A stretch of 45,779 nucleotides of DNA from the NCBI GenBank assembly GCA_003696905.1, contig RFHJ01000175.1, positions 1 to 45,779 on the forward strand, written 5' to 3'. Made by a program: the position numbers and the translations under genes. This document shows positions 1 to 45,779 of the stretch, piece by piece; the first letter of the stretch is position 1, and each line of letters starts with the position of its first letter. The notes beneath the pieces were generated by a model, which was not told the origin of the DNA, did no database searches, and worked only from the letters and a program-made list of their open reading frames with translations. This stretch comes from Gammaproteobacteria bacterium (GTDB lineage Bacteria; Pseudomonadota; Gammaproteobacteria; Chromatiales; Chromatiaceae).

Positions 1-1
1 C

Positions 2-697
2 ACCACCCGGGGGTGGACGCCAGCCAATTTCAAGCACGTCAACGCGGCAGGCAAGTGCAGCAGCTGTCACAACGGGGCGACTGCAAGCGGCAAGCCGGCC
101 GGTCACGTAACGACCATCGCAGAGTGCGACAGCTGTCATACGACCAATGGCTGGATGCCTGCGACCTTCCGCCACAGTGCGGTCACCGGTCCCTGTTCGA
201 GCTGCCACAACGGTCGTACAGCAACGGGCAAGCCGGCGGGCCATGTCCCGACGACGGCGGGGTGCGATACCTGTCATACAACGCGCGGCTGGTTGCCGGC
301 AAGGTTTGATCACGCCGGTGTTACCGGCGCCTGTGGTAGCTGCCATAACGGTAGATCCGCAACCGGTAAACCGGGAAACCATTTTGTGACGACTCGCGAT
401 TGTTCTGCCTGCCACCAGACCGCTGGGTGGAGTCCTGTGCGGAGCTACCGTCATGTCAACGCTCACTATCCGGATCACGGCGCGCGTTTGGGGTGCACGG
501 ATTGTCACACTGGCAATAGCGAGCGAATTTCCTGGCCCTTCCCGGCCTATGCTCCGGATTGCGCAGCCTGCCATGCCAAGGACTGGCGAGCCAAACCACA
601 CAAGGGTGCGAGTATCTCTCGGCTGCGCAACTGCGCGGGGCTGTGTCACAAGAGCCGTCCCCAGCATTCGCCGCGTGATCGGTCGTGGGACGACTGA
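2..697 (+). CDS. multiheme cytochrome c, 46-residue diheme repeats (5' partial)
   Basis: The frame is open from the window edge, so the start and any signal peptide lie upstream; 231 residues are visible. I count eight CXXCH heme motifs (CSSCH, CDSCH, CSSCH, CDTCH, CGSCH, CSACH, CTDCH, CAACH) and a ninth variant, CAGLCH (CX3CH), near the C-terminus. The first six lie in three tandem 46-residue units of the pattern CSSCHNG..ATGKPAGH....CD.CHTT.GW.PA.F.H. Each unit has two hemes and two further conserved His (in GKPxGH and xFxH) that could be distal ligands, so bis-His coordination is likely (inference). Such proteins carry electrons in the periplasm or at the cell surface. The stop overlaps the next start (TGATG), and a secreted protein and an outer-membrane barrel follow, which suggests envelope electron transfer. 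The ORF track starts it too late, at an internal ATG. Confidence 0.88.
   Translation, partial: TTRGWTPANFKHVNAAGKCSSCHNGATASGKPAGHVTTIAECDSCHTTNGWMPATFRHSAVTGPCSSCHNGRTATGKPAGHVPTTAGCDTCHTTRGWLPARFDHAGVTGACGSCHNGRSATGKPGNHFVTTRDCSACHQTAGWSPVRSYRHVNAHYPDHGARLGCTDCHTGNSERISWPFPAYAPDCAACHAKDWRAKPHKGASISRLRNCAGLCHKSRPQHSPRDRSWDD
56..469 (+). repeat. three tandem 138-bp coding repeats in the cytochrome
   Basis: Units begin at the first Cys of each CSSCH/CGSCH motif, at about 56, 194 and 332, giving an exact 46-codon period. Units 1 and 2 are close to identical in protein; unit 3 drifts at its end (VRSYRH instead of PAxFxH). More copies may lie upstream of the window. Confidence 0.8.
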
Positions 698-1200
698 TGG
701 ATACGGTCGCAAGATTCACAGGCTGGTGGCGCAGTTTGCTCTTTGTCCTACCCCTGGCGTATTCAGGTTCGGCACCGGCCGGCCTGCCCGAGATCATCGA
801 TCGTCTCGAGTGGTATCGGCAGGGAGAGTGCTGGAAGGTGGATTTGTCGCTGAACGTAACCTTTCTGCCGGTTGCTCAGTTTCCACATGGGGCATCTCGC
901 TACTTCTATGTCCTGGGGCTGGTAGCTCAGGAGGCCGGGGAAGCGAGTCATCTCTCGCGTCGTGAGCAGCGCCGAGTGCGTCTGGGTGACGGTGTGGGGA
1001 CGCTCCAGGTTACCTATGTCGGTGACCTGCCGGGTCCGAAGCTTTTGACGTTCGAAGCCGCGATCCCCATGCGTTATCGCCTGGTGGAACAGGAGCATGG
1101 GCTCTCTGTAGCGTTTGTGCCGGGCAATAGGGACACCCACTGCCTGTCGGAGAACAACCAATATAACAGTCGGAGAAGAGGTCTCAATGAGCACCAATAA
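697..1200 (+). CDS. small secreted protein of the cytochrome cluster, unknown function
   Basis: A 167-aa protein starting at the ATG that overlaps the cytochrome stop (TGATG); the ORF track uses an upstream in-frame GTG at 685. The N-terminus has a basic stretch then a hydrophobic run (WWRSLLFVLPLAYSGSAPA) that looks like a signal peptide, so export is likely. The mature part is rich in predicted beta strands (LSLNVTFLPVAQF, SRYFYVLGLV, GTLQVTYVGDLPG) and ends with a pattern (LLTFEAAIPMRYRLVEQ) that recalls the end of the N-terminal AMIN-like domain of the next gene. That similarity is by eye only. Two cysteines remain in the mature part (GECWK, THCLS) and could form a disulfide. It overlaps the next CDS by 14 nt, so the three genes look co-translated. 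No family is recognised; a periplasmic partner of the barrel or the cytochrome is plausible. Confidence 0.7.
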   Translation: MDTVARFTGWWRSLLFVLPLAYSGSAPAGLPEIIDRLEWYRQGECWKVDLSLNVTFLPVAQFPHGASRYFYVLGLVAQEAGEASHLSRREQRRVRLGDGVGTLQVTYVGDLPGPKLLTFEAAIPMRYRLVEQEHGLSVAFVPGNRDTHCLSENNQYNSRRRGLNEHQ

Positions 1201-3640
1201 GCATTATGGGAGGCACCTTGGTCTTGCGTTGGCGATGCTATGGCTGAGCCTGGTAGTGGCTGGAAAGGCGGGGGCCGCCAGCTTGCTGGACGACGTCTCG
1301 ATCGATTCCGACGCGTCGGGCGCGTTCGTGCGGATTACCTTTACGGCACCGATGCGCTATCAAAGCCACACACCGGTCAGTTCAGGGCGCGAATTGCGCA
1401 TCGTTCTCAGGCCGCTCTCCGAGGACGATTTTCCCCCATCGGCCCTGTATGGTACCGAGACCAGGAGTTGGGGCGGAAAGGAGAAGCATGCCCTGCGCAC
1501 CCTCCGCTACGAAGGTTCCCGAACCACCGGGTCCCTGCTGACACTCAAGTTTTCCCATACGGTGCACTTCAAGGTGCGTACAACTCCGGACATGCGAACC
1601 CTGGTTGTCCGGGTCGTAGTGCCGCAGGCAAGAAGCCAGTTGTCCACGGCGCGCGGACCAGTGACCTACTCGCAGATTCATTCGAAGGCGCCGCCGAGTC
1701 GGGTACGAGGGAAGAGATTTGTTGTGTATTTGCACTCCTCGAGCAGGCCCCTGGTCCCTGGGAAGTTTTCCAAGCCCGCCGGTCACGAGGACAAGCAGTT
1801 GTTCGTTAGCGAGGCCGATGTGCGGGGTAAGCATTGGTACCGCCTGACCCTGGGGTACTTTCGCACCCGTGATGAGGCCATCGCCGCATTGCCTTCGATC
1901 AAGACACGTTACCCCAAGGCATGGGTTGGAGTTGTCGCCGGTGGAGGCGCCACAACTGGTCAGCTCGGCGGGAATATTCCGCGAGGTGAGCGCGGTGGCC
2001 GGCTGGGGCGCGCGTTAGATGCTGGTCGTCAGGCGATGATTGACGGTGATTATCCACGGGCGATTCGATTGTTCAGCGCAGTCGCCGAGAGTGGTGACGA
2101 CCGGTTTGAACGAGAGGCTCTGGAACTGCTCGGCCTGGCGCGTGAACGCAATCACCAGTTGGCACAAGCGCGTGCAGTCTACGAAAGATATCTCAAGCGC
2201 TATCCCAAAGGTCCGGATGCGGAACGTGTACGCCAACGCCTGGCAGGTGTCGTGACGGCCAGCCCGTCAGAACGGGAGATTAAACTCGCCGGTTCTCCTA
2301 CTGTCCGCAAGTCGGCTGCCAAGCATCCCATGCGTTGGGATTGGTATGGCACTCTATCCCAGGAATACCTGAGGGATCAGACAACGTTGGCTACGGATCC
2401 GGCGGCTAAACGGGTCAATACCTCTCGCTTGACAACCCTGTTGAACATGACGGCGCGTGGCCGTGGTTCCGAATATGATCTGCGTGCTCAATTGGATGCG
2501 GAATATGCGAAAGACTTTGAAACCCAGAACGCGGGGCAAAATGCTTATACCATCAGTAATGCCTATTTAGACCTGCAGCACAAGCCGCTAGGGGTAGGGG
2601 CAAGGATCGGGCGTCAGCGTCATAATGGGGGCGGTATTCTGGGTCGTTTCGACGGGATACTGGTCAATTATGCGACGACAGAAACCGTTACCGTAAATGT
2701 GGTAGCCGGCTACCCAGTCGATCTGAACGAGAAAACTCGCGTCAACTACGATACCCGGTTCTACGGGTTGAGCGCCGATTACCAGCCGCTGGATGCCGAT
2801 TGGAGTTTCAATGCCTTCTACATCCGACAGGATAGGGAGGGGTATCTGGATCGCCAGGCAGTGGGAGGCGAGGCTCGTTACTTTACTCCGGACAAGTCGA
2901 TATTCACCCTCGTCGACTACGACGTTACCTATAGCGAATTGAATACCTTTCTGGTGCAAGGCAATTGGAATCTGTCTGATCGAGACGCGGTATTCGCCAC
3001 CTTGGATTACCGACTCAGTCCTAGCCTGACTACCAGCAATGCATTGATAGGGCAGACAACTGCCACGACACTCAAACAGTTGGGGCAGACATTCAGCGAG
3101 AGCGCGCTCCGGCAGTTGGCGCGTGACCGGACAGCGAAGGTGACGACTTTCACGGTGGGGGGGTCACATCGTATCCGGGAAGATCTGCAGGTAAGCGGGG
3201 ACATTACTGCTACCAAGACCGGTAGCACTCCATCATCCGGCGGGGTGGCGGCAACCCCGGCGACGGATCTTGAGTGGCTATACTCCTTGCAGATTCTGAG
3301 TAATGACCTGTGGTTCGAGGGCGACAGCAGTATCCTCACCTTGCGCTATGGCGATACCACCAGCTCAAGCAACTACACTGTCAGCATCGACTACCGTCAT
3401 CAGCTCTCCGGTGGGTGGCGGATCAATCCGAGGGTGTTGATCGACTACCGTGACCAGAGAGACCAACCCATAACCCAATTCCAAGTCAAACCCTCGGTGC
3501 GGGCTGAATACCGCATTACTCAGGATGTCGAGGTGGATCTCGAAGGGGGTGTGAGCTGGGAACATCAGACCGATAAGGTCAACGGGGATTCTCACACCGG
3601 CGGTTACTTCGTGTCCGCGGCCTATCGTTGGGACTTTTGA
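1187..3640 (+). CDS. outer-membrane beta-barrel with AMIN-like, SPOR and TPR regions
   Basis: An 817-aa protein. I take the ATG at 1187, not the track's GTG at 1115, because it has a purine-rich RBS (ggagaagagg) and is followed at once by a clear signal peptide ending near AGKAGAA. Order: beta-rich AMIN-like region (about 32-145), SPOR-like domain (about 176-250, KRFVVYLHSS ... WYRLTLGYFRTRDEA), TPR-like helices (about 274-352, GDYPRAIRLFSAVAE and AQARAVYERYLKRYPKG), then about 435 residues of alternating amphipathic strands ending in YRWDF. The terminal Phe is the usual outer-membrane assembly signal. SPOR and AMIN domains bind peptidoglycan, so the N-terminal half probably sits in the periplasm against the wall. 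Next to a multiheme cytochrome, a porin-cytochrome conduit is possible but unproven. A different role, such as polysaccharide export or surface assembly, is the main alternative. Confidence 0.8.
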   Translation: MSTNKHYGRHLGLALAMLWLSLVVAGKAGAASLLDDVSIDSDASGAFVRITFTAPMRYQSHTPVSSGRELRIVLRPLSEDDFPPSALYGTETRSWGGKEKHALRTLRYEGSRTTGSLLTLKFSHTVHFKVRTTPDMRTLVVRVVVPQARSQLSTARGPVTYSQIHSKAPPSRVRGKRFVVYLHSSSRPLVPGKFSKPAGHEDKQLFVSEADVRGKHWYRLTLGYFRTRDEAIAALPSIKTRYPKAWVGVVAGGGATTGQLGGNIPRGERGGRLGRALDAGRQAMIDGDYPRAIRLFSAVAESGDDRFEREALELLGLARERNHQLAQARAVYERYLKRYPKGPDAERVRQRLAGVVTASPSEREIKLAGSPTVRKSAAKHPMRWDWYGTLSQEYLRDQTTLATDPAAKRVNTSRLTTLLNMTARGRGSEYDLRAQLDAEYAKDFETQNAGQNAYTISNAYLDLQHKPLGVGARIGRQRHNGGGILGRFDGILVNYATTETVTVNVVAGYPVDLNEKTRVNYDTRFYGLSADYQPLDADWSFNAFYIRQDREGYLDRQAVGGEARYFTPDKSIFTLVDYDVTYSELNTFLVQGNWNLSDRDAVFATLDYRLSPSLTTSNALIGQTTATTLKQLGQTFSESALRQLARDRTAKVTTFTVGGSHRIREDLQVSGDITATKTGSTPSSGGVAATPATDLEWLYSLQILSNDLWFEGDSSILTLRYGDTTSSSNYTVSIDYRHQLSGGWRINPRVLIDYRDQRDQPITQFQVKPSVRAEYRITQDVEVDLEGGVSWEHQTDKVNGDSHTGGYFVSAAYRWDF

Positions 3641-3877
3641 CATGGCTGGCAGCCTGCCGGATTCGATGTTGTCCGGCTGCAAATCTGCGGATAGCGATCA
3701 ACTGAGCATATCGAATTCGTCAAATGGGCCGGCTATTCTCGTCATTCGATAAGCCCATTCGATGCGCTCCCGCGAATTTGACTCTGGCCATCCCTGGCCT
3801 TCGCCCCTGCGAGGGCAGTTGCGCTGCTCAATCCACTCCTGCGAATTCGTGGTGGAAATACCCGATGTTGGCAAGCG

Positions 3878-3949
3878 ATGGTGGGTTGAGCCTAGCGAAA
3901 CCCACCATTTCAGGCCGCGTTCGATGGGTTTCGCGGAGCTCAACCCATC
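3878..3949. repeat. REP-like pair of hairpins in inverted orientation
   Basis: Two hairpins lie head to head. The first has a perfect 10-bp stem (ATGGTGGGTT/AACCCACCAT) around an 11-nt loop. The second has an 8-bp stem (GATGGGTT/AACCCATC), also with an 11-nt loop. The reverse complement of the second is nearly the same as the first (GGATGGGTTGAGC versus GGTGGGTTGAGC), so they are inverted copies of one unit about 15 nt apart. This is the layout of REP/BIME elements moved by RAYT transposases. No transposase is present here. Confidence 0.7.
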
Positions 3950-4057
3950 CTCCTGGTTTTTCCATGATCAGGGGTGCGGCCAAGAACTCATGGCAGTTAG
4001 ATGACGTTACCCTGGACAGAAGGCCATTAATGGCTCCCTCACAGCACATCATGTGGT

Positions 4058-4078
4058 TATAATATAAAGCTGCTTTAT
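4058..4078 (+). promoter_or_regulatory. putative promoter -10 and LysR-type operator
   Basis: A perfect -10 hexamer TATAAT (4058-4063) is followed directly by a palindrome ATAAAGC-T-GCTTTAT (4064-4078), which contains a T-N11-A core as in LysR binding sites. The -35 position holds only a poor TCCCTC. The palindrome lies at the expected transcription start, a position suited to autorepression. Assignment to the adjacent LysR protein is inference. Confidence 0.5.
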
Positions 4079-4112
4079 CGACCCACATAAAAAACGAGGG
4101 GGGCTTGGCACG

Positions 4113-5024
4113 ATGGCCGATCGCCGATTGCAGGTATTCCACACCGTCGCGCGCCTGTTGAGTTTCACCAAGGCCGCCGAGACCTTGCACATGACTCAGC
4201 CTGCGGTGACCTTCCAGGTGCGGCAGTTGGAAGAATACTTCAACACCCGGCTGTTCGACCGCACCCACAATCGCATCAGTCTCACCGAGGCAGGCGAGGT
4301 GGTCTATGGCTTCGCGGACAAGATCTTCGAGCTCTACGCCGAGATGGAGAACGCGGTGCGGGAGATGACCGGCGAGATCAGCGGCTCGCTCACCATCGGC
4401 GCCAGTACCACCATCGCCGAGTACATGTTGCCCGCCCTGCTGGGCGATTTTCGCAATCAGTATCCGGAAGTCACCATCCATCTGAAGGTGTCGAACACCG
4501 AGGGCATCGTCTCGATGGTGGAGAACAACACCATCGACCTGGGGGTGGTGGAGGCACCTGTGGGCAACAAGAACCTGGTGGTGGACAAGTGCCGGGACGA
4601 TCAGCTGGTCGCCATCGTTCCGCCCAACCACGAACTGGCCTCGCGCAAAACGGTAAAGATGGAAGAGCTGTTGCAATATCCCTTCATCTGCCGTGAAGAG
4701 GGCTCGGGGACCCGCGAAGTGATCACCAATTACATCTGCCAGACCGACGAGTGCAAGCAGTCGATGCAGATCGCTATGGAGCTGGGTAGTCCCGAGGCGG
4801 TCAAGGGGGCAGTCGAGGCCGGAATGGGTATCTCGGTGGTCTCCAATGCGACCATCCAGAAGGAGTTGCGACTTGGTACGCTGGTGGCGATTCAGCTCGA
4901 TCCCCCCTTGGAGCGGCCCTTCTCTTTCGTCCACCAGAAGCAGAAGTTTCGGGTGCGGGTCATGGAGGAACTGCTGGAGTTCGCGCGCGCCTATTGTCAC
5001 GAGCACCAGGGAGACAATACCTGA
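4113..5024 (+). CDS. LysR-family transcriptional regulator
   Basis: A 303-aa protein of normal LysR length. The N-terminal winged helix-turn-helix is plain (FTKAAETLHMTQPAVTFQVR, about 18-37, followed by QLEEYFNTRLFDR). A linker helix and a periplasmic-binding-protein-like effector domain follow (GSLTIGASTTIAEYMLPALL onward, with GSPEAVKGAVEAGMGISVVS typical of the second subdomain). Proteins of this type are tetrameric regulators whose activity changes on binding a small anion or metabolite. The fold resembles the CysB/CbbR/YeiE side of the family, but I cannot assign the ligand. It is followed 14 bases later by an unknown gene and then an AI-2E permease, which may be its targets. A palindrome just upstream suggests autoregulation. 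Confidence 0.93.
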   Translation: MADRRLQVFHTVARLLSFTKAAETLHMTQPAVTFQVRQLEEYFNTRLFDRTHNRISLTEAGEVVYGFADKIFELYAEMENAVREMTGEISGSLTIGASTTIAEYMLPALLGDFRNQYPEVTIHLKVSNTEGIVSMVENNTIDLGVVEAPVGNKNLVVDKCRDDQLVAIVPPNHELASRKTVKMEELLQYPFICREEGSGTREVITNYICQTDECKQSMQIAMELGSPEAVKGAVEAGMGISVVSNATIQKELRLGTLVAIQLDPPLERPFSFVHQKQKFRVRVMEELLEFARAYCHEHQGDNT

Positions 5025-5038
5025 GCGGATAGCCAGCG

Positions 5039-5425
5039 ATGTTGCCGCCGAAGTCGTCATCGTCGGCGCAGGAGCGAAAGCTTCTGCGGCTGTTTCGCGG
5101 GCTCGATGCGCAGGCACGTCGCAGTCTGCTGGATTTCGCCCGCTTCCTGAGTGCCCGGGAGGGTCTTGCTGAGGTGGCGGAGCCGGTGGCACAGGAACCC
5201 TTGGGGATCCCACGGCCGGACCAGGAGACGGTGGTGCAGGCGATCCGCCGTCTGTCCCGAAACTATCCCATGCTAAACCGTGACGAGCTGCTGCATGGAT
5301 CCGCCGCACTGATGAGCAGCCATGTGTTGCAGGGACGGCCGGCGGCGGAGGTGATCGACGATCTGGAGGCCATGTTCGCCAAGGCGTGGGCCAGCTACCG
5401 GGACTCGGGGTCGGAATCCGGCTAG
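5039..5425 (+). CDS. hypothetical helical protein, 128 aa
   Basis: A soluble protein with no signal peptide or membrane segment. It starts 14 bases after the LysR stop and ends 27 bases before the AI-2E permease, so it belongs to the same operon. The sequence is mostly predicted helix: KLLRLFRGLDAQARRSLLDF early, then VVQAIRRLSRNYPMLNRDEL and AAEVIDDLEAMFAKAWASYR late, with a Pro-rich linker between. There are no cysteines and no recognisable catalytic motif. I do not recognise the family. The position suggests a cytoplasmic helper or regulator for the permease or the LysR protein, but nothing in the sequence proves it. Confidence 0.75.
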   Translation: MLPPKSSSSAQERKLLRLFRGLDAQARRSLLDFARFLSAREGLAEVAEPVAQEPLGIPRPDQETVVQAIRRLSRNYPMLNRDELLHGSAALMSSHVLQGRPAAEVIDDLEAMFAKAWASYRDSGSESG

Positions 5426-5452
5426 GATCCGGCGAGGGAACAAGGGACGGCA

Positions 5453-6526
5453 ATGCGACTGATTACCGACTGGTTCAGACGAACCTTCTCCGACCCGCAG
5501 GTGGTCTTTCTTACCGTGGTGCTGCTCGGGGGCTTTGCCGTCGTGCTCACCATGGGGAATATGCTGGCCCCGGTGCTGGCGAGTGCGGTCATCGCCTATC
5601 TGCTCGAAGGGCTGGTGGTGCAGCTGGAGGACAGGGGGATGCCGCGTCTGCTGGCGGTGGTCATCGTCTTCATCGCCTTCATGCTGTTCCTCTCTGCGGT
5701 GATATTCGGACTGCTGCCGGTGGTTTCGCGCCAGGTCACCCAGCTGGTTCAGCAGCTGCCCAACATGATCGGCGAGGGCCAGAAGGCATTGATGACGCTG
5801 CCTCAGCGGTATCCGGAGATCTTCTCTCCCGAACAGGTGCAGGATATCCTCGACAGCATACGGGGCGAGATCGCAGTGTTCGGTCAGAAGGTGCTCTCGA
5901 TGTCCCTGGCCTCGGTGGTAGGGGTCCTGACCCTGATCGTCTATCTGGTGTTGATGCCGATGCTGGTCTTTTTCTTTCTCAAGGACAAGGATCTGATCAT
6001 CGGCTGGTTCAACCGCTTCCTGCCCGAAGAACGGGGGCTGGCGAGCCGCGTCTGGCGGGAGGTCGATCGCCAGATCGCCAACTATGTCAGGGGAAAATTC
6101 TGGGAGATCGTCATCGTATGGGCCGCGAGCCTTGCGGTCTTTTCCTTTTTCGGCCTGCAATACGCGATGCTTCTCGCCGTCCTGGTGGGCCTCTCGGTGG
6201 TCGTGCCCTATGTCGGCGCCACGGTAGTGACCGTGCCCGTGCTGATGGTGGCCTGGTTCCAATGGGGATGGAGCCCGGACTTCATCGGGGTGACTGTGGC
6301 CTATCTGGTGATACAGGCCCTCGATGGCAATCTGCTGGTGCCGTTGCTGTTTGGCGAAGTGGTGAACCTGCACCCCGTTGCCATCATCGTTGCGATTCTG
6401 GTATTTGGGGGGCTGTGGGGTTTCTGGGGCGTCTTCTTTGCCATTCCGCTGGCGACACTGGTCAATGCGGTGCTGCGCGCCTGGCCCGATCATCGCGAGG
6501 GTGCGCCGCTGCGCCGGGCCTATTGA
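5453..6526 (+). CDS. AI-2E family transporter (PerM/YdiK-type permease)
   Basis: A 357-aa integral membrane protein, the usual size for this family. Hydrophobic segments are seen near 17-60, 64-90, 150-185 and in several closely spaced helices from about 220 to 345 (IVIVWAASLAVFSFFGLQYA, AVLVGLSVVVPYVGATVVTV, IVAILVFGGLWGFWGVFFAI). The soluble amphipathic stretch between the second and third groups and the PYVGA and LDGNLLVPLLFGEVVNLHP motifs are characteristic. Members move autoinducer-2 in E. coli (TqsA), but others act as Na+/H+ antiporters or on unknown substrates, so the cargo here is open. It is the last gene of the LysR operon and a strong hairpin follows. Confidence 0.9.
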   Translation: MRLITDWFRRTFSDPQVVFLTVVLLGGFAVVLTMGNMLAPVLASAVIAYLLEGLVVQLEDRGMPRLLAVVIVFIAFMLFLSAVIFGLLPVVSRQVTQLVQQLPNMIGEGQKALMTLPQRYPEIFSPEQVQDILDSIRGEIAVFGQKVLSMSLASVVGVLTLIVYLVLMPMLVFFFLKDKDLIIGWFNRFLPEERGLASRVWREVDRQIANYVRGKFWEIVIVWAASLAVFSFFGLQYAMLLAVLVGLSVVVPYVGATVVTVPVLMVAWFQWGWSPDFIGVTVAYLVIQALDGNLLVPLLFGEVVNLHPVAIIVAILVFGGLWGFWGVFFAIPLATLVNAVLRAWPDHREGAPLRRAY

Positions 6527-6529
6527 TCG

Positions 6530-6566
6530 ACCACAAATACCCCGCGATTGGTGGGGTATTTGTGGT
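6530..6566. terminator. hairpin between convergent genes
   Basis: A perfect 14-bp stem (ACCACAAATACCCC / GGGGTATTTGTGGT) with a 9-nt loop starts 3 bases after the AI-2E stop and ends 14 bases before the stop of the convergent DUF2892 gene. No long T-run follows on either strand, so it may work as a transcript end stabiliser or a bidirectional barrier instead of a classic intrinsic terminator. Confidence 0.65.
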
Positions 6567-6580
6567 TCACGCTAAGGGGA

Positions 6581-6766
6581 TCAGCTTTCCTTCTTGGTGC
6601 TCAGGCCGAATGGCAAATACAACGGGCACCAGCCAACGGCAGCGGTGAACAGCGGGATAATGCCGATGGCACCCCACCAGTTCTGGTTCAGATAGCCCCA
6701 GGCGATGAGTGCCACACCAACGATCAGCCGCAAGGCTCTGTCGATTCCACCAACGTTCTGTTTCAT
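6581..6766 (-). CDS. DUF2892 (YgaP-like) small membrane protein
   Basis: A 61-aa protein beginning MKQNVGGIDRALRLIVG. I choose this inner ATG because GAGGA lies at the right distance before it; the track start 22 codons upstream gives an uncharacteristic extension. The sequence has the family hallmark, a short N-terminal NVGGIDRxLRL helix followed by two membrane segments (IVGVALIAWGYLNQ and WWGAIGIIPLFTAAVGW) and CPLYLPFGLST at the end. In YgaP this domain is fused to a rhodanese and takes part in sulfur transfer at the membrane; here it stands alone. It follows a Crp/Fnr regulator on the same strand by 75 bases, a common pairing, so control by that regulator is likely. Confidence 0.87.
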   Translation of the reverse strand: MKQNVGGIDRALRLIVGVALIAWGYLNQNWWGAIGIIPLFTAAVGWCPLYLPFGLSTKKES

Positions 6767-6836
6767 GATGTTTTCCTCATTCAGCGATTGATTTGGATGT
6801 GAGCTGAAGTTTATGGGGGGAACCTGTCCCATGTCA

Positions 6837-6849
6837 GTGACTTAGTCAC
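6837..6849. promoter_or_regulatory. 13-bp palindrome across the Crp/Fnr stop codon
   Basis: GTGAC-TTA-GTCAC spans the TAA stop of the upstream regulator gene and lies about 70 bases before the DUF2892 start. The half-sites resemble the TGTGA/TCACA of Crp-type operators but the spacing is short. It may be an operator for the neighbouring regulator; the evidence is only the symmetry. Confidence 0.3.
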
Positions 6850-7576
6850 ATTGCGCCAGCAATCGTTCCAGCTGCTCGGGATGGAGCAGCCGTACCTCGC
6901 CTCTGGCAAGTGCCAGTGCCCCCCGGTGCTCCAGGTCCTTCAGAATGCGGCTCACCACCTCACGGGAGGTACCGAGATCGTCGGCAATGGTCTGGTGGGT
7001 CAGATGGAGGGTCGTTGCACCGGACTCGTGGTGTCTTCGCAGAAGATAACGCAGAACCCGTTGATCGAGACGCCGAAATGCCACTTCTTCGAGTAATGCG
7101 AGCACGCCCGACAGGCGGGAAGCGAGCAGTTTCCAGATGAATCGACGCCAGCTCGGAAAGCGCTGCATGAAATCGTCCACCATTGCCGCGGGGAGCAGGA
7201 TCGCCCGCAGGTCCCGTTCGCAACGGGCAAAGGCGGGGAAGCGTTCGCCACTCATGATGCAGGAGGCGGTGAGGATGCAGCATTCGCCGGCCTCCACGCG
7301 GTATAGGGTGATCTCTCGGCCCGATTCGGCCAGTTCATAGACCCTGGCCCGTCCTTCGAGAACCAGAGCGAGATGCTCGCAGGCCTGGCCGAGCTCGCAA
7401 ATGGTGGCGCCCGCGGGCAGGGTGGCATCGATGCCTGCGCGATCGATGCTTTCCAGCAGCGCGGGCTCGCTCAATCCGGGATAGCGCTGCTCCAGCAATT
7501 GACGGCGTGACGAGGGGGTGGGACTTCCCATTGGATCAGCGCGTACCGTCCTGTACCACGTGCCAGCTTCCTCCAT
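6842..7576 (-). CDS. Crp/Fnr-family transcriptional regulator
   Basis: A 244-aa protein with an N-terminal cyclic-nucleotide-binding-like beta roll (about 45-155), a dimerisation helix (VDDFMQRFPSWRRFIWKLLASRL) and a C-terminal winged helix (TLHLTHQTIADDLGTSREVV, with SREVVSRILKDLE as recognition helix). It lacks the four-cysteine [4Fe-4S] pattern of true FNR but has scattered cysteines in the sensing domain (CELGQAC and CCILTASC), so a redox or sulfur signal is possible (inference). The start lies only 3 bases after the FimX-like gene stop; an in-frame ATG at residue 16 (7531) is an alternative. DUF2892 lies downstream on the same strand and is the likely target. Confidence 0.88.
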   Translation of the reverse strand: MEEAGTWYRTVRADPMGSPTPSSRRQLLEQRYPGLSEPALLESIDRAGIDATLPAGATICELGQACEHLALVLEGRARVYELAESGREITLYRVEAGECCILTASCIMSGERFPAFARCERDLRAILLPAAMVDDFMQRFPSWRRFIWKLLASRLSGVLALLEEVAFRRLDQRVLRYLLRRHHESGATTLHLTHQTIADDLGTSREVVSRILKDLEHRGALALARGEVRLLHPEQLERLLAQCD

Positions 7577-7579
7577 GCA

Positions 7580-9985
7580 TCAGATGATCACCTGACTGAA
7601 ATCGTAGTCCATGGTCTCGAGGGGGTGTTGGATGAAATCACCTTGCAGCAGGTCGGCGCCGGAAGACCAGTGGAGATCTATGGCCCTGGGATCGTCGATG
7701 CCCGAGACGATGACCTTTGTCGACAGCTCGTGTACTTCCGATATGAAGCGGTCGATGGTCTCGTGGTCGGCGGTCAGCAGGGGTGGGGCGACCCGGACGA
7801 AGCGGCATCGAAGGTAGCGGAGCACCTTGAAGGCGGCCGTCTTGTCCGGGAAGCGGGATAGCGAGGCCTGGACGTCCATCTCGCGCAGTTTGCGCAGGTT
7901 GCCCTTGGCGGCTTTGAGGTCTCGGGACACGGAGGAAAGATCGAACTCCAGCACCAGGCCGGTGCCCACCATGCGTCGTTCGCGCAAGGACGCGGACAGC
8001 CATTCCGCATATTCTGGATGGATGATGGCCTCACCGGATTGGGCGACGAACAATCGGAGAGTATGTCGGTTCCCCTCGGAGCGGCGTTTGAGGATGTCCA
8101 ACGCGCGTTCCAGGGTCCAGTGATCCACCTCGAGGGTCAGGCCGGCTTGCTCGGCCTGCTTGCGGAAATCTCGCCGTGTGAGTAGTTCGCCGGCAGGAGT
8201 GGGCAGGCGCACCTGAACATCCCAGGTTTCCATGCCCCGTTCGACCAGATCCAGCATGGGCTGGTACAGGACGACGAACCCGTCTTTTTCGAGGCATCGG
8301 CGAATGGTCTTCGCCAAATCGTCTTCGTTGGCTTCATCGACCGTTCCGTGGCCTCGCGTGGGTTCCAACTCCTCGTCGTAGACGACGGTCTTGCCCGGGC
8401 CCTGTTCCCGTGCGCGCTGTTGCGCTACACGGGCCCGATTTATCAAACTAGCGGGGTCGGTGCGGACACCGTCGGCGAAGGCGATCCCGATGGATACGGT
8501 GAGGGACTGGCCATGGAGACTGGCTCCAAAGGTCTGCCCTGTCACCTTTTCCCTGAGGCGAGAGGCCAGATCGTGTACCAGGTTTTTCGTCGACCGTGCC
8601 GCGATGACGGCAATGGCGTGCTCGTCGAATACCGCAATACTGTCCTCGGGGGACAGCTCATCCGCGAGCGACTGCGCGATCTGGTCGAGAAGACACCTTC
8701 TCGCCTCGGTGTCCAGTTCCACTCCCGCTTCCAGATCCGGCGTAAGGAGCATGACTGCCATGGCGCGGGTATGCATTGGCCCTGTCGCGAGTAGCGCCCC
8801 CAGTCGCTCGGTGAACCGGGTGCGATCGAGGGTGCGTGCACCCAATTCACGGCCTCGACCTGTCCGGCCGCGTCGTTGCGAACGGCGCAGGCGATTCTCT
8901 ACGACGGCGATCAGCTGGCGTGGGCGGATCGGTTTGGTGAGGAAGTCGTCTGCCCCAACGCTCAGGGCATCCACCTGTTTGTCGGAATCCTGCTCACCGG
9001 AAAGAAAGACGACAGGAATATCCACGAACTCGTCATAGCCGCGGATCACGGTCGTGAGTTCTATACCGTTCACTTCGGGCATATAGATATCCATGAGGAT
9101 CAGGTCAGGGCGAAACTCGCGCAGCCGCTCGAGGATGGCCATCGGATCGGTGACCGTAGCGGTTTCCATGCCAGCCTTGGCAAGGATCGATGCCGCGAAC
9201 TCTGCCTGTGCTGCATCGTCTTCCACGATCAACACTCTGTTCGTATCGTGTCCGGTATGCTGTTCGATGAGTGAACGCAGGCGTTCGGTTATCTGCGTAC
9301 TGTCGAACGGCGGCGAGTAGATGGCATCGCCTCCCGCACGAACGGCCTTGACCCGGGTTTCCAGGTCGCCGGTGCTTGCCACATAGACCAGTGGTACATG
9401 CCGATTGTTCTCGCGACGGATCCGTGCCAGCGTCTCGATGACGGGTTCCAGCAGTGGTATGTCCGCCAGGTCGGCGATCAGCGCCGCGGGTGGTGTCGTT
9501 ACCAGATGCCGAGCGGCCTCGCTGGGGTCGGTCAGGTGTTGTACGGACAATCCGCCAGCCCGAAGGGCGTCGACCAGCTGTCCCACTGGTCCTTGGACGT
9601 CGCCCAAGGCCTGGATCGCCTTGGCCGACAGCGGGGCACCGTCGTCTCGTGGCGACGGGGCCGAATCCATTGGCAATTCACCCAGCAAGGCGTCGAAGGT
9701 CTCGCGCTGGGAGGGCGACATCGGTGTCTCCATGCCGACAAAGGAACTCAGGTACACTTCGGCATTGAACGCGGTCTCGGACAGTGCCCTCAACCCTTGC
9801 GCCTCTGCTGCGGTCGCCAGGTCGTGCAGCTGCCGGTGGATTTCTGCAACCCTGTTGCCGTCCCAATGTTCGCGCTGTCTGGCCCACAGTTCGCGTATCT
9901 GCCGGACGATTGCATTGAACTCGGCAGGGGCCGACGTCTGAGATGAACGGGTTGTTTGGGTGTCGTCCAGCTGACTGTCTGACAT
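7580..9985 (-). CDS. FimX-like response regulator with degenerate GGDEF and EAL domains
   Basis: An 801-aa soluble protein from the ATG at 9985 (GAGGAGG upstream; the track uses a TTG 11 codons earlier). Order: helical N-terminus (20-105); a pseudo-receiver (about 132-245) whose Lys motif reads SPPF in place of TKP; an intact receiver (249-365) with EDD, phosphoacceptor D299 in LILMDIYMP and TKPI; a GGDEF-fold domain (about 385-540) with FDEHAIAVIA where GGDEF should be; and an EAL-fold domain (about 551-801) with WDVQVRL in place of EALLR and no DDFG motif. Both catalytic centres are lost, so it should neither make nor cleave c-di-GMP, and may bind it or act through contacts, as FimX does. 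A hybrid kinase lies divergently next door and is a likely partner. Confidence 0.85.
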   Translation of the reverse strand: MSDSQLDDTQTTRSSQTSAPAEFNAIVRQIRELWARQREHWDGNRVAEIHRQLHDLATAAEAQGLRALSETAFNAEVYLSSFVGMETPMSPSQRETFDALLGELPMDSAPSPRDDGAPLSAKAIQALGDVQGPVGQLVDALRAGGLSVQHLTDPSEAARHLVTTPPAALIADLADIPLLEPVIETLARIRRENNRHVPLVYVASTGDLETRVKAVRAGGDAIYSPPFDSTQITERLRSLIEQHTGHDTNRVLIVEDDAAQAEFAASILAKAGMETATVTDPMAILERLREFRPDLILMDIYMPEVNGIELTTVIRGYDEFVDIPVVFLSGEQDSDKQVDALSVGADDFLTKPIRPRQLIAVVENRLRRSQRRGRTGRGRELGARTLDRTRFTERLGALLATGPMHTRAMAVMLLTPDLEAGVELDTEARRCLLDQIAQSLADELSPEDSIAVFDEHAIAVIAARSTKNLVHDLASRLREKVTGQTFGASLHGQSLTVSIGIAFADGVRTDPASLINRARVAQQRAREQGPGKTVVYDEELEPTRGHGTVDEANEDDLAKTIRRCLEKDGFVVLYQPMLDLVERGMETWDVQVRLPTPAGELLTRRDFRKQAEQAGLTLEVDHWTLERALDILKRRSEGNRHTLRLFVAQSGEAIIHPEYAEWLSASLRERRMVGTGLVLEFDLSSVSRDLKAAKGNLRKLREMDVQASLSRFPDKTAAFKVLRYLRCRFVRVAPPLLTADHETIDRFISEVHELSTKVIVSGIDDPRAIDLHWSSGADLLQGDFIQHPLETMDYDFSQVII

Positions 9986-10113
9986 TGAGTGGTCTCGCTC
10001 CTCCTCACGAATGAACAATAGTAACCGCTGTACCCAACAAACGCACAGTCTGCCGACAGACCTGGTGGCAGTCTCGAGGTCATGATGGTTCGTCAGTCAA
10101 AGGGCGAAGGGGC
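9986..10113. other. divergent promoter interval between response regulator and kinase
   Basis: 128 bases separate the two divergent signalling genes. A small inverted repeat GTCTG-CCGA-CAGAC lies at 10048-10061. No clear -10/-35 pair stands out on either strand. Confidence 0.35.
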
Positions 10114-12840
10114 GTGACTGGCTCGGCACGCTGGTATAGTTCGGGCCGGCAGAGCGCGGCGCGCTCTGCGGCATGGGGCGAAGTCGCCCGCGAGTCGTTG
10201 CGGCTAGGCATGGATGCTGTCGCGCTCGTGGGTTCGCTGCTGTTGTTGCTCAGCGGGCTCCTGGCCTGGTGGGACGGGAATCATCGGATCCTGCTGACAG
10301 CCAATGCGGGCAGCGGCGCCCTTGCGATCGTGGTCTGGCTCGCCTTCCGGTGGGCCATGTTGCCTCGTACGCGATTGGGACTCTGGCGATTGGGCATCAC
10401 GAGCCTCTGTGGGCTACAGATGCTGGGTTGGGGTCTTTATGGTCTGAGCGCGATGAAACAGGGTGTGGACGTGCAATCCGCGGTTGGCTGGAGCGCCTTC
10501 CTGCTAGCACTCTCTCCGTCATTCTTTTGGTTGCCGGGCTATTTCACCCTGGTGGGCGTCGGGGCGGTTGCCGGTGCGATCACCCTGCCACCGAATCTCC
10601 TTCCGTGGTGGTATGGCGGTGTATCCGTCGGCTTGTTGTGGGGGGGATTGGGGGTTGCGGTCAGCTGGCGCAGTCGAAACCGGCGCCGTGCCGATCTCAC
10701 TCTCAAGAAGACCTGTCATGACTTGCGGGCCTCCCTGACGGAGGCCGTTGCGCGCGCCGGCAGAGCGCAAGATCAAGAGCGGCACTGCAAGGAAGAATTG
10801 GCCCATGTTCGTCAGTTGGCGGAGGAGGCGGGGCGTGCCAAGACGGAGTTTCTGGCAACAATCAGCCACGAGATCCGCACACCGCTGAACGGCATTCTGC
10901 CGATTCTCGAACTGTTGCGAGAGACCGACCTGGATCCGGAACAGCAGCGCCAGGTGCACACCGCCCTTTCCTCGTCGCGGCACCTGTTGCGGATTATTAA
11001 CGACATCCTCGATTACGCGCGCGCGGAGTCAGGCAAACTGCAGCTCGAGAGCATAGAGTTGGCTCCCCGGGAGCTGGTCCAGGACGTTCTTGACCTGATG
11101 GCGGGCAACGCCCAGCGCAAGGGACTGAGGCTGAAACTCGAGATCGACGAAAGTGTCCCCGAGCGGGTGCGGGGTGACCCCATCCGTTTGCGCCAGATTC
11201 TCGCCAATCTGGTAAGCAATGCCATCAAGTTCACCGAGCACGGGGAGGTCGCGGTCAGGGTTGAGCGCCAACGCGTAGGACGGCGCGAGGTGGAACTGCG
11301 CTTCAGTGTCATCGACACTGGTATTGGCCTGTCGCACGAGGCGGCAGGACAGTTGTTCGAGTCTTTCCGTCAGGCGGATGCCTCGACCACACGCAAGCAT
11401 GGTGGCACTGGCCTTGGTCTGGCCATATGCCGCCGTTTGGTCGAACTGATGGGCGGTACCATTGGAGTGCGTTCGCGTCTTGGGTTGGGATCGACCTTCT
11501 GGTTCGTGGTGCCCCTGCGTCGATCCCGCCATGAACTGCCCGATAGTCGGAAATCGCTGGAGGGCCTGCGTTTGCTGGCCTGTGTTTCCGATGCTCGGAA
11601 GGTCGCCGAATTGATCTCCTCGCTGACAAGCTGGGGGGTCAAACATGAATTGGTGCAACCGGCCGAACTCACGGGAAGGCTGCTGGAAACCGCGCGCCTG
11701 GGCTCCAGCTGGGCCTTTGAGGTGCTGCTGATCGATGTCGGGGACGACCAGCGCCGACTGATCTCCCTGCTCAGGAAGATCCGTGAAGAGCCGTCCTTGC
11801 AAGGCCTAGAGATCATCGTGGCAACCGGTGCGGACTACAGCGGACGCCGCCTCGAAAGCGAGTTTGCAGTCCATACGCTGGGTGGCGATATGCGACCGCA
11901 ATCGTTGCAGGCCTTGCTGCATCGGCTCTTCGACGTGGATACCGCGGGGGGCGAAGAGGCATTGCATCGCCTCGAACTGTATGACGATCTGGACCTGGAT
12001 CAGGGATGGGGGGTGCAGGCGACGGCAGGTACATGGGCCCAGGGTCGTGTCGCAGGTGCGGGTCGGCGGGTATTGTTGGTGGAAGACAACCCCGTCAATG
12101 CAGGAGTGGTGCAAAAGGCCCTGGAACGCCTGGGTTTTGCGTGCGAACTGGCGGAGAACGGTGCGTCTGCGCTCGACCGTTTGCGGATGGCTGTCTTCGA
12201 CCTCGTATTGATGGATTGTCAGATGCCAGTCATGGATGGCTATGAGGCCACCCGAAACTGGCGTCGACATGAGGCCAGGACAGGGGGCCATCTGCCCATT
12301 ATCGCCATGACCGCCAATGCCATGCATGGGGACCGGGAGAAATGCCTCGCCGCGGGGATGGACGATTATCTCGCCAAGCCGGTGAACCTTCGAGAACTGT
12401 CCGTTACCCTGGAGCGCTGGACGCAAAGGGGAGGCGGGGTCGACGGAAACGAGGCCAGGCGCGCCGATCCCATGGCCGAGGACGAAATACTGGACGGCGA
12501 CGTTCTACAAGAGTTGCGCGAGGTGATGGGAGAAGATTTCGCCAATCTGTTGCATACCTACCTGGAGACTTCGCCAGCACTGGTGCAGGCACTGTCCGAG
12601 GCCGTTGCATCGAGGGATACGCAGGCCATGATCATTCCTGCTCATTCGCTCAAATCCAGCAGCGGGAACATGGGGGCTGCCCGTTTGTCGGTGGTCGCCC
12701 GCGAGCTGGAAGTGGCGGCCCGGGAGGGACGTGTCGATGACGCGCTGGCGGCGTGGAATCGATTGCCGTCGTTGTATGAGGCCAGCTGCGAGGCGCTGAA
12801 GAAGGTCCTGGCGCAGACTCAGAGGATCTCGGACGCATAG
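10114..12840 (+). CDS. membrane hybrid histidine kinase (HK-pseudoREC-REC-HPt)
   Basis: A 908-aa protein with a GTG start; an ATG at residue 33 is possible. About six membrane helices (36-185) form an undefined sensor region. They lead to a short coiled coil, the HisKA domain with H252 in [13 protein letters not shown], and a HATPase domain with N ([11 protein letters not shown]), G1 (DTGIGLS) and G2 ([10 protein letters not shown]) boxes. A degenerate receiver follows (about 478-615), then a full receiver with D701 in [13 protein letters not shown] and the AKP lysine motif, and a C-terminal HPt domain with H844 in [13 protein letters not shown]. This is a complete internal phosphorelay of the BarA/ArcB type. 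It probably phosphorylates D299 of the divergently encoded FimX-like regulator (inference). Its last 22 bases overlap the convergent PhoH gene. Confidence 0.92.
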
Positions 12841-14234
12841 TCCGAGAGTCGCGAACGTTCCCCCCGCAGCAGGGTGATATGGCCGCTGTGCGGCCAGTTC
12901 TTGAAGCGGTCGACCACATAGGTCAGGCCGGATGTGGTTTCGGTCAGGTAGGGGGTGTCGATCTGGGCAAGGTTGCCGAGGCAGACGACCTTGGTGCCCG
13001 GTCCGGCGCGGGTGATCAGGGTCTTCATCTGTTTCGGTGTCAGATTCTGCGCTTCGTCCAGAATGATGTATTTGTCCAGAAAGGTTCGACCGCGCATGAA
13101 GTTCAGCGATTGGATGCGAATCTTGGAACGCAGCAATTCATCCGTGGCGGCCCGGCCCCAGTCGCCACCGCTGGTCTGGGTGAGGACCTCGAGGTTATCC
13201 GTCAGCGCCCCCATCCAGGGTGTCATCTTCTCTTCCTCGGTACCGGGCAGGAAGCCGATGTCCTCGCCCACCGGCACCGTGACCCGGGTCATGATGATCT
13301 CGCGATAGCGGTTGCTGTCGAGTACCTGGGAAAGCCCGGCAGCGAGGGTCAAGAGGGTCTTGCCGGTGCCGGCGGTCCCCAACAGGGTGACGAAATCCAC
13401 CTCCGGGTCCATCAACAGGTTGAGGGCGAAGTTCTGCTCGCGGTTCAGGGCGTTGATACCCCACACCGAATGCTTGCTCGAGCGATAGTCGGCAATCCAT
13501 TCGATGATGGCATCCTCGCCTTCCTTGCGGCGGACGATCGCCTCGAAGGGTTGCTCGCCCTCCTGATAGACCAGCTGGTTGATATACCACTCACGGGTGT
13601 CCGGCCCCGATACCCGGTAGAAGGTCCGTCCCTCTTCCTGCCAGGACGCCATGTCCTTGGAATGGCGATCCCAGAAGTCGGGTCCCAGTTCCGTCTGTCC
13701 ACTGTAGAGCAGGTCCAGGTCGTCCAGTGCCTGGTCGTTGTGATAGTCCTCGGCCACCAGGCCGACCACCGCGGCCTTGATGCGCAGGTTGATATCCTTG
13801 GAAACGAGGATGACCTGCCGGTCGTTGGCCATTTCCTTGAGGGCGAGGGCGGTACCCAGGATATTGTTGTCCGGCACGTTGCCGGGGAGTGAGTCCGGCA
13901 GCTGGGCGGGTTGCAGATGGGTCTGGAAGAAGAGATGGCCGAGCTCGGCCTCCTGGTGTGGGGTCTCGACATTGCGTGCGCCGGCAAGGGGCAGCCCAGA
14001 GCTGATCTGTGCCGGCGTGCCACGACTCATCAGATCGGCCAGGAAGCGGCTCACCTGACGGACGTTGCGGGCCACTTCCGAGGTGCCCTTCTTAGCCCGG
14101 TCGAGTTCCTCCAGGACCACCATGGGCAGGAAGATGTCGTGTTCGGCGAAGCGGAACAGCGCGGTGGGGTCGTGCATCAACACATTGGTGTCGAGGACGA
14201 ACAGTTTCTTGGTGGTGCGCGACTTGAGTCCCAT
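12819..14234 (-). CDS. PIN domain-PhoH family ATPase
   Basis: A 471-aa protein. I start at MGLKSRTTKKLFVLDTNVL, 5 bases after the bcp stop; the track's longer form only reads through bcp in another frame. The N-terminal PIN domain (about 10-150) has the acidic residues VLDTNVLMHD near the start and further Asp in the later strands, as expected of a ribonuclease. The C-terminal PhoH half has Walker A (GTAGTGKTLLTL) and Walker B (YIILDEAQNLTP) and resembles a superfamily 1 helicase core. PIN-PhoH (PhoH2) proteins unwind and cut RNA and are ATP dependent. It sits at the end of a galT-gcvR-bcp-phoH run on the same strand and overlaps the kinase gene convergently. A toxin-antitoxin role as in mycobacterial PhoAT2 is not supported, since no antitoxin precedes it. 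Confidence 0.93.
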   Translation of the reverse strand: MGLKSRTTKKLFVLDTNVLMHDPTALFRFAEHDIFLPMVVLEELDRAKKGTSEVARNVRQVSRFLADLMSRGTPAQISSGLPLAGARNVETPHQEAELGHLFFQTHLQPAQLPDSLPGNVPDNNILGTALALKEMANDRQVILVSKDINLRIKAAVVGLVAEDYHNDQALDDLDLLYSGQTELGPDFWDRHSKDMASWQEEGRTFYRVSGPDTREWYINQLVYQEGEQPFEAIVRRKEGEDAIIEWIADYRSSKHSVWGINALNREQNFALNLLMDPEVDFVTLLGTAGTGKTLLTLAAGLSQVLDSNRYREIIMTRVTVPVGEDIGFLPGTEEEKMTPWMGALTDNLEVLTQTSGGDWGRAATDELLRSKIRIQSLNFMRGRTFLDKYIILDEAQNLTPKQMKTLITRAGPGTKVVCLGNLAQIDTPYLTETTSGLTYVVDRFKNWPHSGHITLLRGERSRLSDYASEIL

Positions 14235-14239
14235 GGAGG

Positions 14240-14713
14240 CTATGAGTTCTTCAGGGCCTTGACTGCCTCGAGCACCGCTTCGACATGGCCCTTGACCTTG
14301 ACTCCCCGCCACTCGCGGCGCAGGACGCCCTCGGCGTCGATCAGGAAGGTGCTGCGCTCGATACCCCGCACCTGCCTGCCATACATGTTCTTCAGCTTGA
14401 TCACCTCGAAGGCATTGCACAGCACCTCATCCGGATCGGCGATCAGGTCGAAGGGGAAGTGGTACTTCGCCTTGAAGTTCTCTTGGGCCTTGAGGCTGTC
14501 GCGCGAGGCGCCGAGGATACGGCAGGATTGGCGCCGGAATTTGTTGATGTGCTCCGCGAAGTCCTTGCCTTCCTGGGTGCAGCCGGGAGTGTTTGCCTTG
14601 GGGTAGAAGTAGAGCACCAACGGCTTGCCCCGATAGTCGGAGAGGCGGGCATGCCGGTCGCCGGTGAGATGGATCTCGATGTCGGGTACGGGTTTGCCTA
14701 CTTCGACGGACAT
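14240..14713 (-). CDS. bcp: thioredoxin-dependent peroxiredoxin (Bcp/PrxQ)
   Basis: A 157-aa peroxiredoxin of normal Bcp length. The peroxidatic C45 sits in the NTPGCT motif after YFYPKA. The resolving Cys of E. coli Bcp, five residues later, is absent (TPGCTQEGKD). C64 and C99 are the other cysteines and either could take that role, or the enzyme may use an external thiol. It reduces H2O2 and organic hydroperoxides in the cytoplasm. The gene follows gcvR by 38 bases, the same order as in E. coli and many gammaproteobacteria, and precedes phoH by 5 bases. The start is well supported by GAGGAG upstream. Confidence 0.93.
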   Translation of the reverse strand: MSVEVGKPVPDIEIHLTGDRHARLSDYRGKPLVLYFYPKANTPGCTQEGKDFAEHINKFRRQSCRILGASRDSLKAQENFKAKYHFPFDLIADPDEVLCNAFEVIKLKNMYGRQVRGIERSTFLIDAEGVLRREWRGVKVKGHVEAVLEAVKALKNS

Positions 14714-14751
14714 GATTTTGCTCCTCGGGTCACAGGGGGCGGGTGGGAGAA

Positions 14752-15291
14752 TCAGCCCTTGACGGGTTCCAGCACGGCATCCAGATTGAGCTGATCACAG
14801 AAGTCCATGAACTCCTCGCGCAGGGCAGCGATGTGTACATTGGCGGGGATGCCGACGGTCATACGCACCGCGAACATGGGGGCGCCGGTGTGCGCGGCCG
14901 CATAGCTGCTGGTGGTCATGTCTTCGATATTGATGTTGCGTGCGGAGAAGAAGGCCGCGAGATTGTGCACGATGCCCGGTTGATCGAGGGCGACCACATC
15001 GACCCCATAGGGCAGCAGCGGCTGCGCCGTCTCGCTGGGTTCGGTGCGATCGGCCACGATGGTCAGGCCGAGTTCCTTCTCCAACTCCGGCAACTGACCT
15101 TCCAGGCGGGCCAGTTTGTCCCAGGGTGCCTCGATGGCCATGAGAATCGCGAAATCGCCGCTCAACACGGCCATGCGGGTATCGAGGATGTTGCATTCGG
15201 CATCCAATATGGCGCGGGTGAGGCGGTCGACGATGCCCGGTCTGTCCTTACCCAGCGCCGAGATGACCAAGTGGTTCTTCTTGCTCGGCAT
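14752..15291 (-). CDS. gcvR: glycine cleavage system transcriptional repressor GcvR-type ACT protein
   Basis: A 179-aa protein from MPSKKNHLVISALGKDRPGI; the track ORF runs far upstream through the galT region in another frame and is not credible there. It has two ACT domains: residues 6-80 (KDRPGIVDRLTRAILDAECN) and 95-175 (LDQPGIVHNLAAFFSARNIN). Both carry the PGIV turn typical of amino-acid binding ACT folds. In E. coli GcvR binds GcvA and, with glycine, controls the gcv operon. Linkage to bcp downstream supports the assignment. No gcvA or gcvTHP gene is in this window. Confidence 0.88.
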   Translation of the reverse strand: MPSKKNHLVISALGKDRPGIVDRLTRAILDAECNILDTRMAVLSGDFAILMAIEAPWDKLARLEGQLPELEKELGLTIVADRTEPSETAQPLLPYGVDVVALDQPGIVHNLAAFFSARNINIEDMTTSSYAAAHTGAPMFAVRMTVGIPANVHIAALREEFMDFCDQLNLDAVLEPVKG

Positions 15292-15344
15292 GCGTTTATC
15301 CGTGAAGTGGCTGACTGCGCCCAGTTTACTGTGCCCGACCCGCG

Positions 15345-16433
15345 CTAGTCGATCACCACGTTGCGCAGCGCCTCGGCGGCGTCTTCCGGGCTCACCGTGC
15401 TGACGAACAGCCCGGAGCCCAGTTCGAAGCCGGTGGGAATGCTGGTGCGGGGGCAGATCTCCAGATGCCAGTGGTAGCTCTCGCCACAGTTCTCGTAGTC
15501 GTCGCCATGAGGCAGGGAATGGAGGAAGAAGTTGAATTGCACTCCGCCCACGACCTTGTCGAGGCGGGCCATGGTGCGTCGCAACACCCGCGCAAAGTCC
15601 TGCAGATCGGCCTCGCCGGCCTGCAGGAAATCGGCCTCGTGGCGCAGCGGCAGGATATGGATCTCCCATTCGAAGCGACTGGCAAAGGGCTTGATGGCGA
15701 CGAAACGTTCACCGCGCTCGATCACGTACTGTCCCACATTGATCTTGCGCCTGATCTGACCGGTGTCGCGTTCGTAGATGGTCGCCTCGAAGGTCAGCGC
15801 CTCGTCGATCAAGGAACAGAAGATGCACTGATTGAATTTGGCATGGTGGGCGCGACTATGGGTGACCTCGTTCTGCACGTTCTCGGGTACCACCGGCATG
15901 GCGATGATCTGGCTGTGGGTGTGGGGGATGCTGGCGCCGGCGGCGGGACCGAAGTTCTTGAATACCAATACGTACTTGAGTCGTGGGTCGGCGGCATACA
16001 GTTCGCCCATGCGCGCCTGAAAGGTGCGGAACAGATGATACAGATGGTCCTCGCTCATCTCGTGGATGATGATGCCGTGATGGGGATGGTCGATGACGAC
16101 CTCGTGGCGGCCATAGCCGTCGATCACCTGCTGCAGGCCGAAGGCCATGCTATTGGCCGGGCTGTCGTCACCCAGCACCGGATAGAGGTTGGGCACGATG
16201 CGGATTTCCCAGTCGCCGCTCTGTGGCCAGCGGCTGATCTCCGGCGGCGTGCGATCCTCGTTGCCCCGGCAGAAGGGGCAGGTATCGACATGCGCACGGG
16301 TGTCGCGTTCGATACGCTCCTCGGCCTTCTTCGGACGCATGCCCCGTGCGGTCGCCACCAGTACCGATTCGGTGGGTACGATGGGATTGATTCGGATCTC
16401 TCGTACCCCTTTGCCTTGCTGTTCTCCGGCCAT
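15345..16433 (-). CDS. galT: galactose-1-phosphate uridylyltransferase-like HIT-superfamily enzyme
   Basis: A 362-aa protein. I prefer the ATG at 16433 (GGAG just upstream); the track start 8 codons earlier has no RBS. An N-terminal CPFC zinc-binding pair (CPFCRGNEDRTPPE), a GYGRHEVVIDHP segment and the nucleotidyltransferase core SIPHTHSQIIAMP match class I GalT and its relatives. A second conserved HWHLEICPR stretch lies near the C-terminus. True GalT transfers UMP from UDP-glucose to galactose-1-phosphate. Related enzymes act as ADP-glucose phosphorylase or general UTP-hexose-1-phosphate transferases, and no other gal genes are nearby, so the sugar is not certain. It leads the minus-strand run toward gcvR. 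Confidence 0.82.
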   Translation of the reverse strand: MAGEQQGKGVREIRINPIVPTESVLVATARGMRPKKAEERIERDTRAHVDTCPFCRGNEDRTPPEISRWPQSGDWEIRIVPNLYPVLGDDSPANSMAFGLQQVIDGYGRHEVVIDHPHHGIIIHEMSEDHLYHLFRTFQARMGELYAADPRLKYVLVFKNFGPAAGASIPHTHSQIIAMPVVPENVQNEVTHSRAHHAKFNQCIFCSLIDEALTFEATIYERDTGQIRRKINVGQYVIERGERFVAIKPFASRFEWEIHILPLRHEADFLQAGEADLQDFARVLRRTMARLDKVVGGVQFNFFLHSLPHGDDYENCGESYHWHLEICPRTSIPTGFELGSGLFVSTVSPEDAAEALRNVVID

Positions 16434-16621
16434 CTCTCTCTCCGTCCGCTCGCCCATGAAGGGGGATTTCTAGCACGCCTGGCGGGACGACAAGATTGGT
16501 GTTTCGTATGAGGGCATTATTGGACCTGCTGGCCGGTCTGCCGGTCATTGGTCGGCCCTTATGCTGTACTCTGTGGTTCAATAGGGATTCGATTTCACCG
16601 ACAACGATGAAAGGAGGGCGT

Positions 16622-17050
16622 ATGGCGATCTGGGTGCTGGTTGCAGACGCTGCACGGGCGCGGTTGTTCAAGGCCGTCAAACGGAATGGGCCGCTGGAGG
16701 AACTTCGGGACTGGGCGCATCCCGAGTCTCGCCTGCACGAGGGCGATCTGGTGACCGATGGCGACGGTACCAACAATGGGCCGGGCGGGCACCATGGGGT
16801 AGCGGCCGACCCGGTACACAAGGTGGCGGAGGCGGAGCGATTTGCCATCGAGCTGGTCAAGGACATCGAGGCCAAGCGAGCCAGCGGCGAGTTCTCACGC
16901 ATCTATCTGGTGGCTCCGCCGAAGTTCCTGGGGCTGTTCCGTAAACATGCCTCCAAGGAGCTGCTGGAAAAGGTCTCCGGCGAGGTCGACAAGGATCTGA
17001 CCACCCACGCCCCGGACGATATACGCAAGCAGTTGCCCCAGTACCTGTGA
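16622..17050 (+). CDS. host attachment-like protein (PF10116-type)
   Basis: A 142-aa soluble protein. The start at MAIWVLVADAARARLF is marked by a near-perfect AAGGAGG; the track form with 42 extra residues is unlikely. The N-terminal strand WVLVADAARARLF, the central GPGGHHGVAADPVHKVAEAERFA and the C-terminal RIYLVAPPKFLGLFRKHASK are typical of the family first described as required for Agrobacterium attachment to plant cells. The fold resembles archaeal release factor/RNase-like domains, and the biochemical role is not settled. It overlaps the next gene by 4 bases (GTGA), so it is cotranscribed with an alkyltransferase. Confidence 0.83.
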   Translation: MAIWVLVADAARARLFKAVKRNGPLEELRDWAHPESRLHEGDLVTDGDGTNNGPGGHHGVAADPVHKVAEAERFAIELVKDIEAKRASGEFSRIYLVAPPKFLGLFRKHASKELLEKVSGEVDKDLTTHAPDDIRKQLPQYL

Positions 17051-17844
17051 GTAGCATGACCTCCACCCCCCGGGTGGCCGCCCGTGCCGTCGACCATGGA
17101 GCGGGTGCTCTGTCGTTGCAATTGGGCAGCTGCTCGCCCGCGCAACGCCGGCGACTGGCTGCTGACCTGGTGGTACGCCATGGCCGAGTCGATTCGCCAT
17201 TTGGCCCGGCGTTGCTGGGATTCTCGGACGAAGGAATCTGTCTGCTCCATTTTCCGCGACCGGCAGCGCAAGACGCGGCCATCATCGCGCATTATCTGCC
17301 CGGCGCCCGGTATCGTCCCGACGCCGTCGGTGCGCGCCAACAGGCCATGGGACTGTTCGAGCTGTCTCCCAGCCGACCCATCGTCGCCTGGGCCTGGGGC
17401 AGTCCTTTTCAGGTGGAGGTCTGGCGCGAGCTGGCGTCGCTGCCACCGGGAGCGGTCCTGAGTTATGCCGAGCTGGCCACCCGTGTCGGGCGACCGCGCG
17501 CGGCGCGCGCGGTGGGTACGGCCATGGCGCGCAATCCGCTGGCCTGGCTGGTGCCATGCCACCGGGTGGTGCGCAGCGACGGGAATCCAGGGCTCTACCA
17601 GGGAGGGAATGAACGCAAGGTCGCCATGCTGGCCTGGGAGAGGGAGCGGGTGGGGGACAGCGTTCGGCTGCAGACCAGGCCCTCAGATCAGCTGCTGAGC
17701 GGCCAGGACCCACAGGGGGATGGCGAGGAAGGCGACCAGCGTCTGCAGGGTCACGATGTTCGCCATCAGGGCGGCATCGCCGCCGAGTTGCCGCGCCAGG
17801 ATGAAGGAAGCGGTGGCCGTGGGCAGTGTCGAGAACAGCAGTAA
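17047..17844 (+). CDS. ogt: methylated-DNA-protein-cysteine S-methyltransferase (Ogt-type)
   Basis: A 265-aa ORF with the acceptor motif PCHRVV and the preceding DNA-binding helix-turn-helix (LSYAELATRVGRPRAARAVG). The N-terminal RNase H-like domain (about 40-110) is also present. The protein removes alkyl groups from O6-alkylguanine by suicide transfer to its Cys. A GTG start overlaps the upstream stop (GTGA); ATG at 17056 is an alternative. Known proteins end soon after the MLAWERE helix, but this frame runs on for about 55 polar residues to 17844, reading antisense through 162 nt of the AEC permease gene. The tail is probably fortuitous or the result of a lost stop; the enzyme core is intact. 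Confidence 0.87.
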   Translation: MSSMTSTPRVAARAVDHGAGALSLQLGSCSPAQRRRLAADLVVRHGRVDSPFGPALLGFSDEGICLLHFPRPAAQDAAIIAHYLPGARYRPDAVGARQQAMGLFELSPSRPIVAWAWGSPFQVEVWRELASLPPGAVLSYAELATRVGRPRAARAVGTAMARNPLAWLVPCHRVVRSDGNPGLYQGGNERKVAMLAWERERVGDSVRLQTRPSDQLLSGQDPQGDGEEGDQRLQGHDVRHQGGIAAELPRQDEGSGGRGQCREQQ

Positions 17845-18600
17845 TACCTCAGCGGTGGGGCGCGGTAGCGCCAGGGCCTCGAGCGCAACCAGCAACAGCA
17901 GCGGCATGACCGCAAAGCGCATGATGGTGGCGGCAAGCAGTTCACGGCCCGTGCCGCCCAGGGCGCGCAGGTCCAATGCCACGCCCACCGCGAGCAGTCC
18001 CATGGGCAAGGCCGCCGATCCCAACAGCCCCAAGGTGCTGGCGCTCCAGCCCGGCAGGCCGACGCGGGTACGGTTCAGTGCAATGCCGATGAGACAACCC
18101 AGGATCAAGGGGTTGCGCAGCAGGGAGCGGATCAGGGGGCCAGGACCGGCCCGGTGCAGCGTCAGGTGAAAGGCGGACACGCACAGCAGGTTGATCACGG
18201 GGATCAACAGCGCCATGGCGATGGCCGCGATCACCAGGCCGGGGTCGCCATAGAGGGCATCTACCGCCGCCAGGCCGATGTAGGTATTGAAACGGATGCT
18301 TCCCTGATAGACCGAGGTGAAGGCCGGGCCTTGCCGGGCCACCCAGTGACGCGCGACAAACAGGAGCAGGGTGCCGGCACCCAGCATCCACATCAGGGCG
18401 CCGAGGATCGGCAGCAGGGGCGTTCCGCCCACGTCCGCGATCGCCAGCTTGTGAACCAGCAGCGCCGGGAACAGCACGTAATAGATCAGTCGCTCTGCGC
18501 CCGGCCAGAAGGCGTCACCGGGGAAGCCGATGCGGCGCAGCAGGACTCCGAGCAGGATCAGCAGAAAGACCGGACCCAGAGAGGCGCTGATAGCGTGCAA
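17683..18600 (-). CDS. AEC-family (auxin efflux carrier-like) permease
   Basis: A 305-aa membrane protein. I choose the TTG at 18600 because GGGAGG lies 6 bases before it; the track start (also TTG, 18672) would add 24 polar residues and touch the cydC stop. About ten hydrophobic helices are visible in two sets of five, beginning SLGPVFLLILLGVLLRR and containing FPALLVHKLA and GLLGSAALPMGLLAVGVAL, typical of the family. Bacterial members export or import dicarboxylates such as malate or malonate, but the substrate here cannot be read. It follows cydC on the same strand and its 3' end is overlapped convergently by ogt. Confidence 0.87.
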   Translation of the reverse strand: MHAISASLGPVFLLILLGVLLRRIGFPGDAFWPGAERLIYYVLFPALLVHKLAIADVGGTPLLPILGALMWMLGAGTLLLFVARHWVARQGPAFTSVYQGSIRFNTYIGLAAVDALYGDPGLVIAAIAMALLIPVINLLCVSAFHLTLHRAGPGPLIRSLLRNPLILGCLIGIALNRTRVGLPGWSASTLGLLGSAALPMGLLAVGVALDLRALGGTGRELLAATIMRFAVMPLLLLVALEALALPRPTAEVLLLFSTLPTATASFILARQLGGDAALMANIVTLQTLVAFLAIPLWVLAAQQLI

Positions 18601-18668
18601 GGATTCCCTCCCAACAGTGGTTTTCAGCGCATGCTCGGCTCCTTCAGCGGGCAGGTCAATTCGATCTT

Positions 18669-20330
18669 TCAATCGTCAGGCCGCAGGCGGCCTTCCTCCA
18701 GATAGAGGATCTGATCCGGCTCGCCCAGTGGCAGGGGGCGATGGCTGATGAGTAGTACTGTGCGATCCTGCAGCAATGACCGCAATGCCTCGACGACCTC
18801 GCGCTCGGTGGCTCGGTCGAGGCCCTCGGTGGGTTCGTCCAGCAGCACCAGCGGTGCCGACTTGAGGAGTGCGCGGGCGATGGCGATGCGCCGGGCCTGG
18901 CCGCCCGATAGGTTCACGCCTGTCTCTCCGACCCAGGTGTCCAGCCCGTCCGGCAGGGACTCGATGAAATCCAGGATGTGTGCCTGGCGGCAGGCGGCCA
19001 GCAGTTCGCCCTGGTCGGCATCGGGTCGGCCCAACAGCAGGTTGTCCCGGATGGTGCCGGCGATCAGCTGGGCATCCTGCGAGACCACCGTGATCCGCTG
19101 GCGCCAGTGGTCACTGTCGAATGCCCTCAGATCCTGTCCAGCGAAGCGGATGCAGCCCTCGCTCGGATCGAGGAACCGCAACAGCAGGTTGACCACCGAG
19201 GTCTTGCCTGCACCGCTGGGGCCCGTGAGCAGGGTGAGGCTGTTCTGTGGAAGACGCAGCTCGATCGAATCGAGTGCCGGAGGCAGCTGGGGGGCATAGC
19301 GCAGTGTCACCCCCTCGAAGCGGACCTCTCCGGTCTCTGGAACCGGGCGGGGATTGCTCGGCTCCTCGATGGGCGGCCTGCGATCGACGATGCCGAACAG
19401 GCGCCGTGCGGCCTCGGCGGTCTCGGAGAGGCTGGCGAAGGCCTGGGGCAGGGGGGTGATGGCCTCGAAGCAGGCGATGGCGCAGAGTGCCAGCATGGCC
19501 AGCTGGGGCGGGGCGAGCAGATCGCTGCGCAACAAGGGGACGGCGATCAACAGCGTGGCGAAGACGGCCAGATGGGCGAGCAGTATCAGCGCGGGACCGC
19601 TCAGCGACTGGGGCCTTCGGCGTTCGTCCTGGGTCTGTACCAGCGCATGCGCGGACTGCTGCCAGCGTTCGATCCACTGCCGGTCGGCGCCATAGGCCTG
19701 CAGTTCGGCCATCCCCTGGGCCAGGTCGATCGCCTCGGTACGCAGCCGCCCGGCCAGTTCCACCTCTCTGGGGCCTCGACTACGACTGCCATGCCAGACC
19801 CACAGCGGCAGCAGCAGTCCGCCGACGAGCAGCAGAAGACACAGGATCAGTGCCAGAACCGGGCTGTAGAGGCTGATGAAGAAGACCGTCAGCGCCACTG
19901 CGAGCAGGGCGACCACCAATGGCATGAGGATGCGCAGGTAGACGGCATCGAGACGGTCGATGTCCTTTTGCAGTCGGCCGAGCAGATCGCCACTGCGCAG
20001 CTCGGCCAGTCCGGCCGGCGCCAGCGGTTCGATGCGTTGGTAGAACCAGCTGCGCAGGCCGGCGATCAGGCGAAAGGTGGCCTCGTGGGTCAATAGCCGC
20101 TCGCCATACCGACCGCCGGTGCGGATCATGGCCAGGCCGCGAATGATGGCCGCCGGGGTGAAATAGTTGATGGCCGTACCGGTCAGCCCGGCGGCGGCCA
20201 TGGCGGCGATGAACCAGCCCGACAGGGTGAGCAGGCCGATGTTGGCCAACAGGGTCGCCAGGGCGAGCAGGGTGCCCAGGGCCAGCCAGCCCAGGTGGGG
20301 GCGGTAGAGGCGCAGCAGGCGGCCGATCAC
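18669..20330 (-). CDS. cydC: thiol reductant ABC exporter subunit CydC
   Basis: A 553-aa fused membrane/ATPase half-transporter. Six membrane helices occupy about 1-300. The nucleotide-binding domain has Walker A (TGPSGAGKTSVVNLLL), signature LSGGQARRIAIARALL and Walker B (LVLLDEPTEGLD). CydDC is a heterodimer that exports glutathione and cysteine to the periplasm and is needed for heme insertion into cytochrome bd. The GTG start overlaps the cydD stop by 4 bases (GTGA). It is the last gene of the cydABXDC operon. Confidence 0.93.
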   Translation of the reverse strand: MIGRLLRLYRPHLGWLALGTLLALATLLANIGLLTLSGWFIAAMAAAGLTGTAINYFTPAAIIRGLAMIRTGGRYGERLLTHEATFRLIAGLRSWFYQRIEPLAPAGLAELRSGDLLGRLQKDIDRLDAVYLRILMPLVVALLAVALTVFFISLYSPVLALILCLLLLVGGLLLPLWVWHGSRSRGPREVELAGRLRTEAIDLAQGMAELQAYGADRQWIERWQQSAHALVQTQDERRRPQSLSGPALILLAHLAVFATLLIAVPLLRSDLLAPPQLAMLALCAIACFEAITPLPQAFASLSETAEAARRLFGIVDRRPPIEEPSNPRPVPETGEVRFEGVTLRYAPQLPPALDSIELRLPQNSLTLLTGPSGAGKTSVVNLLLRFLDPSEGCIRFAGQDLRAFDSDHWRQRITVVSQDAQLIAGTIRDNLLLGRPDADQGELLAACRQAHILDFIESLPDGLDTWVGETGVNLSGGQARRIAIARALLKSAPLVLLDEPTEGLDRATEREVVEALRSLLQDRTVLLISHRPLPLGEPDQILYLEEGRLRPDD

Positions 20331-22117
20331 GGGAGGATCTCCGCGGGATCGTGCAGCAGCTCGGCGAACGGGCCCGGCGCTCGGGACAGCTCCTCGAAGG
20401 TCCCCGATTGAACGATACGTGCCCGATCCATCACCAGGATGCGGTCGGCCCGGCGCAGGGTTTCCAGCCGGTGGGCGATGGTGACGATGCCACAGCGGCC
20501 ACGCAATGCCTCGATGGTCTCCAGGATGGCCCGTTCGGTCTCGTGGTCGAGATGGGCGGTCGGCTCGTCGAGGAGCAGCCAGTCGGGCCGGCGCACCAGG
20601 GCGCGGGCCAGCGCGATGCGCTGGACCTGACCTCCCGACAGTCCCTGGCCTCCTTCGCCCACCAGGGTGTCGAAACCCTCCGGCAGTCGCTCGATGAAGG
20701 CCAGGGCGTGGGCCGCCTCTGCGGCACGGCGCACCTGTGTCATGGAGGCATCCGGCGCACCCAGGCGAATGTTGTCGGCGACACTGCCATGGAACAGACG
20801 GGCCCGTTGAGGCACCCAGCCGATGTGGCCTCGCCAGGCCGCCAGCGAGCAGGCATTCAAGGGCCTGTCGCCGACCAGGATGCTTCCCTCGTCGGGTTCG
20901 ATGAAGCCCAGCAGCAGATTGACCAGGGTACTCTTGCCGGCACCGCTGCGGCCGACGACGGCCAGGTGCTCCCGCGGCGCGATCTCCAGCGACAGGTCCT
21001 CGAGGACGGTACGGTCGTCACCGTAGGCGAAATAGACCCCCTGCACGGAGAGGGTCCCCGAGTAATCGTCAGCGGCGGTGGTAGCTGTACTTTGAGGGGA
21101 GGTGATGGGCAGGGACAGAATCCGTCCTATCTGCTCGGCGGCCGCGACCGCCTCCATGCGGGCGTGATTCTGCACGCCGAAGTTGCGCAGCGGCTGGTAG
21201 AACTCGGGGGCCAGCAGCAGGACGAAGAAGCCATGGAAGAAGGCCATCTCGCCATCGAGCAGACGGAATCCGATGAACACCGCGATCAGGGCGATGCTGA
21301 TGGCGGCGAGGAATTCGAGCACCGCCGAGGTGAGAAAGGCGACGCGCAGGACCTGCATGGTGCTGCGGCGAAAATCCTCCGATACCCGAGCGATGCGCGT
21401 GCCTTCGCGGCGACTGGCGTTGAACATCTTGAGTGTGGGCAGCGCCTGCAGCACATTCAGGAAATAACCGCCCATGCGCGCCAGCTCGCGCCACTGACGT
21501 TGATTGAGGCGTTCTGCCTGGCGCCCGATCAGGGTCATAAACAGCGGCACCAGCGGTGCGGTGACCAGCAACACGATGCCAGAGATCCAATCGGTCGGCA
21601 GTACCACCATGAGGATCACCAGCGGCACCATGCCCATCAGGATGCGGGCGGGAAGATAACGCGCGAGAAAGGGGTCGATGGCCTCGACCGCGTCGATCAG
21701 GCCGGCGGCGAGACGTCCGCTCTGTTGATTGGCCAGGTGGACGGGGCCGGCTTGGGCGATCCGTTCGATGAGTTCGTCACGCAACTCTCGTTTCACCTGG
21801 GCGGCCGCCAGGTCGGCGAGCCGTTCGCTGCGCCACTGGGCCAGAAAACGCAGGAGGATGACCGGCAAGAGGGCGAGTAGCCAGGGTGTCAGGCTATCCA
21901 GAGCCTCCCCGGCAAAGGCGGCAGAATCGACGATCCTGGCCAGCAGCCACGCCTGGGCCACGATGAGCGCGCCGGTCAGGGGGGCCAGCAGTCGCAGCAG
22001 GCGGAAATGCCGGGCAGCACGGCCTGGCAGCGCCTTCAGCCACTCATCGGGCGTGGCGTGGGAGTCGTTCACTGGGGGAGGAAAGGGGTGACGCAGCGCA
22101 CGTCCTGGGTGCGCCAC
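20327..22117 (-). CDS. cydD: thiol reductant ABC exporter subunit CydD
   Basis: A 596-aa partner of CydC, with a six-helix membrane domain (about 40-320) and an ATPase domain with Walker A (VGRSGAGKSTLVNLLL), signature LSGGQVQRIALARALV and Walker B (WLLLDEPTAHLD). The GTG at 22117 has GAGGG before it and lies 13 bases after the cydX stop; a GTG at 22072 is the alternative. The helix segment WISGIVLLVTAPLVPLFMTL is typical of CydD. It forms the thiol exporter with CydC and follows the oxidase genes directly, so exporter and oxidase are made together. Confidence 0.92.
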   Translation of the reverse strand: MAHPGRALRHPFPPPVNDSHATPDEWLKALPGRAARHFRLLRLLAPLTGALIVAQAWLLARIVDSAAFAGEALDSLTPWLLALLPVILLRFLAQWRSERLADLAAAQVKRELRDELIERIAQAGPVHLANQQSGRLAAGLIDAVEAIDPFLARYLPARILMGMVPLVILMVVLPTDWISGIVLLVTAPLVPLFMTLIGRQAERLNQRQWRELARMGGYFLNVLQALPTLKMFNASRREGTRIARVSEDFRRSTMQVLRVAFLTSAVLEFLAAISIALIAVFIGFRLLDGEMAFFHGFFVLLLAPEFYQPLRNFGVQNHARMEAVAAAEQIGRILSLPITSPQSTATTAADDYSGTLSVQGVYFAYGDDRTVLEDLSLEIAPREHLAVVGRSGAGKSTLVNLLLGFIEPDEGSILVGDRPLNACSLAAWRGHIGWVPQRARLFHGSVADNIRLGAPDASMTQVRRAAEAAHALAFIERLPEGFDTLVGEGGQGLSGGQVQRIALARALVRRPDWLLLDEPTAHLDHETERAILETIEALRGRCGIVTIAHRLETLRRADRILVMDRARIVQSGTFEELSRAPGPFAELLHDPAEILP

Positions 22118-22129
22118 GCTGGCCCTCGT

Positions 22130-22255
22130 TCACTCGCCCTGGTTGCCGTTGCAGTTTTCCTCGTCCAGGCAGGCCTCGTTCTCCAGCCACATCACGTTGA
22201 TGATGCCCAGCGAGATGGCGAGCAGGACGCCGAGTATCCAGGTGAAGTACCACAT
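22130..22255 (-). CDS. cydX: cytochrome bd oxidase small subunit CydX
   Basis: A 41-aa ORF below the length cut-off of the track. It starts MWYFTWILGVLLAISLGI, nearly the E. coli CydX pattern MWYFAWILG, and continues NVMWLENE. One membrane helix is followed by a short acidic tail with two cysteines (EACLDEENCN), which is unusual for the family. GGAGAA lies before the ATG. CydX is a single-helix subunit that stabilises the bd oxidase heme site. It sits between cydB and cydD, as expected. Confidence 0.9.
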   Translation of the reverse strand: MWYFTWILGVLLAISLGIINVMWLENEACLDEENCNGNQGE

Positions 22256-22327
22256 TGATCTGTTCTCCGAATGTTGTTGGGTTCCCTGCTTTCCTCCCCT
22301 GTCAAGCGGGGGAGGCAGTAGGGGGAG
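22256..22327 (-). other. cydB-cydX spacer with small hairpin
   Basis: 72 bases between cydB and cydX hold a 7-bp stem (CCTCCCC/GGGGAGG, 22293-22315) with a 9-nt loop and no T-run. It may tune mRNA stability between the oxidase genes; nothing else is seen. Confidence 0.3.
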
Positions 22328-23470
22328 TCAGTAGGCCAGATGTGACTGTTCTTCGATCTCCTTCACCGTCACCACGCGCCACATCTTCCAGAAATTCCAG
22401 GTCGTGTAGGCAATGATGATGGGCACGAAGATCACTGCGGCGATGAACATCACGTTCAGTGTCAGGTGGCTGGAAGTGGCATCCCACATCGTCAGGCTAT
22501 GGCTGGGGTTGTCGCTCGACGGCATGATGAAGGGGAACATCGAGAGCCCTGCGGTGAAGATGGTGCCGAGCTGCACCAGCGCGGTGAAGAAGAAGGTCCA
22601 GCCGGCACGGCCGGCCCTCGAGGCCAGGATGGCCAGCACGGCCGCAGCGAAGCCGGTTAGCGGCGCGAGCAGGGTGATCGGGTACTGGCTGTAGTTCTTC
22701 AGCCAGGCACCGGCGGCCACCACCACCTCCTTGCCCACTGGAATCGGCAGGGCGTCGTGGGGGCGGTCCTTGACGATCTCGAAGCCGTCGATGCCCAGTG
22801 CCACCCAGGTGCCGGCAAGCGCAAAGGCGGCGATGTAGACCAGCCCTGCCTTGGTGACCATGCCCTGGGCGCGCTGCGCAATGGGCTGTTCGGTGCGCAG
22901 TTGCAGGAAGGCCGCGCCATGCAGCACGATCATCGCGAGGCTCACCAGGCCGGCCAGCAGGGCGAAGGGGTTGAGCAGTGCCCAGAAACTGCCCGTATAC
23001 CAGGGTCGCATGATGTCGTCGTAGTGGAAGGGAACACCCTGCAGCAGGTTGCCGAAGGCGATGCCGAAGACCAGGGGCGGCACCGCACTACCGACCATCA
23101 GACCCCAGTCCCAGGTATTACGCCAGCGCGGATCGTCCAGTTTGGAACGGTAGTCGAACCCTACCGGTCGCAGGAACAGGGCGAACAATACCAGCAGCAT
23201 GGCGAAATAGAAGCCCGAGAACGAGGCCGCATACACCGCGGGCCAGGCGGCAAAGATGGCCCCGCCAGCGGTGATGAACCAGACCTGGTTGCCGTCCCAG
23301 TGCGGCCCGACCGTATTGATGATGACCCGCCGCTCGGGATCGCTCTTGCCCAGGAAGGGCAGCAGGCTGCCCACGCCCATGTCCATGCCGTCCATGATGG
23401 CGAAACCGACCAAGAGTATGCCGATCAGCAGCCACCATACGAATTTTAGTGATTCATAGTCCATGACCAT
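22328..23470 (-). CDS. cydB: cytochrome bd ubiquinol oxidase subunit II
   Basis: A 380-aa membrane protein starting MVMDYESLKFVWWLL, with GAGGAG 6-7 bases upstream; the track start 5 codons earlier would overlap cydA. The N-terminal LKFVWWLLIGILLVGFAIMDG with GMDMGVGSLLPFLGK and the later HWDGNQVWFITAGGAIFAAWP are conserved CydB landmarks. About eight to nine helices follow, ending in a short polar tail. CydB pairs with CydA in the oxygen-reducing quinol oxidase. It is 11 bases downstream of the cydA stop. Confidence 0.95.
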   Translation of the reverse strand: MVMDYESLKFVWWLLIGILLVGFAIMDGMDMGVGSLLPFLGKSDPERRVIINTVGPHWDGNQVWFITAGGAIFAAWPAVYAASFSGFYFAMLLVLFALFLRPVGFDYRSKLDDPRWRNTWDWGLMVGSAVPPLVFGIAFGNLLQGVPFHYDDIMRPWYTGSFWALLNPFALLAGLVSLAMIVLHGAAFLQLRTEQPIAQRAQGMVTKAGLVYIAAFALAGTWVALGIDGFEIVKDRPHDALPIPVGKEVVVAAGAWLKNYSQYPITLLAPLTGFAAAVLAILASRAGRAGWTFFFTALVQLGTIFTAGLSMFPFIMPSSDNPSHSLTMWDATSSHLTLNVMFIAAVIFVPIIIAYTTWNFWKMWRVVTVKEIEEQSHLAY

Positions 23471-23481
23471 TGTCGTTCTCC

Positions 23482-25080
23482 TCAATCTTGGTGCGGGGCG
23501 GCGGGCGCGCCGGCCAGGGTGGCGGTGCCGGCATTCCGTTCGAAGTGATAACGGCCGGTATGCAGCGAGCTCGGTCCCAGGCGGGCGAATTTGAACATCA
23601 GGTAGAACTCGATGATCGCCAGCACGGTGTAGAAGGTGACGAAGCCGGCGATGCTGATCATCAGGTCGGTTGCGGTCAGCGACGAGGTGGCGAGGAAGGT
23701 CGGCAATACCTCACCGATGGCCCAGGGCTGGCGCCCATACTCTGCCACGAACCAGCCGGTCTCGATGGCGATCCAGGGCAGCGGGATGCCATACAGGAAG
23801 GCGCGCAACAGCCAGCGGTGATTCTCCAGGCGCCGCCGCGCCATCATGATGAAGCCGGTCACGAACAGGAACAGCATGATGAAGCCGGAGGCGACCATGA
23901 TGCGAAAGGCCCAGAACATCAATGTGACGTCCGGGATGGTATCGCGTGCCGCCTTCGCAATCTGCTCATCGGTGGCGTCGACCACCTTGTCGGTATAGCG
24001 CTTGAGCAGCAGGGCGTAGCCCAGGTCCTTCTTGTACATGTCGAACAGGGCGCGGTCCTCTTCGTCACCGGTGCCATTGCGGATCGCGGTCATGGCGCGG
24101 TAGGCGACGATGCCGGCGCGGATCCGGTTCTCCGCCTGCTTGATCAGATCCTTGATACCGGTCACCTCCTCGTCCAGCGAGCGCGTCGCGATGATGCCCA
24201 TTACGTAGGGGATCTTGATTGCCGCTTCGGTTTCCATGGTTTCGTCGTTGGGGTAGCCGAACAGAGTGAACGATGCCGGCGGTTCTTCGGTGTGCCATTC
24301 GGCCTCGACGGCCGCCAGCTTGGTCTTCTGCACGTCACCCACCTCATAGCCGGATTCATCGCCGAGCACGATCACCGAGAGGACGCCGGCGAGGCCGAAG
24401 CCCAGGGCAACCGCCATGGAACGTCGTGCAAAACCCAGATCGCGTCGTTTCAACAGGTAATAGGCGGAGATGCCGGCGACGAACATGGAGCCGGTGACAT
24501 AGCCGGCGGCGACGGTGTGGATGAACTTCACCTGGGCGACCGGGTTGAAGAAGACCTCGGCGAAGCTGGTCATCTCCATGCGCATGGTCTCGAGGCTGAA
24601 CTCGGCACCCACCGGGTTCTGCATCCAGCCGTTGGCGACCAGGATCCACAGCGCGGACAGGTTGGTTCCCAGCGCGGTGAGGAAGGTCACGGCCAGGTGC
24701 TGGCGCTTGCTGAGCCGCTCCCAGCCGAGGAAGAACATGCCCACGAAGGTGGACTCGAGGAAGAAGGCCATCAGACCCTCGATCGCCAGCGGTGCGCCGA
24801 AGACGTCACCCACGTAGTGCGAGTAATAGGCCCAGTTGGTCCCGAATTCGAACTCCATCGTCAGGCCGGTGGTGACCCCCAGGGCGAAGTTGATGCCGAA
24901 CAGCTTGCCCCAGAACTTGGTCATGTCCTTGTAGACCTCTTTGCCGGTCATGACATAGACCGACTCCATGATCACCAGGATCCAGGTCAGGCCGAGGGTC
25001 AGCGGGACGAACAGAAAGTGGTACAGCGCGGTGAGAGCGAACTGCCATCGTGAAAGGTCGACGAAATCCGGATCCATCAT
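23482..25080 (-). CDS. cydA: cytochrome bd ubiquinol oxidase subunit I
   Basis: A 532-aa catalytic subunit. The b595 heme ligand is H21 in [13 protein letters not shown], and the conserved acidic pair is in [19 protein letters not shown]. The [13 protein letters not shown] motif is present. The quinol-binding Q-loop is of the long type (about 265-385, polar and charged, including [10 protein letters not shown]). It oxidises quinol and reduces O2 to water with very high oxygen affinity, without pumping protons. The first gene of cydABXDC; the start ATGATG is preceded by TGAGGAA. An FNR-like site about 100 bases upstream fits low-oxygen induction. Confidence 0.96.
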
Positions 25081-25154
25081 GGTCTGGGTTCCTCAGGTTG
25101 CATATATTCCAGGAGCGGGTCTGCCGATACGGCACGGCTGGCGAGACGGCGGAT

Positions 25155-25196
25155 AATTTATGTCGTTTTGGTGGCTTGCGCATTGATTTATCGCAA
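25155..25196 (-). promoter_or_regulatory. FNR/Anr-like class II promoter of the cyd operon
   Basis: TTGAT-TTAT-CGCAA (25183-25196) matches the FNR consensus TTGAT-N4-ATCAA in the first half and 3 of 5 in the second. On the minus strand a TAAATT hexamer (25160-25155) lies so that a start at about 25148 puts the box centre exactly at -41.5, the class II FNR geometry. A wider inverted repeat TTGCG-N11-CGCAA (25176-25196) overlaps it. The rest of 25081-25361 shows nothing else I can support. Confidence 0.55.
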
Positions 25197-25361
25197 TCAT
25201 CCCCAGGCAGATCTCTGTTCGTGGCCTAGGGAAAACCCTTAACACGCGTCAAAAATAGGGGTATCAGGCGGGCCGGGGCGAAGAGGGGTTGAGGGTGATG
25301 CCAGGGTGGTATGGTCGGTCTGCCATAGGGTCATCCCGGTGTGTGACTTGGACGGCGGACA

Positions 25362-26545
25362 TCACGCTCGTTGGAGGTTTTCCACCACCAGGGCAACCCC
25401 CTGGCCGCCGCCGATGCAAAGCGTGGCCAGGCCGTATCGTCCGTCTCGACGAATCAGTTCATGTACCAGCTTGACCAGCAGAATGGCGCCGGTGGCGCCG
25501 ATGGGATGCCCCAGGGCGATGGCGCCGCCGTTCGGATTGACGATGGCCGGGTCGAGTCCCAGGGCCTTGGTCACCGCACAGGCCTGGGCGGCGAAGGCCT
25601 CGTTGGATTCCACCACATGGAGTTGCGATGCGGTGATGCCCGCCCTGGCCAGTGCCTGGCGGCTCGCGGGCACCGGACCCAGCCCCATCATCCGTGGCTC
25701 CACTCCCGCGTGGCCCCAGGCGAGGATCTGTGCCATGGGCCGGCATTGGCGGGCGGTTTCGGCATCGCACAGCACCAGCGCGGCCGCGCCGTCGTTGATC
25801 CCCGAGCTGTTGCCGGCGGTCACCGCGCCGTCGGGAACGAAGGCGGGGCGCAGTGCGGCCAGTTTCTCCCGGGTCATGTCCGGCCGCGGGTGTTCGTCGC
25901 GTTGGAACAGACGGGGGCCATCGGGACCAGGGATCTCGATCGGCACGATCTGGCCGTCGAAATGGCCGGCCTCGATGGCTGCCTGGGCGCGTCGTTGCGA
26001 ACTCAGCGCCAGGGCGTCCATCGCCTCGCGATCGATGCCACATTCCCTCGCCAGATGCTCCGTGGTCTCCCCCATGTGACCATGGCCGAAAGGGTCGGTG
26101 AGGGGACCCGGCAACATGTCCAGGAGTCGGCTGTCGCCGAGGCGGTGGCCGAAGCGGAGGTCGGGCGCGATGTGAGGTGCCCGGCTCATCGACTCCACAC
26201 CGCCGGCGATGCCGGCCGCGACCTCGCCCAGGCGGATTCCCATGGCGAGGTGGATGACCGCCTCCAGCCCGCTGCCGCAGAGGCGATTGACCGCCAGGGC
26301 GGTGCTGCTGTGAGACAGCCCCGCCTTCAGCGCACAATAGCGCGCCAGGTAGGGATCGGCGGGGGCGGTATGCAGCACATTTCCGATGACGCTCCGCTCG
26401 AGCCGGTCCGGGGGCAGCCCGCTGTCGCTGATGGCGGCCTGCATCACGGGAGTCAACAGGTCGGCAGGCGGCAGGTCCTTCAGGCTGCCGCCGAAGCGGC
26501 CGATCGCGGAACGGCGGGCGGACAGGAGGTAGATCGCATTGCGGC

Positions 26546-26549
<4 letters not shown>
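25362..26549 (-). CDS. acetyl-CoA C-acetyltransferase (thiolase)
   Basis: A 395-aa thiolase from MSRNAIYLLSARRSAIGRF; the track ORF extends upstream through another frame of the ligase gene. The acylated Cys is in NRLCGSGLEAV, the catalytic His in GGAIALGHPIGATG and the second Cys in CIGGGQG. It cleaves acetoacetyl-CoA with CoA to two acetyl-CoA, or runs in reverse toward polyhydroxybutyrate. It is the last gene of a four-gene run and overlaps the acetoacetate-CoA ligase stop by 4 bases (ATGA), so the degradative direction is favoured here. Confidence 0.93.
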
Positions 26550-28515
<1,966 letters not shown>

Positions 28516-28519
<4 letters not shown>

Positions 28520-29352
28520 GGCATGACCTCCTCGGTGGCGGTTGGCGGGGTCAGCAGATGGCGGGCGGTGGCGGCATCGGCCGGTGTGCGGCCCAGCGCA
28601 TGTGCAGCGCGCACCGCCAACGCCACGGATTCGGCATTGTCCCGCAGCGGTCTTCCCTGTGGGTGCCACAGGTTGTTCTCGAAGCCCAAACGCACCTGTC
28701 CTCCAAGGCGCAGCGCCTTGCGGACGGCGGGCAGTTCGTGGCGACCGAAGGCGCATACCATCCAGCAGGCATCGCCGACGGGGCCGGCGAGAAAGTCTTC
28801 CAGGCCGGCACGCGGTGTCTCGTCCGTGTGGCTGCCGAGGACGAACAGCAGCGGCAGTTCCGCCCGCGGAAAGGTGTCATTCGCCTGCAGTCTGCGATAG
28901 TGATCCAGTTCCTCCGGATGATAGAGGATGAGCTGGGGAATGGCGCCGGCCTCGAGCATCTCTTTCAGCAGATGCCCGGTCGCCCGTGCCTCGGTGGCGT
29001 CGCTGGCCAGCTCGCGCAGTGCCAGGGAGGCGGATGTCGGCAGCAATGCCCGCACACAGGCCCTTTGTTGTGCCGGGCGGTAGCGTGCGCCCGCTTCGGT
29101 GGTGATCTGGATCAGTGGTTCACTCGCGGCCTGTTGCCGGATGGCCGCGATGGCCTCGCGATAGCGACCCGCGTCCAGGCTGTGGTTCCCCCGGGCGTCG
29201 CGGACGTGCAGATGGACCATGGCGGCACCGGCGTGCACGCAGGCGGCGACCGTCCGCGCAATGGCCTCTGTCGTCACCGGCAGTGCGGGGTGATCCGCCG
29301 GTTGCCGGCGTGCCCCATTGGGTGCCACGGCGATCACGACCGGCCACGTCAT
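28516..29352 (-). CDS. BKACE (DUF849) beta-keto acid cleavage enzyme
   Basis: A 278-aa TIM-barrel protein from MTWPVVIAVAPNGARRQ. The zinc-binding motif MVHLHVRDARG, TTEAGA and the C-terminal GLEDFLAGPVGDACWMVCAF and VRLGFENNLW segments match the family first known for 3-keto-5-aminohexanoate cleavage (Kce). Members swap a beta-keto acid and acetyl-CoA for acetoacetate and a new acyl-CoA. Side-chain preference varies widely across the family, and the residues that set it cannot be judged by eye. It overlaps the aminotransferase stop and the AacS start by 4 bases each. The neighbour upstream suggests that the keto acid comes from a beta-amino acid (inference). Confidence 0.9.
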
Positions 29353-30731
29353 GGTGTGATCTCCCGCACGGCGTGGTCGAGGGCCCTGGCCAGGCGATCG
29401 GTGATGAGTTCCAGCTCCGCTTCCTGAAGGATGAAGGGCGGTGCCAGGAGGACGTGATGTCCCTCGTGTCCGTCGATGGTGCCCCCGGCCGGGTAGCACA
29501 TCAGCCCCAGTTCCAGCGCGTGCTGCTTGATGCGGCTGGCCAGTTGGCTGTTGGCGGGAAAGGGGGTCTTGCTCTCGCGGTCGGCCACCAGTTCAAGCCC
29601 GAGCAGCAGTCCCCGTCCGCGGATATCACCCACATGGGGGTGATCGGCGAAGCGCTCGCGTAGTCCGCTCATCAAGGCATCGCCGAGGGTGCATACCCGC
29701 GTCAGCAGGTCTTCATCCCGTATCACCTGCTGTACCGCCACCGCCGCTGCGGCCGCCGCGGCGTGGGCCATGTAGGTGTGGCCGTGCTGGAATTGGCCGC
29801 TGCCGCTGCTGAGCCGCTCGAAGATCGCCCCGCTCGCCAGGACGGCGCCGATCGGCTGATATCCCGCGCCGAGTCCCTTGGCGAGCGTGAGGATGTCGGG
29901 CGCGATCCCTTCCTGCTCGCAGGCGAAGAGGGTGCCCGTGCGTCCCATGCCGCACATCACCTCGTCCAGGATCAGGAGGATGCCGTGTCGGTCGCAGATC
30001 TCGCGAATCCGCCGGAAATAGCCGGGAACCGGTGGCACCGCCCCGGCCGTGGCGCCCACCACCGGTTCCGCAATGAAGCCGATGACGTTCTCCGCACCCA
30101 GGCGCTGGATCATGGCCTCCAGCTCCCCGGCCGCCCGTGCGGCGTAGGCCTCTGCACTCTCGTCCGGTCGCTGATGACGGTACGAATAGCAGGGGGCGAT
30201 CTGGTGGCTGCCCATCAGGAGTGGCTCGAAAGGTGCGCGGCGCCAGCGGTTGCCTCCCACCGCGAGCGCGCCCAGGGTATTGCCATGGAAGCTCTGGCGG
30301 CGGGAGATGAACCAGCGGCGTTGCGTCTCTCCGGCCTCCACGAAGTACTGGCGCGCCAGTTTGAGGGCCGACTCGATCGCCTCCGAACCGCCGGAGACCA
30401 GCCAGACCCTTTCCAGGCCCGGCGGGGCATCCTGAACCAGGTGCTCTGCCAGTTCTTCGCAGGCGTCGGTGGTGAAGAAGCCCGAGTGGACATAGGGCAG
30501 GGTCGACAGCTGGCGTGTGACGGCCTCGATCACCCGTGGGTGGCTGTAGCCGAGGGCGGTGACTGCGGCGCCGCCGCTGGCATCCAGATAGCGGCGTCCT
30601 TCCTGGTCTACCACATAGGCCCCCTCGCCGTAGGCAGCATGCCGCGGCTGGTGGTGGCAATGGCGATGGAACACCTTGCCGGAATAGTCGGCAAGTGTCG
30701 CGTCATTTTTGCGCAAGGCGTATGTATGCAC
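29349..30731 (-). CDS. class III (omega/beta-amino acid) aminotransferase
   Basis: A 460-aa PLP enzyme. The PLP lysine is in LTLAKGLGAGYQPIGA and the cofactor Asp in ILLILDEVMCGMGRTG; GGSEAIESALKLARQY and SFHGNTLGALA complete the fold-type I class III set. I favour the GTG at 30731, 12 bases after an AGGAGG; the track GTG at 30755 would put that RBS inside the gene. Class III enzymes act on amino groups away from the alpha carbon, including beta-amino acids. As the first gene of the run ending in thiolase it probably makes the beta-keto acid used by BKACE. Substrate and amino acceptor are unknown. Confidence 0.9.
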   Translation of the reverse strand: MHTYALRKNDATLADYSGKVFHRHCHHQPRHAAYGEGAYVVDQEGRRYLDASGGAAVTALGYSHPRVIEAVTRQLSTLPYVHSGFFTTDACEELAEHLVQDAPPGLERVWLVSGGSEAIESALKLARQYFVEAGETQRRWFISRRQSFHGNTLGALAVGGNRWRRAPFEPLLMGSHQIAPCYSYRHQRPDESAEAYAARAAGELEAMIQRLGAENVIGFIAEPVVGATAGAVPPVPGYFRRIREICDRHGILLILDEVMCGMGRTGTLFACEQEGIAPDILTLAKGLGAGYQPIGAVLASGAIFERLSSGSGQFQHGHTYMAHAAAAAAAVAVQQVIRDEDLLTRVCTLGDALMSGLRERFADHPHVGDIRGRGLLLGLELVADRESKTPFPANSQLASRIKQHALELGLMCYPAGGTIDGHEGHHVLLAPPFILQEAELELITDRLARALDHAVREITP

Positions 30732-30926
30732 TCTAGATTTGCGCCTCCTGGGCACGAGTAAAAGGTTGTTGCCATCTCGGCGGACAGGTTCGCTGCCGGC
30801 CTCTGTTCAGGTGACCAGGGCTTCCATCCCGTTTATTTCAGGAAATCGGCCCTGAGTCTCCCTCGTATTCCCCGGTGCGGGTGGTGTGGTTCCGGTGCCG
30901 CGCCATGAGGACGAGGTGGATCGATC

Positions 30927-30964
30927 ATATTTGCTCAAAGTAACAAAAAAGCAAATATATTTGC
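30927..30964 (-). promoter_or_regulatory. putative operator: palindrome GCAAATATATTTGC plus half-site
   Basis: A perfect 14-bp palindrome (30951-30964) stands in an AT-rich patch inside a GC-rich genome. A half-site ATATTTGC recurs at 30927-30934, exactly 30 bp from the same half in the palindrome, about three helical turns. A weak minus-strand promoter TTGCTT-N17-AATATG lies across it. The RpiR regulator next door is the obvious candidate binder (inference). Confidence 0.5.
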
Positions 30965-31003
30965 ACTATATAGCCGCAGCTGGCGGTTCCCGCAAGGGCA
31001 AAG

Positions 31004-31197
31004 GGGCAGAAATTCAGGGTAGCGTCATCTAACCGTGTGCGGAGCCGGTGTCTGCGCGAAAAAACGCCGTAAATACATCCTTGCAGGCTCGACGGCGGCA
31101 TCCCTGCCGCCGACGTTTTTCGCGCAGACACCCCCTCCACTTTTCAAAAGGTTACGAAGATAGATGACGGGGCTCTGGGCAGAAATTCAGGGTGGCG
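31004..31197. repeat. nested inverted-repeat element flanked by 21-bp direct repeats
   Basis: Direct repeats GGGCAGAAATTCAGGGT(A/G)GCG lie at 31004-31024 and 31177-31197, differing at one base. Between them, 9-bp inverted ends CGTCATCTA/TAGATGACG (31023-31169) enclose 17-bp perfect arms GGTGTCTGCGCGAAAAA/TTTTTCGCGCAGACACC (31047-31063, 31116-31132) and an inner 8-bp GC stem with a TCCC loop (31093-31112). This looks like a MITE or a structured RNA; no ORF is inside. Confidence 0.7.
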
Positions 31198-31227
31198 CTA
31201 TCGGGATTGAACGGCGTCGCTGGTTTT

Positions 31228-32145
31228 TCAGGACCCGAGGCCGATATCCAGTTCCTTCACCAGCTGCTCGTGACGCTCCAGGCGCTCGACCGCCCTGCGG
31301 CCGAGGCGGGTGGCGATCTGCAGCAGCAGGGCCTCCGAGAGGATGACGGCGGCGGCGATGTTGTTGGCGAAGAAGGCGCCGGAGGTGGTGGTGATCAGGA
31401 CATGGTCGGCGTGCCCGGCCAGCGGCGAGCTGTAGGCGTCGGTCAGGGCGACTACCTTCATGCCGCGATTGGCGGCCAGTTCGGCCAGGGCGATGCTGGA
31501 GCGGGTATAGGGTGCGACACCCATGATGAACAGCAGGTCCCCCGCTTCCATGTCGAGGATACCGCGGGCCAGGCCGGTTCCGGTGTCGTCCAGCAGAGAG
31601 ACGCGATCGCGGATCAGGCCCAGACAATAGGCATTGAAGGTGGCCAGCGAGTAGAACAGGCGTGCCCCGTGCACGCGGATGGCGCGTGCGTTCGCCATCT
31701 CCCTGGCAACTGCATCCATGACCTGCGGGTCGAGGTGCGAGCGGAGCACCTCCAGGTTGTTGAGCTCGTCGCGACTCACCTGTTGCAGGGTATCGAGGGC
31801 CGGATCGCCGGACGGCATATCGTCGAGCCAGCGACTCGCGCGATGCGAAAAGGGCTCGCTGGGGTTGCTCAGTTCGGCTCGAAACAGCGCCTGCAATGCA
31901 GGAAATCCCGAGAACCCCAATGTCTTGGCCAGGCGGGTGAGGGTCGAAGGATTGACTCCCAGGCGTTGCGCCAGGTCGGATATGGAACACAACGCGGCAT
32001 TGGTTGGGGTATCGAGCAGCCCGGCGAGCGCCTGGATGCTCTTTTGTCCCGGCCGGATGTCCGCGGTACCGGCATGCAGGCGGGCCAGCAGTTCACGCAA
32101 TTCATGCAGCGAAGAAGGTGGGCGACGTCTCGATTTGCGGTTCAT
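31228..32145 (-). CDS. MurR/RpiR-family transcriptional regulator
   Basis: A 305-aa regulator. I favour the ATG at 32145 (MNRKSRRRPP); the track start is a GTG 19 codons upstream. The N-terminal RpiR helix-turn-helix (about 40-100, NAALCSISDLAQRLGVNPST then LTRLAKTLGFSGFPALQALF) precedes a SIS sugar-isomerase-like effector domain (about 140-285, ARAIRVHGARLFYSLATF, DLLFIMGVAPYTRSS, GMKVVALTDAYSSPLAGHAD). Family members usually sense sugar phosphates or amino sugars, but some control amino-acid catabolism. It is divergent from the TAXI-TRAP genes and co-oriented with the aminotransferase operon, so it probably governs both. Confidence 0.9.
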   Translation of the reverse strand: MNRKSRRRPPSSLHELRELLARLHAGTADIRPGQKSIQALAGLLDTPTNAALCSISDLAQRLGVNPSTLTRLAKTLGFSGFPALQALFRAELSNPSEPFSHRASRWLDDMPSGDPALDTLQQVSRDELNNLEVLRSHLDPQVMDAVAREMANARAIRVHGARLFYSLATFNAYCLGLIRDRVSLLDDTGTGLARGILDMEAGDLLFIMGVAPYTRSSIALAELAANRGMKVVALTDAYSSPLAGHADHVLITTTSGAFFANNIAAAVILSEALLLQIATRLGRRAVERLERHEQLVKELDIGLGS

Positions 32146-32190
32146 GAGCTCAAGGGGGTGCCTGGTTGCGCCGTTTTCACCGGCCGGGTT

Positions 32191-32223
32191 GGCATTTTGC
32201 ACCGATTGAGGCTATTTTGAACC
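32191..32223. promoter_or_regulatory. imperfect direct repeats in the RpiR/TAXI divergent region
   Basis: GGCATTTTGCACC (32191-32203) and GGCTATTTTGAACC (32210-32223) repeat about two helical turns apart between the divergent RpiR and TAXI genes. They may be regulator sites; they do not match the palindrome at 30951. The 200-base interval shows no other clear signal apart from the strong AAGGAGG before the TAXI gene. Confidence 0.3.
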
Positions 32224-32347
32224 CCGTGTAGCGGCCGTGGCCCTATTGGCCTTGGCGCTTCCGATACGACAAGAGGGTTCCGGTCACCGCTCGGGTGGTC
32301 TGGCAATGAACCTGGATAACAGGAAACCATAACGTAAGGAGGATTCC

Positions 32348-33328
32348 ATGAAACTCAAGAAGCTGGGCAGTAGACTGCTGGTGGCCGGCCTGCTTGTGGG
32401 CACGGCGATCGGTGGGGCCGCGCAAGCCGCGCAGCAGCGTTTCGTCACCATCGGTACCGGCGGGGTCACCGGCGTCTATTACCCGACTGGCGGTGCCATC
32501 TGTCGCCTGGTGAACAAGACCCGCAAGCAGCACGGCATTCGTTGCTCGGTGGAGAGCACTGGTGGTTCGATCTATAACCTGAATGCCATTCGCAATGGCG
32601 AGCTGGACCTGGGTGTCGCGCAGTCCGACTGGCAGTATCACGCCTATCATGGCACCAGCAAGTTCAAGGATGCTGGTCCCAACAAGGACCTGCGTGCCGT
32701 CTTCTCCATCCATCCTGAGCCCTTCACCGTGGTGGCTCGCGCCGACGCCGGCATCAAGCATTTCGATGATCTCAAGGGCAAGCGGGTGAACGTGGGCAAC
32801 CCGGGCTCCGGTCAGCGAGGCACCATGGAAGTGGTGATGAAGGCCAAGGGCTGGACCATGAAAGACTTCAAACTGGCCTCGGAGCTGAAATCGGCCGAGC
32901 AGTCCAAGGCCCTGTGTGACAACAAGATCGATGCCATGGTGTTCACCGTGGGGCACCCCAGTGGTTCCATCAAGGAGGCCACCACCTCCTGTGACGCGGT
33001 GCTGGTGAACGTGACCGGCCCCGCCATCGACAAGCTGGTGGCCGAGCACGACTATTATCGCAAGGCGGTGATCCCGGGTGGCATGTATCGCGGCAATCCC
33101 AATGATGTTCATACCTTTGGCGTGGGCGCTACCCTGGTGACCTCTGCCAAGGTGCCCGACGATGTGATCTACAACATCGTCAAGGCGGTGTTCGAGAACT
33201 TCGACACCTTCCGCAAGCTGCATCCTGCCTTCGCCCACCTCAAGAAGGAAGAGATGATCAAGGATGGCCTCTCCGCGCCTCTGCATCCCGGGGCGGTCAA
33301 GTACTACAAGGAAGCCGGCTTGATGTAA
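32348..33328 (+). CDS. TAXI-family TRAP transporter solute-binding protein
   Basis: A 326-aa secreted binding protein. A clear Sec signal peptide ([24 protein letters not shown]) is followed by [20 protein letters not shown], the hallmark start of TAXI proteins. [19 protein letters not shown] and [20 protein letters not shown] are further family landmarks. It binds the substrate in the periplasm for the fused permease encoded next. Characterised TAXI systems take up glutamate, glutamine, alpha-ketoglutarate or related acids, which fits an amino- or keto-acid for the enzymes next door (inference). AAGGAGG lies before the ATG. A strong intrinsic terminator follows, so it can be made in excess over the permease. 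Confidence 0.95.
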
Positions 33329-33338
33329 CCGGAACGTG

Positions 33339-33366
33339 ACCGGGGCCACGCGCCCCGGTTTTCTGT
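33339..33366 (+). terminator. intrinsic terminator after the TAXI binding protein
   Basis: ACCGGGGC / GCCCCGGT form an 8-bp GC-rich stem with a CACGC loop, followed by TTTTCT. It starts 10 bases after the stop and lies inside the operon, before the permease, so partial readthrough would give more binding protein than permease. Confidence 0.8.
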
Positions 33367-33369
33367 AGC

Positions 33370-33417
33370 TCGGGCTGTAGGTCGGACTTTAGTCCGACAT
33401 CCCGGGCCAAAGCCCGA
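33370..33417. repeat. nested palindromic intergenic repeat
   Basis: An outer 7-bp pair TCGGGCT/AGCCCGA encloses GTCGGACT-TT-AGTCCGAC, an 8-bp perfect stem. An alternative small stem CGGGC-CAAA-GCCCG shares the right arm. The GTCGGACTnnAGTCCGAC core is a common dispersed repeat in proteobacteria. It lies between the terminator and the permease gene. Confidence 0.65.
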
Positions 33418-33501
33418 CTCACCAGGGCTTGCAAGACTTGCCTTGATTGCCAAGGCTCGGAAGAGTGATAAACAAGACCCTCGTAAGGGGCAGGGGGAGA
33501 C

Positions 33502-36090
33502 ATGGCACAGGACGACAAGGCCATAGCGCCCGATCTGGAGGTGGCCGAGTCCATCATTGCCGAGGCCGATACCGGTGCCCGGGCGCCCACGGGTCGGGTG
33601 CCCAAGGCGCTGCTGTTCGGTATTCCCCTGGTATGGTCGCTATTCCAGCTGTGGTACGCGTCGCCTCTGCCTTTCATCTTCAACATCTTCATTCTGAACG
33701 ACACCGAGGCACGGGCTATCCACCTGGCCTTCGCCGTCCTGTTGGCCTATACCGCCTATCCCACCTTTCGTTCTTCGCCGCGTGACTATATCCCGGTGCA
33801 GGATTGGGTGGTGGGGCTTGTCGGTGCCTTCTGCGCCGCCTATCTCTGGATCTTCTATAACGAGCTATCGGCGCGCCCCGGCAACCCGACCACGCTCGAC
33901 CTGGTGGTCTCGGTGGCCGGCCTGGTGACGCTGCTGGAGGCGACCCGGCGGGCGTTGGGGCCACCGCTGATGTTCGTGGCCGGCCTCTTCATGCTGTACG
34001 CCTTTGCCGGCCCCTGGATGCCGGATGTGATCGCCCACAAGGGCGCCAGCCTGGTCAAGGGCATGAGTCACTACTGGCTCTCCACCGAAGGGGTCTTCGG
34101 GGTCGCCCTCGGGGTTTCGACCACCATGGTGTTCATGTTCGTGCTGTTCGGCTCGCTGCTGGAGAAGGCAGGCGCCGGCAACTATTTCATCCGCGTGGCC
34201 TTTGCCGCCATGGGGCATATGCGGGGTGGACCGGCCAAGGCCGCGGTCGTCTCATCGGCATTGACCGGCATGGTGTCCGGCTCGTCGATCGCCAATGTGG
34301 TGACCACCGGCACCTTCACCATTCCACTGATGCGCCGCGTGGGATTCACCCCGGAAAAGGCGGGGGCGGTGGAGGTCGCTTCCTCCACCAATGGCCAGTT
34401 GACGCCGCCCATCATGGGGGCTGCCGCCTTTCTGATGGTGGAATACGTGGGTATCTCCTACATCGAGGTGATCAAGCACGCCTTTCTGCCGGCCGTGATC
34501 TCCTATATCGCACTGGTCTATATCGTCCATCTCGAGGCCTGCAAGCTGAACCTGAAGGGGCTGCCACGGCGCAGGCCCAGCAACCTGCTGCGCTCGCTGA
34601 CCAGCTTCTTGTTCACCGTCATCGTGTTGATGGTGCTCACTGCGGCTGTCTATTACGGGCTGGGATGGATCAAGACCGTGGCGGGAGAGGCCACGCCCTG
34701 GATCGCTACCGCATTGCTGCTGGCCGCCTATGTGGGACTGGTCAGACTCGCCTGTACCGTGCCCGAATTGGATACCAGCCATGAGATCACCGAACTGCCC
34801 GATCTCAAGGAGACGGCAACCGCCGGCTATTACTTCCTGCTGCCGGTGGTGGTGCTGATCTGGTCGCTGACCGTCGAACGTCTCTCGCCCGGTCTCTCGG
34901 CCTTCTGGGCCACGATCTTCATGATGTTCGTGCTGCTCACCCAGCGCCCGCTGAAGACCTTCTTCCGCGGTCACAGTGGAGAGGAACACAGCTTCCGTCA
35001 GGGCTTCATCGATCTGGTGCAGGGATTGTCCGAGGGTGCGCGGAACATGATCGGCATCGGGGTGGCCACCGCGGCGGCCGGCATCGTGGTGGGAACCGTC
35101 ACCCTCACCGGCATCGGCCTGGTGATGACCGAGTTCGTGGAATTCATCTCTGGCGGCAACCTCCCGCTGATCCTGCTGTTCACCGCGTTGATCAGTCTGC
35201 TGCTGGGCATGGGGCTGCCCACCACCGCCAACTACATCGTGGTTTCCACGCTGATGGCGCCGGTGATCGTGACCCTGGGGGCCGAGCAGGGGCTGATCGT
35301 GCCCCTGGTTGCAGTGCATCTGTTCGTCTTCTATTTCGGCATCCTCGCCGACGATACCCCTCCGGTGGGGCTCGCTGCCTTTGCTGCCGCCGCCATCTCC
35401 CAAGGCGATCCCATCCGCACCGGTATCCAGGGCTTCACCTACGACATCCGCACCGCCATCCTGCCGTTCATGTTCATCTTCAACAACGAGCTGCTCATGA
35501 TCGGCGTGGAACATGCGGTCCATGCCATCGTGGTGATCGCCGGCGCCGTCGTCGGCATGCTCACCTTCGCCGCGGCCACCCAGGGCTGGATGTTCACGCG
35601 TAACCGGTTGTGGGAGACCCTTGCGCTGTTCCTGGTGACCTTCATCCTGTTCCGCCCGGGCTTCTTCTGGGACGAGATCTATCCTCCGTTCGATCAGCGG
35701 CCCGGCGGTGAAGTGGTGCAGATCGCCGAGTCGCTGCCTGCGGGCGCGCAGTTGCGCCTCACGGTGCAGGGAGAGAAGGACAACGGTGAGTCTTTTCGCA
35801 AGACCGTCATCCTCCCGCTCGGCGCGCAGGGGGATGGCAAGGCCCGCCTGCTCGAGGCAGGCATCGAGCTGCGGGAAGAAGGGGGAAGGATGTTGATCGA
35901 CAATGTGGTGTTCGGCAGCCCGGCCGAGAAGGCGGGGCTGGATTTCGATCAGGAGATCGCGCAAATACAGCTGCCCACCGATCGCCCACCCAAGCAATGG
36001 ATGTTCGTTCCGGCATTGCTCCTGCTGGGCCTGATCATCTGGCTGCAGAGACGGCGCGAACGGCACTCGCCCGCGCACGCCACCGCCTGA
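33502..36090 (+). CDS. TRAP transporter permease, fused 4TM/12TM (TAXI type)
   Basis: An 862-aa protein joining the small (DctQ-like) and large (DctM-like) membrane subunits. After a polar N-terminus, four helices (about 35-160) lead into the long permease part (about 165-700). This holds GGPAKAAVVSSALTGMVSGS, STNGQLTPPIMGAAAFLMVE, LLLGMGLPTTANYIVVSTLM and FGILADDTPPVGLAAFAAAA, all strong TAXI-permease motifs. A soluble, strand-rich C-terminal region (about 735-840, RLTVQGEKDNGESFRKTVIL and VVFGSPAEKAGLDFDQ, PDZ-like in tone) precedes a last helix and a basic tail. It is probably the DUF3394 domain seen in this clade. It uses an ion gradient to import the solute brought by the TAXI protein. 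Confidence 0.94.
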   Translation: MAQDDKAIAPDLEVAESIIAEADTGARAPTGRVPKALLFGIPLVWSLFQLWYASPLPFIFNIFILNDTEARAIHLAFAVLLAYTAYPTFRSSPRDYIPVQDWVVGLVGAFCAAYLWIFYNELSARPGNPTTLDLVVSVAGLVTLLEATRRALGPPLMFVAGLFMLYAFAGPWMPDVIAHKGASLVKGMSHYWLSTEGVFGVALGVSTTMVFMFVLFGSLLEKAGAGNYFIRVAFAAMGHMRGGPAKAAVVSSALTGMVSGSSIANVVTTGTFTIPLMRRVGFTPEKAGAVEVASSTNGQLTPPIMGAAAFLMVEYVGISYIEVIKHAFLPAVISYIALVYIVHLEACKLNLKGLPRRRPSNLLRSLTSFLFTVIVLMVLTAAVYYGLGWIKTVAGEATPWIATALLLAAYVGLVRLACTVPELDTSHEITELPDLKETATAGYYFLLPVVVLIWSLTVERLSPGLSAFWATIFMMFVLLTQRPLKTFFRGHSGEEHSFRQGFIDLVQGLSEGARNMIGIGVATAAAGIVVGTVTLTGIGLVMTEFVEFISGGNLPLILLFTALISLLLGMGLPTTANYIVVSTLMAPVIVTLGAEQGLIVPLVAVHLFVFYFGILADDTPPVGLAAFAAAAISQGDPIRTGIQGFTYDIRTAILPFMFIFNNELLMIGVEHAVHAIVVIAGAVVGMLTFAAATQGWMFTRNRLWETLALFLVTFILFRPGFFWDEIYPPFDQRPGGEVVQIAESLPAGAQLRLTVQGEKDNGESFRKTVILPLGAQGDGKARLLEAGIELREEGGRMLIDNVVFGSPAEKAGLDFDQEIAQIQLPTDRPPKQWMFVPALLLLGLIIWLQRRRERHSPAHATA

Positions 36091-36111
36091 GCCCGACGAG
36101 AGAGAGACGAC

Positions 36112-36561
36112 ATGTTCAAGAAGATCCTGTATCCCGTCGACCTGGCCCATGCAGATTTCGCGGCACAGTTCGCGCCAACCATCGAACGGATCGCCGGCAC
36201 CTTCGAGGCGCAGATCGGGGTGATGACGGTGATGCCCGGCTTTGGCATGGCCATCGTGGCCAGCTATTTTCCCCCCGATGCCGAAAAGAAGGCGCGTCAG
36301 GGTGTTGAGCGCGAGCTGGAGGCCTTTGTGCAGAAGGCCTTCACCCGGCCGGTGCGACGGCGCGTGGAGCAGGGAACCCATTGGAAACGCATCGTCAAGG
36401 TGGCCAAGGCAGACCAGGTCGATCTGATCGTGATGCCCCATTGCGACAAGGGCTGGACCGAAAACGTATTGGTCGGATCCTGCGCCCAGAAGGTGATGGA
36501 GCGCGCGCCCTGCTCGGTGCTGCTTCTGCGACCGGATGATCGGGGGAGCTGCCCCGCCTGA
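36112..36561 (+). CDS. UspA-type universal stress protein (TeaD-like position)
   Basis: A 149-aa soluble protein starting MFKKILYPVDLAHADFA, with the usual central segment VDLIVMPHCDKG. The C-terminal nucleotide site VGSCAQKVMERAPCSVLLLR keeps part of the G-x2-G-x9-G(S/T) pattern. It lies 21 bases behind the permease, the same position as TeaD behind the Halomonas ectoine TRAP genes, where it binds ATP and restrains uptake. A regulatory role on this transporter is therefore likely, by analogy only. RBS GAGAGAGA precedes the ATG. Confidence 0.9.
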   Translation: MFKKILYPVDLAHADFAAQFAPTIERIAGTFEAQIGVMTVMPGFGMAIVASYFPPDAEKKARQGVERELEAFVQKAFTRPVRRRVEQGTHWKRIVKVAKADQVDLIVMPHCDKGWTENVLVGSCAQKVMERAPCSVLLLRPDDRGSCPA

Positions 36562-36883
36562 GGCGGTCGCGGGCAGGTTCGTGGTTGCCTCAGTCAGTAC
36601 GAAGCGACCGGCTTTGCGAACCGCACCTGTCCCTAGTCCGGATATTTCACCAGAGCGCTCAAGATTTCACTGATTCTTATGTACAAACAATTGCTTATGC
36701 ACATATTGTCCGGGTGACACTTTGTCACCACAACGCTATCCGGTTTTTCCCGGGATCTTTTCGCCCGGACTCGCCTGAATCGCCTGCAACTCAATGAATT
36801 ACATTGACTTTTGCCGATTCGAACGATCCGGACGAAAATCTCTCCGGGAAAATTCCGGATTCCGGTGAAATAGCCGGGCTAGT
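36562..36883. other. gene-free interval between convergent genes
   Basis: 320 bases between the ends of the Usp gene (+) and the nickel permease gene (-). The first third is AT-richer than its surroundings. A palindrome GGTGACA-CTT-TGTCACC lies at 36713-36729, and CCGG-rich short repeats follow near 36830-36870. No ORF with coding character and no clear intrinsic terminator were found. A small RNA is possible but unsupported. Confidence 0.5.
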
Positions 36884-37594
36884 TCAAGCCAATGCGGACA
36901 GATTGTCCCATAGTATCTGGGCCCCCAGCCCGATGGTGACCAGACCCAGTCCCAGCTGGACAATGCCATGGGCGCGGGTCATGCCCGTGGCCTGCAGGCG
37001 ACGCATGGGCAACATGATGACCACCGACAGCGCGGCCATGCCCAGAATGGATCCCGTACCAAAGACCAGGATGTACAGCAGCCCCGTGTATGCACTGTGG
37101 GTGGACTCCGCCGCCAGCAGCACCAGGGCAGCGGAGCCGGCCAGGCCGTGCATCAAGCCGACCAGTAACGCCCGCCTCGGCAGGTGCTGCTCGTGCTCAT
37201 GGTGGTGCGACTCGGCGTCGTGGGGCGCGCCGGGGGGATGGCTGTGGGCGTGGAAATGACGCACCCCGCCGGCGTGCTGGTGGACGTGAAAGTGGATGTG
37301 TCGTTGGCGCAGGCGGCGTAACAGGTCCAGGCCCAGTATCACCAACATCACCCCCACCGTTGCCTCCAGGGCTTGGGCGTAGTGTTCGGGTATCACCCCG
37401 CCGACCAGCAGGGCGATGCCTCCGAACAGGAGCAGGGTGATGGTGTGGCCGAGACCCCAGGCGGCGCCCTGCAGGGCGGTGCTGCGCAGGCCGTGGCCGC
37501 GCCCGACCAGGGTTGCCATGGCTGCGACATGGTCGGCCTCGGTGGCGTGACGCATGCCCAGGATGAAACCCAGTAACAGCAGACTCAGTGACAT
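36884..37594 (-). CDS. nickel/cobalt permease, NicO/NiCoT-like
   Basis: A 236-aa membrane protein with GAGGAG before the ATG. The first helix carries the HX4DH signature RHATEADHVAAMATLVGRG, required for metal passage in nickel/cobalt transporters, and a second conserved block GAAWGLGHTITLLLFGG. A cytoplasmic or periplasmic loop (about 95-140) is packed with His (HIHFHVHQHAG, HFHAHSH, HHHEHEQH) and should bind metal. Six helices are apparent. It is 10 bases behind hypE at the end of the hydrogenase cluster, so nickel supply for [NiFe] assembly is the likely job. Confidence 0.9.
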   Translation of the reverse strand: MSLSLLLLGFILGMRHATEADHVAAMATLVGRGHGLRSTALQGAAWGLGHTITLLLFGGIALLVGGVIPEHYAQALEATVGVMLVILGLDLLRRLRQRHIHFHVHQHAGGVRHFHAHSHPPGAPHDAESHHHEHEQHLPRRALLVGLMHGLAGSAALVLLAAESTHSAYTGLLYILVFGTGSILGMAALSVVIMLPMRRLQATGMTRAHGIVQLGLGLVTIGLGAQILWDNLSALA

Positions 37595-37604
37595 CTTCTT
37601 CTCC

Positions 37605-38654
37605 TCAGCAGATTCTTGGCAATTGTTCGCCGACCAGCATGTCGACGATCCGGTGGCCGCCGAAGGCGGTTTGCAATATCACACGGCCTGTGGATTCGGC
37701 CTGCACCTCGCCGATCACGGCACTGTGCCGGCCGCTCGGGTGCTCTCGCATCGCCGCCAGCAGCGCGTCGGACTCTTCTGCCGGCACCACCGCCACCAGT
37801 TTGCCCTCGTTGGCCAGGTAAAGGGGGTCGAGCCCCAACAGTTCGCACATGCCGCGCACCTCCGGTCGGATCGGCAGGGCCTGCTCATCGAGGGCGATGG
37901 TGACCCTGCTCGCCTCGGCGAACTCATTCAATACGGTCGCCAGTCCGCCTCGGGTGGCATCACGCAGGCAATGGATGTCGGGGCAGACCTTCAGCATGGC
38001 CTCCACGAGTTCATTCAAGGGCTGACAATCGGTCTCGATGCTGTTGTCCAGTGACATCTCGCCGCGCGCGTCCACGATGGCCGCCCCGTGATCACCGAGG
38101 AAGCCATTGATGATCACCTTGTCGCCAGGTTGGCCACGGTCGGCACGGATGTCGATCCCGCGGGGAATCACGCCGACGCCTGCGGTGTTGATGAACAGCT
38201 TGTCGGCCGCCCCCCGATGTACTACCTTGGTGTCACCGGTGACGATCGCCACCCCGGCGGCGTCTGCGGTCGCCTTCATCGAGGCCACCACCGCACGCAG
38301 CGTTTCCATGGGTAGCCCTTCCTCGATCACCATGCCGCAGGTCAGATAGAGGGGGCGCGCCCCGCCCACGGCCAGGTCGTTGATGGTGCCGGCGACCGCC
38401 AGCTTGCCGATGTCCCCACCGGGGAAGAACAGTGGGTCTACCACATAACTGTCGGTGGTCAGGGCCAGGCGGTCGCCCTGGGCGGTGAACCGGGTGAGAT
38501 CGAGGCGTGCCTGATCCTCGAGCCGGTGCAGCTCGGGAGAGGCGAAGCCCTCGACGAAGACCGACTCGATCAGGTCGCGCATGGCCTTGCCGCCCGCACC
38601 GTGGGCGAGGGTGATGGTTTCGGCCTGCAGGCGTCGTGACTGGAATCCTTTCAT
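37605..38654 (-). CDS. hypE: hydrogenase maturation carbamoyl dehydratase HypE
   Basis: A 349-aa PurM-like ATPase from MKGFQSRRLQAETITLAHG; the track start lies far upstream inside hypD in another frame. LAHGAGGKAMRDLI and DSYVVDPLFFPGGDIGKLAV are family landmarks. The C-terminus is PRIC, the Cys that takes a carbamoyl group from HypF and turns it into the thiocyanate used to make the cyanide ligands of the [NiFe] centre. It overlaps the hypD stop by 4 bases (ATGA). Confidence 0.95.
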   Translation of the reverse strand: MKGFQSRRLQAETITLAHGAGGKAMRDLIESVFVEGFASPELHRLEDQARLDLTRFTAQGDRLALTTDSYVVDPLFFPGGDIGKLAVAGTINDLAVGGARPLYLTCGMVIEEGLPMETLRAVVASMKATADAAGVAIVTGDTKVVHRGAADKLFINTAGVGVIPRGIDIRADRGQPGDKVIINGFLGDHGAAIVDARGEMSLDNSIETDCQPLNELVEAMLKVCPDIHCLRDATRGGLATVLNEFAEASRVTIALDEQALPIRPEVRGMCELLGLDPLYLANEGKLVAVVPAEESDALLAAMREHPSGRHSAVIGEVQAESTGRVILQTAFGGHRIVDMLVGEQLPRIC

Positions 38655-39802
38655 GCGTGAACGACCTCCTTCTCGCGGCGTTGCAGCAGCTCTTGCAGGT
38701 CGCCGAAGTTGTAGTAGGCGGCACAGGCCCCCTCGCTCGACACCATGAGCGCGCCCATCGGGGTCTCGGGCGTGCAACCGGTGCCGAAGACCTTGCACTG
38801 CCAGGGCCGGATGGCGCCCTTCAGCACCTCGCCACACTGGCAGGATTTGGGATCGGTGATACGCAGATTGGGGACCGAGAATTTCTGCTCCGCATCGAAA
38901 CGGGCGTATTCGGGACGCATCCGCACCCCCGAGTGATCGATGGATCCGAGACCACGCCATTCGAAGAACTCACGCAGCTCGAAGACCTGCGCAATGGCCT
39001 GCAGTCCGGCCGTATTGCCACGGCTGGCGACGACCCGGGCATATTGGTTCTCCACTTCGCAGCGACCATCGGCCATCTGTCGGAGCAACATCCAGATCGA
39101 TTGCAGGATGTCCAGCGGTTCGAAACCGGTGATCACAATGGGCCGATGGTAGTGCTGGGCCACGAACTGGAAGGGCTGTTCGCCCACCACCATGCTGACG
39201 TGCCCCGGTGCGAGAAAGCCATCGATGCGCATGTCGGGCGAGTCGAGAATCGCCTTGATGGTCGGCACCGTGGTGATGTGATTGCAGAACAGGGAGAAGT
39301 TCTCGATACCCTCCCGCTCGGCCTGCAGGACGGTTAGGGCGGTGCTGGGCATGGTGGTTTCGAAGCCCAGCGCGAAAAAGATCACCTGCCGGTCCGGATG
39401 CTTCTTGGCCAGCTGCAGCGCGTCCATGGGGGAGTAGACCATGCGCACATCGGCTCCCTCGGCCTTCGCCTGCAACAGGCTTTTCTTCGAACCGGGTACC
39501 CGCATCGCATCGCCAAAGGTGGTGAAGATCACATCGGGTCGTTCGGCGAGGGCCACGCAGTCGTCGACGCGGCCCATCGGCAGCACGCAGACCGGGCACC
39601 CGGGTCCGTGCACCAGCTCGATCCAGTCCGGCAGCAACTGTTCGATGCCGTAGCGGAAGATGGTGTGCGTATGGCCGCCGCAGAACTCCATCAACTGCAA
39701 CGGACCCTGGTGGGCCGCAGGGATCTTTTCGTACAGCGCCGTAATCTCCTTCACCAGTGCCCTGGCCTTGGCCGGGTCTCGGAATTCATCGACGTATTTC
39801 AT
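38651..39802 (-). CDS. hypD: hydrogenase iron-centre assembly protein HypD
   Basis: A 383-aa protein with the family motifs LMEFCGGHTHTIFRYG, VHGPGCPVCVLP and FTTFGDAMRVPGS near the N-terminus and the cysteine set of the [4Fe-4S] cluster at the C-terminus (CQCGEVLKG, CKVFGTGCTPETPMG). With HypC it forms the scaffold where the Fe(CN)2CO group is built. GGAGCA precedes the ATG, which overlaps the upstream SIS::DUF559 stop (ATGA). Full length, no damage seen. Confidence 0.96.
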   Translation of the reverse strand: MKYVDEFRDPAKARALVKEITALYEKIPAAHQGPLQLMEFCGGHTHTIFRYGIEQLLPDWIELVHGPGCPVCVLPMGRVDDCVALAERPDVIFTTFGDAMRVPGSKKSLLQAKAEGADVRMVYSPMDALQLAKKHPDRQVIFFALGFETTMPSTALTVLQAEREGIENFSLFCNHITTVPTIKAILDSPDMRIDGFLAPGHVSMVVGEQPFQFVAQHYHRPIVITGFEPLDILQSIWMLLRQMADGRCEVENQYARVVASRGNTAGLQAIAQVFELREFFEWRGLGSIDHSGVRMRPEYARFDAEQKFSVPNLRITDPKSCQCGEVLKGAIRPWQCKVFGTGCTPETPMGALMVSSEGACAAYYNFGDLQELLQRREKEVVHA

Positions 39803-41019
39803 GTTTTGCTCCTGGGGGGCGGAGTGTCCTGAATCGAGCTTTCCTGATTCAGCCTCCTTAGGATCTCCTCCAATACCGCTTCGGTTTCCTTGAAGACTTG
39901 GTCATTCCAGAAACGCACCACCCTGTATCCCTTTCGTTCGAGGAAGCGGGTTCGTTCCTGGTCATATTCCGTCTGAGCCTGATGTTGGCCACCATCGAGT
40001 TCCACCACGAGCTTGGCCTGATCACAGAGGAAATCGACGATGTAGGGGCCTACCGGATGCTGGCGGCGGAACTTGAAGCCCTGTAGTTGGCGATTGCGTA
40101 AACGCTGCCACAGGTGGCGTTCGGCATCGGTAGGGTTGTGGCGCACTGCGCGGGCGTGGTCTCGGGTGGTTGGGCTGCCCTCACCCCCCCTTGGTCCCCC
40201 CCTCTCCCGGGGGGAGAGGGGGGAAGAAGGAGGGGCTGCGCTCTCTTGCGCGTCGGGAGTGGCGGAGGATAGGACACCGTTTTTGGCCGACGAGCTGCTC
40301 TCTCTCCCCCTTGGGGGAGAGGGCTGGGGTGAGGGGGAAGTTGCGTTCCCAGCCGCCGATCCCCTCCGATCCGCCAGCAATGTATGCACCAGATCCCACA
40401 GGATGTGGTAGCAGAGCACATGGCTCTCCTGCACCCGGTGAATGGAATCGGTCGGCACCACCAGGCAGTGATCGAGAAGGCCGCTGGCCAGCATCTGGCC
40501 TCCATTGCCGCCGGCGAAGCCGATGGTCACCAGGCCCAGCGCCTGCGCCTTGCGAAAGGCTGCCATCAGATTTTCCGAGTTGCCGCTGGTGGAGAAGCCG
40601 GCCAGCACATCGCCCGGACGGCCATGGGCCTCGAGCTGACGGACAAAGATCTGGTCGAAGCCAACGTCGTTCCCCACCGCACTGGTCATGGCAGTGTCGT
40701 GACACAGGTTGATGGCGGGCAGGGCGGGGCGTCCGGCGGTGACCGGGTGCTGGAACTCGACCGCCAGGTGGCTGGCATCGCAGGATGATCCGCCGTTGCC
40801 CATGGTGAACAGCCGCCCCCCTTCGGCATAGGCGTCCGCAAGGGTCCGTGCGGCGTCGATCAGCGTCTCTGCGTTGGCTGTGAAGAAGCGCTGCTTCACC
40901 GCCACCGAGTCGGCCACCTTTTGCTGAACGGAATGCAGCAGTGCCCGCTGTTCCTGCGCGGGGTCCTTCTGGCCTCCCGAGAGGAAGGGATAGAGCTGAT
41001 CGAGCGGGTCGTCGCTCAC
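39799..41019 (-). CDS. SIS-domain isomerase fused to DUF559 nuclease domain
   Basis: A 406-aa ORF with three parts. Residues 1-220 are a GmhA/DiaA-like SIS protein (FTMGNGGSSCDASHLAVEF, GFSTSGNSENLMAAF), a gene often found in hyp clusters. Residues 221-285 are a low-complexity linker (SPSPQPSPPRGRE, SPLSPRERGG) that is the translation of a palindromic DNA repeat. Residues 286-392 are a DUF559 domain, a PD-(D/E)XK nuclease fold with IVDFLCDQAKLVVELDGGQH. The last ten residues (DTPPPRSKT) may be the original SIS end. The GTG start overlaps hypC (GTGA) with AGGAGG ahead, and the stop overlaps hypD (ATGA). The fusion looks like an in-frame insertion; whether SIS still works is unknown. Confidence 0.87.
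   Translation of the reverse strand: MSDDPLDQLYPFLSGGQKDPAQEQRALLHSVQQKVADSVAVKQRFFTANAETLIDAARTLADAYAEGGRLFTMGNGGSSCDASHLAVEFQHPVTAGRPALPAINLCHDTAMTSAVGNDVGFDQIFVRQLEAHGRPGDVLAGFSTSGNSENLMAAFRKAQALGLVTIGFAGGNGGQMLASGLLDHCLVVPTDSIHRVQESHVLCYHILWDLVHTLLADRRGSAAGNATSPSPQPSPPRGRESSSSAKNGVLSSATPDAQESAAPPSSPLSPRERGGPRGGEGSPTTRDHARAVRHNPTDAERHLWQRLRNRQLQGFKFRRQHPVGPYIVDFLCDQAKLVVELDGGQHQAQTEYDQERTRFLERKGYRVVRFWNDQVFKETEAVLEEILRRLNQESSIQDTPPPRSKT
40179..40336. repeat. inverted pair of C/G-rich palindromic repeats inside the SIS::DUF559 gene
   Basis: Two copies of the dispersed CCCTCACCCC...CTCTCCC...GGGAGAG repeat face each other. The left has a 12-bp stem (CCCCCCTCTCCC/GGGAGAGGGGGG, 40197-40223, GGG loop). 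The right has a 9-bp stem (CTCTCCCCC/GGGGGAGAG, 40302-40321, TT loop) and ends GGGGTGAGGGGG. A core of about 75 bp separates them. This pair accompanies the DUF559 coding part and encodes the linker. Confidence 0.75.
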
Positions 41020-41294
41020 CGCGCGCCCTCCTGCATCGCCGCTTGTTCCTCCTGGAGGTCACCGAGCTCGGCCAGGATCTCGAGCGTTCGTTCTGCCTCC
41101 TCGTGATCGATCCGACTCATGGCGAAGCCCACATGCACCAGTACCCAGTCGCCGACGCAGGCCTCGGGGGGATGCGCCTCGTCGACGATGCAGGCGATGT
41201 TGACCGGGCGCTTCACGCCCGCTACCTCGACCTTTGCCATCATGTTTTCAGGGTCGATCAGTTCGACGATCTGTCCGGGAATGCCTAGGCACAT
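41016..41294 (-). CDS. hypC: HypC/HybG/HupF family hydrogenase assembly chaperone
   Basis: A 92-aa protein starting MCLGIPGQIVELI. Cys2 is the essential ligand for the iron precursor and for the large subunit during assembly. The rest (VEVAGVKRPVNIACIVDEA, VGDWVLVHVGFAMSRIDHEEAERTLEIL) is typical. The track merges it with an upstream frame inside hypF. The ATG lies inside the last 10 bases of hypF with AAGGAG ahead. It hands the iron group from HypCD to the hydrogenase large subunit. Confidence 0.94.
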   Translation of the reverse strand: MCLGIPGQIVELIDPENMMAKVEVAGVKRPVNIACIVDEAHPPEACVGDWVLVHVGFAMSRIDHEEAERTLEILAELGDLQEEQAAMQEGAR

Positions 41295-43648
41295 GGTATG
41301 GACTCCTTGAGCCTGCGGGCGGCCGCGACCACGGCCTGGCCCAGGGACAGGCCGCCATCGTTGGCGGGGACCTGTCGGTGAATCAATGGTTGCAGCCCAG
41401 CCTGTGTGATGCCTTGTTGCATCAGCGGAAGCAGCAGTCGGTTCTGCATCACGCCCCCGGAGAGGGCGATGTGTGTGATCCGGTGCTTGTGGGCGAGCCG
41501 AACGGCCGCCTCGGTGAAGGCGCGGGCAAGGCCCGTATGAAAACGTGCGGAAATGATGGCACGAGACGCACCGTGGGCGATGTCTTGCGAGAGCCCTGGC
41601 CAAAGGGAACGCGGGTCGATTACCCAGGGTACTTTCGACATGATCAATTGCAGAGGGTAGGCCTGTTGCCAGTGCTGCTGGCAGAGAGACAGATTGGTCG
41701 TGTTCTCCAATGCCAGCGCCGCCTGGCCCTCGAAGTATTGGCGTTCGACGCACAGTCCCAGGATGGCCGCTACGGCATCGATCAGGCGGCCAACGGAAGA
41801 GGCGGAGGGACAATTGATCCCGCGACCCAGCATCTGTTCGATACGGTGCACGGGCAGCTTTCCCCAGTCGGCGCCGCCGAGCTGTGCCTGCCAGTGCTCG
41901 CCAAAGGCGGCAACAGAGTGGGCCACGGCGTTCCGCCAGGGTTCGCGCATTGCCTGGGCGCCCCCGGGCAGGGGCGTCGGCGCCAGATGTGCCAGACGCC
42001 GGTAGCTGCGGTAGTCGGCCAGCAGTATCTCGCCGCCCCACAGTGTGCCGTCGCCACCCATGCCGATACCATCCAGTGCGATGCCGATGACTGCCCCGTC
42101 ATTGAGTGACCAGCCGTTGTCCGCCAGGCAGGCCGCGATGTGGGCATGGTGGTGTTGCACCTCCTGCAGCGGGAGCTCCTGTGATCGGGCATCGTCGCGG
42201 CCTCGCTTGCCGGACAGGTACTCGGGATGCAGATCGACCGCGAGACATTCTGGCCGATGGTCGAACAGTTGCCGGTAGAGCGCCAGGTTGCGCTCGAAGT
42301 CCTCGAAGGTCTCCAGGTTCTCCAGATCACCCATGTGTTGCGACAGGATGGCCCGGCCCGACTTGATCAGACAGAAGGTGTTCTTGAGCTCACCACCATA
42401 GGCCAGCACTTCGGGTGCACGCTCGAACCCGGGGGGCAGGGCGATGGGCGCCGGTGCGTAGCCGCGTGCCCGTCGCAATATCTGCGTCTGCCCTTCGAGC
42501 ACCCGAACCACGGAGTCGTCGACACGGTTGAGGATATCGCGATCGTGCATCAGAAACCGGTCTGCGACGCCAGCCAACTGCCGACGGGCCTGCAGGTCGT
42601 CGGTGCAGGGCGGCAGTCCGCCGAGATTGCCGGAGGTGGCGACGATGGGACCGTCGAGCCGATCCAACAGCAGGTGGTGCAAAGGGCTGTAGGGCAGCAT
42701 GAAGCCCAGGGTGTTCTGCCCCGGCGCCAGGGCCTCGGGGAGACCGTTCTTCGGCAGGGCATCGAGCAAGACGATAGGGGCTTCGGCCGAGGTGAGCAGG
42801 GCCGCCTCCTGCTCGTCGATTCGGGCGTATCGCTCGATCTGATCGAGGCTGGTGGCCATCAGGGCGAAAGGCTTGGCCGGGCGGTGCTTGCGCGCCCGCA
42901 GGGTTTCCACCGCCCCGCGGTTGCGCGCATCACAGATCAGATGAAAACCGCCGATGCCCTTGACCGCGAGGATCTTGCCGTCACCTACCGCCTGTGCAGC
43001 CAGCGCGATCGGATCGCCTTCGAGGGGGCCTTGATTGTCTTCGATCCACAGTCGTGGCCCGCAGTCGGGACAGGCATTGGGCTGGGCATGAAAGCGCCGG
43101 TCTGCCGGATTCTCGTACTCCTCGCGGCAGGCCTCGCACATCGGAAAGGACGCCATGCTGGTATTGGCCCTGTCGTAGGGAATCCGGCGCACGATCGACA
43201 GACGTGGTCCACAGTGGGTGCAGTTGGTAAAGGCATAGCCATGACGCCGGTTGCCGGGGTCGCGGATCTCGGCCAGACACTCAGAGCAGGTCGCCGCATC
43301 CGGGGTGATTGGTGTATCGAGGGTGCCGCCGCGGCTGGGGCGAATACTGAAGTCAGGGCATTCGAGGTAGTCGACCCAGTGACGATCGATGCGCTCGATC
43401 CGTGCCAGCGGCGGACAGGCCCGATACAACGCCGGTTCGAATGCCTCGAGCTGTGGGGTCGGGCCATACAGCTGTACCCACACGCCCTCGCCATCGTTGC
43501 AGACCTCGCCGGTCAGGCCCAGCTGCCGCGCAACGTGCCAGACGGTCGGACGGAAACCCACACCCTGGACCTGGCCGCGCACGCGCAGTGCCAGGCCGGC
43601 GCGCCGGTCGGTGTCGGTGGGCTGCGGTTGTATCAATGGACGGTGCAT
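41285..43648 (-). CDS. hypF: carbamoyltransferase HypF
   Basis: A 787-aa multidomain protein: acylphosphatase domain (about 20-110, LRVRGQVQGVGFRPTVWHVA), two CX2C zinc fingers (CSEC...CTHC and CEAC...CPDC, about 120-200), a YrdC-like domain (about 215-400, ILAVKGIGGFHLICDA and KPFALM) and a Kae1-like domain (about 420-770, VQHHHAHIAACLADNGW and GIALDGIGMGGDGTLWGGE). It makes carbamoyl-adenylate from carbamoyl phosphate and ATP and moves the carbamoyl to HypE. Full length. Its start overlaps the hydrogenase large-subunit gene by 16 bases. Confidence 0.96.
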   Translation of the reverse strand: MHRPLIQPQPTDTDRRAGLALRVRGQVQGVGFRPTVWHVARQLGLTGEVCNDGEGVWVQLYGPTPQLEAFEPALYRACPPLARIERIDRHWVDYLECPDFSIRPSRGGTLDTPITPDAATCSECLAEIRDPGNRRHGYAFTNCTHCGPRLSIVRRIPYDRANTSMASFPMCEACREEYENPADRRFHAQPNACPDCGPRLWIEDNQGPLEGDPIALAAQAVGDGKILAVKGIGGFHLICDARNRGAVETLRARKHRPAKPFALMATSLDQIERYARIDEQEAALLTSAEAPIVLLDALPKNGLPEALAPGQNTLGFMLPYSPLHHLLLDRLDGPIVATSGNLGGLPPCTDDLQARRQLAGVADRFLMHDRDILNRVDDSVVRVLEGQTQILRRARGYAPAPIALPPGFERAPEVLAYGGELKNTFCLIKSGRAILSQHMGDLENLETFEDFERNLALYRQLFDHRPECLAVDLHPEYLSGKRGRDDARSQELPLQEVQHHHAHIAACLADNGWSLNDGAVIGIALDGIGMGGDGTLWGGEILLADYRSYRRLAHLAPTPLPGGAQAMREPWRNAVAHSVAAFGEHWQAQLGGADWGKLPVHRIEQMLGRGINCPSASSVGRLIDAVAAILGLCVERQYFEGQAALALENTTNLSLCQQHWQQAYPLQLIMSKVPWVIDPRSLWPGLSQDIAHGASRAIISARFHTGLARAFTEAAVRLAHKHRITHIALSGGVMQNRLLLPLMQQGITQAGLQPLIHRQVPANDGGLSLGQAVVAAARRLKESIPCA

Positions 43649-45075
43649 ACCATACAGGGGTCGAAGGACCGAATGATGTGTTGAACGCGTACCTCGCCCC
43701 GGTCATCGCTGACATCCGTGCCGGCCAGCGCCTGCTCCAGGGGCCCAGGGACCTCTTGGGCATCGCGCGGTGAGAAGTTCCAGGTGGTCGGGGCGATGAT
43801 CTGGTAATTGAGGATTCGACCCTTGTGTACCCGCACCCAGTGCCCCAGGCTGCCGCGGGCCGCCTCCACCAGGCCAACCCCCTGTCCCTCCGGCGGCAGC
43901 CCGGCAGCAGTACAGAAGGATTTTCCCGGAGACAGCCGTGTGGCCCAGTCCTCCATCAACGGCACGACCCTGGCGAGTTCCAGGAGACGAGCGACCACCC
44001 GGTTACGGACATTGCCGCCGCTCTTCGATACCAGCGCACGGATCAAGGGGTGTCCGTCCACCAGCTGCCGGGCGAGGGCCCCCACCTCCATCGGCTGGCC
44101 ATCGAGACGCGGCGCCTTGCACCAGCTGTAGCCCCGTTCACTCATGTCGGTGGGGATGGTGCTACCCTCGAAGGGGTGACGTGGCTCGGGATGTCCCGCA
44201 GTCCAGCTATGGCTGAGGTCCTCGGTGATCCGGGACTGGTCGAGGGGTTGGGAATGCCCGTCTTGCCAGGTCCCTTGTGCGAAAGTGGGTCCTTCGTCGT
44301 CGTAGGCTCCGTAACTGAGGAACCGATCATGGCCGCGTCCCAGGGAGGACAGGCCCAGTTCGTTGGAGAGCCGAAGAAAGCGGCCGAAGTCCGTGGTGGC
44401 GTGTGCGGCTGCCCAGGCGTCCAGCGCTTCGTCCGAATCCAGGGCAACGACCTGCTCCAGGGTGTCGCCAAACAGGGTCTGCTCCAGAAAACGGCGAAAG
44501 GCCCCGATGGTCAGCCGAATACGGGTTTGATGATGCGGCTCCACGGGGCAGGTGGTGCCCCCAGGTTGCAAGGCGAGGGAGTGAGGCCACTTGCCGGCCA
44601 ACAGTGCCGTCAGGTGCAGTAACTCGGCGCGGGCGCGCAGCACCTCGGGGTAAGCGGAACCGGTTTGTGCCTTGAAACGCCCAGCGATCTCGTCATGCCA
44701 GGGTTCATTGGCGTAGACGTCGCGCGCGAAGTCCGGCATGAAGAAGAGATAGAAATGGGTCAGGTGGTCGGCCAGATTTTCCGTCGCCAGGATCAGGTTG
44801 GTCGCGAGCCGACCATTCTCGGCTGGTTCGACCGACCCCAGGTCGGCCAGCGCGCGTGCGGCCGCCACCGACTGGGAAACCGAACAGATGCCACAGATGC
44901 GCGGTGTGTAGACCAGGGCATCATTGGGATGCTTGCCATGAAGGATCTGCTCGAAGCCACGGAACAGGGGCGAGTTCACCTGCGCCGACAGCACCTGTTG
45001 ATCGTCCACCTCGAGACGAACCTCGAGATCGCCTTCGACACGGTTGATCGGCCCGAGGATGCGGCGCCCGCTCAT
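43633..45075 (-). CDS. hupV: [NiFe] hydrogenase large subunit, HupV/HoxC (group 2b-like)
   Basis: A 480-aa large subunit. The N-terminal metal motif is TPRICGICSVSQS and the C-terminal one is SFDPCMVCTVH, giving the four Cys that bind Ni and Fe. The protein stops exactly at this His, so it lacks the cleavable tail seen in energy-converting hydrogenases and needs no maturation protease. That trait and the sequence (SGRRILGPINRVEGDLEVRL, ALQPGGTT, YQIIAPTTWNFSPRD) match the H2-sensing group 2b. Such pairs bind H2 slowly, tolerate O2 and signal to a kinase (HupT/HoxJ), not seen in this window. GAGGAGG precedes the ATG, which overlaps hupU (ATGA). Confidence 0.92.
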   Translation of the reverse strand: MSGRRILGPINRVEGDLEVRLEVDDQQVLSAQVNSPLFRGFEQILHGKHPNDALVYTPRICGICSVSQSVAAARALADLGSVEPAENGRLATNLILATENLADHLTHFYLFFMPDFARDVYANEPWHDEIAGRFKAQTGSAYPEVLRARAELLHLTALLAGKWPHSLALQPGGTTCPVEPHHQTRIRLTIGAFRRFLEQTLFGDTLEQVVALDSDEALDAWAAAHATTDFGRFLRLSNELGLSSLGRGHDRFLSYGAYDDEGPTFAQGTWQDGHSQPLDQSRITEDLSHSWTAGHPEPRHPFEGSTIPTDMSERGYSWCKAPRLDGQPMEVGALARQLVDGHPLIRALVSKSGGNVRNRVVARLLELARVVPLMEDWATRLSPGKSFCTAAGLPPEGQGVGLVEAARGSLGHWVRVHKGRILNYQIIAPTTWNFSPRDAQEVPGPLEQALAGTDVSDDRGEVRVQHIIRSFDPCMVCTVH

Positions 45076-45779
45076 CGCTCCTCCTCGGGGTCATGACCCG
45101 GCGCCACCCGGATGTGGTCGCTCACCGCGTTCACCTTGAGGCGGCGCGGCGTGGCAGCCTTGGAGAGCGAGGCCAGGGCGACGAACCAGGCCTTGGGCAT
45201 GTCTGTGGGCAATCCGACGGGAATGCCGGCGACCTTCGGCGTCTGGGTAAAGGGGTGGCCTGGCTCCTCGAAGCTGGGTGCGGTGCAATTGATGCAGGCA
45301 TATCCGCCGCCCAGGCAGGAGCCGGAGCCATTCCAGGGTCGGATATTGCAATCCGCCCGTGCCTGGGTGCCCAGGCAGCCGAGGTTCTCCATCATGCACC
45401 CGAGGTCGGAGGGCTGTTCGGCGCTGGCCTTGTATTCATAGTATTCGTTGCGCGGGCAACCGTGGTGGACCAGGTGGTCGGTATAGTCGCGGGGACGGGC
45501 CAGGGTATCCAGCCGCTCCGGTTTCAGGTTGTCCTGTGCGAGCTGGCCGAGGGTTTCGATCACCCAGCCGGGATGGGTTGGGCAGCCCGCAACATTGATC
45601 ACCGGCAGGCCGGCGCTGCTGCGCCACTCGGCGCCCAGGAGACCGCCGGGCTGGTGGCCGTCGTATTGCAGGCCGCAGGCCTCGGCGATGTTGCCGCCGG
45701 CGGCGGTGATGCCGCCGAACGCCGCACAGCTGCCGATCGCCAGGGTGTATCGCGCCCGTTCGGCCAGGGAGGCGATGAG
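45072..45779 (-). CDS. hupU: [NiFe] hydrogenase small subunit, HupU/HoxB (5' partial)
   Basis: The frame is open to the window edge; 235 C-terminal residues are visible, and the track starts it too late at an internal GTG. AIGSCAAFGGI and NVAGCPTHPGW carry proximal-cluster Cys. HHGCPRNEYYEYKASAEQ with DLGCMMENLGCLG holds the distal-cluster His and Cys, and the CNIRPWNG...GSCLGGGYACINC stretch holds the medial cluster. The C-terminus is short and polar (APGHDPEEER) with no membrane anchor, as expected for the soluble sensor type. Absence of a Tat signal cannot be checked here. It forms the heterodimer with the large subunit encoded next, with a 4-nt overlap. Confidence 0.92.
   Translation of the reverse strand, partial: LIASLAERARYTLAIGSCAAFGGITAAGGNIAEACGLQYDGHQPGGLLGAEWRSSAGLPVINVAGCPTHPGWVIETLGQLAQDNLKPERLDTLARPRDYTDHLVHHGCPRNEYYEYKASAEQPSDLGCMMENLGCLGTQARADCNIRPWNGSGSCLGGGYACINCTAPSFEEPGHPFTQTPKVAGIPVGLPTDMPKAWFVALASLSKAATPRRLKVNAVSDHIRVAPGHDPEEER

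Follow-up and report, generated by a model that had tools for sequence, protein, structure and literature searches.

What is the role of an outer-membrane barrel that carries wall-binding-type domains and is encoded directly behind a heme-rich cytochrome? The question is raised by the first 3640 bases of the window (the whole stretch analyzed here, 45,779 nucleotides), where three overlapping genes on the + strand encode the end of a multiheme cytochrome, a small secreted protein, and a porin. The source genome is a bin of 2.68 Mb in 321 contigs, 92% complete, and the public “Sedimenticola sp.” MAG G004 (JALVTT010000128.1) and G003 belong to the same genus. We consider it likely that the locus represents the 3′ portion of a PCC3-type operon from a gammaproteobacterium related to Sedimenticola, and that it contributes to a wall-anchored trans-envelope electron conduit. 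The genes and their parts are as follows.

2..697, + strand: multiheme cytochrome of the giant (“extracellular” PCC3) type, C-terminal 231 residues, open from the contig edge; 8 CXXCH and 1 CX3CH
56..400, + strand: two complete 46-residue diheme units (56-193 and 194-331), then half a unit more; pattern CXXCH ... His ... CXXCH ... W..F.H
401..697, + strand: conserved cap at the C-terminus of the cytochrome; three CXXCH, one CX3CH (CAGLCH, 632-649)
697..1200, + strand: small secreted protein, 167 aa, Sec-type signal, paralogue of the porin N-terminal domain by profile-profile matches
1187..3640, + strand: PCC3-type outer-membrane porin by domain matches and homologue alignment, 817 aa, C-terminal Phe
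1268..1627, + strand: porin N-terminal domain (NTD), ~120 aa, probably rich in beta structure, without a relative in Pfam or the PDB
1694..1936, + strand: SPOR domain of the porin (PF05036; profile matches to DamX and RlpA SPOR structures)
2009..2254, + strand: TPR region of the porin (TPR_16, 2.1e-6; helices at residues 272-357)
2321..3637, + strand: predicted beta-barrel domain, ~439 aa, 22 strands assigned from loop pattern and alternation
3020..3139, + strand: long conserved loop between strands 13 and 14, 40 residues (38-54 residues in 48 homologues)

The cytochrome stop and small-protein start overlap as TGATG at 697, and the porin ATG at 1187 falls within the small-protein ORF. The contig start truncates the cytochrome, so the window copy reveals neither its signal peptide nor its total number of hemes, and a search of the rest of the bin did not find the remainder. 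The edge is probably an assembly break at repeats, because contigs of several relatives likewise end within the giant-cytochrome gene (L020, L039, L059, L060, and L083). The surviving fragment contains exactly eight CXXCH motifs (residues 19, 42, 65, 88, 111, 134, 165, and 187) and one CX3CH (CAGLCH, residue 211), the latter being present in most complete relatives. A chance origin of the CXXCH motifs was ruled out by residue shuffling, which gave a mean of 0.11 and a maximum of 4 in 20,000 trials. The sequence-only reading had described at least eight CXXCH motifs in regular 46-residue units with two extra histidines, and this description holds across 41 such units, taken from the window protein and five relatives. 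Conservation is 100% at C1, C4, H5, H17, C24, C27, H28, and H40, and G12, K13, and F38 are also invariant. Each unit contains two CXXCH motifs and two additional invariant histidines (positions 17 and 40), a composition that fits the predicted ligation of two bis-His hemes per 46 residues.

How large is the complete protein likely to be? The fragment is 76% identical to the C-terminus of a 709-aa, 27-CXXCH protein in a sister genome. Among the giants of relatives, CXXCH counts are 27 (G004), 31 (G003), 47 (G027), 62 (G017), and 67 (G014), with up to 67–69 in more distant genomes. The extreme is a single 4086-residue protein in G239 with 133 CXXCH and one CX3CH, counted after joining two adjoining stretches of a single contig for reading. 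The sister giant-cytochrome gene contains tandem arrays of 138/276 bp with ~70% matches; a tandem-repeat call on the window cytochrome DNA found none, the repeats being too diverged at the DNA level. The giant protein would act as a bis-His heme wire with ~23 residues per heme, and its length would change by whole 46-residue diheme units. An AlphaFold2 model of a cytochrome fragment with in-register repeats was unusable (pLDDT 42).

To which known system does the locus belong? He et al. (2017; PMC5566968) describe PCC3 as a porin, an extracellular multiheme cytochrome (MHC) with a median of 34 sites and a maximum of 85, a periplasmic MHC whose median is 21, and an inner-membrane protein (IMP) that carries SGxxG and two WX3HX13H motifs, and report it from Alpha-, Beta-, and Gammaproteobacteria, including vent symbionts. 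The complete operons of G004 and G003 run in the order divergent FeS/FAD oxidoreductase, IMP of ~275–290 aa, 24-heme cytochrome, giant cytochrome with 27 or 31 CXXCH, small protein, and porin. Distant genomes keep this order with a mostly 21-heme periplasmic cytochrome. A periplasmic MHC occurs in almost every relative whose upstream sequence is long enough to show it, and 24 of the 31 recognized have 21 CXXCH and six have 24. An IMP with SGxxG and two WX3HX13H motifs, which doubled as the search criterion for this gene, occurs in 31 related loci, including G003 and G004, and in almost every one it directly precedes the 21/24-heme cytochrome; the FeS/FAD gene was found in 23 loci. The relatives' operons thus share with PCC3 the order of IMP, periplasmic MHC (21/24 hemes), giant variable-heme MHC, and porin, together with the IMP motifs, a low residue-to-heme ratio, and repeats. 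The order is also that of Slit_1446-1449 in Sideroxydans lithotrophicus ES-1, which has a second cluster, Slit_0867-0870. The window itself has a porin adjoining a heme-rich cytochrome and a giant MHC with many CXXCH repeats (8+1, truncated). On the gene order and motif set of its relatives' operons, the window locus is assigned as a PCC3 porin-cytochrome cluster, a system already known as a prediction. An IMP and a periplasmic cytochrome were sought in the organism's own bin (92% complete, with the locus at a contig edge) and not found, so we infer the complete operon in this organism.

PCC3 has since been mapped in Gallionellaceae (PMC10734462), Sideroxydans (PMC12442390, PMC12016527, PMC8788666), and Leptothrix (PMC13386937). 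Extracellular electron transfer by published PCC3 is unverified (PMC12442390), and no PCC3 biochemistry was found in the literature searched. In S. lithotrophicus ES-1, both PCC3 clusters are lower on Fe(II) than on thiosulfate (PMC8788666), which we count against the conduit reading. The MtrAB/MtoAB/PioAB systems offer a functional analogy, combining a porin with a periplasmic multiheme cytochrome as an outer-membrane conduit, although relatives of the window system carry many more hemes. The earlier suggestion that the porin differs from the MtrB type is upheld, and MtrB membership was rejected: MtrB_PioB (PF11854) has no match in the window porin or anywhere in the genome. A decaheme cytochrome of the MtrA/DmsE family was likewise rejected, as TIGR03508 gives 31.9 bits against a cut-off of 192.2, scored on the truncated protein.

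What does the porin add to this picture? Nearly half of it is the predicted periplasmic part. Its SPOR domain is above the Pfam cut-off (24.2 vs 21 bits), in line with the earlier report of a barrel with a peptidoglycan-binding-type domain overlapping a secreted protein (frames from 697 and 1187). PF05036 is matched by 26 of 27 extracted homologue SPOR regions, and a PDB profile search with the region finds the DamX and RlpA SPOR structures. Those proteins have SPOR in common with the window porin by profile match, but here the domain forms one protein with TPR and an outer-membrane barrel, encoded beside a cytochrome. TPR matches in the window porin are clear, yet under their cut-offs. Sub-profiles for the four domains, derived from an alignment of nine homologues, gave the same order in relatives (NTD, SPOR, TPR, barrel). 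All four were present in 23 of the 47 porins of at least 550 aa; 13 more were without a detected SPOR, seven without NTD, and four had TPR and barrel only. Peptidoglycan binding is established for the SPOR family, suggesting that the domain may grip the wall here. The absence of a detected SPOR from 17 of the 47 means that SPOR wall anchoring is not essential to the porin family.

The small protein bears on the same architecture. In profile-profile comparisons, it matches the relatives' standalone NTD proteins (97%, E 1e-10), and these match the porin NTD (99.8%, E 3e-28), which identifies it, at the level of profiles, as a free-standing copy or paralogue of that domain. An NTD ORF lies near the porin gene in 15 of the 47 porins. 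Identity of the NTD with a known domain, AMIN or other, was rejected, with no consistent Pfam match among 29 members and no match in the PDB, so its AMIN-like look is an impression only. The small protein would be a soluble NTD copy, likely an assembly or bridging factor.

Is the barrel wide enough for a heme chain? The window porin ends in Phe and has an alternating-strand pattern, and the median barrel-domain length is 435 residues in the 47 porins. Alternating segments were picked out by eye as strands, 22 in all, a choice that was not blind and includes a few that alternate weakly; the mean alternation of the chosen segments is 0.64, ~3.4 SD above random placement (0.42, SD 0.064). In 48 homologues, loops after even strands are short (mean 2.8 aa) and almost fixed in length, whereas those after odd strands are longer (mean 12.0 aa) and variable, as expected if turns are short on the periplasmic side and loops long on the outer side. 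The sequence-only reading had raised the possibility of a barrel too narrow for heme; the loop pattern instead fits a wide barrel of about 22 strands. He et al. (PMC5566968), in the text available, describe a large barrel with up to 42 predicted transmembrane regions. That number, predicted for some PCC3 porins, does not fit this family of homologues, with ~435 residues after the TPR region. AlphaFold2 models of the porin (two sequences) were unusable (pLDDT 33), the helices at residues 272-357 alone being better predicted. Across the 48 homologues, the loop that joins strands 13 and 14 stands out for its striking conservation; it is predicted to lie on the outer side or to fold into the lumen and is a candidate cytochrome contact or constriction.

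A barrel preceded by TPR invites comparison with PgaA and BcsC, which are TPR-barrel polysaccharide exporters. By this comparison, the porin would be an export or assembly channel that passes the giant cytochrome to the surface, rather than a sheath for a transmembrane heme chain. The position of TPR just ahead of the barrel and the free NTD copy suit such a role. So does the constancy of the barrel (~435 aa) beside a cytochrome of up to 133 motifs, as one would predict were barrel size independent of wire length; however, it is also expected if only a constant segment occupies the barrel. A PDB profile search with the porin matched TPR and SPOR proteins of the soluble kind but no barrel of the outer membrane, and so found no sequence-level relation to solved TPR-barrel exporters. 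Moreover, c-type cytochromes are folded, hemes included, in the periplasm, so passing one through a 22-strand pore would be unusual. We regard an export function as unlikely.

The cytochrome might also remain in the periplasm, as a wall-bound electron store or lateral wire, with a porin that serves just to anchor it and let in a small redox partner. Both SPOR and TPR belong to the periplasmic side, no lipoprotein box was found at the N-termini of the complete giants read, and no external anchor was identified. Against this, He et al. predict an extracellular cytochrome (PMC5566968), and the dedicated barrel is kept adjoining, which points to a membrane-crossing role. A heme-rich cytochrome lies directly upstream in 42 of the 43 gammaproteobacterial porins with upstream sequence (47 examined); of the remaining five, four run into a contig edge within 125 bp, and G325 is truly without a cytochrome. 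Four further matches from a phylum-wide search, one outside the class, all adjoin a cytochrome (4/4). We find a purely periplasmic role quite improbable, and the pairing of the barrel with non-cytochrome genes, which the sequence-only reading had named as grounds for refutation, is not the pattern observed.

The trans-envelope conduit is thus the reading we prefer; as a type, this part of the sequence-only proposal is not new, PCC3 having been described in 2017. How might it work? By analogy with the sisters' operons, electrons would pass between the inner membrane, the periplasmic cytochrome with its 21 or 24 hemes, and the giant cytochrome with its repeats. The inner-membrane station would be the IMP (~300 aa), which with its two WX3HX13H motifs is probably a diheme cytochrome b, adjoining the divergent FeS/FAD NAD(P) oxidoreductase gene. 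The porin would form a complex with the giant cytochrome and hold it at or through the outer membrane, with hemes possibly passing through the ~22-strand barrel, while the NTD, SPOR, and TPR would reside in the periplasm and TPR and NTD would dock partners. The source genome encodes CcmE, a cytochrome c maturation protein.

What are the implications for PCC3? First, the porin departs from the published description, as far as the text available shows, in being nearly half periplasmic with a barrel that fits 22 strands. The searched text of He et al. (PMC5566968) makes no mention of SPOR, TPR, or peptidoglycan for the porin, and none was found of the small NTD protein or the divergent FeS/FAD gene. 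No description of this porin architecture (NTD, SPOR, TPR, ~435-residue barrel), of the 22-strand loop pattern, or of the small protein as a free NTD copy was found in the literature searched. The wall-anchor/TPR architecture, the paralogous NTD protein, and the ~22-strand barrel would be additions to PCC3. Second, a conserved combination of wall-binding domain, docking domain, and defined barrel provides a testable model of how the envelope could hold very long heme chains. An unlikely extension is that PCC3 porins are a distinct wall-anchored conduit class in which SPOR targets denuded (division-site) peptidoglycan and TPR/NTD join the free NTD protein in assembling the giant wire into the ~22-strand barrel, placing conduits at the septum. 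Third, the 133 motifs of the G239 protein surpass the 85 sites that the 2017 paper (PMC5566968) gives as the highest number reported. Fourth, the porin is a better marker for finding PCC3 than the low-complexity cytochromes. PCC3 is widespread by this marker, with barrel matches at E <1e-60 in 46 of 369 sampled gammaproteobacterial genomes; no relatives were found among viral contigs or plasmids. Shortened barrels without cytochromes also occur (G005, G287, and G375) and look degenerate or divergent.

The giant cytochrome gene of a predicted porin-cytochrome cluster (PCC3) can encode a very large protein, as in the related genome G239:

G239:C17:42976-55236 (L094/L066, adjoining stretches of one contig): giant cytochrome, 4086 residues in a single frame

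This frame contains 133 CXXCH motifs and one CX3CH motif, and a PCC3-type porin lies directly 3' of it. He et al. 2017 (PMC5566968) gave 85 heme sites as the highest number on record, which the 133 CXXCH motifs exceed.

What happens to the porin where cytochromes are missing? First, locus L095 (G325) has both the gene for a free-standing porin N-terminal domain and a SPOR-TPR-barrel porin, with no multiheme cytochrome within 5.5 kb 5' of them; this is an orphan PCC3-like porin. Second, two clusters look decayed. At L023 (G005, a one-contig genome of the window's genus), the barrel is reduced to 207 residues and adjoins transposase-like genes, with no cytochrome beside the remnant; at L097 (G287), the porin and inner-membrane protein genes are broken and both PCC3 cytochromes are absent. 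In the window porin, the 40-residue loop joining barrel strands 13 and 14 is very conserved:

window 3020-3139: strand 13-14 loop, motif SPxLTTxNALxGQT...QLAxDRTA

At no fewer than 23 loci, an oxidoreductase gene and the PCC3 operon are divergently transcribed:

L016:3424-6787 and other loci: 2x[4Fe-4S] FAD/NAD(P) oxidoreductase, TEPASLHP motif

This enzyme is possibly the cytoplasmic entry or exit of electrons. In G004, of the window's genus, its gene adjoins one for an ankyrin/Sel1 repeat protein.

The contig of the window PCC3 genes also carries oxidase and hydrogenase genes:

window 22328-25080: cytochrome bd oxidase genes
window 37605-45779: [NiFe] hydrogenase and hyp genes
window 39799-41019: SIS-domain protein, within the hydrogenase maturation cluster

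The 3' half of the SIS-domain gene encodes a DUF559 nuclease-like domain, joined via a low-complexity linker, which looks like a DUF559 insertion.
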